From: a virus
Reading direction: 5' to 3' (one strand)
Length of the DNA stretch: 38,566 bases
Virus record (IMG/VR): IMGVR_UViG_3300034073_004665
Location: 1 to 38,566 of that record
How positions within the stretch are numbered: position 1 is the first letter of the stretch; every line of letters begins with the position of its first letter. Position numbers and translations under genes: made by a program. The notes beneath the pieces were generated by a model. It worked only from the letters and a program-made list of their open reading frames with translations. It did no database searches and had not been told where the DNA came from. Of the stretch, positions 1 through 38,566 are shown in pieces.

Positions 1-3000
1 TAGAGCTCCGCTTCTTCTAGCGTCAATGTTGTAATCAACCGTTGAAGGCGAAGTGCCGCCAGTTACTCCATCGTCTGATGAATAATCTACACCTGTTGCA
101 GTTGATAAAGATTCACTATAAATTTTTACACCAGGAACCACTCCCATGGAAGTGTTATCTAATGCTGTTGCAGTTGCAATACTTTCAGACTTAAAATTAA
201 TAGAAGAAGATGAGCCGCCTGCGACAGAAAAATCACCATTAACAACAAGTGTATTTGCCGCTCTCGTTCCATCCGCAAGTAAGTATTGGCTGTGATCGTC
301 GTCTGCAAGGCCTGTCAGAGCGCCGTGGTCAGTGACTTGAGCCTCCCACGCACCAGTACTATTATTCCAGGTGGCAACCTGACCGGTAGCGGTCCCCGCC
401 ACGACATGAATGTCGTTATCCGCTGCGTGAGTTGCCGTTGTCCCAACGGGTTCGAAATCCGCTGCGTGATTGCCGTCTAGCGTGTCGGCGTCCAGCCCAG
501 AGTCAGGCCCATCAACGGTTTTGATGGCTGTCAATATTTCCTGTGGTGTTTGATCTGCTGTAGCGTTGTCTTCTATGCCATCAAGCTTGGTTCCATCAAC
601 TGAGATATTTCTTCCATCAACGGTGCCCGAAACAGTTATGTCCCCGACAACATCAAGCTCAGATAATGGTGATGACTTACCTATGCCAACCTTGGCAAAC
701 TCTGCGGAACCACTTCCTGTTATTGCCCACCCAGTAGTTCCAGAAATATAGTTAGAAGATTTCAAAACTGTGGAAGAGCCATTCAAAGCTATCCATTGAC
801 CAGTAATCATTCCTGAGGTGATTTTAGATGCAGGGATAGATCCTATGTATTTACCATCTATCAGAATAGTATCACCAGACTTAACGATATTCGTCCAGTC
901 ACTTTTGTTACCTGAGGTGTCTACAGATCTCACCCTTCCGTAATAGGCTACTTTTTTATCTTTAGTGGTATTTTTATTTGTTGAAATAGTAAAAATATTA
1001 GAAGAACTAAACCCTGTTAAGAATGCGCTTTTCCCGATATAGTCAAATATTTTCAAATATCCGACATCACCTGCACCGTACAACGCACCCGGTGAACCCA
1101 CAGCTAAGCGATTTCCACTTGAGGACAATGCTACAGACCAACCAAAATAATCGCCTGCTGCTTCGCCATCTATGTCGGATCCGACCTGAATCCAGTTCGA
1201 TCCATCCCAGTCGAAAACTCTGACATGCCCGGAGTCAGTTCCGCTAACACCGTCATTGCTATCTGCTCCTATAGCTAACCGTGAACCATCAGATGATAAA
1301 GATATAGAATAACTAGCATAATCGCCTGCCGCTTCGCCATCGATATCGGATCCGACCTGAACCCAAGAAGTTCCATCCCAATCGAAAACTCTGACGTGAC
1401 CAGAGTCAACTCCATTGCCATCATTATAGATAGCTCCGATAGCTAGACGTGACCCATCCGAAGATAAGGAAATATCAAAGCCAGAACGATCATATGCGGC
1501 TTCGCCATCTATGTCGGATCCGACCTGAATCCAGTTCGATCCATCCCAGTCGAAAACTCTGACGTGTCCGGAGTTAACACCGTTAATGCCATCATTTCTA
1601 TCTGCTCCAACAGCTAACCGTCCACCATTAGAAGATAAAGCTAACCTTATTCCAAAATAATCGCCTGATGCTTCGCCATCGATATCGGACCCGACCTGAA
1701 TCCAAGAAGTTCCATCCCAATCGAAAACTCTGACGTGACCAGAAGTAACTCCATTGCTGTCATTGTTAATGGCTCCCACAGCTAGCCGGTTTCCATCAGA
1801 AGATAAATCTACAGACCAACCAGACCAATCACCTGGAGCTTCGCCATCGATATCGTATCCGACTTGGACCCAGTTTGACTCATCCCAATCATATACTCTG
1901 ACGTGACCAGAATTAGTACCATTGCCGTCATTGTAGGCTGCGCCTATAGCCAGACGGCTTCCGTCAGAAGACAAAGATACGGAAGAACCAAAATTATCAC
2001 CCAAACTCTCGCCATCTATATCGGATCCCACCTGAATCCAAGAAGTTCCATCCCAATCGAAAACTCTGACGTGACCAGAAGTAACTCCATTGCCACCATT
2101 GTAAATAGCTCCCACAGCTAGCCGGTTTCCATCAGAAGATAAATCTACAGACCAACCAAAATAATCGTCTAGTTCCTCGCCATCAATATTTAATCCAACA
2201 TGAGCCCAGTCATCTTCCACTTCTTGTTCATATTTTAAAATATAACTACCACCTGATAGTTCGACTTGATTTTCTTCATATATTTCGTATTCATATGTAT
2301 ATAAATCAATATCTGAAACAGGATCGAAATCAAACATAATACTTAGGAATGAGGCATCGATTGAAAGATTCCCAGGGACAGCTGGGATAGTGAGATCTTC
2401 CGGAACAGTAAACATTTTTGTATTTAAAAAATCAGAATTTACATTCATATCAGAGTTCTTGGCTCTAGCTGTTATAATGTATTTTTTGCCTGGTTTTAGA
2501 TTTTGAAGTGTGAAAATTCTAGAATTTGAAACTTTAAGAAAATTAAAAGAAGACTCACTATAGAGTTCTTCTTTCGAAAGCTCCATATAAATATTTAAGT
2601 CAAATTCAGCTTTACTTAAATAAACTTTTGAAGAAGTTGACTTTATATTTTGGGTTGCAACCGACTTTATCTCCGCTATATAATCTCTATAAGAAAGAGA
2701 ATCAACTGAATATATTAAGCTATTTCTTAATTCTGAGAAGGAATATAAGTCGACAACTTCTACTATCGCATCCTCTACATCGGTAAAATACTGATTAATT
2801 ATTGGGTATATTGTAATCTCGACAGAACCATAATCAGGACCAGTGGTACCATATAGTTCAAGATTTGGTCCTGTGAATAACAAAGTTGATGTAGATCCCA
2901 CCCTATTTGCATACCCGTTAGACCAGTCTAGATCAGGATTCAGGAAAGAAAAACCATAATAACCAGTATATGTATTTAATATTTCATATTTGCCTATGGT

Positions 3001-3420
3001 GTAGCCGCTAGGCGGCGTGGGATTTGAAATAATATATCTATCAGAAATCTCATCATAAATTACATTTTTTAAATTGTTATCCATATAATATATATGATAT
3101 CTATTAGCAGTTGGTTCATCAGCCAAATGTTCCTCAGCTGCTTTAAAATATAGTCTACCATTACTTATAATTGAATCGACTAAATTATACCCCCCATCAA
3201 CATCCTCATTATGATATACAACCTTATAAGAATAATCATTATTTACTAATTGTAAATCAGAATTTAAAATTTTATCTATGTTAAGACTAGATACATCAAT
3301 AGACATCCAGTGACCTACGTTGATTGTTACCTTTGGTGTAAATCTTTTTATATACCTTCTAACAGAAGGACGTAAAGGTTCAACCGAATCAGGTGAATTA
3401 TAATACGTAAACCAAGACAT
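1..3420 (-). CDS. Tail-fibre / receptor-binding-like structural protein (partial, C-terminus off the left edge)
   Basis: An open frame of 1140 codons begins at ATG 3420 (MSWFTYYNSPDSVEPLRPSV) and runs to base 1 with no stop, so the C-terminus is missing. The first ~400 residues look like beta-rich tail protein with a fibronectin-like stretch. Seven propeller-like repeats follow (2200 to about 1044). Then comes a typical phage tail-fibre segment: an SELDVVGDITVSGTVDGRNI stretch, a TKLDGIEDNATADQT motif and an LTGLADDDHSQYLLADG motif, as found in fibres of aquatic phages. Role inferred: distal tail component that contacts the host. It is the last gene seen in the leftward operon, one base beyond the stop of the preceding gene, whose C-terminal part carries a related HPQYLL motif. 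Confidence 0.85.
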   Translation of the reverse strand, partial: MSWFTYYNSPDSVEPLRPSVRRYIKRFTPKVTINVGHWMSIDVSSLNIDKILNSDLQLVNNDYSYKVVYHNEDVDGGYNLVDSIISNGRLYFKAAEEHLADEPTANRYHIYYMDNNLKNVIYDEISDRYIISNPTPPSGYTIGKYEILNTYTGYYGFSFLNPDLDWSNGYANRVGSTSTLLFTGPNLELYGTTGPDYGSVEITIYPIINQYFTDVEDAIVEVVDLYSFSELRNSLIYSVDSLSYRDYIAEIKSVATQNIKSTSSKVYLSKAEFDLNIYMELSKEELYSESSFNFLKVSNSRIFTLQNLKPGKKYIITARAKNSDMNVNSDFLNTKMFTVPEDLTIPAVPGNLSIDASFLSIMFDFDPVSDIDLYTYEYEIYEENQVELSGGSYILKYEQEVEDDWAHVGLNIDGEELDDYFGWSVDLSSDGNRLAVGAIYNGGNGVTSGHVRVFDWDGTSWIQVGSDIDGESLGDNFGSSVSLSSDGSRLAIGAAYNDGNGTNSGHVRVYDWDESNWVQVGYDIDGEAPGDWSGWSVDLSSDGNRLAVGAINNDSNGVTSGHVRVFDWDGTSWIQVGSDIDGEASGDYFGIRLALSSNGGRLAVGADRNDGINGVNSGHVRVFDWDGSNWIQVGSDIDGEAAYDRSGFDISLSSDGSRLAIGAIYNDGNGVDSGHVRVFDWDGTSWVQVGSDIDGEAAGDYASYSISLSSDGSRLAIGADSNDGVSGTDSGHVRVFDWDGSNWIQVGSDIDGEAAGDYFGWSVALSSSGNRLAVGSPGALYGAGDVGYLKIFDYIGKSAFLTGFSSSNIFTISTNKNTTKDKKVAYYGRVRSVDTSGNKSDWTNIVKSGDTILIDGKYIGSIPASKITSGMITGQWIALNGSSTVLKSSNYISGTTGWAITGSGSAEFAKVGIGKSSPLSELDVVGDITVSGTVDGRNISVDGTKLDGIEDNATADQTPQEILTAIKTVDGPDSGLDADTLDGNHAADFEPVGTTATHAADNDIHVVAGTATGQVATWNNSTGAWEAQVTDHGALTGLADDDHSQYLLADGTRAANTLVVNGDFSVAGGSSSSINFKSESIATATALDNTSMGVVPGVKIYSESLSTATGVDYSSDDGVTGGTSPSTVDYNIDARRSGAL
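1044..2200 (-). repeat. Seven tandem FG-GAP-like repeats (probable seven-bladed beta-propeller)
   Basis: Inside the partial fibre gene a unit of about 55 residues occurs seven times. Consensus features are VGxDIDGE, then GDxFGxSVxLSSDGxRLA(V/I)GA, a variable N/G-rich turn, SGHVRVFDWDG and SWIQ. The seventh unit is degenerate (ends GYLKIFD). The DNA of the units is also similar, so the array arose by tandem duplication. Seven units match a closed seven-bladed propeller of the integrin-alpha type; the fold is inferred from repeat number and motif. Confidence 0.8.
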
Positions 3421-5046
3421 TTAATCTACTTCCTTATAAATTATATCAAAATCATATTTATTTATATCTTCATTATACCCTAACTCTATAATAAAATTAA
3501 CATCTACCACTGGTACTCCACCATTAATTAAATCTGGCGAAAAATTAAACAATGTAAGCGAATCCAAATTAGTTGAGTTTTCCTCATAGTTGTCCCTAGC
3601 GTTATCCCAATCTATATCAGTAGATTTTATTTTCACAGAACCGTCTGCACCGGTGTGCGCATGGTCGCTAATGTCAACTCCATCAATCGTAACAAAATCA
3701 TCAACACTTATATTTCCAGTTACTGTGCCGCCACCCCTAAGAAGATATTGAGGATGAGAATCCTCGCCGAGATCATCCAGATTAGAATGACTAGACTTAA
3801 GTGCATCATTTCTAGACGTATTAATAGCTACATTTCTAAATAAATCTGGATAATTCTTATTTCTAGAGTTCCTTATAACAGGCTGCTTGGGCGCGCCTTT
3901 AATAGATAATTGAGTCATGTAATTTGAATATTTTTTCTTTTCTCTAACCAAATTAAATACTGCATCTGCCCTATCTCTTATCATGGACATTCTTTCCATC
4001 ATATCCATATATATGGATTTAAAATTAGATGTCAAAAAACTACTAGCCATAAACATTTCTTTATTTAAAGTAGGAAGATTTTTTGCTGATTCTGTTGTCG
4101 TAAAACTAAGATCTAAAGATTCTCCAATATCCTTTTCGTTAATTACAGCTGGTCTCAAATATCTATTATAAAATAAATCACAATTATCAACCATATCTCT
4201 TTTAAGTCCGTCTAGTAAATCTTGTATTTCTGAATCTATAGCATTTACTCGAATCGCAAAAAATGCTTGAAATTTCGCGGCTTCTGTTTTTGAGACTTTA
4301 TCCAATTCGGTCGTTGGGATTGACTTTGGCTTCGATAAGATTGTCTCTGAGACCCTGCGTGTGTAATGTAGCGCCATTTTTGACCAGGAATCGTATTGTA
4401 ATGCGATTTTTTGCTGTGATTCATTTTCATAAGATGCTCCAAAATCTTTTATTAAAGAGTTTTTAATACATGAATTTTCATTTTCAAAAAGTTTAATTAA
4501 GCTCCTAAAGTAAAATAGATAAGAAAAAGTAGTATGATTTATTGCTTCATAAAACTCCTTTAAAAAAGATCTACAAGCTGTTGATTGATACTTCTCGCAA
4601 AAGACAATCTGCTCAAAACAAATATAATCAGGTGGAGTAGTTTTGGTTATTTGATAATTTCCAGTTTCAGGATCGAAAGTCTCAGAATACACCCTGTCCG
4701 GGATATCCATATACTTAGATGCTTCTTGCCAAACCTTGTAATGAGCTGACTCAAGGTCTGGATCGATAAATGGTGATATTGTTATTTTTGATAATAAATC
4801 TTTTTCTATTTTCACCCTCATCATGTCAAGGGCTTTTTCTGAAACATTAAGCTGCTTTCTTATAGCATCAAGTGGCAGATTGTATGGCTGACGAACAAGA
4901 GTGGATGAGATAGCCCCTAAAGTACTGGTTCTTGAATCTTGTAGTATCCTTGTTGTTCCTGGCGATTCATAACTAGAATCCACAAACATGTAGTCTGCAA
5001 AAATTTCATTTTTATCTGATGGGAAAAAGTCTTTTTTATCTTCCAT
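3421..5046 (-). CDS. Phage structural protein, tail/fibre-associated, unknown role
   Basis: 541 residues from ATG 5046, between the terminase (7-base gap) and the tail-fibre gene (no gap). Residues 1 to about 400 are mixed alpha-rich with no family I recognise. From about residue 435 there is a DLGEDSHPQYLLRGGGTVTG motif and a VDISDHAHTG motif, both common in tail-fibre and baseplate proteins of T4-like and aquatic phages and also present in the neighbouring fibre. Inference: a structural adaptor or fibre-proximal protein. No catalytic motif was seen. Confidence 0.7.
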   Translation of the reverse strand: MEDKKDFFPSDKNEIFADYMFVDSSYESPGTTRILQDSRTSTLGAISSTLVRQPYNLPLDAIRKQLNVSEKALDMMRVKIEKDLLSKITISPFIDPDLESAHYKVWQEASKYMDIPDRVYSETFDPETGNYQITKTTPPDYICFEQIVFCEKYQSTACRSFLKEFYEAINHTTFSYLFYFRSLIKLFENENSCIKNSLIKDFGASYENESQQKIALQYDSWSKMALHYTRRVSETILSKPKSIPTTELDKVSKTEAAKFQAFFAIRVNAIDSEIQDLLDGLKRDMVDNCDLFYNRYLRPAVINEKDIGESLDLSFTTTESAKNLPTLNKEMFMASSFLTSNFKSIYMDMMERMSMIRDRADAVFNLVREKKKYSNYMTQLSIKGAPKQPVIRNSRNKNYPDLFRNVAINTSRNDALKSSHSNLDDLGEDSHPQYLLRGGGTVTGNISVDDFVTIDGVDISDHAHTGADGSVKIKSTDIDWDNARDNYEENSTNLDSLTLFNFSPDLINGGVPVVDVNFIIELGYNEDINKYDFDIIYKEVD

Positions 5047-5053
5047 AATTCAC

Positions 5054-8000
5054 CTAAAACGTAGATCTCTTAAAACTAGTACCTTTAGATCCTCTTTTTC
5101 TAAATGTAGCACCGGCTGTAGCTGATACCGCTGCTGCTCTTTTCCCTACTTGCTCAACTTCATCATCTGAAAGATTTGATGTAGGAATATAAAATTTATT
5201 AGAGAAAGTACTTGTCTCACTGGTGTAGTTGATCCTATTTAGATCTCCATAATTATCAGATACAGCAAGCAGTGCTAACATAAGCGCATCATGCGCATGA
5301 TCCATTGCAGAGCCGCCAGCTTCAAAGACAGGCCTTCCTGTAGCTGTTGTTCTAACAACAACATATGAAATAAGCTGCATATATAGTTCTTCATCTGAAG
5401 ACGGAAAACATATTTCCTCTCTTTCAAGATATTGTCTAAGATTGTCCACCATGTACGGCTTTATTTCTTTTTTAACCATAAGTTTTGTATATGGATCTCT
5501 AACTTCTATACTTTCCCCAAAACCTATTCCCTTAACCCTTTCTCTAAGTTTAGAATTAGGATTTTCCACTCCATACTTTCTCAAAAGCTCCACTTGGACC
5601 TCGCCAAAACCTCTATCAACATAAATATGTTTTGGTTTAAAAATATCATTTAACTCTATGATACGATCAACCCCACGAGTTAAAGTGTATTCAGACTTAC
5701 TAATCTCTTCCCTGTAGCAAAGTTTAACCTTCCCTCTAGTTGCTTCATCTTCATAGTTATCTGCACAAACTTCTAATACAACTATATTTGTCCCAGCTCC
5801 ATACTTATCCCAATCAACGCCTATTACATGAAAAGACCTAGCTGACGTTATTTGTGGAATATAATCCCATGCCGGGTCTACAAATGCTCTATCAACAAAC
5901 TTTCTAGGGTAAACACCTTCAGAATCTTCACCCCAATCAGCCTCTATTTCATGACGATATCCCGAAGAGGAATATTGCTCCCTAAACTCTTCTTCTTGTT
6001 CTTTACTGAAAAACGGATTACAATTATGAACCAAAAGTCCATTTGCTATATATGAGTTAGTATCTTCTACTTCAAAATTATACACTAACCCAGAATACTT
6101 AATTGATTCTTTGGACTTCAAAAGAAGGGCAAATTCAGAATTTGACATCTTCTTTTTGCCCAATAACTTTACGTCTTTATTTAGTGACCATTGGACTGCG
6201 TACGATTTAGATGTCGAATAATAACCATATCTTTTATTGATCCTACATGTTTTTTCTGGCGTTACAGAAATACTTGGATAGTTTCCGTTAACTCTTGTGC
6301 ACAATATCTGAATTTGCTTTGATAATTTTTTAGAAGAAGTTCTAAATACTATTTCATTATTTTTATTAAAATATCCGTCACCTTTTGCATATGATTTAAG
6401 TAGGAGATTTTGGAAATCGACAGGTGCTTGCATGATTAAATGACTTAACTCTTTTGCTGTTGATCCACGCCCAGCTAGAAAATCCATCAATAAAGATAGA
6501 GGGCCATTATGGACCCTTAGGCATACTGCGCGGCTATCTTTTCTGTACGTTAAGTTAATCTTTCCGGCAGAAAGATCATCTAAAGCGGTTTGTATTTCTT
6601 TAATGTATTCAGACTCATCACTATTCAGCGTCCAGCCCGTAATTCTATATCTAGAATAATTATCTAGAGATTCCAAATGCCCCTCTGCCAAATACCAGCC
6701 AACTAAAGTTGCAAGAGAGCTATCTAAATTTACAAACCTTGGAAAATCATTTATAAATTTTCTACCTTTAGAATTTATTTTTTTAAACTGAACCCTTCCT
6801 GAAGAAGATTCAATTAATTTACCAGGAAATAATTCCATCATATCAAGCGCTTGTTTATTCACTTCTGCATTAAAAATGGACCTAAGAAGATGACCAGAGT
6901 TTTGATTTCTAAACTTTATTGGCTCCAAATTCGTTGCTTCAATCCAGTCCCATTTGTATTCTTTTTGTCTTCTTATTTTTTTCGTAGCACTAAATGGATG
7001 CTCTCCTGTAACCAAAAGGTCAGATGAATCCCCATATGTCTTAATATTAAAAATGTCCCCATCAAATTGTCTTTCAAAAGTTCTTAAGACTTTTTTTGAC
7101 CCTTGTTCTGTCAAAACTTGATCTCCAACACTAATCTCATTAATATATTTAAAGCTTCCATCACACATAGTTATTAAGGTAGATGGATCAAAGCAATACG
7201 AAGGAAACCAAAACTCTTGAAATCTTTCCGATCTACACCATTCCCAAAACCTTTCTCTGCGACCAGTGGGGGTAGAAGCGCCCATAAGAACTTTATCTGG
7301 CTGGTCCTCTGCTGTTTTTTGTAGCATGGCATACAGAGCATCTAGGTCACCAGAATGCATGTAATCCATCTCGTCAAGAATGATTAAATGAGCTTCTTGA
7401 CCACGAGCAACATCACTATTACCAGTTACGTGAACTAGTCCATTGTGCCTTGTAACAAAATAACCAGTATTAGGTACAGTTACGCAATATACTTTTCCTT
7501 TATAATGAATCTTTTTTAAATTTTCTTTAGAAAGAATTGATTTAGTTTTCGGATATGCAGAAACTATCCAATGTCGATTTGGTTTTCCGCCCTTAACTGG
7601 AGTGTATAAAATATTTTTTTCTCTAATATTAGCCCTAAGTCCGAGTCTTACAGCGATTTCCTGCACATCAGAAGCAAGCTGATAAGAGGAACTGCTATAT
7701 TCCCATCCATCTCTTCTAATCCATCCGTCTCCACCCAAAAGACCATCAAGTAAACCCTGTAAATTTTTTTCCGTCATTAATTCCCTCGGAATACACTTGT
7801 TATAAGCATTCGTTCCAGAAAAAATTGGAGGTTTCCATTTTATTCTTATTTCTTTTTTGGGACTTGTATAATGAATGCCAAGATTTTTTGCTAATTCACA
7901 TATTCTTTCTCTTCCATAAGTTTTCGATTGAGATATTCTAGACATCTTTCCTATGTACCCAGATCCTTCTGATAGCCACCAACCCCAAATTTCTAATTCT

Positions 8001-8995
8001 TCTCTAGAAAATACATCAGTTGATGACTTAACTGGATTTACTGATCCTGTTGGAACATAATAGTCTTTTAGGTTATTTGCTTCAACATCTTTCCACTTTG
8101 AACCAGGAGCCCTTGTTTTTACTGCTAGCTTATGATTGGTTGTCACATTAAATGAAACCTGTTGACCATCATGAATAATTAATTTATCATTATGATCATA
8201 TTCCCAAAAATTATTTACAGTATCCCAAAAATATTGGTCTTCTTTCCAAGAAAGTATTTGCTCTCCCACTTTAACATCTGCAATACTTTTCCATCCATTC
8301 TCACTTAGAACTTCATGATCTGGAGTGAGACACTTTCCGCCACTGCGCATACCAGATGTGAAGAACCTGATAGTGGACCCGTTCGAAAACTGAATCATAA
8401 ACTGAGGACTAGTAACTTTTCTCGTTATAGAATTCATAACAACATCATTTTTTTGAGCTATTCTCAATATCTCCTGATAGATTAACTCAACATGAGTTTT
8501 CATAGGCGCGACAACTAAAGACCTACCATCTTTTCTTGTATAAGAATAGTGCAGCAGTTGGATAGCCATAGAGAAAGTTTTTCCGAGACGACGACCAGCC
8601 CTCAAAACCTTTCTCAGAGATGGGTCTCTAAGAATCAGTATCTGATAAACTCTAGGATTCACACCTAGGAAATTTCTAGCCCACGTTACGCTATCCTTAG
8701 CTACATGAAGCTGTCTCTGTGTCTCTGTGCTAATTCCTGCCGCCAGCAATTCTTTATCAACCTCAAAAGGTTCATCAATAAGAAGCGCTAACTCTTTATT
8801 TGTAATTTTCCTTGACTGAACTGGACTGCCATCGCTCCATGTTAAGTGAGACAGCTTATTCTCAAAAACCCACTCAATTCTATTAACTTGCTTTATAAGC
8901 TCGGGATCTTGTGCACGAATTATCTCTAAAAGGTCTTCGCGAGAAAGTCTTTCTAATGAAGATCTAAAATCTTTTGTTTTACTAAAAACACTCAT
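5054..8995 (-). CDS. terL: Large terminase subunit with two inteins
   Basis: 1313 residues before splicing. It is the DNA-packaging motor ATPase and headful/site nuclease that docks on the portal. ATPase part: Walker A GRRLGKT at residues 134-140, Walker B LIILDE at 537-542, coupling motif ASTPTG near 573-578. Nuclease part: VIGVDWD (acidic residues 1061 and 1063), IYVDRGFGE, and a late MDHAHDALM acidic motif. Two inteins interrupt it (residues 222-526 and 601-991); removing them leaves about 617 residues, normal for this family. Start ATG 8995; the neighbouring Gly-rich gene ends 6 bases upstream. Activity depends on both splicing events if both inteins are functional. Confidence 0.95.
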   Translation of the reverse strand: MSVFSKTKDFRSSLERLSREDLLEIIRAQDPELIKQVNRIEWVFENKLSHLTWSDGSPVQSRKITNKELALLIDEPFEVDKELLAAGISTETQRQLHVAKDSVTWARNFLGVNPRVYQILILRDPSLRKVLRAGRRLGKTFSMAIQLLHYSYTRKDGRSLVVAPMKTHVELIYQEILRIAQKNDVVMNSITRKVTSPQFMIQFSNGSTIRFFTSGMRSGGKCLTPDHEVLSENGWKSIADVKVGEQILSWKEDQYFWDTVNNFWEYDHNDKLIIHDGQQVSFNVTTNHKLAVKTRAPGSKWKDVEANNLKDYYVPTGSVNPVKSSTDVFSREELEIWGWWLSEGSGYIGKMSRISQSKTYGRERICELAKNLGIHYTSPKKEIRIKWKPPIFSGTNAYNKCIPRELMTEKNLQGLLDGLLGGDGWIRRDGWEYSSSSYQLASDVQEIAVRLGLRANIREKNILYTPVKGGKPNRHWIVSAYPKTKSILSKENLKKIHYKGKVYCVTVPNTGYFVTRHNGLVHVTGNSDVARGQEAHLIILDEMDYMHSGDLDALYAMLQKTAEDQPDKVLMGASTPTGRRERFWEWCRSERFQEFWFPSYCFDPSTLITMCDGSFKYINEISVGDQVLTEQGSKKVLRTFERQFDGDIFNIKTYGDSSDLLVTGEHPFSATKKIRRQKEYKWDWIEATNLEPIKFRNQNSGHLLRSIFNAEVNKQALDMMELFPGKLIESSSGRVQFKKINSKGRKFINDFPRFVNLDSSLATLVGWYLAEGHLESLDNYSRYRITGWTLNSDESEYIKEIQTALDDLSAGKINLTYRKDSRAVCLRVHNGPLSLLMDFLAGRGSTAKELSHLIMQAPVDFQNLLLKSYAKGDGYFNKNNEIVFRTSSKKLSKQIQILCTRVNGNYPSISVTPEKTCRINKRYGYYSTSKSYAVQWSLNKDVKLLGKKKMSNSEFALLLKSKESIKYSGLVYNFEVEDTNSYIANGLLVHNCNPFFSKEQEEEFREQYSSSGYRHEIEADWGEDSEGVYPRKFVDRAFVDPAWDYIPQITSARSFHVIGVDWDKYGAGTNIVVLEVCADNYEDEATRGKVKLCYREEISKSEYTLTRGVDRIIELNDIFKPKHIYVDRGFGEVQVELLRKYGVENPNSKLRERVKGIGFGESIEVRDPYTKLMVKKEIKPYMVDNLRQYLEREEICFPSSDEELYMQLISYVVVRTTATGRPVFEAGGSAMDHAHDALMLALLAVSDNYGDLNRINYTSETSTFSNKFYIPTSNLSDDEVEQVGKRAAAVSATAGATFRKRGSKGTSFKRSTF
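6023..7195 (-). other. Intein 2 in terL (LAGLIDADG homing endonuclease type)
   Basis: 391 residues. It starts at Cys601 (CFDPSTLITM) after FWFPSY and ends at Asn991 with a canonical GLLVHN before Cys992. Block B is VTGEHPFS. LAGLIDADG-type helices are LATLVGWYLAEG (761-772) and LLLKSYAKGDG (864-874). All canonical splice residues are present (Cys1, block B His, penultimate His, terminal Asn, Cys+1). It is inserted after the ATPase coupling motif. It shares little sequence with intein 1, so the two look like independent invasions. Confidence 0.92.
7418..8332 (-). other. Intein 1 in terL (LAGLIDADG homing endonuclease type)
   Basis: 305 residues. It starts at Cys222 (CLTPDHEVLS, block A) directly after SGMRSGGK and ends at Asn526 before Ser527. 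Block B is TTNHKLAV. Two LAGLIDADG-type helices are visible: LEIWGWWLSEG near 334-344 and LLDGLLGGDG near 415-424. The C-terminal end reads RHNGLVHVTGN then S. The penultimate residue is Gly, not the usual His, although HN and VH occur a few residues earlier. The insertion is about 10 residues before Walker B, a conserved position of the host enzyme. Confidence 0.9.
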
Positions 8996-9001
8996 ATTAG
9001 A

Positions 9002-10471
9002 TCACCCAAAGTGTGCAGCCATCATGCCTGCTTCGGATCCTAGCACACTTCTGGCATTTAATCTAGAATTTTGTATAGCCATAACACCTCTAGCGCGAGA
9101 AGTAGCTGCAATTTCGTTGTCTCTATACCCCATCCCAAAAGCTGGTTTATATATTGAACCCTGGAAAGACTTCATAGCATCTTTTGCCAGATCGATACCA
9201 TTGGCAACACCTTGACCAGCTAACTTACCAACATCATAAGCCATCATCACCCATCCTACTGGTCCTGCAAATTTGGCTGCTGTTTGCACACCCCTAGCTG
9301 CCATAAATCTAGCACCTCCGTGCATAGCCACCTGTGTTCCTTTCCTTAGCCCAATTTTTTCGGCCCCGACTAACATCGCTCTGGATTCTGCAGTTCCGAA
9401 ACCAGACCTTGCAGCTGCTTTCATAAATTCAAGTTCAGCGGTTTTTGCACTCATCTTCACTGATGTACTCATTCCTCCATACCCAGTGCTTCGACCATAT
9501 CCAGCTGCACCTCTGAAATAGCCACCAATTCCCTGCATTGATTCTGTTGCAAGTCCTGAAACTAGAGCATTCCCTCTGATGCCAACTTGACCAACTGTCT
9601 GCCCAGACTGTTCCATCAGCCTGCCAGAAGCGGAAATGTTTATATCATTAAATGGTGTGTAACTATTTGGAAGAAACTGACCACCTTTATATACTTTATT
9701 GTTTACGTTAATAGTTCTTCCGGCAACGACTCTATTCTGAGCGCCCGCAGCACTTCCGGTTGGCAGCGAGTTTGATACCATAGATGGATTATTCATTCTT
9801 AACAATGCTTCCGTTGAACTATCAACTGCGCCTAGCTTAGCACTTATTCTTTTTATTGTTCTTGTATCCCCTTTTTGAACTGCTTTGAGCATCTTTTTTT
9901 CTAAAGCATCAACTCGTGATGTAGCCTGCAGTGAAGAAAAAAAACCTGGAGCAAAAGGATTATCTACATCATCTCCTATCCCCAGCATTTTTCTAAGCCG
10001 AGGCCCTGTACGCTTTCCATTAACAGCTGCTTTCATCATACTTGTAGTAAAACCAGCTGGAGTATACCTATTTTGTGATAAAGGAGAAAATATAGAAAGG
10101 TCTGAATATTGACCACTCACCAAAGACCTGGGGTTTAAGTTTCTAAGAAATGGTTTAACTATTGGATTATAATCAGTTCTACCACCAACCAGAGTTCTCC
10201 CTGCCCTTGTTAAGTCATCTAAGGTTCCTTTTCTGGATGAAAAATTATATATTTCATCCGCCGTTCCGGACTTAAAGCCGGAGAATCTAAGCTTAGAGGC
10301 ATCATAACCGCCATACATCATAGTACTAGATCCACGTGTACCCTGCAGTAGGGCCGCATGGATAAACCCCGGCATGGAGTCGGATATAGCTTCTATAGCT
10401 CCGGGAGGCCCAGTGCCTGGGGCAGACCCATCGTAAGGCATGTATCTACCAGTAAAAGGGTCTAACGGCAT
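9002..10471 (-). CDS. Gly-rich virion-operon protein with hydrophobic segment
   Basis: 489 residues (MPLDPFTGRYMPYDGS). Rich in Gly, Ala, Ser and Arg. A hydrophobic stretch AKFAGPVGWVMMAYDVGKLAG lies near residue 410. No enzyme motif is visible. Its start ATG overlaps the stop of the gene before it by one base (TAATG), so translation is coupled. It lies just upstream of terL. Position and composition suggest an internal virion, ejection or membrane-interacting protein; that is inference. Confidence 0.65.
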   Translation of the reverse strand: MPLDPFTGRYMPYDGSAPGTGPPGAIEAISDSMPGFIHAALLQGTRGSSTMMYGGYDASKLRFSGFKSGTADEIYNFSSRKGTLDDLTRAGRTLVGGRTDYNPIVKPFLRNLNPRSLVSGQYSDLSIFSPLSQNRYTPAGFTTSMMKAAVNGKRTGPRLRKMLGIGDDVDNPFAPGFFSSLQATSRVDALEKKMLKAVQKGDTRTIKRISAKLGAVDSSTEALLRMNNPSMVSNSLPTGSAAGAQNRVVAGRTINVNNKVYKGGQFLPNSYTPFNDINISASGRLMEQSGQTVGQVGIRGNALVSGLATESMQGIGGYFRGAAGYGRSTGYGGMSTSVKMSAKTAELEFMKAAARSGFGTAESRAMLVGAEKIGLRKGTQVAMHGGARFMAARGVQTAAKFAGPVGWVMMAYDVGKLAGQGVANGIDLAKDAMKSFQGSIYKPAFGMGYRDNEIAATSRARGVMAIQNSRLNARSVLGSEAGMMAAHFG

Positions 10472-11250
10472 TACATTCCACCTCTTGTGTTATGCATGCC
10501 GAAAACTATATCCCCAGTTGCCCTTGTTACAGCAGATATGCTAGCTGAAGAATTCCTAGCTCTTTCAGAAAATACAGATTCGTTCATCCATTCATCACCA
10601 GATTGCCGTTTCGCAGCTTCGCCAGATGAATACATCCCAGATGCTGGTATGCCTGCCCCTACAGCGCCGCCTCCCACGACTGCCGACATGCCTAATCCCA
10701 TTTTTCTCGCTGCTCCTCTCCTGCCTTGGAAAATAGCTTTTGAACCAAACTTTTTGCTGCCCATTGCTGCTGCACCGATGCCAATGGCGGTGCCGATCAC
10801 GCCTCCAGTCATAACCGTATTGGCGGCGGTGCCCCCACCTTGTTCATACGCACCAGTCCCGATAATGTCACTACTAGTGCTAGCCAACAGTCCGCCCAAA
10901 GCTCCACCCATAGCACTTCCTGCTATAAACCTAGCATCTAAGTCCCTTCCTGTAAAAGCGACATCTGCATCTGGGCTTCCTAAGCTAATGTCCAACATCG
11001 CCTCTTTAGTTGTAGGGCCGACTGCGCTAGCAAATCCGACACCAGCTGCAGCCAACCCTGCCCCAACCTTTAGGGCGGTATTGTCCATAGTTTTCGGCAT
11101 GCCGGTAAAGGATCTGTAGCCAGATTGAGCGGTTTTAAAGGCCTGTCTACCGACTATCGAGCCTACTGACATAGTAGACAACAGGGCTTCCTTGGAAACT
11201 GCTTTAGAACCAAACCTCGCTGCTCTACCTAGAGTATTGATAATTGCCAT
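10471..11250 (-). CDS. Gly/Ala-rich membrane-like virion-operon protein
   Basis: 259 residues (MAIINTLGRAARFGSKAVSK). Several Gly/Ala-rich hydrophobic segments are seen, e.g. ALKVGAGLAAAGVGFASAVG near 60-79, MGGALGGLLAS near 115 and VIGTAIGIGAAAMGSK near 150. Each resembles a GxxxG-type transmembrane helix. A basic patch (FQGRRGAARK) follows. The stop overlaps the next start. Two bases separate it from the large exonuclease-domain gene. No family recognised; may act with the similar Gly-rich products of this operon. Confidence 0.65.
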   Translation of the reverse strand: MAIINTLGRAARFGSKAVSKEALLSTMSVGSIVGRQAFKTAQSGYRSFTGMPKTMDNTALKVGAGLAAAGVGFASAVGPTTKEAMLDISLGSPDADVAFTGRDLDARFIAGSAMGGALGGLLASTSSDIIGTGAYEQGGGTAANTVMTGGVIGTAIGIGAAAMGSKKFGSKAIFQGRRGAARKMGLGMSAVVGGGAVGAGIPASGMYSSGEAAKRQSGDEWMNESVFSERARNSSASISAVTRATGDIVFGMHNTRGGM

Positions 11251-11252
11251 TT

Positions 11253-14200
11253 TTAAAAAGCTCCATTAAAAAGATGATTATTTTTTCCATTTGACATGTT
11301 TGTGTGATTTATTTTTCTATTATTTAAATCATTAACTATAGGAGTCGTTGACATAGGGTCTAGCCTAGATGGTCCTGACAAACTATATGATTCACCTAAT
11401 GAATATTTATTCATTCTATCCTCATAAGGCTGCTCTTCTAGTGTTTCGTCATATGCAGATCTTTCTTGGCGTTTCCCATAGCTATAGTAACCGAACCCAG
11501 CTACTGCTGCAATTCCGAGTCCTATAAGTCCTTTTTTCTTATATTTTGTATAAAACTCCTCCGCTTTATACAGGTTACCGCCGCTAACAGAAGTGGAAAT
11601 TTTTTTACTTACAGCTCTTCCCAGCTCTGGTGATTCATCTATCCTCTCAGCGAGGTCGCCAACTACTCTTAGATAATTTGAATCAGTATCTTTAACCAGT
11701 TGTTTTGCTTCATCGCCCATTCTTTCTAAAACTTCTGCGTCTCTAACAGGGGCTAAAACGCCTACAGACCCCTGATCTGTGTCTATATCAGAAGTTAATA
11801 TTCTACTAGTTCTTGATCCAGAAATTACATCAGAAGATGTATCTATACCGATTCTCTTAAAATCTTGTTCCAGCTCCAAGGTCTGGGGTTCATCAATATC
11901 AAGATTACCTATTACTATTCCATCATTCATTTTTTCTGTTACAGAATTTATAGCTTCTTGCATTGCGTCTTGTGCCGCTTGTGCAGTCTGGCCTGGTCCA
12001 ATTTTTGCTTCTACAGCTGCTATAGTCCCCTTTAAAGCTGGGCCTAATTCTTCGTCTACAGAAAGATTTAACAAACTCCTAACTTCGTCTACGTCGTTAA
12101 AAATATTTAAAAGATGTTCTGCTACAGCTCTTGATTCATCATGGTTTAGATTTCTAGCTGTATTCCAAACTACGTTAACACCTCTTCCAATATCATCAGG
12201 TTCTGCTGATCTCCTAATATCACCAAAAGAAAAACCTACATCATTTAGAGAAACTCTTCCATCCAACATAACCTTTTCTAGTGCCACATCACCTGCATCC
12301 ACAGCTTTTCTTACAGCTTCTTCTACGATTTGAAGAGGTATAATCAATTTATTGGACAATCCAGAAGATTCCTCTAACATGTTTCTAACATTATATTTCG
12401 TCCCAGATTTAAAATATGTCAAACCCATTTCAATCAAATCCTCAGCTCTAGATGCAAATCTCAAGTCACGAGGTGCTACCTGTGATGAGGGAGGATTAAT
12501 AGCTGCTCTTTCAACAGCTTTACCTAATCCAGATGTATGCTTAGCTAAAATTGTTGAAACAACTCTCTCTTCTGGATCACTGACATATCCATACCCTATA
12601 TTCGCAAAATTATTTGCAACCTGCTCTACCGCTTCATCTCTATACCTTCCAAGACCTGATTTAAAAAATCTAGGCCTAACGATGTGACCAAAACCGGGAG
12701 GACTTGCTTTAGATGTTCCAAATGTTTCATACACTCCGCCTAAAGCAGAGAGAATGTCGTCATCATTTAGGGCATCCTTGCTAACCGTAGCGGCCCTCCT
12801 ACCAATATTGATTAAATCAAGATTTTGTATTCTATCCATTTTTGAAGCAGTTCCGTAATTTATGCCAGTTCTTACCACCGACTCTACAGCAGATTGGTCG
12901 CCTGCCCTAGCATCTGCTAAATTCTGCCTAATGAGATCTTTGATATTATCCTGTGTCAAACCATATCTATATTCGAGCTCATCTGAATCAATAACCCTTG
13001 GAGCCACCGTTGTGGAAAATCTTTCTACATCTTTTGCTTCATACAGTTGAAATTTTCCTGTTTCTTTATCGAAAGCAAAAACTCCTGTTACAGATTGCCT
13101 TTGACGAGTAAACACACGTGTTCTTTGATTACGATATAAACTTCTACCTCTACTGTCCGTTATATACTCAATTGGCTCTTCTATCGTTGATTCTATTGCG
13201 ACTCTCTGAAGCATTGTGTCTTTTTCGTAAATACTCCTAAACACAAGATCGCTCATCTGCTGGACATTTGCTATATCTGTTGTCGCATTGATTGCACTAG
13301 ATCTGCGAATTACATTTCTTGCCCTATTTATTTCAGCGTTATTTAAGTAGCTGTGTTGAACTTGTACTGCTGAACTTAAAATATTCCTACGCTCAATCTC
13401 ATCAAGACTAAGCTCCCCACTATCCATATACCTTCTTATATAATCTTCTATTATTACGTCCATAGATGCAATATGGGAGCCACTATGTATTTCATTAAAA
13501 ACTTCTGGAGCGTCACGCCTAATAAGGTCGAGTAGATTAGTGTTGTCAGCGACTTGTGTAACACCAGCATATTTTAATCCTTGACCTGTCTCAGCTGGCA
13601 TTCCCGCAGACCTGCCATATAGAATTCTTTGAAATCTTCTAGAAGCTTCAAAAGAATCATCAAATATTTCAGGATTTTCATTTCTCATAATTTCAATAGC
13701 CTGCTGCTGGAGGTAATTACTAACACTTAGAAGCTGATCACTTATAAATCCCTCTTGATTGAGCTTGCCCCTAAATATTTCCAACTGGCTCATTAATCCT
13801 TGATGTTGTTTAGACCCATCAATACTATCTATAGTTTCCAGAAGCTTAGATATGTCAAATCTAGCATTGTATGTAACAACCGTATCAGCGGTATTCAATT
13901 CTGTCAGGAGACCCTCTAAGGCGTCTAACATCTCAGGATTAGACCTAGCTATAACACTTCCGGGTCCTTGACCTATTTCTCTTTGAATTAAGAAATCTGA
14001 AACTTTTTGTGTAGCACCGCTTTGCGTAGTTACGGTTTGACCGTGCAAAGCGTCTACGTCTAGAAATACGTTAGATACAACATTGGGCCTAACCGGAGTC
14101 CCGTCTGGATTGATTGACTGCCCAGCTGCATTAACCATTTCTCCAGCGCTATTCATGTAGCTCTCTGAAACTGCCAGTGTTCTAGCGACAGACCTCGCAT

Positions 14201-14858
14201 CTACACCAGTGGTCTCAATATCAAGTGTTAAAACTTTTTTTATCGCCCCTGATGCTGGACGTATAACACCGCCACTACCAGCAAGCGCAGATTCAATTTG
14301 AGCAGAACTCATTACTTTTCCGCCAAAACCTATAAATTCAAAATTTTCTGGTCTGCTATTTGGGTTTATAGTAAGATTTAACCTGCTTAATAAAACTTGA
14401 ACCGGATGTACAAATTCTCCTCCTTGATTTGTCGCATCGACTAAATAACGCATAGATCCAGTATACGGATTAGAGGATGGAACCGAAACGGTTGGAGGGC
14501 CATTATTAATTAGCGCAGGAAGATTAATTATTTTTCTTTTAAATTTTTCTTGAAGTTTTCTTCTAGTTTTACTATCCGTTATTAAAGAAAAATCTAATCC
14601 TTTTGATAGAATATCTTGATTAATTTCCTCAATAGTCGAATACGCAATATTTCTTCCCATGTTACTCTGCATGACTGCTTCTGTAAATTCTTGCTCAAAA
14701 TTTCTATACATTCTTAAAAAGTAGTCTGAGCTTGACATTGCTGGATCAGGACTTGCATATATAGATTCTATATTAGGCAAAGTTAACGGAGTACTCACTG
14801 ACCCTACACGGCCTCCGAGTTTAGAAATTAAAGTTCCATAAACTTCATCAATTCTCAT
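11253..14858 (-). CDS. Large virion-operon protein with embedded DEDDh 3'-5' exonuclease domain
   Basis: 1201 residues. The exonuclease core spans roughly 208-475: Exo I LTLDIETTG (Asp213, Glu215), Exo II TYNARFD (Asp335), Exo III HIASMD (His462, Asp467). This is the complete DEDDh set used by the proofreading/RNase T class. Residues 1-200 and 480-1100 are unrecognised, mostly helical, with a poly-acidic tract. Near 1107-1130 is KKGLIGLGIAAVAGFGYYSY, a probable membrane helix followed by a basic residue cluster, like the other Gly-rich proteins in this operon. Linkage to terL and tail genes points to a virion-associated or packaging nuclease rather than a replication factor. The domain call is strong; the role is inference. 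Confidence 0.85.
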   Translation of the reverse strand: MRIDEVYGTLISKLGGRVGSVSTPLTLPNIESIYASPDPAMSSSDYFLRMYRNFEQEFTEAVMQSNMGRNIAYSTIEEINQDILSKGLDFSLITDSKTRRKLQEKFKRKIINLPALINNGPPTVSVPSSNPYTGSMRYLVDATNQGGEFVHPVQVLLSRLNLTINPNSRPENFEFIGFGGKVMSSAQIESALAGSGGVIRPASGAIKKVLTLDIETTGVDARSVARTLAVSESYMNSAGEMVNAAGQSINPDGTPVRPNVVSNVFLDVDALHGQTVTTQSGATQKVSDFLIQREIGQGPGSVIARSNPEMLDALEGLLTELNTADTVVTYNARFDISKLLETIDSIDGSKQHQGLMSQLEIFRGKLNQEGFISDQLLSVSNYLQQQAIEIMRNENPEIFDDSFEASRRFQRILYGRSAGMPAETGQGLKYAGVTQVADNTNLLDLIRRDAPEVFNEIHSGSHIASMDVIIEDYIRRYMDSGELSLDEIERRNILSSAVQVQHSYLNNAEINRARNVIRRSSAINATTDIANVQQMSDLVFRSIYEKDTMLQRVAIESTIEEPIEYITDSRGRSLYRNQRTRVFTRQRQSVTGVFAFDKETGKFQLYEAKDVERFSTTVAPRVIDSDELEYRYGLTQDNIKDLIRQNLADARAGDQSAVESVVRTGINYGTASKMDRIQNLDLINIGRRAATVSKDALNDDDILSALGGVYETFGTSKASPPGFGHIVRPRFFKSGLGRYRDEAVEQVANNFANIGYGYVSDPEERVVSTILAKHTSGLGKAVERAAINPPSSQVAPRDLRFASRAEDLIEMGLTYFKSGTKYNVRNMLEESSGLSNKLIIPLQIVEEAVRKAVDAGDVALEKVMLDGRVSLNDVGFSFGDIRRSAEPDDIGRGVNVVWNTARNLNHDESRAVAEHLLNIFNDVDEVRSLLNLSVDEELGPALKGTIAAVEAKIGPGQTAQAAQDAMQEAINSVTEKMNDGIVIGNLDIDEPQTLELEQDFKRIGIDTSSDVISGSRTSRILTSDIDTDQGSVGVLAPVRDAEVLERMGDEAKQLVKDTDSNYLRVVGDLAERIDESPELGRAVSKKISTSVSGGNLYKAEEFYTKYKKKGLIGLGIAAVAGFGYYSYGKRQERSAYDETLEEQPYEDRMNKYSLGESYSLSGPSRLDPMSTTPIVNDLNNRKINHTNMSNGKNNHLFNGAF

Positions 14859-14862
14859 ATTG

Positions 14863-15609
14863 TTACTTTTCTATTTCTTTTAAAGGAATGTCATCATCTT
14901 CAACTATATCTATATATTCATCTATATCGTATATACCAAGTTTTTGTTTTAAAAGTTTTTCTCTCTGCAGTTCTATACTTTGAACTTTATCTATAATATC
15001 TGATATTGCCTGTGCACTATCTATTTGTGCTTGACCCATTTTTGCCTTAGCTTCACGAGTTGCTAATAGTTGATTTCTCAAATCTTTTCTTCTTTTATGA
15101 AGCCTATCCTCTAGATCAACTGCAAGGTGTAGCTCTTTTTTAAGGATAGGTTGACCATCTTGATCTACACCTATAACGTTCTCTTGAATAAAGTGCTCTT
15201 TTGCTAATAGTTTAGTTTTTCGCATGTATTGAACTTCTTGATCCACCAAATCCCTGACCATTGACACTTCAACAAGATTATCTGAATGAACATCTAGCTG
15301 CTCCATATACTCTGAAGTAAACTGTGCAACTATAGACATTTCCAATGGGCAAGGATTACCCCTTGGAGCTAAGCTTTCTTTAAGAAGAGGACAAGTAGAA
15401 GCAAATACACATTTTTCAGCTTCGCAATTCATTGGTATAGAAGAAAACATAGACGTTCTTGTTTTTTGTGGCCTTATAAGTTCTGCCGCTTTTTTCTTGT
15501 CTTCAGAATTCCAAGAATCAGGAAAAAACAAATCTGGTCTAAGAGATTCAAATTCTTTCATAAACTGATTTTTATTTACGTTATCTAATTCACTCACAAT
15601 ATCATCCAT
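14863..15609 (-). CDS. Cys-containing, coiled-coil phage protein
   Basis: 248 residues from ATG 15609. Near residues 60-90 it has a cysteine cluster (C-x4-C-x5-C then GNPCPLEM) that could bind zinc or an iron-sulphur cluster. Residues 145-225 are charged and helical (coiled-coil-like), and the C-terminus is acidic (VEDDDIPLKEIEK). It lies 4 bases upstream of the exonuclease-domain gene, and its start overlaps the end of the zinc-ribbon gene. It could be a small-terminase-type packaging factor, given size, helicity and operon, but I see no diagnostic motif. Confidence 0.6.
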   Translation of the reverse strand: MDDIVSELDNVNKNQFMKEFESLRPDLFFPDSWNSEDKKKAAELIRPQKTRTSMFSSIPMNCEAEKCVFASTCPLLKESLAPRGNPCPLEMSIVAQFTSEYMEQLDVHSDNLVEVSMVRDLVDQEVQYMRKTKLLAKEHFIQENVIGVDQDGQPILKKELHLAVDLEDRLHKRRKDLRNQLLATREAKAKMGQAQIDSAQAISDIIDKVQSIELQREKLLKQKLGIYDIDEYIDIVEDDDIPLKEIEK

Positions 15610-15758
15610 TCACTACGCGTTTCACCAGTTGAGTAATAGAAAAACACTTCCACACTACTGCAAGATGGACAGTGTTCATCTCTAACCAGGCATGACTTAC
15701 TGAAGTCATAATATTCACTTACTAACTCTCTAACACTGTTACATCTAGGGCAAGTCAT
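15594..15758 (-). CDS. Small zinc-ribbon protein (54 aa)
   Basis: ATG at 15758 reads MTCPRCNSVRELVSEYYDF and ends with TGA at 15594-15596. It contains CPRC and CPSC knuckles about 28 residues apart, the usual zinc-ribbon spacing. It overlaps the upstream gene's end by 14 bases and the downstream gene's start by 16 bases, as expected for a coupled gene in this compact operon. Function unknown; zinc ribbons of this size often bind nucleic acid or RNA polymerase. Confidence 0.7.
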   Translation of the reverse strand: MTCPRCNSVRELVSEYYDFSKSCLVRDEHCPSCSSVEVFFYYSTGETRSEWMIL

Positions 15759-16155
15759 CTATAATCTTATTCAAGGCTGTCTGCAATTTATCAGTTATCT
15801 TGGGGTTCGAATTAATTGTAAAGATAGATATGTCTCTAATTTCCTCTACGGTTAGGTAGCTGCATATCATGTATCTCGAACCCTTGCAAAGTTCACAATA
15901 TGAATCCTCTTTAAGTTGCGTGCAGTTACATTTTTCTATTATACCCAACATTTCCAGGACATTAGCTATTTCGTGCCACCTGGATTTAAACAGTTTCTTT
16001 GTCTGCTCTTTATATGCTCTAAGCTTTTGCTGGTCATCACTTAAAAGAGTTCCCATATCTAGAGAGTGTTTCATTAAATCATTTATAGTTTTATATAAAT
16101 AATTAGCTAATTGAAAATTTTCATTATTATCTAAATACTTTTTCCACTGATTCAT
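15745..16155 (-). CDS. Small protein with Cys cluster (136 aa)
   Basis: Begins MNQWKKYLDNNENFQLANYL at 16155. The first 70 residues are helical and charged. A cysteine cluster follows near 76-98 (CNC, CELC, then a single Cys), compatible with a zinc site. The C-terminal 40 residues are again helical. Nine bases separate it from the Gly/Ser-rich gene upstream. No family recognised; its position among packaging genes suggests an assembly or small-terminase-like role, unproven. Confidence 0.6.
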   Translation of the reverse strand: MNQWKKYLDNNENFQLANYLYKTINDLMKHSLDMGTLLSDDQQKLRAYKEQTKKLFKSRWHEIANVLEMLGIIEKCNCTQLKEDSYCELCKGSRYMICSYLTVEEIRDISIFTINSNPKITDKLQTALNKIIDDLP

Positions 16156-16164
16156 TAATCTATC

Positions 16165-17235
16165 CTAAAAATTATATAAAGCTTGTGTACTAGACATAGG
16201 CTGCTGCTGCTGAATTTGTCGCCTATTTCTATTTCTTCCCATTGCCATTGCCCCAATGGCTACTGTACCTCCTGCTGCGATACCCATTTTCACCTTATTA
16301 GACAAGTGCATGCTACCTAATTGATTATTGTTAAAGCTTGGATTTACAGCCCTTGCACCAGTAACACCAGTTCCTGACGTAGGACGAGATGAAGGTGTCC
16401 CCCCTGGTAATCTTGATGTAGCTGATCTTATGCTAGCGTTCATTGAACCAGCCATTTGGCGAACACCACTCTGTCCAGCGCTCGCAGCGCTGCCGATTGC
16501 TGAGCCCATAGAGCTTAAAGCTGGACCGACTTGTCGAGCGAGCCCAGAAGCTGAAGATCCCAATAGTCTACCTCCAGAAGCTATTCTTCCACCTAAGCCT
16601 CTACTAGCCCCCGAAACGGCTCCACCCATGGTGTTAAAAGCGCTACTGACGCCCCTGCCTAAGCCTCTACTAGCCCCCGAAACGGCTCCACCCATGGTGT
16701 TAAAAGCGCTACTGACGCCCCTGCCTAAGCCTCTACTAGCCCCCGAAACGGCTCCACCCATGGTGTTAAAAGCGCTACTGACGCGCCTGCCCATGTTGCC
16801 GACTCTACGCCCAGTCGACCGTACGGTCCGAGCACCTGCCCCTACCACCCTGCCAGCGTCATAGGACATAGACCTTGTAAAAAGTGGAGTATTTCGAGGC
16901 TGTCCAACTATTGGCATCCTTGCCGTCGGCAGATCATCAACACTTGAGATATGTGTGCTTGGCGATATGGGAACCCGCGCCTTATTGGCTATTTCAGGAA
17001 TTGCCCTAGCTGAAGAACTTCCACTTGAAACACCTGCGAGACCAACCAGACTCTGAAGTCCGCCAGACGCCGTTCTTGCAATATCATCTTCAAAATCAAA
17101 TCCCCTTTTAACCGGAGGGGTCACACTCGGCATTCTGAGCTGGTTGTCAAAAAAGGATACTACTTTCATTTCCTTTGTTCGAGCAAATTCGTCAAAACCA
17201 CCAGGTAAAGCCTTTCCAATTTGTTTTATAATCAC
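16165..17235 (-). CDS. Ser/Gly/Arg-rich repeat protein with C-terminal hydrophobic segment
   Basis: 356 residues. The middle holds three near-identical 22-residue repeats (RGVSSAFNTMGGAVSGASRG type) encoded by a 66-bp tandem repeat. The rest is low complexity (Ser, Gly, Arg, Ala). Near the C-terminus, NKVKMGIAAGGTVAIGAMAM is a likely membrane helix, followed by the basic tail GRNRNRRQ and a Gln-rich end. The design resembles the other small Gly-rich products in this operon. Amphipathic Gly/Ala repeats suggest membrane or DNA interaction, for instance an ejection or internal head protein. Confidence 0.65.
   Translation of the reverse strand: MIIKQIGKALPGGFDEFARTKEMKVVSFFDNQLRMPSVTPPVKRGFDFEDDIARTASGGLQSLVGLAGVSSGSSSARAIPEIANKARVPISPSTHISSVDDLPTARMPIVGQPRNTPLFTRSMSYDAGRVVGAGARTVRSTGRRVGNMGRRVSSAFNTMGGAVSGASRGLGRGVSSAFNTMGGAVSGASRGLGRGVSSAFNTMGGAVSGASRGLGGRIASGGRLLGSSASGLARQVGPALSSMGSAIGSAASAGQSGVRQMAGSMNASIRSATSRLPGGTPSSRPTSGTGVTGARAVNPSFNNNQLGSMHLSNKVKMGIAAGGTVAIGAMAMGRNRNRRQIQQQQPMSSTQALYNF
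16592..16789 (-). repeat. Three tandem 66-bp in-frame repeats
   Basis: A 66-bp unit occurs three times back to back at 16592, 16658 and 16724, almost without mismatches; the third copy diverges at its right end. 66 is a multiple of three, so each unit adds 22 residues to the Ser/Gly-rich protein. The near identity suggests recent expansion by slippage or recombination, so copy number may vary between isolates. Confidence 0.95.
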
Positions 17236-17257
17236 TCTGCACCAACTTAATAGACTT

Positions 17258-17653
17258 TTATGAGTATCTTCCAGATCCCATTGGAGATACTATGGGGCTA
17301 TTCGCAGTTCGACGTATATTATTTCCAAAGGATGCTGTTCTAGACTGGTTAGATTTAGGATTTGCAGTTATAGCTCCACCCGCAATAATACCTCCGCCTG
17401 TTGCCATTCTTTTCTTGCCCATTCTTAAAAGTTCTGCGTCTCTAGCTTGTTTACGTGCACTATTGGCAGCTGATATTCTAGCTGCTGTAGCTGTACTAAA
17501 ATTTCCACCTTGACCTAAGTGATAGGTGGAACTATTTCTGGCTTGTCTAGCTGCAGCTGCGCCAGCCGCTGATGCCCTAGAATTACCACGACCTAGACCA
17601 CCTACCATCCTTGTGCCTCGATTTATGGCGCCTTTGACTGATCCAATATTCAT
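17258..17653 (-). CDS. Small basic Gly/Ala-rich protein (131 aa)
   Basis: Starts MNIGSVKGAINRGTRMVGGL at 17653. Rich in Ala, Gly, Arg and Ser. A hydrophobic stretch (ATGGGIIAGGAITAN) near 85-100 sits after a KKRM basic patch. It is the same plan as its two neighbours: basic N-terminal part, one Gly-rich hydrophobic helix, polar C-terminus. Four bases separate it from the gene before it. No enzyme motif; likely virion or membrane-active small protein. Confidence 0.6.
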   Translation of the reverse strand: MNIGSVKGAINRGTRMVGGLGRGNSRASAAGAAAARQARNSSTYHLGQGGNFSTATAARISAANSARKQARDAELLRMGKKRMATGGGIIAGGAITANPKSNQSRTASFGNNIRRTANSPIVSPMGSGRYS

Positions 17654-17657
17654 AATT

Positions 17658-17873
17658 TCAGAACCTGTACATTCCTGTCGGGCGAGATGGGCCAGCCTTA
17701 TCTATACCCCTACCTCTACGTCCGTTAGCAACGTATCCTGCCGTACCCATTCCGCCAACGACCATAGCACCAGTTTTCATTGGCTTATTGCGTCCATACC
17801 TAACTACGCTTGCAGCGGCGTTTTTGCCCTGGCTAGCCAGTCCAGCCATTCGTGGAATTCCTCTCATGATCAT
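17658..17873 (-). CDS. Small basic Gly-rich protein (71 aa)
   Basis: Starts at 17873 (MIMRGIPRMAGLASQGKNAA), overlapping the end of the AAA+ gene by four bases (ATGA-type), so it is translationally coupled. It contains KTGAMVVGGMGTAGYVANG, a Gly-rich hydrophobic segment, followed by the basic run GRRGRG. It shares the pattern basic / GxxxG-helix / basic with the 131- and 356-residue neighbours, suggesting a common ancestry or role. Confidence 0.6.
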   Translation of the reverse strand: MIMRGIPRMAGLASQGKNAAASVVRYGRNKPMKTGAMVVGGMGTAGYVANGRRGRGIDKAGPSRPTGMYRF

Positions 17874-19318
17874 TCACCATCCTCTGTACTGTTTTTAGTG
17901 TTTTGATTAGATTTTTTTATAGGTTTTTTAATATCAAATAAAAATTCACTATTTTTATAATCCACATAAAAAATAGTACCTTTTGGAATAGGGTTTGCAA
18001 CTATAGATTGCGCTAATTTAGATTCTATTGACTCTCTTCTAATTTGTGAAATGCCTCTAGCACCTTTGATACTGTCAATTCCAAGCTCTATAAGACCATC
18101 TATTACATTATCGGTATATTCAAGACCGAGTCCCTTTTTTGTTAACTTTTTAGCTATAACAGACATTTCTAATTCAGCTATTTTTATGCAGTCATCTTTT
18201 GACAAATGATTAAATACAACAATTTTATCTATTCTATTAATAAATTCTGGTTTAAAATACTTTTCTATAGCTTCATGCGTCCTTTTTTCGACTATCGATC
18301 TGCTCGGCATGTGTGTTGTTCTTCTGGAGAAGTCTATTTTTGCGTTAAAACCTACTCCTATAGACGTCGCATCTTTAACAACTTTATCATTCCCCAAGTT
18401 TGTTGTCATAACTATTATTGATTTCGTGAAATCAACCTCATCACCTTTATTATCGGTTACGATTCCTTCATCAAATATTCTTAAGAACGTATTCCACATA
18501 TCCTCATGGGCTTTTTCTACTTCGTCTAACAGAAGTACTGTGTAGGGGTTCTTTTTTATCTGATTAGTTAGCTGCCCACCTTCATCATGTCCAACATATC
18601 CTGGTGGGGATCCAAGAAGTTTTTGATTTTCATGTTTATGCTGAAATTCTCCGCAGTCAATGCGGACCATTCTACTTGATGCTCCATATAGATACGTGTG
18701 TAATGTTTGAGCAAGGTGTGTCTTCCCCACCCCAGATGAACCCGCAAACAAAAAAACCCCAAGAGGACTATTCTCGTCATGTAGGTCAGCTTGCGATCTG
18801 CATAAAGTGGATACAATTGTTTCTATTGCGTGATCCTGTCCTATAACATTGTTTTTTAAATAGTTTTCTAATCCAAGAAATTTTTGTTTTGTTATTTTCT
18901 TATTATCTTTTAATGGCTTTAGCTGTTTACGGACAGTTGAATTAGATCTTTCTATAAATTCTCTAACTTGATCTATATCGCCATGATTATGGTGGTCATC
19001 TATAATGTCTAATATTTCTGGAGCCCCTGAGTAAGCCCTGTCTATCCAGTACTCGATATCTAAACTGGGGTTCAGCATTACACATCCAGAATATATTGCT
19101 TCTATAGCTTTTTCTGCGGATGTCCTAGACATTAGAGATAAGGACTGAGCGACATCTGTATTTAAATTGAAAACATAATTTTGTAGTATTTTCTTTTTAA
19201 GATTATCTTTCTTCAATCTTTTATTTTTATCCATAAATTCTTCAACGTCACTCGGTAATAGAACTTTAAATTTCACATTAGTGCCGAGTTCTGGAATAAA
19301 TATAGAATATATTTGCAT
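17870..19318 (-). CDS. Clp/Hsp100-type AAA+ ATPase (single AAA module)
   Basis: 482 residues. Residues 1-150 are unrecognised. The AAA+ module resembles the second ATPase domain of ClpA/ClpB/ClpC: NVIGQDHAIE (157-166), Walker A GSSGVGKT (193-200), pore loop GSPPGYVG (236-243), Walker B VLLLDE (261-266), sensor 1 TTNLG, arginine finger FINRID, sensor 2 GARGI. A ClpB-type C-terminal small domain follows. The first AAA module of true ClpA/B is absent. I see no clear ClpP-docking tripeptide in the usual position. Expected role: ATP-driven unfolding or remodelling, perhaps of virion parts or host proteins. First gene of the leftward operon; start ATG 19318 with a GAGAGG ribosome site. Confidence 0.9.
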   Translation of the reverse strand: MQIYSIFIPELGTNVKFKVLLPSDVEEFMDKNKRLKKDNLKKKILQNYVFNLNTDVAQSLSLMSRTSAEKAIEAIYSGCVMLNPSLDIEYWIDRAYSGAPEILDIIDDHHNHGDIDQVREFIERSNSTVRKQLKPLKDNKKITKQKFLGLENYLKNNVIGQDHAIETIVSTLCRSQADLHDENSPLGVFLFAGSSGVGKTHLAQTLHTYLYGASSRMVRIDCGEFQHKHENQKLLGSPPGYVGHDEGGQLTNQIKKNPYTVLLLDEVEKAHEDMWNTFLRIFDEGIVTDNKGDEVDFTKSIIVMTTNLGNDKVVKDATSIGVGFNAKIDFSRRTTHMPSRSIVEKRTHEAIEKYFKPEFINRIDKIVVFNHLSKDDCIKIAELEMSVIAKKLTKKGLGLEYTDNVIDGLIELGIDSIKGARGISQIRRESIESKLAQSIVANPIPKGTIFYVDYKNSEFLFDIKKPIKKSNQNTKNSTEDGE

Positions 19319-19573
19319 ATAGTCGCCTCTCTGACCGTATATAAGTATATAGTATAATATTATATATATAACTATATATATAATATCTTATATATTAATA
19401 TATAGTATATAGTAAGGGGGGGGAGGGGGGAAGGGGGGCGTATTACCAGCTTATCATGCCTGTCAACTAGATGCAATCTTCTATCGAAGGATGATCCTCA
19501 ATGCAGGGTCCTATAAAGCTCCAAAATACTAAAAGATCGTAAGGTGTGTTAAATCTTTTATCTAGGAGGTATA
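19319..19573. promoter_or_regulatory. Divergent AT-rich intergenic region
   Basis: 255 bases separate the leftward virion operon from the rightward recA group. Bases 19335-19413 are almost pure A/T with overlapping TATATA palindromes, so promoter-like -10 sequences are many and cannot be ranked. A G-tract block (19416-19438) follows, then mixed sequence and an AGGAGG ribosome site at 19564-19569 for the next gene. Both operons are probably started here. An origin of replication is possible but unproven. Confidence 0.6.
19416..19438 (+). other. Three long G tracts (potential G-quadruplex)
   Basis: Runs of 8, 6 and 6 G separated by A and AA. The 8-base run can supply two G tracts, so an intramolecular quadruplex is possible. 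It sits immediately after the AT-rich palindromic stretch between divergent operons. Confidence 0.6.
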
Positions 19574-19918
19574 ATGCTAGCTGGAGATATTCTCGATCTT
19601 GTTCACACTTGCTCATGGGTAGCTCCTTGGTATATAATGCATTTCGTTAATTATAACACAGAAAACATAGTGGAGAAAATGGACAACGAACTTCAATCAA
19701 TAGCAGAAACGATTCATGAAAATTTTATGGATATGTATCATTCTTGTATAATCGCTTCTGAGGAATCATTTCCTGATAGCGAACAGGCAACGCTAAAATT
19801 AATGAGATCTCTAGCGTTAGAAACTTCTAACATGCAAGAAGTCTTTAATGATATTCTTCATGAATACATATCCGAGATAAGGGCAGAAACTAATCAGGGT
19901 GAATTATTTGATGTCTGA
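19574..19918 (+). CDS. Orphan helical protein upstream of recA (114 aa)
   Basis: Starts MLAGDILDLVHTCSWVAPWY with a strong AGGAGGTATA ribosome site just before it. Acidic, mostly helical, no motif recognised. Its last codons overlap the recA start by 8 bases, so the two are probably co-translated and co-regulated. A role linked to recombination is only a guess from context. Confidence 0.7.
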   Translation: MLAGDILDLVHTCSWVAPWYIMHFVNYNTENIVEKMDNELQSIAETIHENFMDMYHSCIIASEESFPDSEQATLKLMRSLALETSNMQEVFNDILHEYISEIRAETNQGELFDV

Positions 19919-20924
19919 GGATATAGAAACTGGAGCAAAAGCTCTTGAGGTCACAATTGCCCAGCTCCATAAACAGTACGGGTCTGGCTCAGTCATGAGA
20001 CTAGGTTCAACAAATGTGAAACCTTGGGCATCTGTTTCAACAGGAGCACTGACATTGGATAACGCTCTTGGTATTGGCGGATTCCCTAGGGGTCGTGTTG
20101 TGGAGATATTCGGACCAGAATCATCCGGTAAATCCACGATAGCTTTAACTACAGTCGCTAAAGCTCAACAGATGGGCCTAACATGCGCTTACATCGATGC
20201 TGAGCATGCCCTAGACCCGGTTTACATGCAAGCTGTAGGAATAAACCTAGATAATCTATTATTAGCTCAGCCAGATTATGGAGAGCAAGGTTTAGATATA
20301 GCCGATCGTCTTCTTAGAACTGGTCAGATTGGTGTAATAGTAATTGACTCTGTTGCTGCCCTGGTTCCTAAGGCTGAGTTAGATGGCGAGATGGAACAGG
20401 CTCATATGGGTCTACAAGCTAGGATGATGGCAAAAGCGCTACGCAAAATGACAGGACTAGCAGCTCAGCATAACACGCTAATTATATTCATTAACCAATT
20501 AAGGAATAAAATAGGCGTAATGTTTGGTAACCCGGAAACAACACCAGGAGGGATGTCTTTAAAATTCTACTCTTCTGTGCGCATAGATGTTCGCAAACGG
20601 GAAGACCTAAAAGACAAACAAGGCAACCCTAGCGGTATAGGTGTGAAGGTTAAGATTATCAAGAATAAAATGGCACCGCCTATGAAAGTAGTGGAATTTA
20701 ATATCAACTATGCTCAAGGCATAGACGAGTACGGATGTCTTTTCGATGTTGCCCTGTCTAAAGGCATTTTCAGTCAAAAAGGTTCATGGGTTTACTATGA
20801 AGGTGAAAATTACGCACAAGGTAGAGATAACGCTATAGAAAAGTTAAAAGAAGATTTAGAGCTTATAAAGATTATTAAAGGTGAGAATGATGGAATCGAA
20901 CATTTATCAGATGATGATCTGTGA
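19911..20924 (+). CDS. recA: RecA recombinase
   Basis: 337 residues from ATG 19911 (MSEDIETGAKALEV). The GTG at 19899 in the same frame is a less likely start. It forms filaments on single-stranded DNA and drives strand exchange. Walker A GPESSGKST (68-76), Walker B VIVID (142-146), loop L2 region NQLRNKIGVMFGNP (195-208), and an acidic C-terminus (HLSDDDL) are all present; length is normal. The N-terminal MAW-type core is intact, so it should be active. Codon use is AT-rich like the left half of the window. It overlaps the genes on both sides. Confidence 0.95.
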   Translation: MSEDIETGAKALEVTIAQLHKQYGSGSVMRLGSTNVKPWASVSTGALTLDNALGIGGFPRGRVVEIFGPESSGKSTIALTTVAKAQQMGLTCAYIDAEHALDPVYMQAVGINLDNLLLAQPDYGEQGLDIADRLLRTGQIGVIVIDSVAALVPKAELDGEMEQAHMGLQARMMAKALRKMTGLAAQHNTLIIFINQLRNKIGVMFGNPETTPGGMSLKFYSSVRIDVRKREDLKDKQGNPSGIGVKVKIIKNKMAPPMKVVEFNINYAQGIDEYGCLFDVALSKGIFSQKGSWVYYEGENYAQGRDNAIEKLKEDLELIKIIKGENDGIEHLSDDDL

Positions 20925-21057
20925 AGATTGTCCGTATCCTCCTAATTTTATTACAGTTACTAAACCTGGTAGTGACGGAGAAATTCGGCGCTGCGTCACA
21001 TGCCGAGAATGTGGTGACTACTGGGAAGAACCAGAAAGTTCAACTCCTTCCGTTTAA
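20887..21057 (+). CDS. Small zinc-ribbon protein overlapping recA 3' end (56 aa)
   Basis: Two ATGs in tandem (20887, 20890) follow an AAGGTGA ribosome site, inside the last 38 bases of recA in another frame. The product holds CEDC and, 27-30 residues later, CVTCRECGDYW, a zinc-ribbon arrangement. Ends TAA 21055-21057. The overlap with recA and the cysteine spacing support a real gene. Function unknown. Confidence 0.7.
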   Translation: MMESNIYQMMICEDCPYPPNFITVTKPGSDGEIRRCVTCRECGDYWEEPESSTPSV

Positions 21058-21092
21058 TTTGAATTTTTTTTATTTTTTGTTACTATAGAACC

Positions 21093-21428
21093 ATGCTGTA
21101 TGATCAAGATGATGATGATTTTAGTTTAAGTGAAGAACAATTTCAGATTTTTAAAAAAATATTGTCTATATTCAATAATCATTTTGATACAGATTTAGAT
21201 GAAATTCTACAGTTTACCCATAATGTGTCGTCAACAAATGAAGAAAAGTTTGTTACGATTCACCCATCAAAAGATGGCGATATTGTTTTGAGTGTTCTAA
21301 CACCAGAACAGCTAGATATGGTTCTTAGTATATGTGAGTTTTCTAATAGGTCTATAGAACATGTTATTCCGGAATTAGCTGAAGAAGGTGACATACCAAC
21401 TATAAGCGTAAACCCGAAAGAATTTTAG
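21093..21428 (+). CDS. Acidic orphan protein (111 aa), possibly leaderless
   Basis: Starts MLYDQDDDDFSLSEEQFQIF. Strongly acidic, helical, no known motif; acidic small phage proteins are often DNA mimics or inhibitors, but nothing here proves that. There is no purine-rich ribosome site before ATG 21093. Instead TACTAT (21081-21086) stands about 6 bases from the ATG, as expected for a -10 box of a leaderless mRNA. A strong terminator-like hairpin follows at 21471. Confidence 0.7.
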   Translation: MLYDQDDDDFSLSEEQFQIFKKILSIFNNHFDTDLDEILQFTHNVSSTNEEKFVTIHPSKDGDIVLSVLTPEQLDMVLSICEFSNRSIEHVIPELAEEGDIPTISVNPKEF

Positions 21429-21541
21429 AAATAAAATTTAGTATATACTTTTTTTTCAAGCTCATCTGTTAAGACGGTACCTGGTAAAAGAATCGGGTAC
21501 CGTCTTTTTCTGTTTTTGAACATGTTTAAAATTTTAGACAT
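21425..21541 (-). CDS. Possible small basic protein (38 aa)
   Basis: ATG at 21541 follows an AAAAAGGAG ribosome site (8-13 bases upstream on the minus strand) and reads MSKILNMFKNRKRRYPILLP, ending TAA at 21425-21427. It overlaps the convergent gene end by four bases. Its codons contain the 11-bp inverted repeat that also serves as terminator of the plus-strand gene, which makes the coding call uncertain. The ribosome site is the main support. Confidence 0.45.
   Translation of the reverse strand: MSKILNMFKNRKRRYPILLPGTVLTDELEKKVYTKFYF
21471..21509 (+). terminator. Rho-independent terminator
   Basis: AAGACGGTACC (21471-21481) pairs perfectly with GGTACCGTCTT (21496-21506), loop 14 bases, followed by a T run. 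It lies 43 bases after the stop of the acidic orphan. Confidence 0.85.
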
Positions 21542-21624
21542 TTTATTTCACTCCTTTTTAGTGTTAAATCATATGTTTAGTAGAAGCTACTACGATTAAA
21601 CAAAATGTGAAAATCGCCACACAA

Positions 21625-21690
21625 ACAAAGATACGGGCCCCGATTTGGAACCCGTATCTTTGCTTATTGGAGGGATGTATCAATGAACAT
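21625..21690 (-). ncRNA. Possible small RNA or attenuated leader
   Basis: Transcription from the minus-strand promoter would give a 60-70 base RNA with hairpin GGATGT/ACATCC (21667-21688 region), an unpaired CCCUCC, and then a perfect 11-bp hairpin AAAGATACGGG/CCCGTATCTTT (21627-21661) followed by a broken T run. The last hairpin could be a terminator. The exposed CCCUCC is complementary to ribosome sites. If it reads through, this is the leader of the 38-codon ORF. Confidence 0.45.
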
Positions 21691-21695
21691 CCACT

Positions 21696-21724
21696 ATTGT
21701 ATCAGTTTTTAATTTTTGTTTCAA
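21696..21724 (-). promoter_or_regulatory. Sigma-70-like promoter, minus strand
   Basis: On the minus strand TTGAAA (21719-21724) and TACAAT (21696-21701) are separated by exactly 17 bases, close to the consensus of a housekeeping bacterial promoter. It is the best promoter match I see in the window. Confidence 0.7.
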
Positions 21725-21750
21725 TTAGTTTTAAATTATTTTATCTGATA

Positions 21751-21957
21751 TCAGTAGTCGTAACCAGCTTCGTACCCCATATCGTCATAAATTGACTCTA
21801 CGTGAGAAGCGTAGGCTGACACAAGATTGTCAGACCCATAATAGTCCATCTCAGAGAACCATTGTAAACAATCAGGACATCTTAGAGTGGAAAAGGCGAT
21901 TTCATCAGAAACTGTGAATTCGCTACCACATTTTGGACAGTCCGTGTATGCAACCAT
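21751..21957 (-). CDS. Small zinc-ribbon protein (68 aa)
   Basis: Begins MVAYTDCPKCGSEFTVSDEI with a GGGAG ribosome site upstream on the minus strand. CPKC and CPDC are 20 residues apart, a classic zinc-ribbon spacing. The C-terminal half is acidic and aromatic-rich (YDDMGYEAGYDY). A role as nucleic-acid or polymerase-binding protein is likely but unproven. It stands alone, opposite to its neighbours. Confidence 0.75.
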   Translation of the reverse strand: MVAYTDCPKCGSEFTVSDEIAFSTLRCPDCLQWFSEMDYYGSDNLVSAYASHVESIYDDMGYEAGYDY

Positions 21958-22282
21958 TGTTACTCCCTTGTGTAATTAGGCATTTGTTGTAAGCCACTTC
22001 CCTGTATTGGGAAGCTCTCGTATTATTACCACCCTTTGTTCTGTATTGCAACCCTTTGTGGGATATTTCTTTGTAGAACTTCTGTATGGGTGGAAAGTGA
22101 ATAGTACAGGCATTGTGCGGCGGATCCAATATATCAACATGTAAAAACATGTATAAAATTCTTTATACCAGGAAAATTAGGGAAAAAAATAATGAGATGA
22201 AAGGCTTTTTGTATAAACCTATATAAAAGTATAAAAAAGACTAATACCAGTAAAAAATAGGAAAAAATATAGGGAGGGTATA
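21958..22282. other. Intergenic region at the start of the GC-rich block
   Basis: No gene supported. It contains a perfect inverted repeat GTATAAA/TTTATAC at about 22151-22168 and several TATAAA-like stretches up to 22270. Base composition changes sharply from AT-rich to GC-rich near 22280. Confidence 0.5.
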
Positions 22283-22357
22283 GTGAGTGTATACGTGTGC
22301 ACTCAGGCTCCAACGTGCCCACCCGGGCATGGGGGTAGCCGTACTCAGAGACAGTAA
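22283..22357 (+). CDS. Possible leader peptide (24 aa)
   Basis: GTG at 22283 follows a GGGAGGG ribosome site (22272-22278) and reads VSVYVCTQAPTCPPGHGGSR, with TAA at 22355-22357. The stop codon lies inside the left arm of the following hairpin (22347-22386), a geometry typical of translation-controlled leaders. Too short for confident calling. Confidence 0.35.
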   Translation: MSVYVCTQAPTCPPGHGGSRTQRQ

Positions 22358-22386
22358 CCGCAAACAGAGCGAATCAGACTGTCTCT
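22347..22386 (+). promoter_or_regulatory. Leader hairpin before the 98-aa gene
   Basis: AGAGACAGT (22347-22355) pairs perfectly with ACTGTCTCT (22378-22386). The loop contains GCAAACAGAGCGAAT, which recurs in near-identical form (GCAAACACAGCGAAT) about 38 bases downstream, just before the ribosome site. Refolding between the two copies is conceivable. Confidence 0.5.
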
Positions 22387-22423
22387 TCCATGTCAACGCA
22401 AACACAGCGAATTGAGGAATATC

Positions 22424-22720
22424 ATGAGCAAGTTCGTCGGAAATCATTTGATCGACTGCTTCGGGAATGATCTCCCGGAGGAAGATCGGGTCAAGGGGGA
22501 GTTCATCCACCACAACGGAAGCATGGTTTGGATCCAGTCCCCGACCGGGGGTGAGAGCGACACGCTCACCTTCATCCACCGGGTCGAGCCCGCCACTGCG
22601 GCGTGGATCAACCGCCATTATGAAGGTCAGATCGTGGAAATCCGCATCACCCGCCACCTCACGGTGGATGGATGGTGGGAGAGCTGCACGATCCATGGAG
22701 TGAGCGTGCACTCCATCTGA
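22424..22720 (+). CDS. Orphan protein, first of the GC-rich block (98 aa)
   Basis: ATG 22424 (MSKFVGNHLIDCFGNDLPEE) has a TTGAGGAA ribosome site; an upstream in-frame ATG at 22412 lies within that site and is unlikely. Mixed beta-rich protein with several His and Trp, no family recognised. Followed directly by a strong terminator, so it is a one-gene unit. Its codons are GC-rich, unlike genes to the left. Confidence 0.7.
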   Translation: MSKFVGNHLIDCFGNDLPEEDRVKGEFIHHNGSMVWIQSPTGGESDTLTFIHRVEPATAAWINRHYEGQIVEIRITRHLTVDGWWESCTIHGVSVHSI

Positions 22721-22727
22721 TCAACCC

Positions 22728-22775
22728 GGGACACCCCTGGGGACTTCGGTCCCTGGGGGTGTCCCTTTTATTCTT
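22728..22775 (+). terminator. Rho-independent terminator
   Basis: A stem of about 17 bp (GGGACACCCC... with a TTCG tetraloop ... GGGGTGTCCC) runs from 22728 to 22765, followed by TTTTATTCTTT. It is a textbook intrinsic terminator. Confidence 0.92.
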
Positions 22776-22804
22776 TATGAATAGAACAGAAAGGAGGTGA
22801 AACA

Positions 22805-23059
22805 ATGAATAAGCAATTCGAAGGCACGAAGTTCTTCGATTTGGTCAGGGGAATTCTCCTGGCCGAAGAGGAGGGCCGAGTGATCTGGTCCGATAGGCGC
22901 ACGTGGTGCATCATCGGCCTGGATGGGTGCATCTACTTGATGTGCCCGGTCGATTGCACGGTGAAGCTCACGTCGTGCGTCGCTGCCCCCAGGGCGGCGG
23001 CGACCAAGGCGGAGCTCGCATCGCTACTGAACCATTTCGTGGCGATGGGGTACCGTTAA
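22805..23059 (+). CDS. Orphan protein (84 aa)
   Basis: Starts MNKQFEGTKFFDLVRGILLA with an AAAGGAGGTGAAACA ribosome site of ideal strength. It has four cysteines, two in an IYLMCPVDC stretch, but no clear metal-site spacing. No family recognised. It lies between a terminator and a structured leader, so is probably a short unit. Confidence 0.7.
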   Translation: MNKQFEGTKFFDLVRGILLAEEEGRVIWSDRRTWCIIGLDGCIYLMCPVDCTVKLTSCVAAPRAAATKAELASLLNHFVAMGYR

Positions 23060-23163
23060 TCGACCCGGTCGAACGCCCGTAGCAGGGCCGCGCAAGCCTC
23101 ATAGCGTGGGAACAGAAGTGAGGACCAAAATCACCCGCCAGAGGGGTGAATAAATATACTTCT

Positions 23164-23213
23164 GCGCTCTCCCCTGGTGGGGTAATTCTGGGTTCGATTC
23201 CCAGAGAGATGCA
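23164..23213 (+). ncRNA. Minimal tRNA-like fold in a leader
   Basis: A T-arm look-alike is exact: CTGGG (23188-23192), loop TTCGATT, CCCAG (23200-23204). Just before it CCCC-TGGT-GGGG forms a short hairpin, and CTCTC pairs with GAGAG around the two. No anticodon arm or 7-bp acceptor is present, so it is not a normal tRNA. A second hairpin GCCCAC/GTGGGC follows at 23216-23233, then the ribosome site of the next gene. Confidence 0.4.
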
Positions 23214-23260
23214 CTGCCCACAATCCCGTGGGCAAAACCGACCCTTGAAAGGGGAAAGAA

Positions 23261-24100
23261 ATGAACAATGACCTGACATTCAGCGTAAAGAAAATTCGCT
23301 TGGCCACAATGGTCAAGCGACACAAAGAGCAGTGGGGTTTCGCCCCCACACCCTCCCAAATCAGAAAGGCTGAAGAAAATATCGTTTTTCATACTCAGTG
23401 GACCATTGGACACGAACTGATGCACCACCCAGATGCCGAATTCGACCTCGACGAGGTCGGCCGTCTTGTTGTCACCTACACCAACAAGCGGGAGGAGTTG
23501 ATCACCCGCGTGTCGAGCGGGAACAGGTACCTCTTCCCAGAGGAACCGAAAACAGGAAGCAAAGAAATGGTACTCCAGTCCCTGGAGTACTTTGCCTCGG
23601 CCAGAGGCCAGGGGTTCGACCTCGCCAAGGCCGCTCGAAAGAGTGGCTTTAGCTTCCCAAAGAATTGGGACAAGCCGAAGAAGGGAGGGGAAACCCGCTT
23701 CCTCTCCCAGGAAGAAAGGGCCGACGTCGGCCATGAGCACGGATGGTGCTACATGCAGGAATTTGAAGAAGAAATACCGGTTTTGGTAGAAACACCAGAT
23801 GGGCCATGTATGGTCCATCTGGTCTGGACCCACAGCGAGAAGAGGGCGCGGAGCGGCGTTTTTGAGGTCGGACACGGCCTCCGCGTCATCGAGGCGCGAA
23901 TGCCGTACAACAAGGGTGTCAGCGACGAGCTGATCCCCCTTGTTCAGCGGGAGGTGATCGCTCTTCTTGTCAAAGAAGAAGAAGAAAGAAAGGAAGTTCG
24001 CCTCCTCGATCTGGAGGAGGAACTCGGCTCGGGCAGGGTCTCTGCGCCAGCCCCTCGAAGCCGCTCGCGCCGCGGTCGCCAAGACCGCTACAAGCGGTAA
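23261..24100 (+). CDS. Orphan protein (279 aa)
   Basis: Starts MNNDLTFSVKKIRLATMVKR after an AAAGGGGAAAG ribosome site. Mostly helical and charged; the C-terminal 50 residues are acidic (KEEEERKEV) and then a basic Ser/Arg tail (PRSRSRRGRQDRYKR) that could bind nucleic acid. A GHELMHHPDAEF stretch contains HExxH-like spacing (HELMH), but no other protease feature is evident, so I do not call a metalloprotease. Preceded by a 200-base structured leader. Confidence 0.75.
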   Translation: MNNDLTFSVKKIRLATMVKRHKEQWGFAPTPSQIRKAEENIVFHTQWTIGHELMHHPDAEFDLDEVGRLVVTYTNKREELITRVSSGNRYLFPEEPKTGSKEMVLQSLEYFASARGQGFDLAKAARKSGFSFPKNWDKPKKGGETRFLSQEERADVGHEHGWCYMQEFEEEIPVLVETPDGPCMVHLVWTHSEKRARSGVFEVGHGLRVIEARMPYNKGVSDELIPLVQREVIALLVKEEEERKEVRLLDLEEELGSGRVSAPAPRSRSRRGRQDRYKR

Positions 24101-24228
24101 CCCTCGCACGGCCGAAACCCTGGCACTCCTCTCGTATGGGAGTGTCTAGGGTCTACGTATGGGTGGTTCCCTGCGTACTGATGATGGCAAACCAGCTACA
24201 TCTGTTTTAGTAAGGAAATAAGAAAATC
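24101..24228 (+). promoter_or_regulatory. Structured spacer
   Basis: Contains a long imperfect hairpin (ACCCT-GCACTCC ... GGGAGTG-AGGGT, about 24116-24151) without a T run, and then an AAGGAAATAAGAAAATC ribosome-site region for the next small ORF. Confidence 0.45.
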
Positions 24229-24369
24229 ATGATTAGAACTCGTGTTCAGATCGTTTTCGATGACTTACCAGTCGTTGCAAACGATTTGAACAGGGGTCCT
24301 AGTCCTTGGATCCCGAGGGCGGCGCCGTATGCCCACAAAGCGGCAACTCCGAGGAGGAGCTATGAATAA
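24229..24369 (+). CDS. Small ORF, copy 1 of a duplicated coupled peptide (46 aa)
   Basis: ATG 24229 reads MIRTRVQIVFDDLPVVANDL and shares an NRGPSPWIPRAAPYA stretch with the ORF at 26217. It ends TAA 24367-24369, overlapping the LysM gene start by 8 bases. Its own last codons contain the GAGGAGGAG ribosome site of that gene. Conservation between copies at protein level, with silent third-base differences, argues for translation. Probably couples or controls the next gene. Confidence 0.65.
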   Translation: MIRTRVQIVFDDLPVVANDLNRGPSPWIPRAAPYAHKAATPRRSYE

Positions 24370-24646
24370 CCGTCCCAACTACGTACTGCGGCGCTTCGTC
24401 GCAGTCACGATGGCCACCATGACCATCTGGTCGGTAGCCTATTTTCTAGGGGGGCTCATGTCCCCTTCTTTCTCCTGCAGGGCGACGGTTCATGTCGTCC
24501 GGCAGGGCGAGACGCTGTGGGGCGTCGCAGAAAAGCACTGCGATGGCCATATCGGATACGCAGTCGACATGATCATGGAGGACAACTCCATGACCACGCC
24601 CCTACTCCAGCCGGGGCAGACCATCGTCATCAAGGAGGTGAAGTGA
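24362..24646 (+). CDS. Membrane-anchored LysM-domain protein (94 aa)
   Basis: ATG 24362 (MNNRPNYVLRRFVAVTMATM) with a GAGGAGGAG ribosome site. Residues 12-35 form a hydrophobic helix (signal anchor). The LysM domain follows: HVVRQGETLWGVAEKHCDG, then the PLLQPGQTIVI ending. LysM binds peptidoglycan or chitin-type glycans. The layout resembles small cell-envelope or division-inhibitor proteins; no lytic domain is attached, so it is not an endolysin. Stop overlaps the next ATG (TGATG). Confidence 0.85.
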   Translation: MNNRPNYVLRRFVAVTMATMTIWSVAYFLGGLMSPSFSCRATVHVVRQGETLWGVAEKHCDGHIGYAVDMIMEDNSMTTPLLQPGQTIVIKEVK

Positions 24647-25131
24647 TGAGAACTGTAACCCTCAACACAAGTTTTGGTGCAGTCAAGCTGCACTACACCG
24701 AAACCACCATCGAAAAGATCGAGATCGGTGAGCGGGTGTTCACCGAATCTTATCTGGATGGAGGTGAGATCATTCTGTCAGACTACCAGGCGCCCTACGG
24801 GGTGATCTGGCCTCTCTCCTTCGAGCAGGTAGAGAACCTCTCCCTGACTGGGGGAATGGTTACCCTGTTTGCGGATGACCTCTACAGTCTTCGCATCGTC
24901 CCCGATTGGTGGACCGTTGAGTGTCAGATGGCCGTCGAGGGGGATGCCCCCTCATGGCCTCTGGCCGAGGAGGCGAAGATGGACCCGGTAGACGGGATCA
25001 TCACCAGTATCCTCGGAATGTTCCGCTACGGAACCGACGAGGAGCAGGACAACCTGACTGAAGAGGAGAAGCTCAGCATCCTCGGTTGGGATGGTGAGTC
25101 TCTCGAAGAGGAAGAAGGAGAAGAACAGTGA
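24646..25131 (+). CDS. Acidic orphan protein (161 aa)
   Basis: ATG 24646 overlaps the LysM stop; the ribosome site AAGGAGGTGAAG lies at the end of that gene. MRTVTLNTSFGAVKLHYTET, beta-rich N-terminus, C-terminal acidic tail (LEEEEGEEQ). No family recognised. It ends in a GTG/TGA overlap with the next gene, so four genes in a row are translationally coupled. Confidence 0.75.
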   Translation: MRTVTLNTSFGAVKLHYTETTIEKIEIGERVFTESYLDGGEIILSDYQAPYGVIWPLSFEQVENLSLTGGMVTLFADDLYSLRIVPDWWTVECQMAVEGDAPSWPLAEEAKMDPVDGIITSILGMFRYGTDEEQDNLTEEEKLSILGWDGESLEEEEGEEQ

Positions 25132-25865
25132 ACAAGGTTCTACAAGAACTCAACTCGTCCACCAGAGTGTGGACCATAAAGAAGTTCCGGAAGGTGGACT
25201 TCCGATGCATGGAGGCCACCCAGCACCTCGTTCGAGGGAGCAAAGGTGCGCTCGTCCACTACAGCGGATTCCACGGGTGGACGACACACAACTGGGCCGT
25301 TGATCCGGTGACGGGCGATATATATGACCCAACCATGGAGCAATTCGGATATGAGTTTGTGCCCGTGATTGAGGCTGGGACGCATGCGTCTGAGAGATAC
25401 AGGGGAACCCCTCAGGACGAAGTTCAATATTGGGCGCCATTGAGGTACCCGGGTCTTGAAGATTTCTTCAGGTATAAAAGCTTCCAGACTCGTGCCCCGC
25501 AGGGCTACGTGAAGTACGGTCATGACTCGGTTGAGCTCAAGACCGCCAAAAATGGCAAGCAGTATATGCTTCTGCAGCGGAGCGTCAAGCTAACCTGTCT
25601 GATGAATATTGACATCAGAAGTGCGACAATTTGGCGTGCGAAGAATGGAGGATTCAACGCGTATGTAATCCTCCAGCAGGTCGTGTACCCAAAGAGTGGA
25701 GGAGTTACTTTTCCCACCAAAAGGTGCACCTACTTTATCCCCGAGAACGAGGTAGGTCTGATCCGCCTCAAGAAGGGGAAGTGGGGCGATGTGATCAAGC
25801 CCCAGAAGAAACCCATGTTCATGCCGATCATGGAGGCAATCAACAAATGGAAGGAGGTGAAGTGA
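25128..25865 (+). CDS. Orphan protein (245 aa), GTG start
   Basis: GTG 25128 overlaps the previous stop by four bases with GAAGGAGAAG upstream as ribosome site. The product (starting NKVLQELNSSTRVWTIKKFR) has a WAVDPVTGDIYDPTMEQFGY segment reminiscent of beta-hairpin surface proteins, and a basic C-terminus. I recognise no family. It ends TGA overlapping the next ATG, with an AAGGAGGTGAAG ribosome site identical to the one before the 161-aa gene. Confidence 0.75.
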   Translation: MNKVLQELNSSTRVWTIKKFRKVDFRCMEATQHLVRGSKGALVHYSGFHGWTTHNWAVDPVTGDIYDPTMEQFGYEFVPVIEAGTHASERYRGTPQDEVQYWAPLRYPGLEDFFRYKSFQTRAPQGYVKYGHDSVELKTAKNGKQYMLLQRSVKLTCLMNIDIRSATIWRAKNGGFNAYVILQQVVYPKSGGVTFPTKRCTYFIPENEVGLIRLKKGKWGDVIKPQKKPMFMPIMEAINKWKEVK

Positions 25866-26167
25866 TGTTCAAGAAGGAAAGACGGGCACTGTGTGCTGTC
25901 ACAGGTTGCCCCACGACGCCCAAGCCTGGCGTTGTTCGGGGCAAGAAGGTGGTGTATACCACCTGCTCGGAGCACAGGGGGCACGAGGACGAGGCCAACG
26001 CCTTCTATCGTACCCTTCGGCACAAGGAAGGCGCCCACCAGCTGGAGAAGCTGGATGGGTGCGAATTGTGCTATCCGACCATCAAGAGTCAACCCGAGCA
26101 GCTGACCCTTGATATTCAAGGAAACCACTACATTGACGCCTGTGGGTGTCAAGGAAGGGGGGAGTGA
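25865..26167 (+). CDS. Cys/His-rich small protein (100 aa)
   Basis: ATG 25865 (MFKKERRALCAVTGCPTTPK). The N-terminal part has Cys10, Cys15, Cys34 and His37-type spacing (TTCSEHRGHE), and the C-terminal part has CELC and CGC. It could hold one or two zinc sites of the short CxxxxC...C..H kind also seen in the fused protein downstream. Start overlaps the previous stop. Function unknown. Confidence 0.7.
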   Translation: MFKKERRALCAVTGCPTTPKPGVVRGKKVVYTTCSEHRGHEDEANAFYRTLRHKEGAHQLEKLDGCELCYPTIKSQPEQLTLDIQGNHYIDACGCQGRGE

Positions 26168-26216
26168 GGAAGGAGATAGCAAGTAGTAGAAGAATAATAA
26201 AAGAAAGGGCATTGTC

Positions 26217-26351
26217 ATGATTAGTGCTCGTGTTCTTACCATTTTCGATGACTTGCCAGTCGTCGGAAATGATTTGAACAGGGGTCCTAGTCCCTGGATC
26301 CCGAGGGCGGCGCCGTATGCCCAAAAAGCGGCAGAAAGGAGGCTTTTCTGA
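26217..26351 (+). CDS. Small ORF, copy 2 of a duplicated coupled peptide (44 aa)
   Basis: ATG 26217 (MISARVLTIFDDLPVVGNDL), then the same NRGPSPWIPRAAPYA core as copy 1. The last codons (GAAAGGAGG) are the ribosome site of the giant gene, and TGA 26349-26351 overlaps its ATG by one base. Position and structure match copy 1 exactly: a peptide ORF whose 3' end is the ribosome site of the gene that follows. Confidence 0.65.
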   Translation: MISARVLTIFDDLPVVGNDLNRGPSPWIPRAAPYAQKAAERRLF

Positions 26352-29300
26352 TGGAGAAGCTTCTCGTCCAGCTCACTCCGGAGCAGATTGCTCCCATTAT
26401 CAAGCACCTGGAGGAGCAGGTGCAGCCCCACCTGGTCAATGATGTCAGCAGATACGCTGTCGGTCGCCGGCGGGTCTGGCTGCCGTACGAGGCCCCGTTG
26501 TCCAACAGCCGCCCCTGGCAGCTGGGGATTGACGACCAGAAGTTGTGGCAGTGGATCTGCTACATCTGCGAGACCCACGCCGGGTTCACGCCCGATGTGG
26601 CCCTGGTGGCTAAGGGGGGGCAGATCAAGCCTCACCGTGACACCAGCTATGCCGACTACCGGGCCATTGGTATCAACCTCGGTCCCGTGGTCTGGGGGTA
26701 TCAGAGGCAGAGGACGGCGTATGCCAACATGCCTCAGGATGACTCCGCCGAGAAGGTGGAGATCGAACTCCAAGGAGGTGAGGTGTTCGAGTTCAACTCG
26801 AAGAACATCCACTGGACGCGTGATGCAGACCCCAACAGGTGGTCCATTAACGTATGGCAGGTCAAGGGTGGCGAACAGAAGTCGAAGTTCGTCGCCTTCA
26901 AGAAGTCCCTCGCTGAGGGGCCTACCGTGTCGGAGGTGCCGACACCCAAGTCTTCAGACAAGGAGGAGAACATGAAGGCTTACAACATCCACTGGACCAC
27001 TGGCCCGAAGGCCGGTACGACCGAGTCGGTATCCGTGACCGACTTCATGGAGGTGATCAACATGGTCAAGGATTCTGGCCACGCAGGTCAGATCAAGAAG
27101 GCTGAGATGGACACATCAAAGCCAACGACACCTGAGGTTAAGCCCTCAGAGAAGGGTAAGGAGGAGGAGAAGGTGGGTAGCAAGACCCCGTTCTACGTCA
27201 TGGGCACGGGCTCCAGGAGCCTTGTCCTCGAACCGAAGGAGGTCAGAGAGCAGGTGAAGGCTAAGTTGATCGAGGAGATCGAGAAGCTCAAGGCCAAGCA
27301 CCCGAATTTGGTCCTGATTTCTGGCATGGCCGAAGGGTGGGACGAGCTCATCGCCCGTGTGGCCGTTGAGCTGGGGTTGCCGTTCATCGCCATGGTTCCG
27401 AACAAGGGCTACGGTGCCTACTACTGGGGTAAGAACAGCCTCATGAAGAAGGATCGCATGGCCTCGTTCGATGACCTGCTGGCGAAGGCTCAGCGGGTGA
27501 TCTATACCTGTGATTCCATCTACGTCTACGACGTGGACGGGAAGAAGACGCACAGCAACTTTGTGCGCAATCAGGCCATGGTCAACATGTGCCATGGTGC
27601 CTTGGTATATAAGTCCGAGTCGCCTGGCACCAGGGACGCCGTGAAGCGTCTTCAAGCGGCGAAGAAGCCGTATAAAATCTATCCCTTCACCAATCCAGGT
27701 GGAGGGGACGACGGGAACAAGCCCGTCATCGAACCGTCAGGAGGCGGTATGTTCCAGCTCACCTACAAGATCGGTGGCAAAGAGAGGGTTGAGAGTTTCA
27801 GCAGCCTTCGTCAGGCCAAGGACCGAAAGAAGGAGGTGGGGAACGGCGTGATCAAAGTCGACAAACTCCAGGTGGTCACCCAACGCGGTGAGTACGTGGA
27901 GCAGGCCGCTCAGAATCTGTTTGAGCCCGCTCCCAATAAGGAGAACAAGGAGCAGGTGAAGACCTGTCGAGCACTGACAAAGAACGGCGATCTTTGCCGT
28001 CGTAAGGTGACGGAAAGCGACTACTGCTGGCAGCACCTCGACGGCGGAGAAATGGAGGTGACGCTCGATATCGATGAGATCATGGCGCGTCTCCTTGCGG
28101 GTCAGCCCATCACCTGGATGATGGAGCCGGAGTACCCGCATCTCACCAGAGAGGAGATGCCGGAGCTCTGGATCACCAATGACCCAACTCCGGAGGAGAT
28201 CCTGAATTACCGCGTCTCCTTCACGGAGAACATGGGAGTCAAGACCGCATCCGGAAGATGGACGTTTGCCGTGAATACGGGCGCTCAGCGGTATCCGTTT
28301 TTGGAGCGTCTGTCACGACATGGTGTGAAGTTCCATATCCGGAAGTTGGACACCAAAGCACTCGCGTGTCATGATCCCGAGAAGGTGAAGGAGATGACCA
28401 GGAAGCATAATCTGTCCTGGTCGGATTCCACCAGCACTTACCTCATGGACATCCATGGGGTGCAGCCCAGTGACCACCTGGACTGGTCGCTGATCGGCAT
28501 CTTCGCCAAAGATGTCAAGAAGTTGACCAAGCGACTCGCGGAGATCACGCGACTCGTCTTTACGTGGTCCTACGACGTGAAGAACAGCGAGATCGTCCGG
28601 GCCGCTCCTGACGACCAGAAGATGGCGAAATTGGTTGCCCAGATGAAGGGCATGGGCTACAGCACCGAGCGGATCAAGGAGGGCAAGGTTCAGCTCATTG
28701 ACGGCATGAACTTCATCCGCCGTTCTGCCGTTCACAAGCGGTACCGTCATGAGCACCGGTTCATGACTCGGGTGATGACCGATGAATATCTCGTCAAAGG
28801 TGACATGATCGTAATAGATGACGACATCTTCGATCAGGTCTACGGGCCTGATAAGAAGATGGTCGTCCACCCCGACAACGTGAAGTACGAGGTCGGTTTC
28901 ATCACGACAGGTAAGTGGGCCATGTTCAAGGACCCGAGCCTGATGACCTACTGGGTCCATCACCCAATCCACGATTTGCGGTACGATGCTCAGCTGAGCA
29001 TCAACCAGCCCCACATCATGGGTGTTGAGTTCCTGTCGAGGGATCTCGGGCTGATGATGGCCAAGCTGGCCGAAGACGCAGACAAGGGCATTTTGCCCAA
29101 CCAACAATATGCCTTGGAACCGTCTGACCTGCACGAGGTTTGGGACAACGGTGGCATGGACCTGGCTGGTGAAGCCGAGGTCGCGAGGTCGGCTGTCGAC
29201 TACTGGGCTGGGAACGGCCTTGACCCACGGGCGCTCCAGTCAATGGTGTACTTCGCCATGAATGGCGTCGTCATGCAGCTGGACAAGAGCCTGGTCCAGA

Positions 29301-30769
29301 CCCACCGCGAAGATCCGAAGGACAAGCTCCACGAGAAGTTCAACATTCGGGTCTCGAACGGCTTTCGGGCTGCCTGCTCGACGCGTGAGATGTTCGAGAT
29401 GTACTTCAACATCCAGTTCGACACGCCTGCCACGAAGGGCTTCTATGATCCTCGATACGGCATGGTGTGGCCTGGCATCCGGTTCATCCAGACGTTCCGT
29501 CTCCATGGCACGCATGACCACGACGACTTCCACGTGTTTGTGCCGATCAAGATCTACGGAGAGGACACGCTCCGGGTCAAGAACCTCAAGAAGGAGGGTG
29601 TCTTGCCCAGGCACATCAACGTCCCCAAGAAGAAGGAAGAGGCCATCATGGTGTTGTTCACCATGCGCTCGCCCAACGGCGCTGGCGAGTACAGTGTGAT
29701 GGACTTTGACTTCAGCACCTGGCCTGAAGAGATCCCCTTCAACGAGGAGATGGTTCCGGTGGTGAGCACCGATGACTTCCTTCCTTCTTTAGAGGAAATG
29801 ATCCCGAACCCGGGGAATCTGCCCGGTCTCAAGGACAGTCGGAAGTACAACAAGGATCAGAGCTACACCCGGGACTTGTTTGAGACCGACTTGGATGCGC
29901 AGTTCATCAACCCTGGCTTTGGCAAGATCTGCAACATGCTGCTGTTCTACAGCCATGTGACCGGTGGGCAAATCCCATCGTTCATGCCCGATGAGCTCGG
30001 CAACATTGTCGATGCCACCCAGCAGGGTGCTGACATCGAGACGTTCAAGCAGATTGCTGATTTGAGCCAGCAGTTTGTGGCCGATTTCGCCAAGATGAAG
30101 AGTCCGCCGGTTGCCGACACCTATGTCTGGGCTATGCGTGGTCAGACCATCAATAAGAAGTTCATCACCGCCAGTACGTCCATCGACAAGATGGGCTTCA
30201 AGGTTAACGACAGCCCCTTCTTGATGTTCAACAATAAGGTCTATAAGCCGGCAATCAGCCAGCTTCGCCAGGACATCTCGGAGAAGTACTCGTTCAACAT
30301 GAGGAACCGCAACCACACGGTCAAGTGGGTGAGGGAGAATGTCGCTCCGAAGTTCACGAACGATCAGATCAAGAAGATGGCCAAAGATCTTCGGACCCTT
30401 GAGGATGAGATCAGCTACGCTCTCAAGGCCGACTATTACGGCGATCTGCCGAAGACGAAGTACACGCATGCCATTGCCTCCCGCAGCAAGCGTCTTGCAC
30501 TCCGTGCTGTTATGGACAAGTTCATGGAGTACATGCTGAGTGTCAAGGTGGATGGCGAGACTGTTCCCGCCACGGAGGAGACCATTGCGCTCCGTGTGAT
30601 GCTTGTTTGGGTCACCTTGTTGACACCCCGTGCTATGGGGCCGAAGTCTGTCCATGGCCACTCTGATCGCATCATGACGACTGCCAACAGTGACGGACTC
30701 TGCTTGTTGCACTATGTGCCTGCAGCTTTGCGTCACTACGGCTACAGCCCTGACGCTGAGGTGGAGTGA
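26351..30769 (+). CDS. Giant multidomain protein: 2OG-Fe(II) oxygenase-like + SLOG + Cys/His knuckle + large unknown domain
   Basis: 1472 residues. Residues 1-172: oxygenase-like double-stranded beta-helix with iron ligands His95-x-Asp97 (KPHRDT), His154 (NIHW) and 2-oxoglutarate Arg163 (PNRWSINVW), like AlkB-type enzymes. Residues 279-446: SLOG/YpsA-like Rossmann domain (MGTGSRSL, LISGMAEGWDELIARVAVEL, PFIAMVPNKGY). Residues 539-562: C-x9-C-x9-C-x2-H knuckle (CRALTKNGDLC..YCWQH). Residues 568-1472: one or more unrecognised domains, with GTHDHDDFHVFVP and MRSPNGAGEYSVMDFD motifs. In-frame ATGs at 26972, 27749 and 28052 each follow a purine-rich ribosome site at a domain border. So this may be a fusion of formerly separate genes, or give several products. 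GC-rich codon use. Confidence 0.75.
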   Translation: MEKLLVQLTPEQIAPIIKHLEEQVQPHLVNDVSRYAVGRRRVWLPYEAPLSNSRPWQLGIDDQKLWQWICYICETHAGFTPDVALVAKGGQIKPHRDTSYADYRAIGINLGPVVWGYQRQRTAYANMPQDDSAEKVEIELQGGEVFEFNSKNIHWTRDADPNRWSINVWQVKGGEQKSKFVAFKKSLAEGPTVSEVPTPKSSDKEENMKAYNIHWTTGPKAGTTESVSVTDFMEVINMVKDSGHAGQIKKAEMDTSKPTTPEVKPSEKGKEEEKVGSKTPFYVMGTGSRSLVLEPKEVREQVKAKLIEEIEKLKAKHPNLVLISGMAEGWDELIARVAVELGLPFIAMVPNKGYGAYYWGKNSLMKKDRMASFDDLLAKAQRVIYTCDSIYVYDVDGKKTHSNFVRNQAMVNMCHGALVYKSESPGTRDAVKRLQAAKKPYKIYPFTNPGGGDDGNKPVIEPSGGGMFQLTYKIGGKERVESFSSLRQAKDRKKEVGNGVIKVDKLQVVTQRGEYVEQAAQNLFEPAPNKENKEQVKTCRALTKNGDLCRRKVTESDYCWQHLDGGEMEVTLDIDEIMARLLAGQPITWMMEPEYPHLTREEMPELWITNDPTPEEILNYRVSFTENMGVKTASGRWTFAVNTGAQRYPFLERLSRHGVKFHIRKLDTKALACHDPEKVKEMTRKHNLSWSDSTSTYLMDIHGVQPSDHLDWSLIGIFAKDVKKLTKRLAEITRLVFTWSYDVKNSEIVRAAPDDQKMAKLVAQMKGMGYSTERIKEGKVQLIDGMNFIRRSAVHKRYRHEHRFMTRVMTDEYLVKGDMIVIDDDIFDQVYGPDKKMVVHPDNVKYEVGFITTGKWAMFKDPSLMTYWVHHPIHDLRYDAQLSINQPHIMGVEFLSRDLGLMMAKLAEDADKGILPNQQYALEPSDLHEVWDNGGMDLAGEAEVARSAVDYWAGNGLDPRALQSMVYFAMNGVVMQLDKSLVQTHREDPKDKLHEKFNIRVSNGFRAACSTREMFEMYFNIQFDTPATKGFYDPRYGMVWPGIRFIQTFRLHGTHDHDDFHVFVPIKIYGEDTLRVKNLKKEGVLPRHINVPKKKEEAIMVLFTMRSPNGAGEYSVMDFDFSTWPEEIPFNEEMVPVVSTDDFLPSLEEMIPNPGNLPGLKDSRKYNKDQSYTRDLFETDLDAQFINPGFGKICNMLLFYSHVTGGQIPSFMPDELGNIVDATQQGADIETFKQIADLSQQFVADFAKMKSPPVADTYVWAMRGQTINKKFITASTSIDKMGFKVNDSPFLMFNNKVYKPAISQLRQDISEKYSFNMRNRNHTVKWVRENVAPKFTNDQIKKMAKDLRTLEDEISYALKADYYGDLPKTKYTHAIASRSKRLALRAVMDKFMEYMLSVKVDGETVPATEETIALRVMLVWVTLLTPRAMGPKSVHGHSDRIMTTANSDGLCLLHYVPAALRHYGYSPDAEVE
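26960..26974 (+). promoter_or_regulatory. Internal ribosome site and ATG in the giant gene
   Basis: AAGGAGGAGAAC followed by ATG 26972 (Met208), exactly after the oxygenase-like domain. It is as strong as real starts in this block, so an internal in-frame product is plausible. Confidence 0.5.
27739..27751 (+). promoter_or_regulatory. Internal ribosome-like site and ATG in the giant gene
   Basis: AGGAGGCGG then ATG 27749 (Met467), right after the SLOG domain and a Gly-rich linker. Spacing to the ATG is short, so it is weaker than the first internal site. Confidence 0.35.
28043..28054 (+). promoter_or_regulatory. Internal ribosome-like site and ATG in the giant gene
   Basis: GGCGGAGAA then ATG 28052 (Met568), just after the Cys/His knuckle and before the 900-residue C-terminal part. 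Confidence 0.35.
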
Positions 30770-30928
30770 TACACCTCGTTCGACTTTGCCCCCTTCTTCT
30801 TCTAAAGGAGGTGTATATCCACAGTCGGCCGGACGAATGCCAGGCGGTTTACCCGCTTCTAAAGGTTTCGGTTGGCTTCAGTTCTGACGTACCTGCTTTG
30901 CGGTTATACAGTTTCTGCGAGGTCTGGG

Positions 30929-30941
30929 AAAATCAGAGGGG
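30929..30941 (+). promoter_or_regulatory. Repeated element AAAATCAGAGGGG, copy 1
   Basis: First of five copies in the window, in the 217-base spacer after the giant gene and 45 bases before ATG 30987. Likely promoter or transcription-start element; see the finding on this motif. Confidence 0.6.
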
Positions 30942-30986
30942 ATAGCCGCCGGTTATCTCTACCCTAGCTCGAACTTGGAGGTTCAC

Positions 30987-31355
30987 ATGAGCAAGTATTT
31001 CCTGAACGCGACCAAGCCGCTGAACGCCGATGGCAAGGCGGTCAAGCCGAAAGTGTACATCAGCACCGGTACTGGCGATGATCGGACGGCCATCTGGCTG
31101 AACGGGCTTCCGCGGAGCACCGAGTTGGCGTACCACACGTACCTGACCGAAATCTTCGGGTCCGCCCACATCGAGGTGGACGTGCAGGCCCTCCTCGATG
31201 TGGACGGCGTGGACGGTGAGGTCAGCGACTCCGGCCACATGGTGGTCGACCTGTCCGGAACGGAGAACCCGACGGCGACGCTCCGAGCGTACATCGCCAA
31301 GGTGGACAACGCCACGCCCGACGAGGCCGTCCTCGCCGAACTGCGCGGCTTGTAG
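30987..31355 (+). CDS. Orphan protein (122 aa)
   Basis: ATG 30987 (MSKYFLNATKPLNADGKAVK) with a TTGGAGG ribosome site. Predicted beta-rich N-terminal half, acidic C-terminus (DEAVLAELRGL). No motif recognised. GC-rich codons; last gene of the GC-rich block. Preceded by the AAAATCAGAGGGG element and followed by a very stable hairpin, so it is a single-gene transcription unit, possibly highly expressed. Confidence 0.75.
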   Translation: MSKYFLNATKPLNADGKAVKPKVYISTGTGDDRTAIWLNGLPRSTELAYHTYLTEIFGSAHIEVDVQALLDVDGVDGEVSDSGHMVVDLSGTENPTATLRAYIAKVDNATPDEAVLAELRGL

Positions 31356-31364
31356 TTAGTGGTT

Positions 31365-31398
31365 CCGCTGTACCCCCCCTTCGGGGGGGGTCCAGCGG
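31365..31398 (+). terminator. GC-rich hairpin after the 122-aa gene
   Basis: CCGCTG-(T)A-CCCCCC, loop TTCG, GGGGGG-T(C)-CAGCGG. Very stable stem 10 bases after the stop codon. The T run is weak (CTCTTATATTT), so it may end transcription or protect the 3' end. Confidence 0.7.
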
Positions 31399-31461
31399 GA
31401 AACCTCTTATATTTAGAACTAGTCATCTGAAAGATAAAAATATTTCTACTAGTTTTCTAGT

Positions 31462-31474
31462 AAAATCAGAGGGG
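31462..31474 (+). promoter_or_regulatory. Repeated element AAAATCAGAGGGG, copy 2
   Basis: Between the GC-rich hairpin and the 35-aa membrane peptide gene, 28 bases before its GTG. Same core as copy 1, continued by AATCC. Confidence 0.6.
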
Positions 31475-31502
31475 AATCCATATTCCCTACACTGGAGGAA
31501 TA

Positions 31503-31610
31503 GTGTACTACGATGGAAACGTAGACTGGAATTATACATTTGCAGCATTTGTATTTCTAGTTTGTGTAACGGGAATGGCAGCGCTTTGGTTATACGGAAA
31601 GGAAAAATAA
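31503..31610 (+). CDS. Tiny membrane protein (35 aa)
   Basis: GTG 31503 with GGAGGA ribosome site. VYYDGNVDWNYTF then the hydrophobic helix AAFVFLVCVTGMAALWLY and a basic end (GKEK). A single-pass membrane peptide. Four bases later the next tiny membrane gene begins, so they form a pair. Holin, superinfection or host-inhibitor roles are typical for such proteins; not determinable here. Confidence 0.6.
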   Translation: MYYDGNVDWNYTFAAFVFLVCVTGMAALWLYGKEK

Positions 31611-31614
31611 TATA

Positions 31615-31707
31615 ATGGGATTCTTGAAATCGTTTGGAATATCGTTCCTGATCTCATTCGTCGCATCGTTTTACGGCGCATATTACATGCATCGAAAACT
31701 GATGTGA
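31615..31707 (+). CDS. Tiny membrane protein (30 aa)
   Basis: ATG 31615 (MGFLKSFGISFLISFVASFY), single hydrophobic helix and basic C-terminus (MHRKLM). The end of the preceding gene supplies GGAAAGGAAAAA as ribosome site. Its stop falls inside the start of the structured RNA that follows. Confidence 0.55.
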   Translation: MGFLKSFGISFLISFVASFYGAYYMHRKLM

Positions 31708-32065
31708 AACTCGTCTGAGCGAGTATAAATAGGCATTAGGCTCAGAGCGTCCCTCTTCGGAGGGGGTTGGCGTTGGTTTCCATGTACGGCAATACATGGA
31801 CTTTGGTTTGCCGGCCAATGAATATTTAGATAATAATAGCTAAATATTGACCTGAAGAGTGTGAGCCTAACCGACCAAACACTCAAGCATCTATACCTGT
31901 AGCCCGGTCGGTGCAAGTGAAAGAGCTGATAGTCCCCAAGAATAACAAGGGTTTGATCACCCAACTATCCTATTCGATAAAATCTAAAAGTAAGTAGAAT
32001 GGTGTACAGGGAGATCCTGTAACAATCTACTAATTGCTGTGATTCACGAAACACTACTTACTTTC
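31690..32065 (+). ncRNA. Large structured non-coding RNA
   Basis: No ORF is supported here, but pairing is dense. TTAGGCTCA (31736) pairs with TGAGCCTAA (31862). Inside are CCCTC-TTCG-GAGGG, TCCATGTA/TACATGGA and AATATTTAG/CTAAATATT hairpins. After it come ACCGACC/GGTCGGT and GATAGT/ACTATC. The 3' part is an 11-bp perfect stem AAAGTAAGTAG/CTACTTACTTT closing ACAGG/CCTGT. I do not find T-arm, tmRNA, RNase P or group I intron core motifs. Large phage RNAs such as GOLLD or ROOL have this size range, but I cannot assign it. Confidence 0.6.
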
Positions 32066-32075
32066 AATATCTTAG

Positions 32076-32102
32076 TCACCTGAATATGTGAATAAACTAT
32101 TT
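32076..32102 (+). ncRNA. H-type pseudoknot element, copy 1
   Basis: Helix 1 TCAC/GTGA (32076-32079, 32088-32091) encloses CTGAATAT; helix 2 pairs GAATA (32082-32086) with TATTT (32098-32102), one G-T pair. The A-rich linker ATAAAC joins them. Directly 3' of the large structured RNA. Confidence 0.65.
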
Positions 32103-32108
32103 TACCTC

Positions 32109-32161
32109 CCGGCATTTCCCCCGTGTGTGGCAGCTTTTTGTCTGCCCGCGGGGGATGCTGG
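32109..32161 (+). terminator. Long hairpin between RNA and small gene
   Basis: CCGGCAT-TT-CCCCCG...CGGGGG-ATGCTGG with an inner GGCAG/CTGCC stem. No T run follows; 12 bases later comes an AAAAATCAGAGGGG element. It could end the upstream transcript by structure alone or separate two units. Confidence 0.5.
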
Positions 32162-32172
32162 AATTCTCTGTA

Positions 32173-32185
32173 AAAATCAGAGGGG
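32173..32185 (+). promoter_or_regulatory. Repeated element AAAATCAGAGGGG, copy 3
   Basis: Twelve bases after a long hairpin and 54 bases before ATG 32239; continued by AATC as in copy 2. Confidence 0.6.
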
Positions 32186-32238
32186 AATCAAATCTTGCGG
32201 AATCCCTGCACAAAAACGGCATATGAAAGGAGATCATT

Positions 32239-32349
32239 ATGCCCAGCACCAACCAAACTGCGGAAAAAAAGAAGAAAATCGAGCAGGCGCAACTTCTGCG
32301 CCAGCTCCTCGAAGCCGAATGGCGAAAAATCTACAACTCTCCGCGGTGA
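32239..32349 (+). CDS. Tiny charged protein (36 aa)
   Basis: ATG 32239 with an ideal AAAGGAG ribosome site. MPSTNQTAEKKKKIEQAQLL, then QLLEAEWRKIYNSPR. One charged amphipathic helix; may be a nucleic-acid or protein-binding peptide. Followed at once by pseudoknot copy 2. Confidence 0.6.
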   Translation: MPSTNQTAEKKKKIEQAQLLRQLLEAEWRKIYNSPR

Positions 32350-32353
32350 AATC

Positions 32354-32381
32354 AGAACCTGAACATGTTCTAAAACTGCTC
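32354..32381 (+). ncRNA. H-type pseudoknot element, copy 2
   Basis: Helix 1 AGAAC/GTTCT (32354-32358, 32367-32371); helix 2 GAACA (32361-32365) with TGCTC (32377-32381), one mismatch. Linker AAAAC. Starts 4 bases after a stop codon and ends 13 bases before the next ATG. Confidence 0.65.
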
Positions 32382-32394
32382 AAAATTCCCTATT

Positions 32395-32550
32395 ATGGAA
32401 GTAGTCATTTACACACTAGGATGTATCAGCCTAGCTGGTATAATCGGAAATTTATTCAATTGGCTCACAGAGCAAACAGAAAGGAAATATGATGAAGTGG
32501 CGAAAGAAAGACGAACCAGAGCAAATCAACGAAAAGCGCAAGATCAGTGA
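32395..32550 (+). CDS. Small membrane protein (51 aa)
   Basis: ATG 32395: MEVVIYTLGCISLAGIIGNL is a membrane helix, followed by a charged helix (TERKYDEVAKERRTRANQRK). No clear ribosome site is seen; a pseudoknot occupies the 5' region. It overlaps the next gene by 62 bases in another frame. Confidence 0.5.
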   Translation: MEVVIYTLGCISLAGIIGNLFNWLTEQTERKYDEVAKERRTRANQRKAQDQ

Positions 32551-32731
32551 AAAGACAGGTGCTCTCACCGGCAAAACCGTTCGCGTGATCAAAAACACCC
32601 CAGGTTTCACTAAGAATCTGGTTGTGACAGCTGCAGACGGTTTCAAGGAAGGATTCCGAGAGGAACTCCCCGCTAAGCAGAAGAGCACCGATCCTGTCGA
32701 TGTCACCAGTCTCGAAGGCTGGCATGACTAA
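32489..32731 (+). CDS. Small basic protein (80 aa)
   Basis: Tandem ATGs (32489, 32492) after an AAAGGAA ribosome site. MMKWRKKDEPEQINEKRKIS, then a segment TGALTGKTVRVIKNTPGFTK and an acidic C-terminus. No family recognised. Overlaps the 51-aa gene, suggesting coupled translation. Confidence 0.65.
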   Translation: MMKWRKKDEPEQINEKRKISEKTGALTGKTVRVIKNTPGFTKNLVVTAADGFKEGFREELPAKQKSTDPVDVTSLEGWHD

Positions 32732-32746
32732 ATTGTAGTCTATGGT

Positions 32747-32781
32747 AGGTTAGTCATCAGGTGCAACTTGATGACTAACCT
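32747..32781 (+). terminator. Perfect 13-bp hairpin after the 80-aa gene
   Basis: AGGTTAGTCATCA (32747-32759) pairs perfectly with TGATGACTAACCT (32769-32781), 9-base loop. No T run. The next AAAATCAGAGGGG element starts 14 bases later, repeating the hairpin-then-element order. Confidence 0.6.
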
Positions 32782-32794
32782 GCCAATGACTATC

Positions 32795-32807
32795 AAAATC
32801 AGAGGGG
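32795..32807 (+). promoter_or_regulatory. Repeated element AAAATCAGAGGGG, copy 4
   Basis: Fourteen bases after the 13-bp hairpin and 62 bases before ATG 32869. Confidence 0.6.
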
Positions 32808-32868
32808 GTGGTTAACATCACCTCTGTATACTAATAATTACATACTCACAGAAAGTATATACTATAAT

Positions 32869-33954
32869 ATGAGTGATCTACTCGCGTCCTTTGGACTAGA
32901 TGCAGACATTGCGTCCCTTCTCGCAGAAACTGTTGAAAACCCAAGTGAATTCTCAGTTTCTGACAACACCTGGATCACAGCAAACAAAGAAGTCGTTTAC
33001 AAGGGATCAGTCAACGGCACCCCCGTCTCTGCTAAAATTCTTTTGCATCCTGGTGCAACCTTGAATCGTATTAGTGCAGAGTCGCGTAAGCGTTTCCGAA
33101 ATGCTGGAAATTACTTGCTAGTATCTGGCACAATGCGAGACGTCAAGATGGATATCTCTATTCTTCATGAAAATGAGTGGATTTCCTTCCTTGATTTCTT
33201 CAAGCTTCTTTCCGGAAACATCTCCCGGTCTGATGCTGAAATGGAAATCGCATTGCGCAATATGAATGTGAACATCATGGAACCCCAAACATTGATGTTC
33301 CAGCAGTTTGGTGCAGACGAAAATGCATATGAGAATTTGATTGAGTTGCTGCAAGATAATGGATTCAACCAAACTACAGTGCCCAACATCAACGTTATCA
33401 ATGCATTCACTTCTAGTCAGGGCGTTCCGGTAACTGGATTCCAGGTTGGTAAAATGAACCGAACTGAATCTAGGCCTTACGGAAAGCGAATTGCTGATAC
33501 CGATAAGATTCATCAAGGTCAAGGTTTCTCTGACTTCATTGATGCACAGGTACAGAAGTATTTGCTGTCTGCAATGATTGGCAAGGAAACTGCTTTTCTT
33601 GAGAAGGCTCGCGCAGAGCATCGTAATACTCTCACTGAAGATCAAATGGCTCAAATCTCTGATAAGTTGGACGCTAATCGTCAAATGCGGTCCAATATTG
33701 CTCAGCGTGGATCTGGCTGGTCTGGTGTTCAACGTGAAGTTGAAGTTGATGATCTTCTCCAGGAAGTTACGGAAAAGAACGTCTTCTGGACTCAGCGAGC
33801 ACCCGTTGGTCGATTCAACTTGACTATTGCTGGTGTTGATTCACCAATTTCGTTGTGGCGCGATCGCACCAACGATGACGCAAGCGATACTGCTAGCCAG
33901 TCAAAAAGGACTATTAGCAACCCGTTTGAAGGAATCGAGTCACCTTTCGAGTGA
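32869..33954 (+). CDS. Orphan protein (361 aa), possibly leaderless
   Basis: Starts MSDLLASFGLDADIASLLAE. No ribosome site; TATACT and TATAAT overlap at 32857-32866, right before the ATG, so a -10 box there would give a leaderless mRNA. The upstream AAAATCAGAGGGG element offers a second start. The protein is soluble, mixed alpha/beta, with Gln/Asn-rich middle and a Ser/Asp C-terminal tail; no catalytic motif. Codon use is moderate-GC with many optimal codons, consistent with an abundant protein. The final codons end 6 bases before pseudoknot copy 3. Confidence 0.75.
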   Translation: MSDLLASFGLDADIASLLAETVENPSEFSVSDNTWITANKEVVYKGSVNGTPVSAKILLHPGATLNRISAESRKRFRNAGNYLLVSGTMRDVKMDISILHENEWISFLDFFKLLSGNISRSDAEMEIALRNMNVNIMEPQTLMFQQFGADENAYENLIELLQDNGFNQTTVPNINVINAFTSSQGVPVTGFQVGKMNRTESRPYGKRIADTDKIHQGQGFSDFIDAQVQKYLLSAMIGKETAFLEKARAEHRNTLTEDQMAQISDKLDANRQMRSNIAQRGSGWSGVQREVEVDDLLQEVTEKNVFWTQRAPVGRFNLTIAGVDSPISLWRDRTNDDASDTASQSKRTISNPFEGIESPFE

Positions 33955-33959
33955 CTCAA

Positions 33960-33987
33960 ACCACCTGAGCATGTGGTAAAACTGCTC
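33960..33987 (+). ncRNA. H-type pseudoknot element, copy 3
   Basis: Helix 1 ACCAC/GTGGT (33960-33964, 33973-33977); helix 2 GAGCA (33967-33971) with TGCTC (33983-33987), perfect. Linker AAAAC. Best-formed copy. Confidence 0.75.
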
Positions 33988-34047
33988 CTAACCATCTCGC
34001 GATGGGTTCGGTCGGGATCCGTAGGCACCCGTCCCGTAAAGTCCTAC

Positions 34048-34074
34048 CTACCTGAGCATGTAGCCAAACTGCTC
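34048..34074 (+). ncRNA. H-type pseudoknot element, copy 4
   Basis: Helix 1 CTAC/GTAG (34048-34051, 34060-34063); helix 2 GAGCA (34054-34058) with TGCTC (34070-34074). Linker CCAAAC. Confidence 0.72.
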
Positions 34075-34247
34075 AACCAACCTTTGCGGTCAAGAGTCGG
34101 TAAAGGAGATATTCCGCCAACCTTTAGGTGATGGCTCTACATAGGGTATCTCTACCGCATTGAGTTCAATAAAATCTGCATACCCCGTCTCAAGTATGTA
34201 GAGTATGTGTGCGTCCAATGAGCGTATTGAAAAAACGTCGACACTGC

Positions 34248-34277
34248 TGACCTGAACAAGTCAACCATAAACTATTC
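34248..34277 (+). ncRNA. H-type pseudoknot element, copy 5 (divergent)
   Basis: Helix 1 TGAC/GTCA (34248-34251, 34260-34263); helix 2 GAACA (34254-34258) with TATTC (34273-34277), one mismatch; linker longer than in other copies. Confidence 0.5.
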
Positions 34278-34278
34278 A

Positions 34279-34304
34279 CTCCTGAGCATGAGGCAAAACT
34301 GCTC
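34279..34304 (+). ncRNA. H-type pseudoknot element, copy 6
   Basis: Helix 1 CTC/GAG (34279-34281, 34290-34292), only 3 bp; helix 2 GAGCA (34284-34288) with TGCTC (34300-34304). Follows copy 5 after one base and lies 6 bases before the tRNA-like fold. Confidence 0.65.
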
Positions 34305-34310
34305 ACACAA

Positions 34311-34426
34311 GGAACTGCGCTAGTAGGCATGGCGTTAGTCGCAGGATTAGGATGGGTACTCTCGGCGTTTCCTAACGTGAACAGTATCCACCTGCGAGAC
34401 TGAGGGTTCGATTCCCTCCAGTCCCA
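34311..34426 (+). ncRNA. tRNA-like structure with extended central arm
   Basis: 5' GGAACTG (34311-34317) pairs with CAGTCCC (34419-34425), one mismatch. D-arm-like CGC-TAGTAGGCATG-GCG (34318-34334) keeps the AG..GG loop. T-arm is canonical: GAGGG-TTCGATT-CCCTC (34402-34418), preceded by a 5-base variable region. In place of the anticodon arm is CGCAGG/CCTGCG (34340-34345, 34391-34396) with inner TTAGG/CCTAA. No 7-base anticodon loop is formed. Either a degenerate or intron-containing tRNA or a true tRNA mimic. Confidence 0.5.
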
Positions 34427-34486
34427 CTCTCGGAGAAATTTCCGCTCTAGTGGAAGTAGCGGCCCACTTATCCGAGCAACCCAAAA

Positions 34487-34513
34487 ACACCTGAGCACGT
34501 GTTAAAACTGCTC
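34487..34513 (+). ncRNA. H-type pseudoknot element, copy 7
   Basis: Helix 1 ACAC/GTGT (34487-34490, 34499-34502); helix 2 GAGCA (34493-34497) with TGCTC (34509-34513). Ends 4 bases before the mature 5' end of tRNA-Lys. Confidence 0.72.
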
Positions 34514-34517
34514 ACAC

Positions 34518-34593
34518 GCCTCCGTAGCTCAATTGGTAGAGCAGCGGGCTTTTAACCCGTTGGTTGCAGGTTCGAATCCTGCTGGAGGCACCA
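34518..34593 (+). tRNA. tRNA-Lys (anticodon TTT)
   Basis: Acceptor GCCTCCG/TGGAGGC (one G-T), D-arm GCTC-AATTGGTA-GAGC, anticodon stem GCGGG/CCCGT with loop CTTTTAA and anticodon TTT at 34551-34553, T-arm GCAGG-TTCGAAT-CCTGC, discriminator A and encoded CCA (34591-34593). All elements are canonical. It would read AAA/AAG lysine codons, which the AT-rich genes use heavily. Confidence 0.97.
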
Positions 34594-34646
34594 AATAAAT
34601 TCTTATTGACTCATACAAAACACACTACACGAAAAGAGTACTCACT

Positions 34647-35180
34647 ATGCCCAAAATCAACATCTCTTTCACAAAAAACAGCTACGACCACACCTTAATG
34701 CTCAACGACAAGCTCCAGTTCGTAAGAGACATCAAAAACGCGACAAATTGCGATCTGCGCTCCGCCAAAGAAACCGCCGAAAAGATCGTGGAAATGATCA
34801 TGGGCCTAAAGCCCACGGTGGTGACCACGCGAAACAACATCGACCGGGTCCTAAACAAGTACAGCAAGAACACCCCCGAGAACTTGCAGTTCTTGCTCGA
34901 CGTCTTGCAGTTCGTGAAAACCTCCAGCCAGGACAACTTGGAAGCGCACAACATCCCCGTGAGCACCTCCGCGTTCAACAAGGACGGCACCTACGCTCCG
35001 CCGAAAGAGCACGACTTCCACCACAGCTGTGGTGACGAATGTCGTCACCAGTGCGAACAAAGCAGCTGTGAGCGCATGGTCCAGTACCATGATGAACCGT
35101 ACTGCTTCACGCATTCGCCGGACAGCGGTTCCAGCGTGCCGAACTACGACTCGCGAAAGGGTCCGCTCCACCCCTTCTGA
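34647..35180 (+). CDS. L7/L12-C-terminal-like protein with Cys/His-rich tail (177 aa)
   Basis: Starts MPKINISFTKNSYDHTLMLN. Residues about 22-50 (KLQFVRDIKNATNCDLRSAK, then ETAEKI) match the pattern of the ribosomal L7/L12 C-terminal domain, in which a hydrophobic helix leads to LxxAKxxxE; in L7/L12 this surface binds translation GTPases. Residues about 128-155 form a Cys/His cluster (HHSCGDECRHQCEQSSC, YCFTH), likely zinc-binding. Ribosome site is weak (AAAAGAG). A factor that docks on translation machinery is an attractive guess. Neighbours are tRNA-Lys and pseudoknot copy 8. Confidence 0.7.
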   Translation: MPKINISFTKNSYDHTLMLNDKLQFVRDIKNATNCDLRSAKETAEKIVEMIMGLKPTVVTTRNNIDRVLNKYSKNTPENLQFLLDVLQFVKTSSQDNLEAHNIPVSTSAFNKDGTYAPPKEHDFHHSCGDECRHQCEQSSCERMVQYHDEPYCFTHSPDSGSSVPNYDSRKGPLHPF

Positions 35181-35198
35181 TATCCCTGTCCCCCAAAC

Positions 35199-35228
35199 AA
35201 GACCTGAGCCATGTCTTTAAACTGGCTC
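35199..35228 (+). ncRNA. H-type pseudoknot element, copy 8
   Basis: Helix 1 AAGAC/GTCTT (35199-35203, 35213-35217); helix 2 is lengthened to 6 bp, GAGCCA (35206-35211) with TGGCTC (35223-35228). The extra C is matched by an extra G, a compensating change. Confidence 0.72.
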
Positions 35229-35473
35229 AAACCAACCTGTATTCTTAGTATTCTTAGTCCATAAATACAAAGTAGTGGGGGGGACCCGGCGAAGCCGGGG
35301 GGGGCCCATACTAAAGAAACTGTAATGAAACCAAATGATAAAAAAAATTTGGTCTAGTCCTCTAGGTGAAAGTTTCTCCTTAAAATATGTCCCTGAGGTT
35401 GCGTGCCAGCCAACTGACTGGTATTATTACTACTGTCAGTTAGACACGATACTCACAAAGGAGATATATTCCG
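35229..35473. other. Spacer with G tract and GC hairpin
   Basis: A run of 7 G (35277-35283) precedes CCCGGC-GAA-GCCGGG (35285-35299) and a further G run. The rest is plain AT-rich sequence. An open frame from 35335 overlaps the next gene and lacks a ribosome site, so I do not call it. Confidence 0.5.
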
Positions 35474-35689
35474 ATGCCCAAACAGCATCAAAGCAAAGCA
35501 GTAAAGAAAGTGTTCAGCGAGCTAGAACGCTTAGGCTTTACAGTCGAGCATAAAAAGTCAGGATCCTACCGGATACTCCCTCCCCCCACGCTATCTGGTA
35601 GCGTTTACAATACGCATGGAACAGAAAGTTGTCTCCATCCTTTACGTAGAGACTTTAAAAGAATATATGGTGTTAATATAAAAATATAA
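35474..35689 (+). CDS. HicA-like small protein (71 aa)
   Basis: ATG 35474 after a strong AAAGGAG ribosome site (MPKQHQSKAVKKVFSELERL). The pattern LERLGFTVEHKKSGSYRI...LHPLRRDFKRIYGVNI resembles the HicA/YcfA mRNA-interferase fold: a helix, GF, a Gly-Ser strand, then a terminal helix. The catalytic His after GS in HicA (GSH) is Tyr here (GSY), so ribonuclease activity is doubtful. No HicB antitoxin lies next to it. Followed by a strong terminator. Confidence 0.6.
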   Translation: MPKQHQSKAVKKVFSELERLGFTVEHKKSGSYRILPPPTLSGSVYNTHGTESCLHPLRRDFKRIYGVNIKI

Positions 35690-35716
35690 ACACTCATCTG
35701 ATCTTCTGGCAAAAAG

Positions 35717-35770
35717 AAAGAGTGGTACGATTAAGGGTTGGTGGTCCCTTTCGTATCACTCTTTTCTTTT
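35717..35770 (+). terminator. Rho-independent terminator
   Basis: AAAGAGTG-G-TACGA...AAGGG (35717-35737) pairs with CCCTT-TCGTA-T-CACTCTTT (35746-35764), then TTCTTTTATT. Long, nearly perfect stem 28 bases after the stop. Confidence 0.88.
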
Positions 35771-36343
35771 ATTATATCTTATATATATATAAGAACATAA
35801 TAAAAACAGACACGCTGCATCAAACGACTTATTTCTATCTATACATACTATTATCAATATATATGTACTTTATTATATATATATAAAGAAAACACACATA
35901 TATATTATTATAATAATACAAAATAGACTTTTCTCCCGCCCGCAGGACCAAACCCTATGGTTTCGGACACTGCTAAACAAAAGTCTTTATTTCCCTATAT
36001 ATATAACATACACACATATATATACACACTACACCACAATAACTACTATTATTCTTTAACAACCCCCATTTTCCCCCAAAATGTTCCAATATAACCCTAT
36101 TTGAACCTTTTTAGGTGGGTACCCATATAAATATAAATATAAATATAAATATAAAAAGATTTAGTTATCACTTCTAAGCCTCTTCACACTATAATAATAC
36201 ATTCTGTATATATATCTTCTTTATATTATTTATATATATGTTAATATTACAGCAAACAAGTTTTGCGGCGCGGTTTTCAAAATGAAACTATCGCACATAT
36301 AAACACTATATTTATATAATAAAAGACTATACAAAAGAATGTC
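35771..36343. other. AT-rich non-coding region with simple repeats
   Basis: About 570 bases without a supported gene. It consists of TATATA tracts and palindromes, plus a short tandem array of AAATAT units at about 36125-36153, and one GC-rich island (36267-36280). Such regions in phages often hold origins or transcript starts; I see no defined iterons to prove it. Confidence 0.5.
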
Positions 36344-36355
36344 AAATCAGAGGGG
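36344..36355 (+). promoter_or_regulatory. Repeated element AAATCAGAGGGG, copy 5
   Basis: Outside the earlier cluster, at the right end of the AT-rich gap, 45 bases before ATG 36400. Same distance to the start as copy 1. Confidence 0.6.
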
Positions 36356-36399
36356 CGTCACAAAATACTACTTTATCATACTAGAAAGACTTAATTAAC

Positions 36400-36903
36400 A
36401 TGGATTACTTCTTCCAATTTTTCGACCCTAATGATATGAATTCCATTCAGAATCACCCAGAAACTTAATCAATTATCCAAGAATTGTAAACTGCACGATT
36501 TGCTTATCTGTGCTTTTGCAACCCTCACAATTTAGATCAGCATTTCGACACACCACGTTTGATCTTCATTAAGTGTCAGTGCGCAGAATGCTATCAAAAA
36601 AGTCTTGATTACGGTTACAATATCCACAATCCAGTATTCAAAGTAATTCTCACAGAACAAACCATTGAATACATCTTTAACAGTTCAACTGATAAAAGTA
36701 TCCACAATTTGATTCCCCAAAAAGTTTTTCAAGCTTTCACAAATTGCTCAGTTGCTTACTGAAACAGTTATCTAGATTGGTCTACAATCGTAAATCTCTA
36801 CGATGATATGCATCCAGAAAATATCTTTTCAGCTTCCCATCTAGAAAACTACTTCTTGCAACTAGCTTTGCTCATAACTTTTCCTGAGCTTAACGATCAG
36901 TAA
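36400..36903 (+). pseudogene. Open frame with three in-frame stops
   Basis: A single frame of 168 codons from ATG 36400 (MDYFFQFFDPNDMNSIQNHP) to TAA 36901-36903 is broken only by TAA 36466, TAA 36487 and TGA 36760; no frameshift exists. Each could be a one-base transition from CAA (Gln) or TGG (Trp). The product would hold a Cys cluster (CFC near 39-41 and CQCAEC near 62-67). The final TAA overlaps the next ATG (TAATG), as in intact coupled genes. Either a recently inactivated gene, a recoded gene or sequencing-affected. Confidence 0.6.
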
Positions 36904-37184
36904 TGTCACTTACAAACCGTAAACAAAAAACCGTCTCTACAGAAGGTTTAATCGAACCTAAAACTACACCAGATAACTGCTCACATAATTACTCACGATA
37001 CAGTACTCGCTTTGGCGATTGGTGCTGTATCAATTGTCATGCTCAAATGGGCTGGCATCCAGAGTTAGTTCGCGAAGGAATATACGAAGAAGAAACTAAT
37101 CTATGGATTGCCCATCAAGGATTAGCTAAAAGCGAATGCGCTGAGTGGGACAATAAAATTATCCGTATCTGGAAGAATAAGTAA
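36903..37184 (+). CDS. Small Cys/His-rich protein (93 aa)
   Basis: ATG 36903 overlaps the preceding TAA. MSLTNRKQKTVSTEGLIEPK, then a C-x3-H...CCINCHAQMGWH region (about 27-52) that could bind zinc. No family recognised. There is no separate ribosome site, so translation may depend on ribosomes reading through the broken frame upstream, or on re-initiation. Confidence 0.65.
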   Translation: MSLTNRKQKTVSTEGLIEPKTTPDNCSHNYSRYSTRFGDWCCINCHAQMGWHPELVREGIYEEETNLWIAHQGLAKSECAEWDNKIIRIWKNK

Positions 37185-37195
37185 CTGGCAAAAAT

Positions 37196-37259
37196 GTTAC
37201 ATACCTGATATTATATAGAATTGGGCTATTTCTATACTATATAATATTAGGTTTGTAAC
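37196..37259. terminator. Long 23-bp inverted repeat
   Basis: GTTACATACCTGATATTATA-TAG (37196-37218) pairs with 37237-37259 with only two non-Watson-Crick positions, loop 18 bases, 11 bases after the stop codon. No T run, but AT-rich sequence follows. Terminator-like or a protein-binding palindrome. Confidence 0.55.
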
Positions 37260-37345
37260 CCTTATTTTTATAAAAGTAACTTTTCTTTTTAACTATACAA
37301 AAAATACACCTCTATTTATACAACATTATATACCAAAGGATCATT

Positions 37346-37585
37346 ATGGATTATCATCTTCCAGACGAAGTCATGATGGATTACGGTTTATTGGAAGTCC
37401 CAATGTTTTCAATTTCATTGGGCTTCACTCAAACCGTTGATATCCTCATGGCTCTTAATTCCTATGATCTTTCTCAACTTTCCAATAAGAGTAACACTAC
37501 AGTAAAAATGTTTATTTCCATGCTTATGGAGCATGCTACTAATAATCGTCCTAATAACAATCTTCACAATAATTCTAATGGCTGA
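37346..37585 (+). CDS. Small acidic protein (79 aa)
   Basis: ATG 37346 with an AAAGGA ribosome site (MDYHLPDEVMMDYGLLEVPM). C-terminus is Asn-rich (NNRPNNNLHNNSNG). No family recognised. Overlaps the start of the next gene by 8 bases (ATGGCTGA). Confidence 0.65.
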   Translation: MDYHLPDEVMMDYGLLEVPMFSISLGFTQTVDILMALNSYDLSQLSNKSNTTVKMFISMLMEHATNNRPNNNLHNNSNG

Positions 37586-37775
37586 AACAATTACTCAAAT
37601 TATTTTTCGCGTTAATCATTGGGCAGAAGATTTTGCTACAGAACAATATATGAATGGCACTCGCTGTTCATACATTTCTGCTGCCTTTAAAAACAACGTT
37701 ATTAACCAAGAAGAATATGAAACTCTTAAAGAGTATTATGGTTATCTTTGGCATGATCGAAAAAGAACCATTTAA
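37578..37775 (+). CDS. Small protein, paralogue A (65 aa)
   Basis: ATG 37578 (MAETITQIIFRVNHWAEDFA). It shares a pattern with the next gene: VN-W-A, YxxxxSY, F-NNVI-Q-EY, YYGxLW. Function unknown. An upstream ATG at 37533 would add a hydrophobic piece that overlaps the previous gene; the internal start fits the paralogue better. Confidence 0.65.
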   Translation: MAETITQIIFRVNHWAEDFATEQYMNGTRCSYISAAFKNNVINQEEYETLKEYYGYLWHDRKRTI

Positions 37776-37828
37776 TATCTATTTTTCTTATACTTACTTA
37801 TTTAACATAAAATTTGAAAGGAACAATC

Positions 37829-38029
37829 ATGCCTATCAATAACTCTAATATTAGAGATATTATTGATAAAGTTAATTTTTGGGCCAAAGAAAACGCTAAA
37901 ACTGATTATCTTTATGACTCTCGTCAATCTTATTTTGTTTTTGCTCTTCAGCAAAACGTTATTACACAAAATGATTACAAAGCCGCAGAAAAGCATTATG
38001 GCAACCTTTGGACCTACCAAGGAGACTGA
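37829..38029 (+). CDS. Small protein, paralogue B (66 aa)
   Basis: ATG 37829 after GAAAGGA (MPINNSNIRDIIDKVNFWAK). Alignable over its length with the preceding 65-aa product (VNFWAKE, SYFVFALQQNVITQ, HYGNLW), so the two are a tandem duplication. One codon gap separates it from the next ATG. Confidence 0.68.
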   Translation: MPINNSNIRDIIDKVNFWAKENAKTDYLYDSRQSYFVFALQQNVITQNDYKAAEKHYGNLWTYQGD

Positions 38030-38030
38030 A

Positions 38031-38255
38031 ATGACAACTGAAAAAATGATTGTCATCTTTGATGACGTGGCTAAAGATCCAACTATTGCTCCAGCAATCA
38101 TCGCTCTTGATACTGATACTATCCCTGAAATTGGTCATATTGTATCTTATATCAATCATCCAATCTCTGTTACTGCTGTTGTAGAAGAAGTTCGACACAA
38201 CTTCTTGTCCAAGCAGCATCTTGCTATTGTTGCTTACGCAAGAAAGAAAATTTAA
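38031..38255 (+). CDS. Small protein (74 aa)
   Basis: ATG 38031 after CAAGGAGA (MTTEKMIVIFDDVAKDPTIA). Acidic N-terminal half, probably mixed alpha/beta. No family recognised. It follows paralogue B by one base, so is co-translated. Confidence 0.68.
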   Translation: MTTEKMIVIFDDVAKDPTIAPAIIALDTDTIPEIGHIVSYINHPISVTAVVEEVRHNFLSKQHLAIVAYARKKI

Positions 38256-38256
38256 T

Positions 38257-38553
38257 ATGACTATGATTACCGGTGTTATGGAAGAACATACAGAAGAAGA
38301 GATTCAAGATTCTCGTAAGAACTATCCCCTATGGATTGTTCGTCTTTGCCACGGTCCTTCTGATATTGCTATCATCACTGATACTGTACACGTTACCAAA
38401 AAATGGGAACGTGTCGAAGCAGCTATTGATAGCCTTTCTCAGAAGGTTTTAACTATCCCTAATTCAAATCTTGAACACTGGCACATTTCTGTCCAAGAAG
38501 TTGTGCCGGTTTCTTCTGGTAATTTCCCACTTAATTTTATGGAAAAGGAATAA
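38257..38553 (+). CDS. Small protein (98 aa)
   Basis: ATG 38257 (MTMITGVMEEHTEEEIQDSR), one base after the preceding stop. Predicted beta/alpha fold with LCHGPSDIAIITDT and EHWHISVQEV stretches. No family recognised. Part of the run of small AT-rich genes at the right edge. Confidence 0.66.
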   Translation: MTMITGVMEEHTEEEIQDSRKNYPLWIVRLCHGPSDIAIITDTVHVTKKWERVEAAIDSLSQKVLTIPNSNLEHWHISVQEVVPVSSGNFPLNFMEKE

Positions 38554-38555
38554 TT

Positions 38556-38566
38556 ATGACTCAGAA
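38556..38566 (+). CDS. Start of a further gene (partial)
   Basis: ATG 38556 follows a GGAAAAGGAA ribosome-like site at the end of the preceding gene and continues off the right edge after three codons (M-T-Q). Only position supports it. Confidence 0.35.

Follow-up and report, generated by a model that had tools for sequence, protein, structure and literature searches.

The window analysed here, a 38.6-kb viral record from IMG/VR taken at its full length, carries an ORF at 26351-30769 that is open without interruption for 1472 codons and that lies on the plus strand, as do all features described below unless stated otherwise. The ORF is real. Its third-position GC content stays at coding-like values of 0.74-0.81 over its whole length, the linkers included, and its own start codon, ATG 26351, is preceded by the strong Shine-Dalgarno (SD) site AAGGAGGC (26336-26343, -10.6 kcal/mol). 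From the N-terminus, the 1472-residue product consists of an AlkB-fold oxygenase, a mini-module, a SLOG domain, a second possible mini-module, a Cys/His knuckle and what is, judging by its fold, very probably a two-barrel RNA polymerase (RNAP). A sequence-only reading of the same DNA had described a single unbroken frame joining an oxygenase-like part, a SLOG part, a knuckle and some 900 further residues at the C-terminus; the frame is borne out, and all four parts were found.

The first domain (residues 1-189, 26351-26917) was modelled, with a pLDDT of 93.6, as a 2-oxoglutarate (2OG)/Fe(II) oxygenase with the double-stranded beta-helix of the AlkB type. It was folded alone and alignment A4 was discarded, because the permuted order of the modules had placed SLOG rows on the oxygenase. 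Over residues 1-183 the model matches AlkB, ALKBH2, ALKBH3 and ALKBH5 at Z of about 15, and every one of the best 50 VIA rows is an AlkB/ALKBH/FTO-type protein. The HxD...H signature and the C-terminal arginine are present as H95xD97, H154 and R163; these four residues are invariant across 17 relatives and by position correspond to the iron triad and the 2OG arginine. In fold and signature the domain resembles the AlkB/ALKBH nucleic-acid demethylases, but it shares only 12-18% identity with them, and its family, unlike theirs, is tied to RNAP through fusion or gene neighbourhood.

The SLOG domain (residues 276-449, 27176-27697) is of the YAcAr/YpsA type, matching phrog_289 at E 5e-14 and PF10686 at 24 bits, the latter under the cut-off of 28.2; standalone SLOG genes at two other loci of the set (L122 and L138) score above the PF06908 cut-off. 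SLOG, NADAR and DUF4326 modules in large phages have been proposed to degrade ADP-ribose (ADPr)-type immune signals, although the activity of viral SLOG proteins on NAD/ADPr derivatives is uncharacterised (PMC9503650); by analogy, the SLOG domain of the window is predicted to act on such derivatives. The suggestion of a combined base-modifying and signalling enzyme in the sequence-only reading fits both the AlkB fold and the SLOG domain, and the anti-defence role that it added is one that domain precedent would suggest. The Cys/His knuckle CRALTKNGDLCRRKVTESDYCWQH (residues 537-564, 27959-28042) is DUF5763-like, with a score of 21.8 bits that lies below the curated cut-off of 26.3. Between these domains, a mini-module of about 45 residues (208-253, 26972-27109) begins at an internal start and resembles modules of the homologous loci L117, L177, L173 and L174, and a second possible copy (residues 467-510, 27749-27880), weakly similar, follows another internal start; the two copies in the window align only loosely. 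The same kind of module recurs in those loci, opening either at an internal SD-ATG or with the gene itself (L117 654-695, L177 245-287, L173 1-44, L174 1-42).

What is the large C-terminal part? The sequence-only reading had left its 900 residues as unknown and missed an RNA polymerase. An AlphaFold2 model of residues 568-1472, built with 28 homologues (mean pLDDT 80, pTM 0.80), has as its best Foldseek match Arabidopsis RDR2 (probability 1.00, E = 3e-3). In VIA-align, rows 1-19 are solely RDR2, QDE-1, P32 gp64, P74 gp62, P23-45 gp96 and phi14:2 gp66, at Z 11.1-5.4 over 300-630 aligned residues, and row 20 is unrelated, at Z 3.7. These rows, together with the pLDDT, place the crab-claw fold with two double-psi beta-barrels (DPBBs) that characterizes two-barrel RNAPs in residues 597-1464 (28139-30742), and the assignment to this class by fold is one in which we have high confidence. 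In alignment A2, whose numbering is offset by 567 from the ORF residue numbers used here, the invariant positions are the three aspartates of a D-x-D-D loop, K816-G, K845-x-E, R1106-x-P-N-x-x-G, D1221...Q1225 and R1263. The invariant pair K816-G817 (28796-28801) supplies a candidate active-site lysine of the first barrel, along with K845 (28883); R807 is nearly invariant, and these residues precede the aspartate loop in the expected order. The loop itself, D1056-H-D1058-D1059 (29516-29527), is the putative metal-binding motif in a contracted DxDD form of DxDGD, and it is followed by the conserved RxPNxxG as R1106-S-P-N-G-A-G (29666-29686).

The enzymes P23-45 gp64 (nvRNAP) and gp96 (vRNAP), phi14:2 gp66 and SPbeta YonO are single-chain two-barrel RNAPs (PMC10770324, PMC7824862), with catalytic loops that read TGADYDGDIGYVFP in gp64 and STGVDFDGDTLVVLP in gp96. 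A profile of the new family shows no significant similarity to the single sequences of gp64, gp96, YonO and gp66, a result that agrees with the published observation that two-barrel RNAP families have little sequence in common outside the DxDxD region (PMC10770324). The polymerase is a new, divergent family within the single-chain two-barrel class. It is like the known phage enzymes in having two barrels per chain, an aspartate-rich catalytic loop and paralogue pairs in many genomes, and its fold matches gp64 (P32), gp62 (P74), gp96 and gp66; it is unlike them in its lack of detectable sequence similarity, in the DxDD form found in many of its members and in its fusion to oxygenase, SLOG, NADAR, DUF4326 or PIF1 modules. 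The closest solved folds are the eukaryotic RNAi polymerases RDR2 and QDE-1 (Z 11.1 and 9.1), from which the new family differs in its bacteriophage origin, its 7-11% identity and its accessory modules. Explanation of the chain by one known large family was considered and rejected.

Searches of Pfam, PHROGs and PDB sequences with the C-terminal part gave zero matches, and direct scans of IMG/VR contigs with it, or with a DNA pattern of its motif, returned nothing. Relatives were instead reached through the large terminase gene of the window (5054-8995, minus strand), by way of its 375 IMG/VR relatives and then of whole related contigs. Homologues of the C-terminal part were present in 14 of the 45 terminase-linked records searched, and a profile made from them led to 43 loci, some of which lie on contigs 200-268 kb long. 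The family resides in large uncultured phages of about 200-270 kb, and most of the largest contigs hold two RNAP paralogues, spaced mostly 11-16 kb apart. A second paralogous clade (B) occurs in the same phages (L122 19788-21893, L160-L166, G046-G060), often with an oxygenase gene adjoining. Family-wide searches of Pfam, PHROGs and PDB sequences gave no consistent match, no gene for a multisubunit RNAP (PF00562) was matched in the 25 records in which one was sought, and, at the sensitivity used, no relative was found in 50,697 isolated phage records, 72,556 plasmids and a bacterial genome collection. This is a polymerase family that is widespread yet unannotated in large uncultured phages.

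If the fused protein descends from neighbouring genes, are its parts found as neighbours in relatives? They are, as the sequence-only reading had suggested checking. In L172 the RNAP, SLOG and oxygenase genes are consecutive, with 1 nt between the SLOG stop codon and the oxygenase ATG; at this pre-fusion junction, AAGAAGGAGTCGTAACATG, the SD sits within the last codons of SLOG. In L122 a SLOG gene ends 1 nt upstream of a NADAR-RNAP gene, and in L160-L166 an oxygenase gene lies 0.5-1.7 kb upstream of an RNAP gene. Fused forms vary widely in composition: SLOG-oxygenase-RNAP in L177, PIF1-SLOG-oxygenase-RNAP in L117, SLOG-oxygenase-NADAR-PIF1-RNAP in L173 (NADAR and the PIF1 helicase at residues 492-1190), DUF4326-SLOG-oxygenase-RNAP in L174-L176 (DUF4326 at residues 72-145 of L174), oxygenase-RNAP in L119 and NADAR-RNAP in L122. 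The oxygenase-SLOG-RNAP arrangement of the window is unlike that of every other SLOG-oxygenase fusion, giving two orders in all. In an IQ-TREE tree, the SLOG-oxygenase fusions require two label changes that good branch support makes unavoidable, and both L119 and L122 fall among unfused rows; going by this tree, fusions arose in at least two independent lineages. The alternative that homologues would always be full length and free of internal starts does not describe this family, and there is good support, in the separate, adjacent and fused forms and in the start signals at the seams, for the earlier idea that coupled genes of an operon lost their stops.

Those start signals are in frame with the fused protein. 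At the oxygenase border, ATG 26972 (M208) follows the internal SD AAGGAGGA (26960-26967, -10.6 kcal/mol), and at the SLOG border, ATG 27749 (M467) follows CAGGAGGC (27738-27745, -10.3 kcal/mol); an extra strong SD-like site, GGAGGTGA (27049-27056, -10.6 kcal/mol), precedes ATG 27062 (M238) within the first mini-module. Of the three border starts first proposed, those at 26972 and 27749 are strong like the ORF's own, whereas the SD of the third, the in-frame ATG after the knuckle (M568, 28052-28054), is weak at -5.0 kcal/mol. Across the in-frame ATGs of seven fused genes, namely that of the window and six homologues, a strong SD precedes 21 of 48 linker ATGs and 0 of 359 in-domain ATGs (Fisher p = 3e-22); the baseline rate of strong SD-ATGs is 28/2635 over 367 distinct ORFs. 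Codon-shuffled linkers yield a mean of 1.5 strong sites, and randomization of synonymous codons with the protein kept yields a mean of 9.7; in neither control did any of 3000 randomizations reach 21. The K/E/G-rich composition of the linkers thus explains part of the signal, and a clear excess lies at the RNA level. Additionally, glutamate upstream of linker ATGs is encoded by GAG in 34 of 39 cases, as compared to 57% elsewhere (p 7e-5). The seam start signals are a family-wide, RNA-level feature, and their excess over both controls supports a fused operon with its start signals kept, except at 28052.

We propose, with a probability of roughly 0.75, that the ORF encodes an RNAP with N-terminal host-takeover and counter-defence modules, derived from a fused operon of coupled genes whose RBS-starts were kept as linkers. 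The point of origin would have been an operon whose genes lay side by side and were translationally coupled; stop codons would have dropped out and the reading frames been brought into line. At each junction the RBS and start codon of the downstream gene, reaching even then into the 3' end of the gene before it, would have been retained as the linker. Ribosomes would load at 26351 and at internal sites, chiefly 26972 and 27749, giving the full-length protein along with shorter polymerase-containing forms whose lengths would be near 1265 and 1006 residues, and the internal starts would tune the amount of free polymerase forms relative to the fused protein. The polymerase would transcribe phage genes. 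SLOG, or NADAR or DUF4326 in relatives, would destroy or sense ADP-ribose-type immune signals, and the AlkB-fold oxygenase would act on nucleic-acid bases, perhaps those of template or transcript; such modules would serve early host takeover and counter-defence, the latter a role that we infer from domain precedent. We lean towards the view that nested products are made from the internal starts.

The strongest competing explanation accepts the domains and the fusion as proposed but treats the SD-ATGs as mere relics of a recent fusion that give no nested products. The weak third start speaks for it, as does the pattern at the starts nearest the RNAP in the window's clade, which are weak throughout (M568 at -5.0, L117 M966 at -5.9 and L177 M552 at -8.0 kcal/mol), the last linkers of L117 and L177 being without strong sites; moreover, no reduction of mRNA structure was detected at the strong internal sites (p = 0.30). 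Against it, in the pairs L117/L177 and L173/L174 equivalent seams keep an intact SD even though synonymous positions have diverged almost to saturation (identical residues share their codon at a rate of 0.44-0.55, with 0.40-0.42 expected by chance). Together with the excess over synonymous randomization and the preference for GAG, this retention makes the relic explanation the less probable one, at something under one-third by our judgement.

A different doubt concerns the polymerase domain, which might be dead or might have another activity, such as primase-like, RNA-templated or signalling-nucleotide synthesis. The contracted DxDD loop, one residue shorter than DxDGD, is found in the window and in the remaining rows of the tree set, about three quarters, and the nearest folds, those of RDR2 and QDE-1, belong to enzymes that are RNA-templated or dual. 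Against this, alignment A2 shows no variation in the three aspartates or in the basic residues, the canonical DxDGD occurs in eight sampled relatives whose rows group inside the window's own clade, and two copies are kept in many of these phages. We consider loss or change of activity unlikely and regard the polymerase as a predicted catalyst, its DxDD form being a predicted enzyme only.

Similarly doubtful is the notion that the fused chain is packaged in the virion and co-injected with the DNA, following the logic of polyvalent proteins or of the N4 virion RNAP. There are precedents: the N4 enzyme is fused to enzymatic modules (PMC5512222), and the P23-45 vRNAP is fused to the tape measure (PMC10770324). 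The two RNAP paralogues carried by large phages of this set also recall vRNAP/nvRNAP pairs, and the clade B paralogue and the main RNAP are possibly such a virion/non-virion pair. The ORF of the window, however, lies on the plus strand amid non-structural genes (RecA at 19899), whereas the structural genes are on the minus strand, and internal starts would be pointless in a chain that is purely co-injected. The N4 and polyvalent proteins (PMC5512222) resemble the new family in joining a polymerase and host-conflict enzymes on one chain; they differ in that the N4 virion RNAP is a T7-type palm polymerase, and internal SD-ATGs at seams are not described in the passages of that paper drawn on here.

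Less probable still is a protein-level origin of the linker motif (for example NPEEGPxM or PKEDxM), as a flexible charged linker or a protease site of which the likeness to an SD is a by-product. K/E/G-rich linkers do give SD-like DNA by themselves, as the synonymous mean of 9.7 attests, but the sites exceed that null, the SD is encoded through varied peptides and reading frames (KEE, KED, EEG, GG, GEV), and a protease site needs neither ATG nor GAG. Finally, an artefact of assembly or frame is a negligible prospect, for although the window's ORF is seen in one contig alone, its coding GC3 is continuous and like fusions occur in independent contigs, that of L174 in three identical copies from three samples.

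The new results are the identity of the large domain as an RNAP and the family-wide, RNA-level conservation of the seam start sites. With its DxDGD and DxDD loops, the set of sampled relatives amounts to a natural test of the motif that is most conserved in cellular transcription. The architecture also physically couples transcription to NAD/ADP-ribose immune-signal chemistry and base oxidation; a survey of the same SLOG, NADAR and DUF4326 set describes its members in DNA viruses as occurring for the most part alone or joined to each other (PMC9503650), and here these modules are fused to the RNAP of a DNA phage. We are intrigued by an extension of our proposal, for which we see even odds, in which each such locus of these large phages is an operon for transcription and counter-defence inside one ORF, its modules (SLOG, NADAR, DUF4326, AlkB-fold oxygenase, PIF1 helicase and two-barrel RNAP) joined in frame and in shuffled order by RBS-linkers that act as in-frame recombination points and its output a giant protein with a ladder of shorter forms. 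If true, one message would yield a giant polymerase-effector protein and shorter forms, and the similarity of the RBS-linkers would permit module swapping. The family offers a clear case of RBSs kept as linkers after gene fusion, and it makes the production of separate products from fused genes testable.

Several other genes of the window deserve mention. The terminase gene contains two intein-like insertions, at about residues 221-527 and 601-992, where relatives have one or none. At 11253-14858 (minus strand), amid structural genes, lies a gene for a 1201-residue protein with an exonuclease-like stretch (LTLDIETTGVD...) and no PHROG match. An ATP-dependent Clp-type protease ATPase (17870-19318, minus strand; phrog_4871, E 3e-101) adjoins a tail tape-measure-like gene, and one tRNA-Lys (ttt) gene is located at 34518-34593 on the plus strand.

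Follow-up and report, generated by a model that had tools for sequence, protein, structure and literature searches.

The window, a 38,566-nt stretch of viral DNA (IMG/VR record IMGVR_UViG_3300034073_004665, positions 1 to 38,566), holds eight copies of a small pseudoknot, all on the plus strand, among open reading frames, a tRNA-Lys gene and structured non-coding stretches (Table 1). A strict descriptor (CTGA loop, helix 1 of at least 3 bp, AAAC, and helix 2 with at most one mismatch), scanned over the whole window, matched eight times on the plus strand and never on the minus strand; across 40 dinucleotide shuffles of the window it matched 0.025 times on average and at most once. The eight copies lie where the first-pass annotation had placed them, save that copy 7 begins at 34486, not 34487, owing to a fifth pair in helix 1 (H1). 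Its spacing to tRNA-Lys and the matched extra pair of copy 8 (GAGCCA/TGGCTC) were as described. The statement that every copy pairs holds for H1 and not for helix 2 (H2), which is imperfect in copy 2 (GAACA/TGCTC), copy 5 (GAACA/TATTC) and, by a single G.U, copy 1. A 36-codon ORF that has a Shine-Dalgarno sequence stops 4 nt before copy 2, and copy 5, the weakest of the eight, lies immediately 5' of copy 6. A Pistol ribozyme is also present in the window, with a CTGAGC loop.

Table 1. Pseudoknot copies and neighbouring features in the window (pseudoknots given as H1 strand-loop-H1 strand-linker-H2 strand).
Feature	Coordinates	Strand	Details
Structured stretch around copy 1	~31987-32064		11-bp stem; copy 1 lies 3' of the stretch (fold)
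Pseudoknot copy 1	32076..32102	+	TCAC-CTGAATAT-GTGA-ATAAAC-TATTT; one G.U in H2
Pseudoknot copy 2	32354..32381	+	AGAAC-CTGAACAT-GTTCT-AAAAC-TGCTC; one A.C mismatch in H2
361-aa ORF	32869..33954	+	stop 5 nt upstream of copy 3; no PHROG or Pfam match
Pseudoknot copy 3	33960..33987	+	ACCAC-CTGAGCAT-GTGGT-AAAAC-TGCTC; 5 nt past stop of 361-aa ORF
Pseudoknot copy 4	34048..34074	+	CTAC-CTGAGCAT-GTAG-CCAAAC-TGCTC; 60-nt structured non-coding stretch on its 5' side
Pseudoknot copy 5	34248..34277	+	TGAC-CTGAACAA-GTCA-ACCATAAAC-TATTC; one C.A mismatch in H2
Pseudoknot copy 6	34279..34304	+	CTC-CTGAGCAT-GAG-GCAAAAC-TGCTC; tRNA-like element 6 nt downstream
tRNA-like element	34311-34427		no ARAGORN call even with introns allowed
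Pseudoknot copy 7	34486..34513	+	AACAC-CTGAGCAC-GTGTT-AAAAC-TGCTC; tRNA-Lys 4 nt downstream
tRNA-Lys(ttt)	34518..34593	+	downstream of copy 7; Rfam RF00005, 76.4 bits
177-aa ORF	34647..35180	+	end 18 nt upstream of copy 8; no family match
Pseudoknot copy 8	35199..35228	+	AAGAC-CTGAGCCAT-GTCTT-TAAAC-TGGCTC; 6-bp H2; 18 nt past stop of 177-aa ORF

The element is an H-type pseudoknot of 26-30 nt, typically about 27. H1 has 3-5 pairs, mostly strict Watson-Crick and closed by C-G; loop 1 is C or CT; H2 has 5 bp, extended in some copies, with GAGCA as its commonest strand; and loop 3 is 5-6 nt long with AAAC at its end. In pattern scans of IMG/VR, the H2 pairings GAGCA/TGCTC, GAACA/TGTTC and GGGCA/TGCCC each occurred in at least 120 contigs; the mismatched GAACA/TGCTC occurred in 5 and the G.U form GGGCA/TGCTC in 9. 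For H1, GTC/GAC was found in at least 120 contigs, compared with none for the mismatched GTC/GTC. Overall, 98.8% of cells were paired and 92 were double-change cells, a level reached in 0 of 500 shuffles. By sequence comparison, compensatory changes prove both helices, far above controls, in keeping with the earlier proposal of a functional covarying RNA, and the element is an H-type RNA pseudoknot in which the hairpin loop is predicted to pair with a downstream strand. A structure in single-stranded DNA was also considered, as the inner pairs of H1 lack G.U, which might point to DNA. Because H2 tolerates G.U (22 GAGTA/TGCTC versus 2 GAGTA/TACTC) and the strand of the element tracks transcription, RNA is favoured.

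That this is an RNA family is near certain. It occurs in hundreds of IMG/VR contigs, which is a lower bound, and in very many phages both related and unrelated to this one, with up to eight copies per genome, on the strand of the upstream gene. Annotated phages that carry it have hosts in Cyanobacteria, Actinobacteria, Bacillota, Bacteroidota and Proteobacteria, and prophages carry it too; the motif is absent from T4 and T7. Plasmids gave a single weak match, within a coding gene, and we therefore do not regard the element as a general mobile-element motif. The first-pass annotation recognised no known riboswitch class, and Rfam 15 likewise contains no match to the motif, with none brought up for the window region on relaxing the threshold to E<5; only tRNA, Pistol and group I intron reach the gathering score. 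No description of the motif was found in the literature searched, subscription journals, bioRxiv and supplements being outside its reach.

The position of the element relative to genes is narrowly set. It starts 5-9 nt past a stop codon, with a sharp lower limit at 4-5 nt: the distance from stop to pseudoknot is 3-11 nt in 190 of 477 copies, compared with 21 on the opposite strand, and its modes are 5 and 6 nt (57 and 44 copies). On bacterial-genome contigs, where counts are an upper bound because chance matches in coding sequence are included (Pseudomonas L126, L128 and L137), 25 of 83 copies lie 5-9 nt past a stop, versus 1. The same spacing is seen in the annotated phages S-RIM4, S-H35, S-EIV1, Labelle, ParMal1, Molivia and SIO1. 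Genes upstream include those for DUF932, Hsp20, ribonucleotide reductase and several ssDNA-binding proteins. The arrangement with a plus-strand gene upstream and a minus-strand gene downstream was found 33 times, and an upstream gene on the opposite strand 24 times; these opposite-strand genes are far off (median 111 nt versus 9). About a third of the copies have no ORF of at least 60 codons ending within 45 nt upstream, although the gene calls are crude, and for about 30% a start codon follows within 45 nt. The element is followed by a single-stranded tail of 8-9 nt that is G-depleted and T/C-rich. In Lactobacillus-type phages it stands before the scaffold gene in head-gene operons, and there it may act on the gene downstream.

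Two readings of this arrangement were rejected. Were the element to promote stop-codon readthrough or recoding, the frames past the stop should be long; they are short (median in-frame continuation 8 codons, with a mean no longer than that of frame +2), and the stops are mostly TAA (109 of 174). A riboswitch was set aside because the annotated phages share no downstream gene.

Same-strand tRNAs of about ten or more isotypes lie 2-13 nt, mostly 3-6 nt, downstream of 36 copies, and only 2 tRNAs lie within 60 nt upstream. The element precedes 30 of 105 tRNAs that follow a coding sequence versus 1 of 71 that follow another tRNA (Fisher p = 5e-7). Because tRNAs after coding sequences often carry the element and those after tRNAs almost never do, we assign it to the upstream RNA, as part of its 3' end, rather than to tRNA maturation. 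One copy lies 4 nt 5' of the coding piece of the permuted crAss-phage tmRNA, in the intervening segment and outside the mature tmRNA pieces.

Given the structure, the phage distribution, the strand, the positions at stops and tRNAs and the tie to the upstream coding sequence rather than the tRNA, all of which are observed, we lean, at somewhat better than even odds, towards a compact 3'-end cap that would stop 3'-to-5' exonucleases, with RNase P cutting alongside where a tRNA follows. On this model, a phage-specific cis-acting RNA element would serve as the compact 3' terminus of the RNA that precedes it, usually an early or DNA-metabolism message and sometimes an apparent non-coding RNA. It would fold at once on transcription, 5-9 nt beyond the stop, which may be about the nearest place that a terminating ribosome allows without melting the pseudoknot. 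The RNA would next be cut just downstream, by RNase P where a tRNA adjoins (at its 5' end) or by a host endonuclease within the G-poor single-stranded tail. With the pseudoknot then halting 3'-to-5' exonucleases, the message would persist and could be parted from those around it. The position fits an mRNA 3' stabiliser with a REP-like function. The intercistronic stabilisers of bacteria and phages, REP elements and RNase III-processed T7 hairpins, lie just after stops and protect the 3' end of the upstream message; they resemble our element in position and proposed role, but they are hairpins, whereas ours is a pseudoknot with a conserved loop and linker. The first-pass annotation, whose interpretation is supported, had left the role open among RNA processing, exonuclease blocking, translation control and protein binding; the positions favour the first two over translation control or tRNA maturation.

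Several observations sit less easily with a cap. A pure cap would not need the G-depleted tail, which points instead to a site of binding or cleavage, the sequence conservation of H2 seems beyond the needs of a mechanical block, about a third of copies lack a called ORF end nearby upstream, and the Lactobacillus-type copies may serve the downstream scaffold gene.

We think it unlikely that the element instead acts in translation, recruiting S1 or the 30S subunit to the downstream gene or acting on the ribosome that ends at the upstream stop (reinitiation or coupling). Ribosomal protein S1 has been reported to bind H-type pseudoknots, and S1 SELEX yielded one (PMC7708055). The G-poor single-stranded tail, the start codons nearby and the tight stop-codon spacing would also suit such a role, but many copies lie 2-13 nt before tRNAs, at convergent junctions or without a nearby start, and several window copies lie between non-coding RNAs.

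We consider it decidedly unlikely that a widespread RNA-binding protein, from phage or host, recognises the element and thereby controls the message before or after it, in the manner of the gene 32 operator. In T2/T4 gene 32 mRNA, gp32 binds an H-type pseudoknot, from which it nucleates binding along a 3' unstructured stretch (PMC3014915). Our element is likewise a small phage H-type pseudoknot with an unstructured 3' stretch, and several upstream genes encode ssDNA-binding proteins. The gene 32 pseudoknot also has a short loop 1, as ours does. It occupies, however, the 5' leader of a single gene whose own product binds it, whereas our copies number up to eight per genome and mostly follow the stops of varied genes, so by position an autoregulatory operator of the gene 32 type is not supported. 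Most upstream genes do not encode ssDNA-binding proteins, and T4 itself lacks the motif. Since one consensus is shared by phages whose genes are unrelated and whose hosts belong to several phyla, a protein ligand would need to be a host factor.

A transcription signal, either a pseudoknot-type terminator or an anti-Rho or antitermination element acting on host RNA polymerase, is very unlikely. The tail is T/C-rich and G-poor, and roughly a fifth to a quarter of copies have T-runs, but the T-run frequency is alike at convergent and co-directional junctions (0.27 versus 0.20-0.23), and a terminator 4 nt upstream would silence the tRNA. An intrinsic terminator was rejected on the same grounds, with T-runs in 20-27% of copies in any context and tRNAs 3-6 nt downstream.

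The near-constant 3-6 nt to mature tRNA 5' ends could suggest a leader that aids RNase P in 5' maturation or helps the tRNA to fold, but such a leader should precede tRNAs whatever lies upstream, which the counts after coding sequences and tRNAs contradict, and most copies have no tRNA nearby; this role is disfavoured and most improbable. Type III antitoxins are pseudoknots and a Pistol ribozyme is present in this phage, yet it is most improbable that the element is a ToxI-like antitoxin mimic, a decoy of some other kind against defence systems, or a self-cleaving ribozyme of very small size. ToxI-like RNAs are tandem repeats beside a toxin endonuclease gene; our copies are dispersed. The copies are tied to stops and tRNAs rather than free, have no Rfam match and show no invariant block like a catalytic core beyond the pseudoknot.

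Other known RNAs resemble the element in part. STAXI (Rfam RF01728) is pseudoknot-based and lies near genes for SSB and other DNA handling, but unlike our element it is repeated in tandem, two or three units at a time, and often has UUCG tetraloops; its 153-position model matched 0 of 8 of our records above cut-off, with one weak match elsewhere (E 0.073). The Pistol ribozyme begins with an H-type pseudoknot but is far larger, with conserved catalytic parts absent from our motif. Pseudoknot PK1 of tmRNA has the same general fold and an A-rich linker, though as part of a long RNA. Theta ribozymes, HDV-like RNAs of gut phages, are also small, pseudoknotted and adjacent to tRNAs, but they are self-cleaving nested double pseudoknots at tRNA 3' ends (PMC10879173). 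Ours is a single pseudoknot of only two helices that lies before tRNA 5' ends and mostly has no tRNA nearby, and a theta/HDV-like ribozyme was rejected.

Collectively, these data describe an RNA family from a public viral collection that covaries strongly, is absent from Rfam and is placed with unusual exactness: 5-9 nt after a stop, 3-6 nt before a tRNA. We put at slightly short of even the broader proposal that it is an undescribed RNA class shared by phages across most major phyla of bacteria. On that view a universal mini-pseudoknot would cap message 3' ends at a ribosome-defined distance from the stop, with RNase P dividing mRNA-tRNA transcripts into protected units. If so, we know of no smaller natural RNA that resists exonucleases and of no earlier one in bacteriophages. 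The element marks true gene ends for the annotation of phage genomes, would provide a 27-nt portable module for RNA stabilisation in bacteria, and may hint at a host factor shared across many bacterial phyla. Protection of 3' ends, if true, would explain how messages survive in phages beside excised tRNAs.

We searched the window with a strict descriptor of the H-type pseudoknot and found eight copies on the + strand and none on the - strand, with a mean of 0.025 per dinucleotide-shuffled window. These are the eight that the first-pass annotation had placed at 32076-35228. Its claim that every copy pairs holds for helix 1, which is perfect in 8/8, and not throughout helix 2, where copies 2 and 5 each carry one A.C or C.A mismatch and copy 1 has one G.U. 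As described there, copy 7 ends 4 nt upstream of tRNA-Lys; copy 6 lies 6 nt upstream of a tRNA-like element. At the gathering score, Rfam 15 returned only tRNA and a Pistol ribozyme from this 38.6-kb record, probably a fragment. The pseudoknot motif had no match even at E<5, in line with the earlier impression that it belongs to no known riboswitch class.

The covariation proposed from these copies is borne out by compensatory change in both helices. Among 84 distinct 28-mers, selected on the core only, helix 1 pairs 2 and 3 were Watson-Crick in every sequence, where independent pairing would predict 38-45%; each of the four pair types occurred, G.U never. When 45 distinct sequences were aligned, 98.8% of cells were paired and 92 cells had changed on both sides, which none of 500 shuffles matched. 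The cleanest test of both helices is the collection-wide scans, in which the helix 2 combinations GAGCA/TGCTC, GAACA/TGTTC and GGGCA/TGCCC each gave at least 120 hits, compared with 5 for the control GAACA/TGCTC and 9 for GGGCA/TGCTC; for helix 1, GTC/GAC gave at least 120 and GTC/GTC none. Because helix 2 tolerates G.U and orientation follows transcription, the acting form is likely RNA, not DNA. The AAAC linker is invariant, and since a strictly Watson-Crick helix 1 beside such a linker is what A-minor packing requires, the linker may pack into the helix 1 groove through A-minor contacts.

Copies are very widespread beyond the window. The pattern CCTGAGCATG-N3-11-AAACTGCTC was present in at least 120 IMG/VR stretches, with about 3 expected by chance on our estimate, and in 98 stretches of GTDB genomes, a fraction of them chance matches, such as those that fall in coding sequence of Pseudomonas. 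In BLAST searches, two versions of the pseudoknot matched annotated phages, namely Zobellviridae (SIO1, ICBM1-3, P12053L), crAss-like cr7_1 and cr124_1, Chaseviridae of E. coli and Erwinia, Synechococcus S-H35, S-RIM4 and S-EIV1, Nostoc NMeng1, Mycobacterium Labelle, Arthrobacter Molivia, Paracoccus ParMal1, Lactobacillus phiAQ113, Streptococcus Javan271 and gut phages, in nearly all cases in unannotated sequence. The chromosomal copies that we followed up adjoin phage-type genes (Lactiplantibacillus, Nostoc, Hornefia, Ktedonobacter, Ktedonospora), and in the plasmid collection the sole match was weak and lay within a coding gene. The pseudoknot is absent from T4, T7, lambda and P-SSM2, which may be why the family went unnoticed. 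Five copies in one phage contig, L541, share an identical helix 1, suggesting recent duplication.

Position relative to stop codons is sharply defined. Among 477 viral copies, helix 1 starts 5 nt after a stop in 57, 6 nt in 44, 7 nt in 22, 8 nt in 18 and 9 nt in 22, with almost no gaps under 4-5 nt; a stop lies 3-11 nt upstream of 190 copies, versus 21 for the opposite strand. The ribosomal helicase site is near +11, counted from the P-site codon, so a structure 5 nt past an A-site stop codon, starting at about +12, would sit just beyond the terminating ribosome. The limit would fit a structure set as near the stop as possible without being melted. At direction-change junctions, the median distance from stop to copy is 9 nt at convergent ends. 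At apparently divergent junctions the median distance to the presumed upstream gene is 111 nt, which would fit gene-calling noise. Genes of known family upstream of copies (DUF932, Hsp20, ribonucleotide reductase, ssDNA-binding proteins, methyltransferase, helicase, DNA polymerase) are early or replication genes; in Lactobacillus-type phages the pseudoknot instead precedes the scaffold gene.

A same-strand tRNA follows 36 copies at 2-13 nt (2-6 nt in 27/36), and many isotypes are represented (Asp, Glu, Lys, Thr, Trp, Tyr, Leu, Met, Asn, Pro, Gly); the 60 nt upstream of the copies contain just two tRNAs in all. An element acting in tRNA maturation should precede tRNAs whatever their upstream neighbour. 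It stands in front of 30/105 tRNAs that follow a protein gene versus 1/71 that follow another tRNA (p = 5e-7), which rules against maturation, disfavours a tRNA-leader role, and shows that the pseudoknot is part of the upstream RNA's 3' end. In cr7_1, one copy lies within the intervening segment of a permuted tmRNA, 4 nt upstream of its coding piece; L021, a phage contig with such a tmRNA, likewise has copies. One cr7_1 tRNA is, from its CTA anticodon, likely an amber suppressor.

Other features were noted in the window (table). The Pistol ribozyme begins at a short ORF's stop codon, so that, like the pseudoknots, it occupies a post-stop position, and its loop is likewise CTGAGC. The tRNA-like element was not called by ARAGORN with introns allowed. 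Two structured stretches, probably non-coding, had no Rfam match. An open frame runs about 58 codons past the 361-aa ORF stop across copies 3 and 4, both of which translate as PEHV.KLL; as most related copies lack such a frame, we judged it a by-product of the conserved RNA. The terminase is seemingly interrupted by two inteins.

Coordinates of features in the window and in other phage loci
Feature	Position	Strand	Details
Pistol ribozyme	window 31709-31771	+	Rfam 70.4 bits
Pseudoknot copies 1-8	window, from 32076, 32354, 33960, 34048, 34248, 34279, 34486, 35199	+	
361-aa ORF	window 32869-33954	+	stop 5 nt before copy 3
Open frame	window 33955-34131	+	
Structured stretch	window 33988-34047	+	followed by one copy
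Structured stretch	window 34075-34247	+	followed by one copy
tRNA-like element	window 34311-34427	+	acceptor stem GGAACTG/CAGTCCC near-complete; T-arm GGGTTCGATTCCC; 7-bp stem TCGCAGG/CCTGCGA; 45-nt structured insertion at expected anticodon loop site
tRNA-Lys	window 34518-34593	+	
Terminase large subunit	window 5054-8995	-	1313 aa; LAGLIDADG domain 414-496; Hint/intein splicing matches 599-991
Permuted tmRNA	L226 (cr7_1) 20629-20985		
Permuted tmRNA	L021 11748-12110		
tRNA	L226 (cr7_1) 9123-9194	-	annotated tRNA-Gln, anticodon CTA; ARAGORN call Pyl
Five pseudoknot copies	L541 7409-13719	+	helix 1 GTC/GAC

From this structure, position and distribution, we infer that the pseudoknot is a 3'-end cap. 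The knot would resist 3'-to-5' exonucleases; a cut by RNase P at an adjacent tRNA would leave a tail too short for an exonuclease to grip, and where no tRNA adjoins, the G-poor, single-stranded stretch after the knot would be a candidate endonuclease site. Across all loci, G falls to about 2-12% in the first 8-9 nt 3' of the knot, versus about 20%, independently of the distance to the next gene. A cap accounts least well for this G-poor tail and for the conservation of the helix 2 sequence. Rival readings are that the knot contacts S1 or the ribosome, binds a different shared host factor, acts as a transcription signal or serves as an anti-defence decoy.

We found no Rfam family and no published description; preprints, subscription journals and motif-survey supplements lay outside the search, so an earlier description is possible. 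The H-type pseudoknot is a known fold and 3' stabilisation a known role, as in REP elements and T7 RNase III hairpins, which the pseudoknot would resemble in that proposed role. The fold and the proposed role are thus of known kinds; the new part, of which we know no earlier example, would be a pseudoknot serving as a 3' stabiliser across phages of many phyla.
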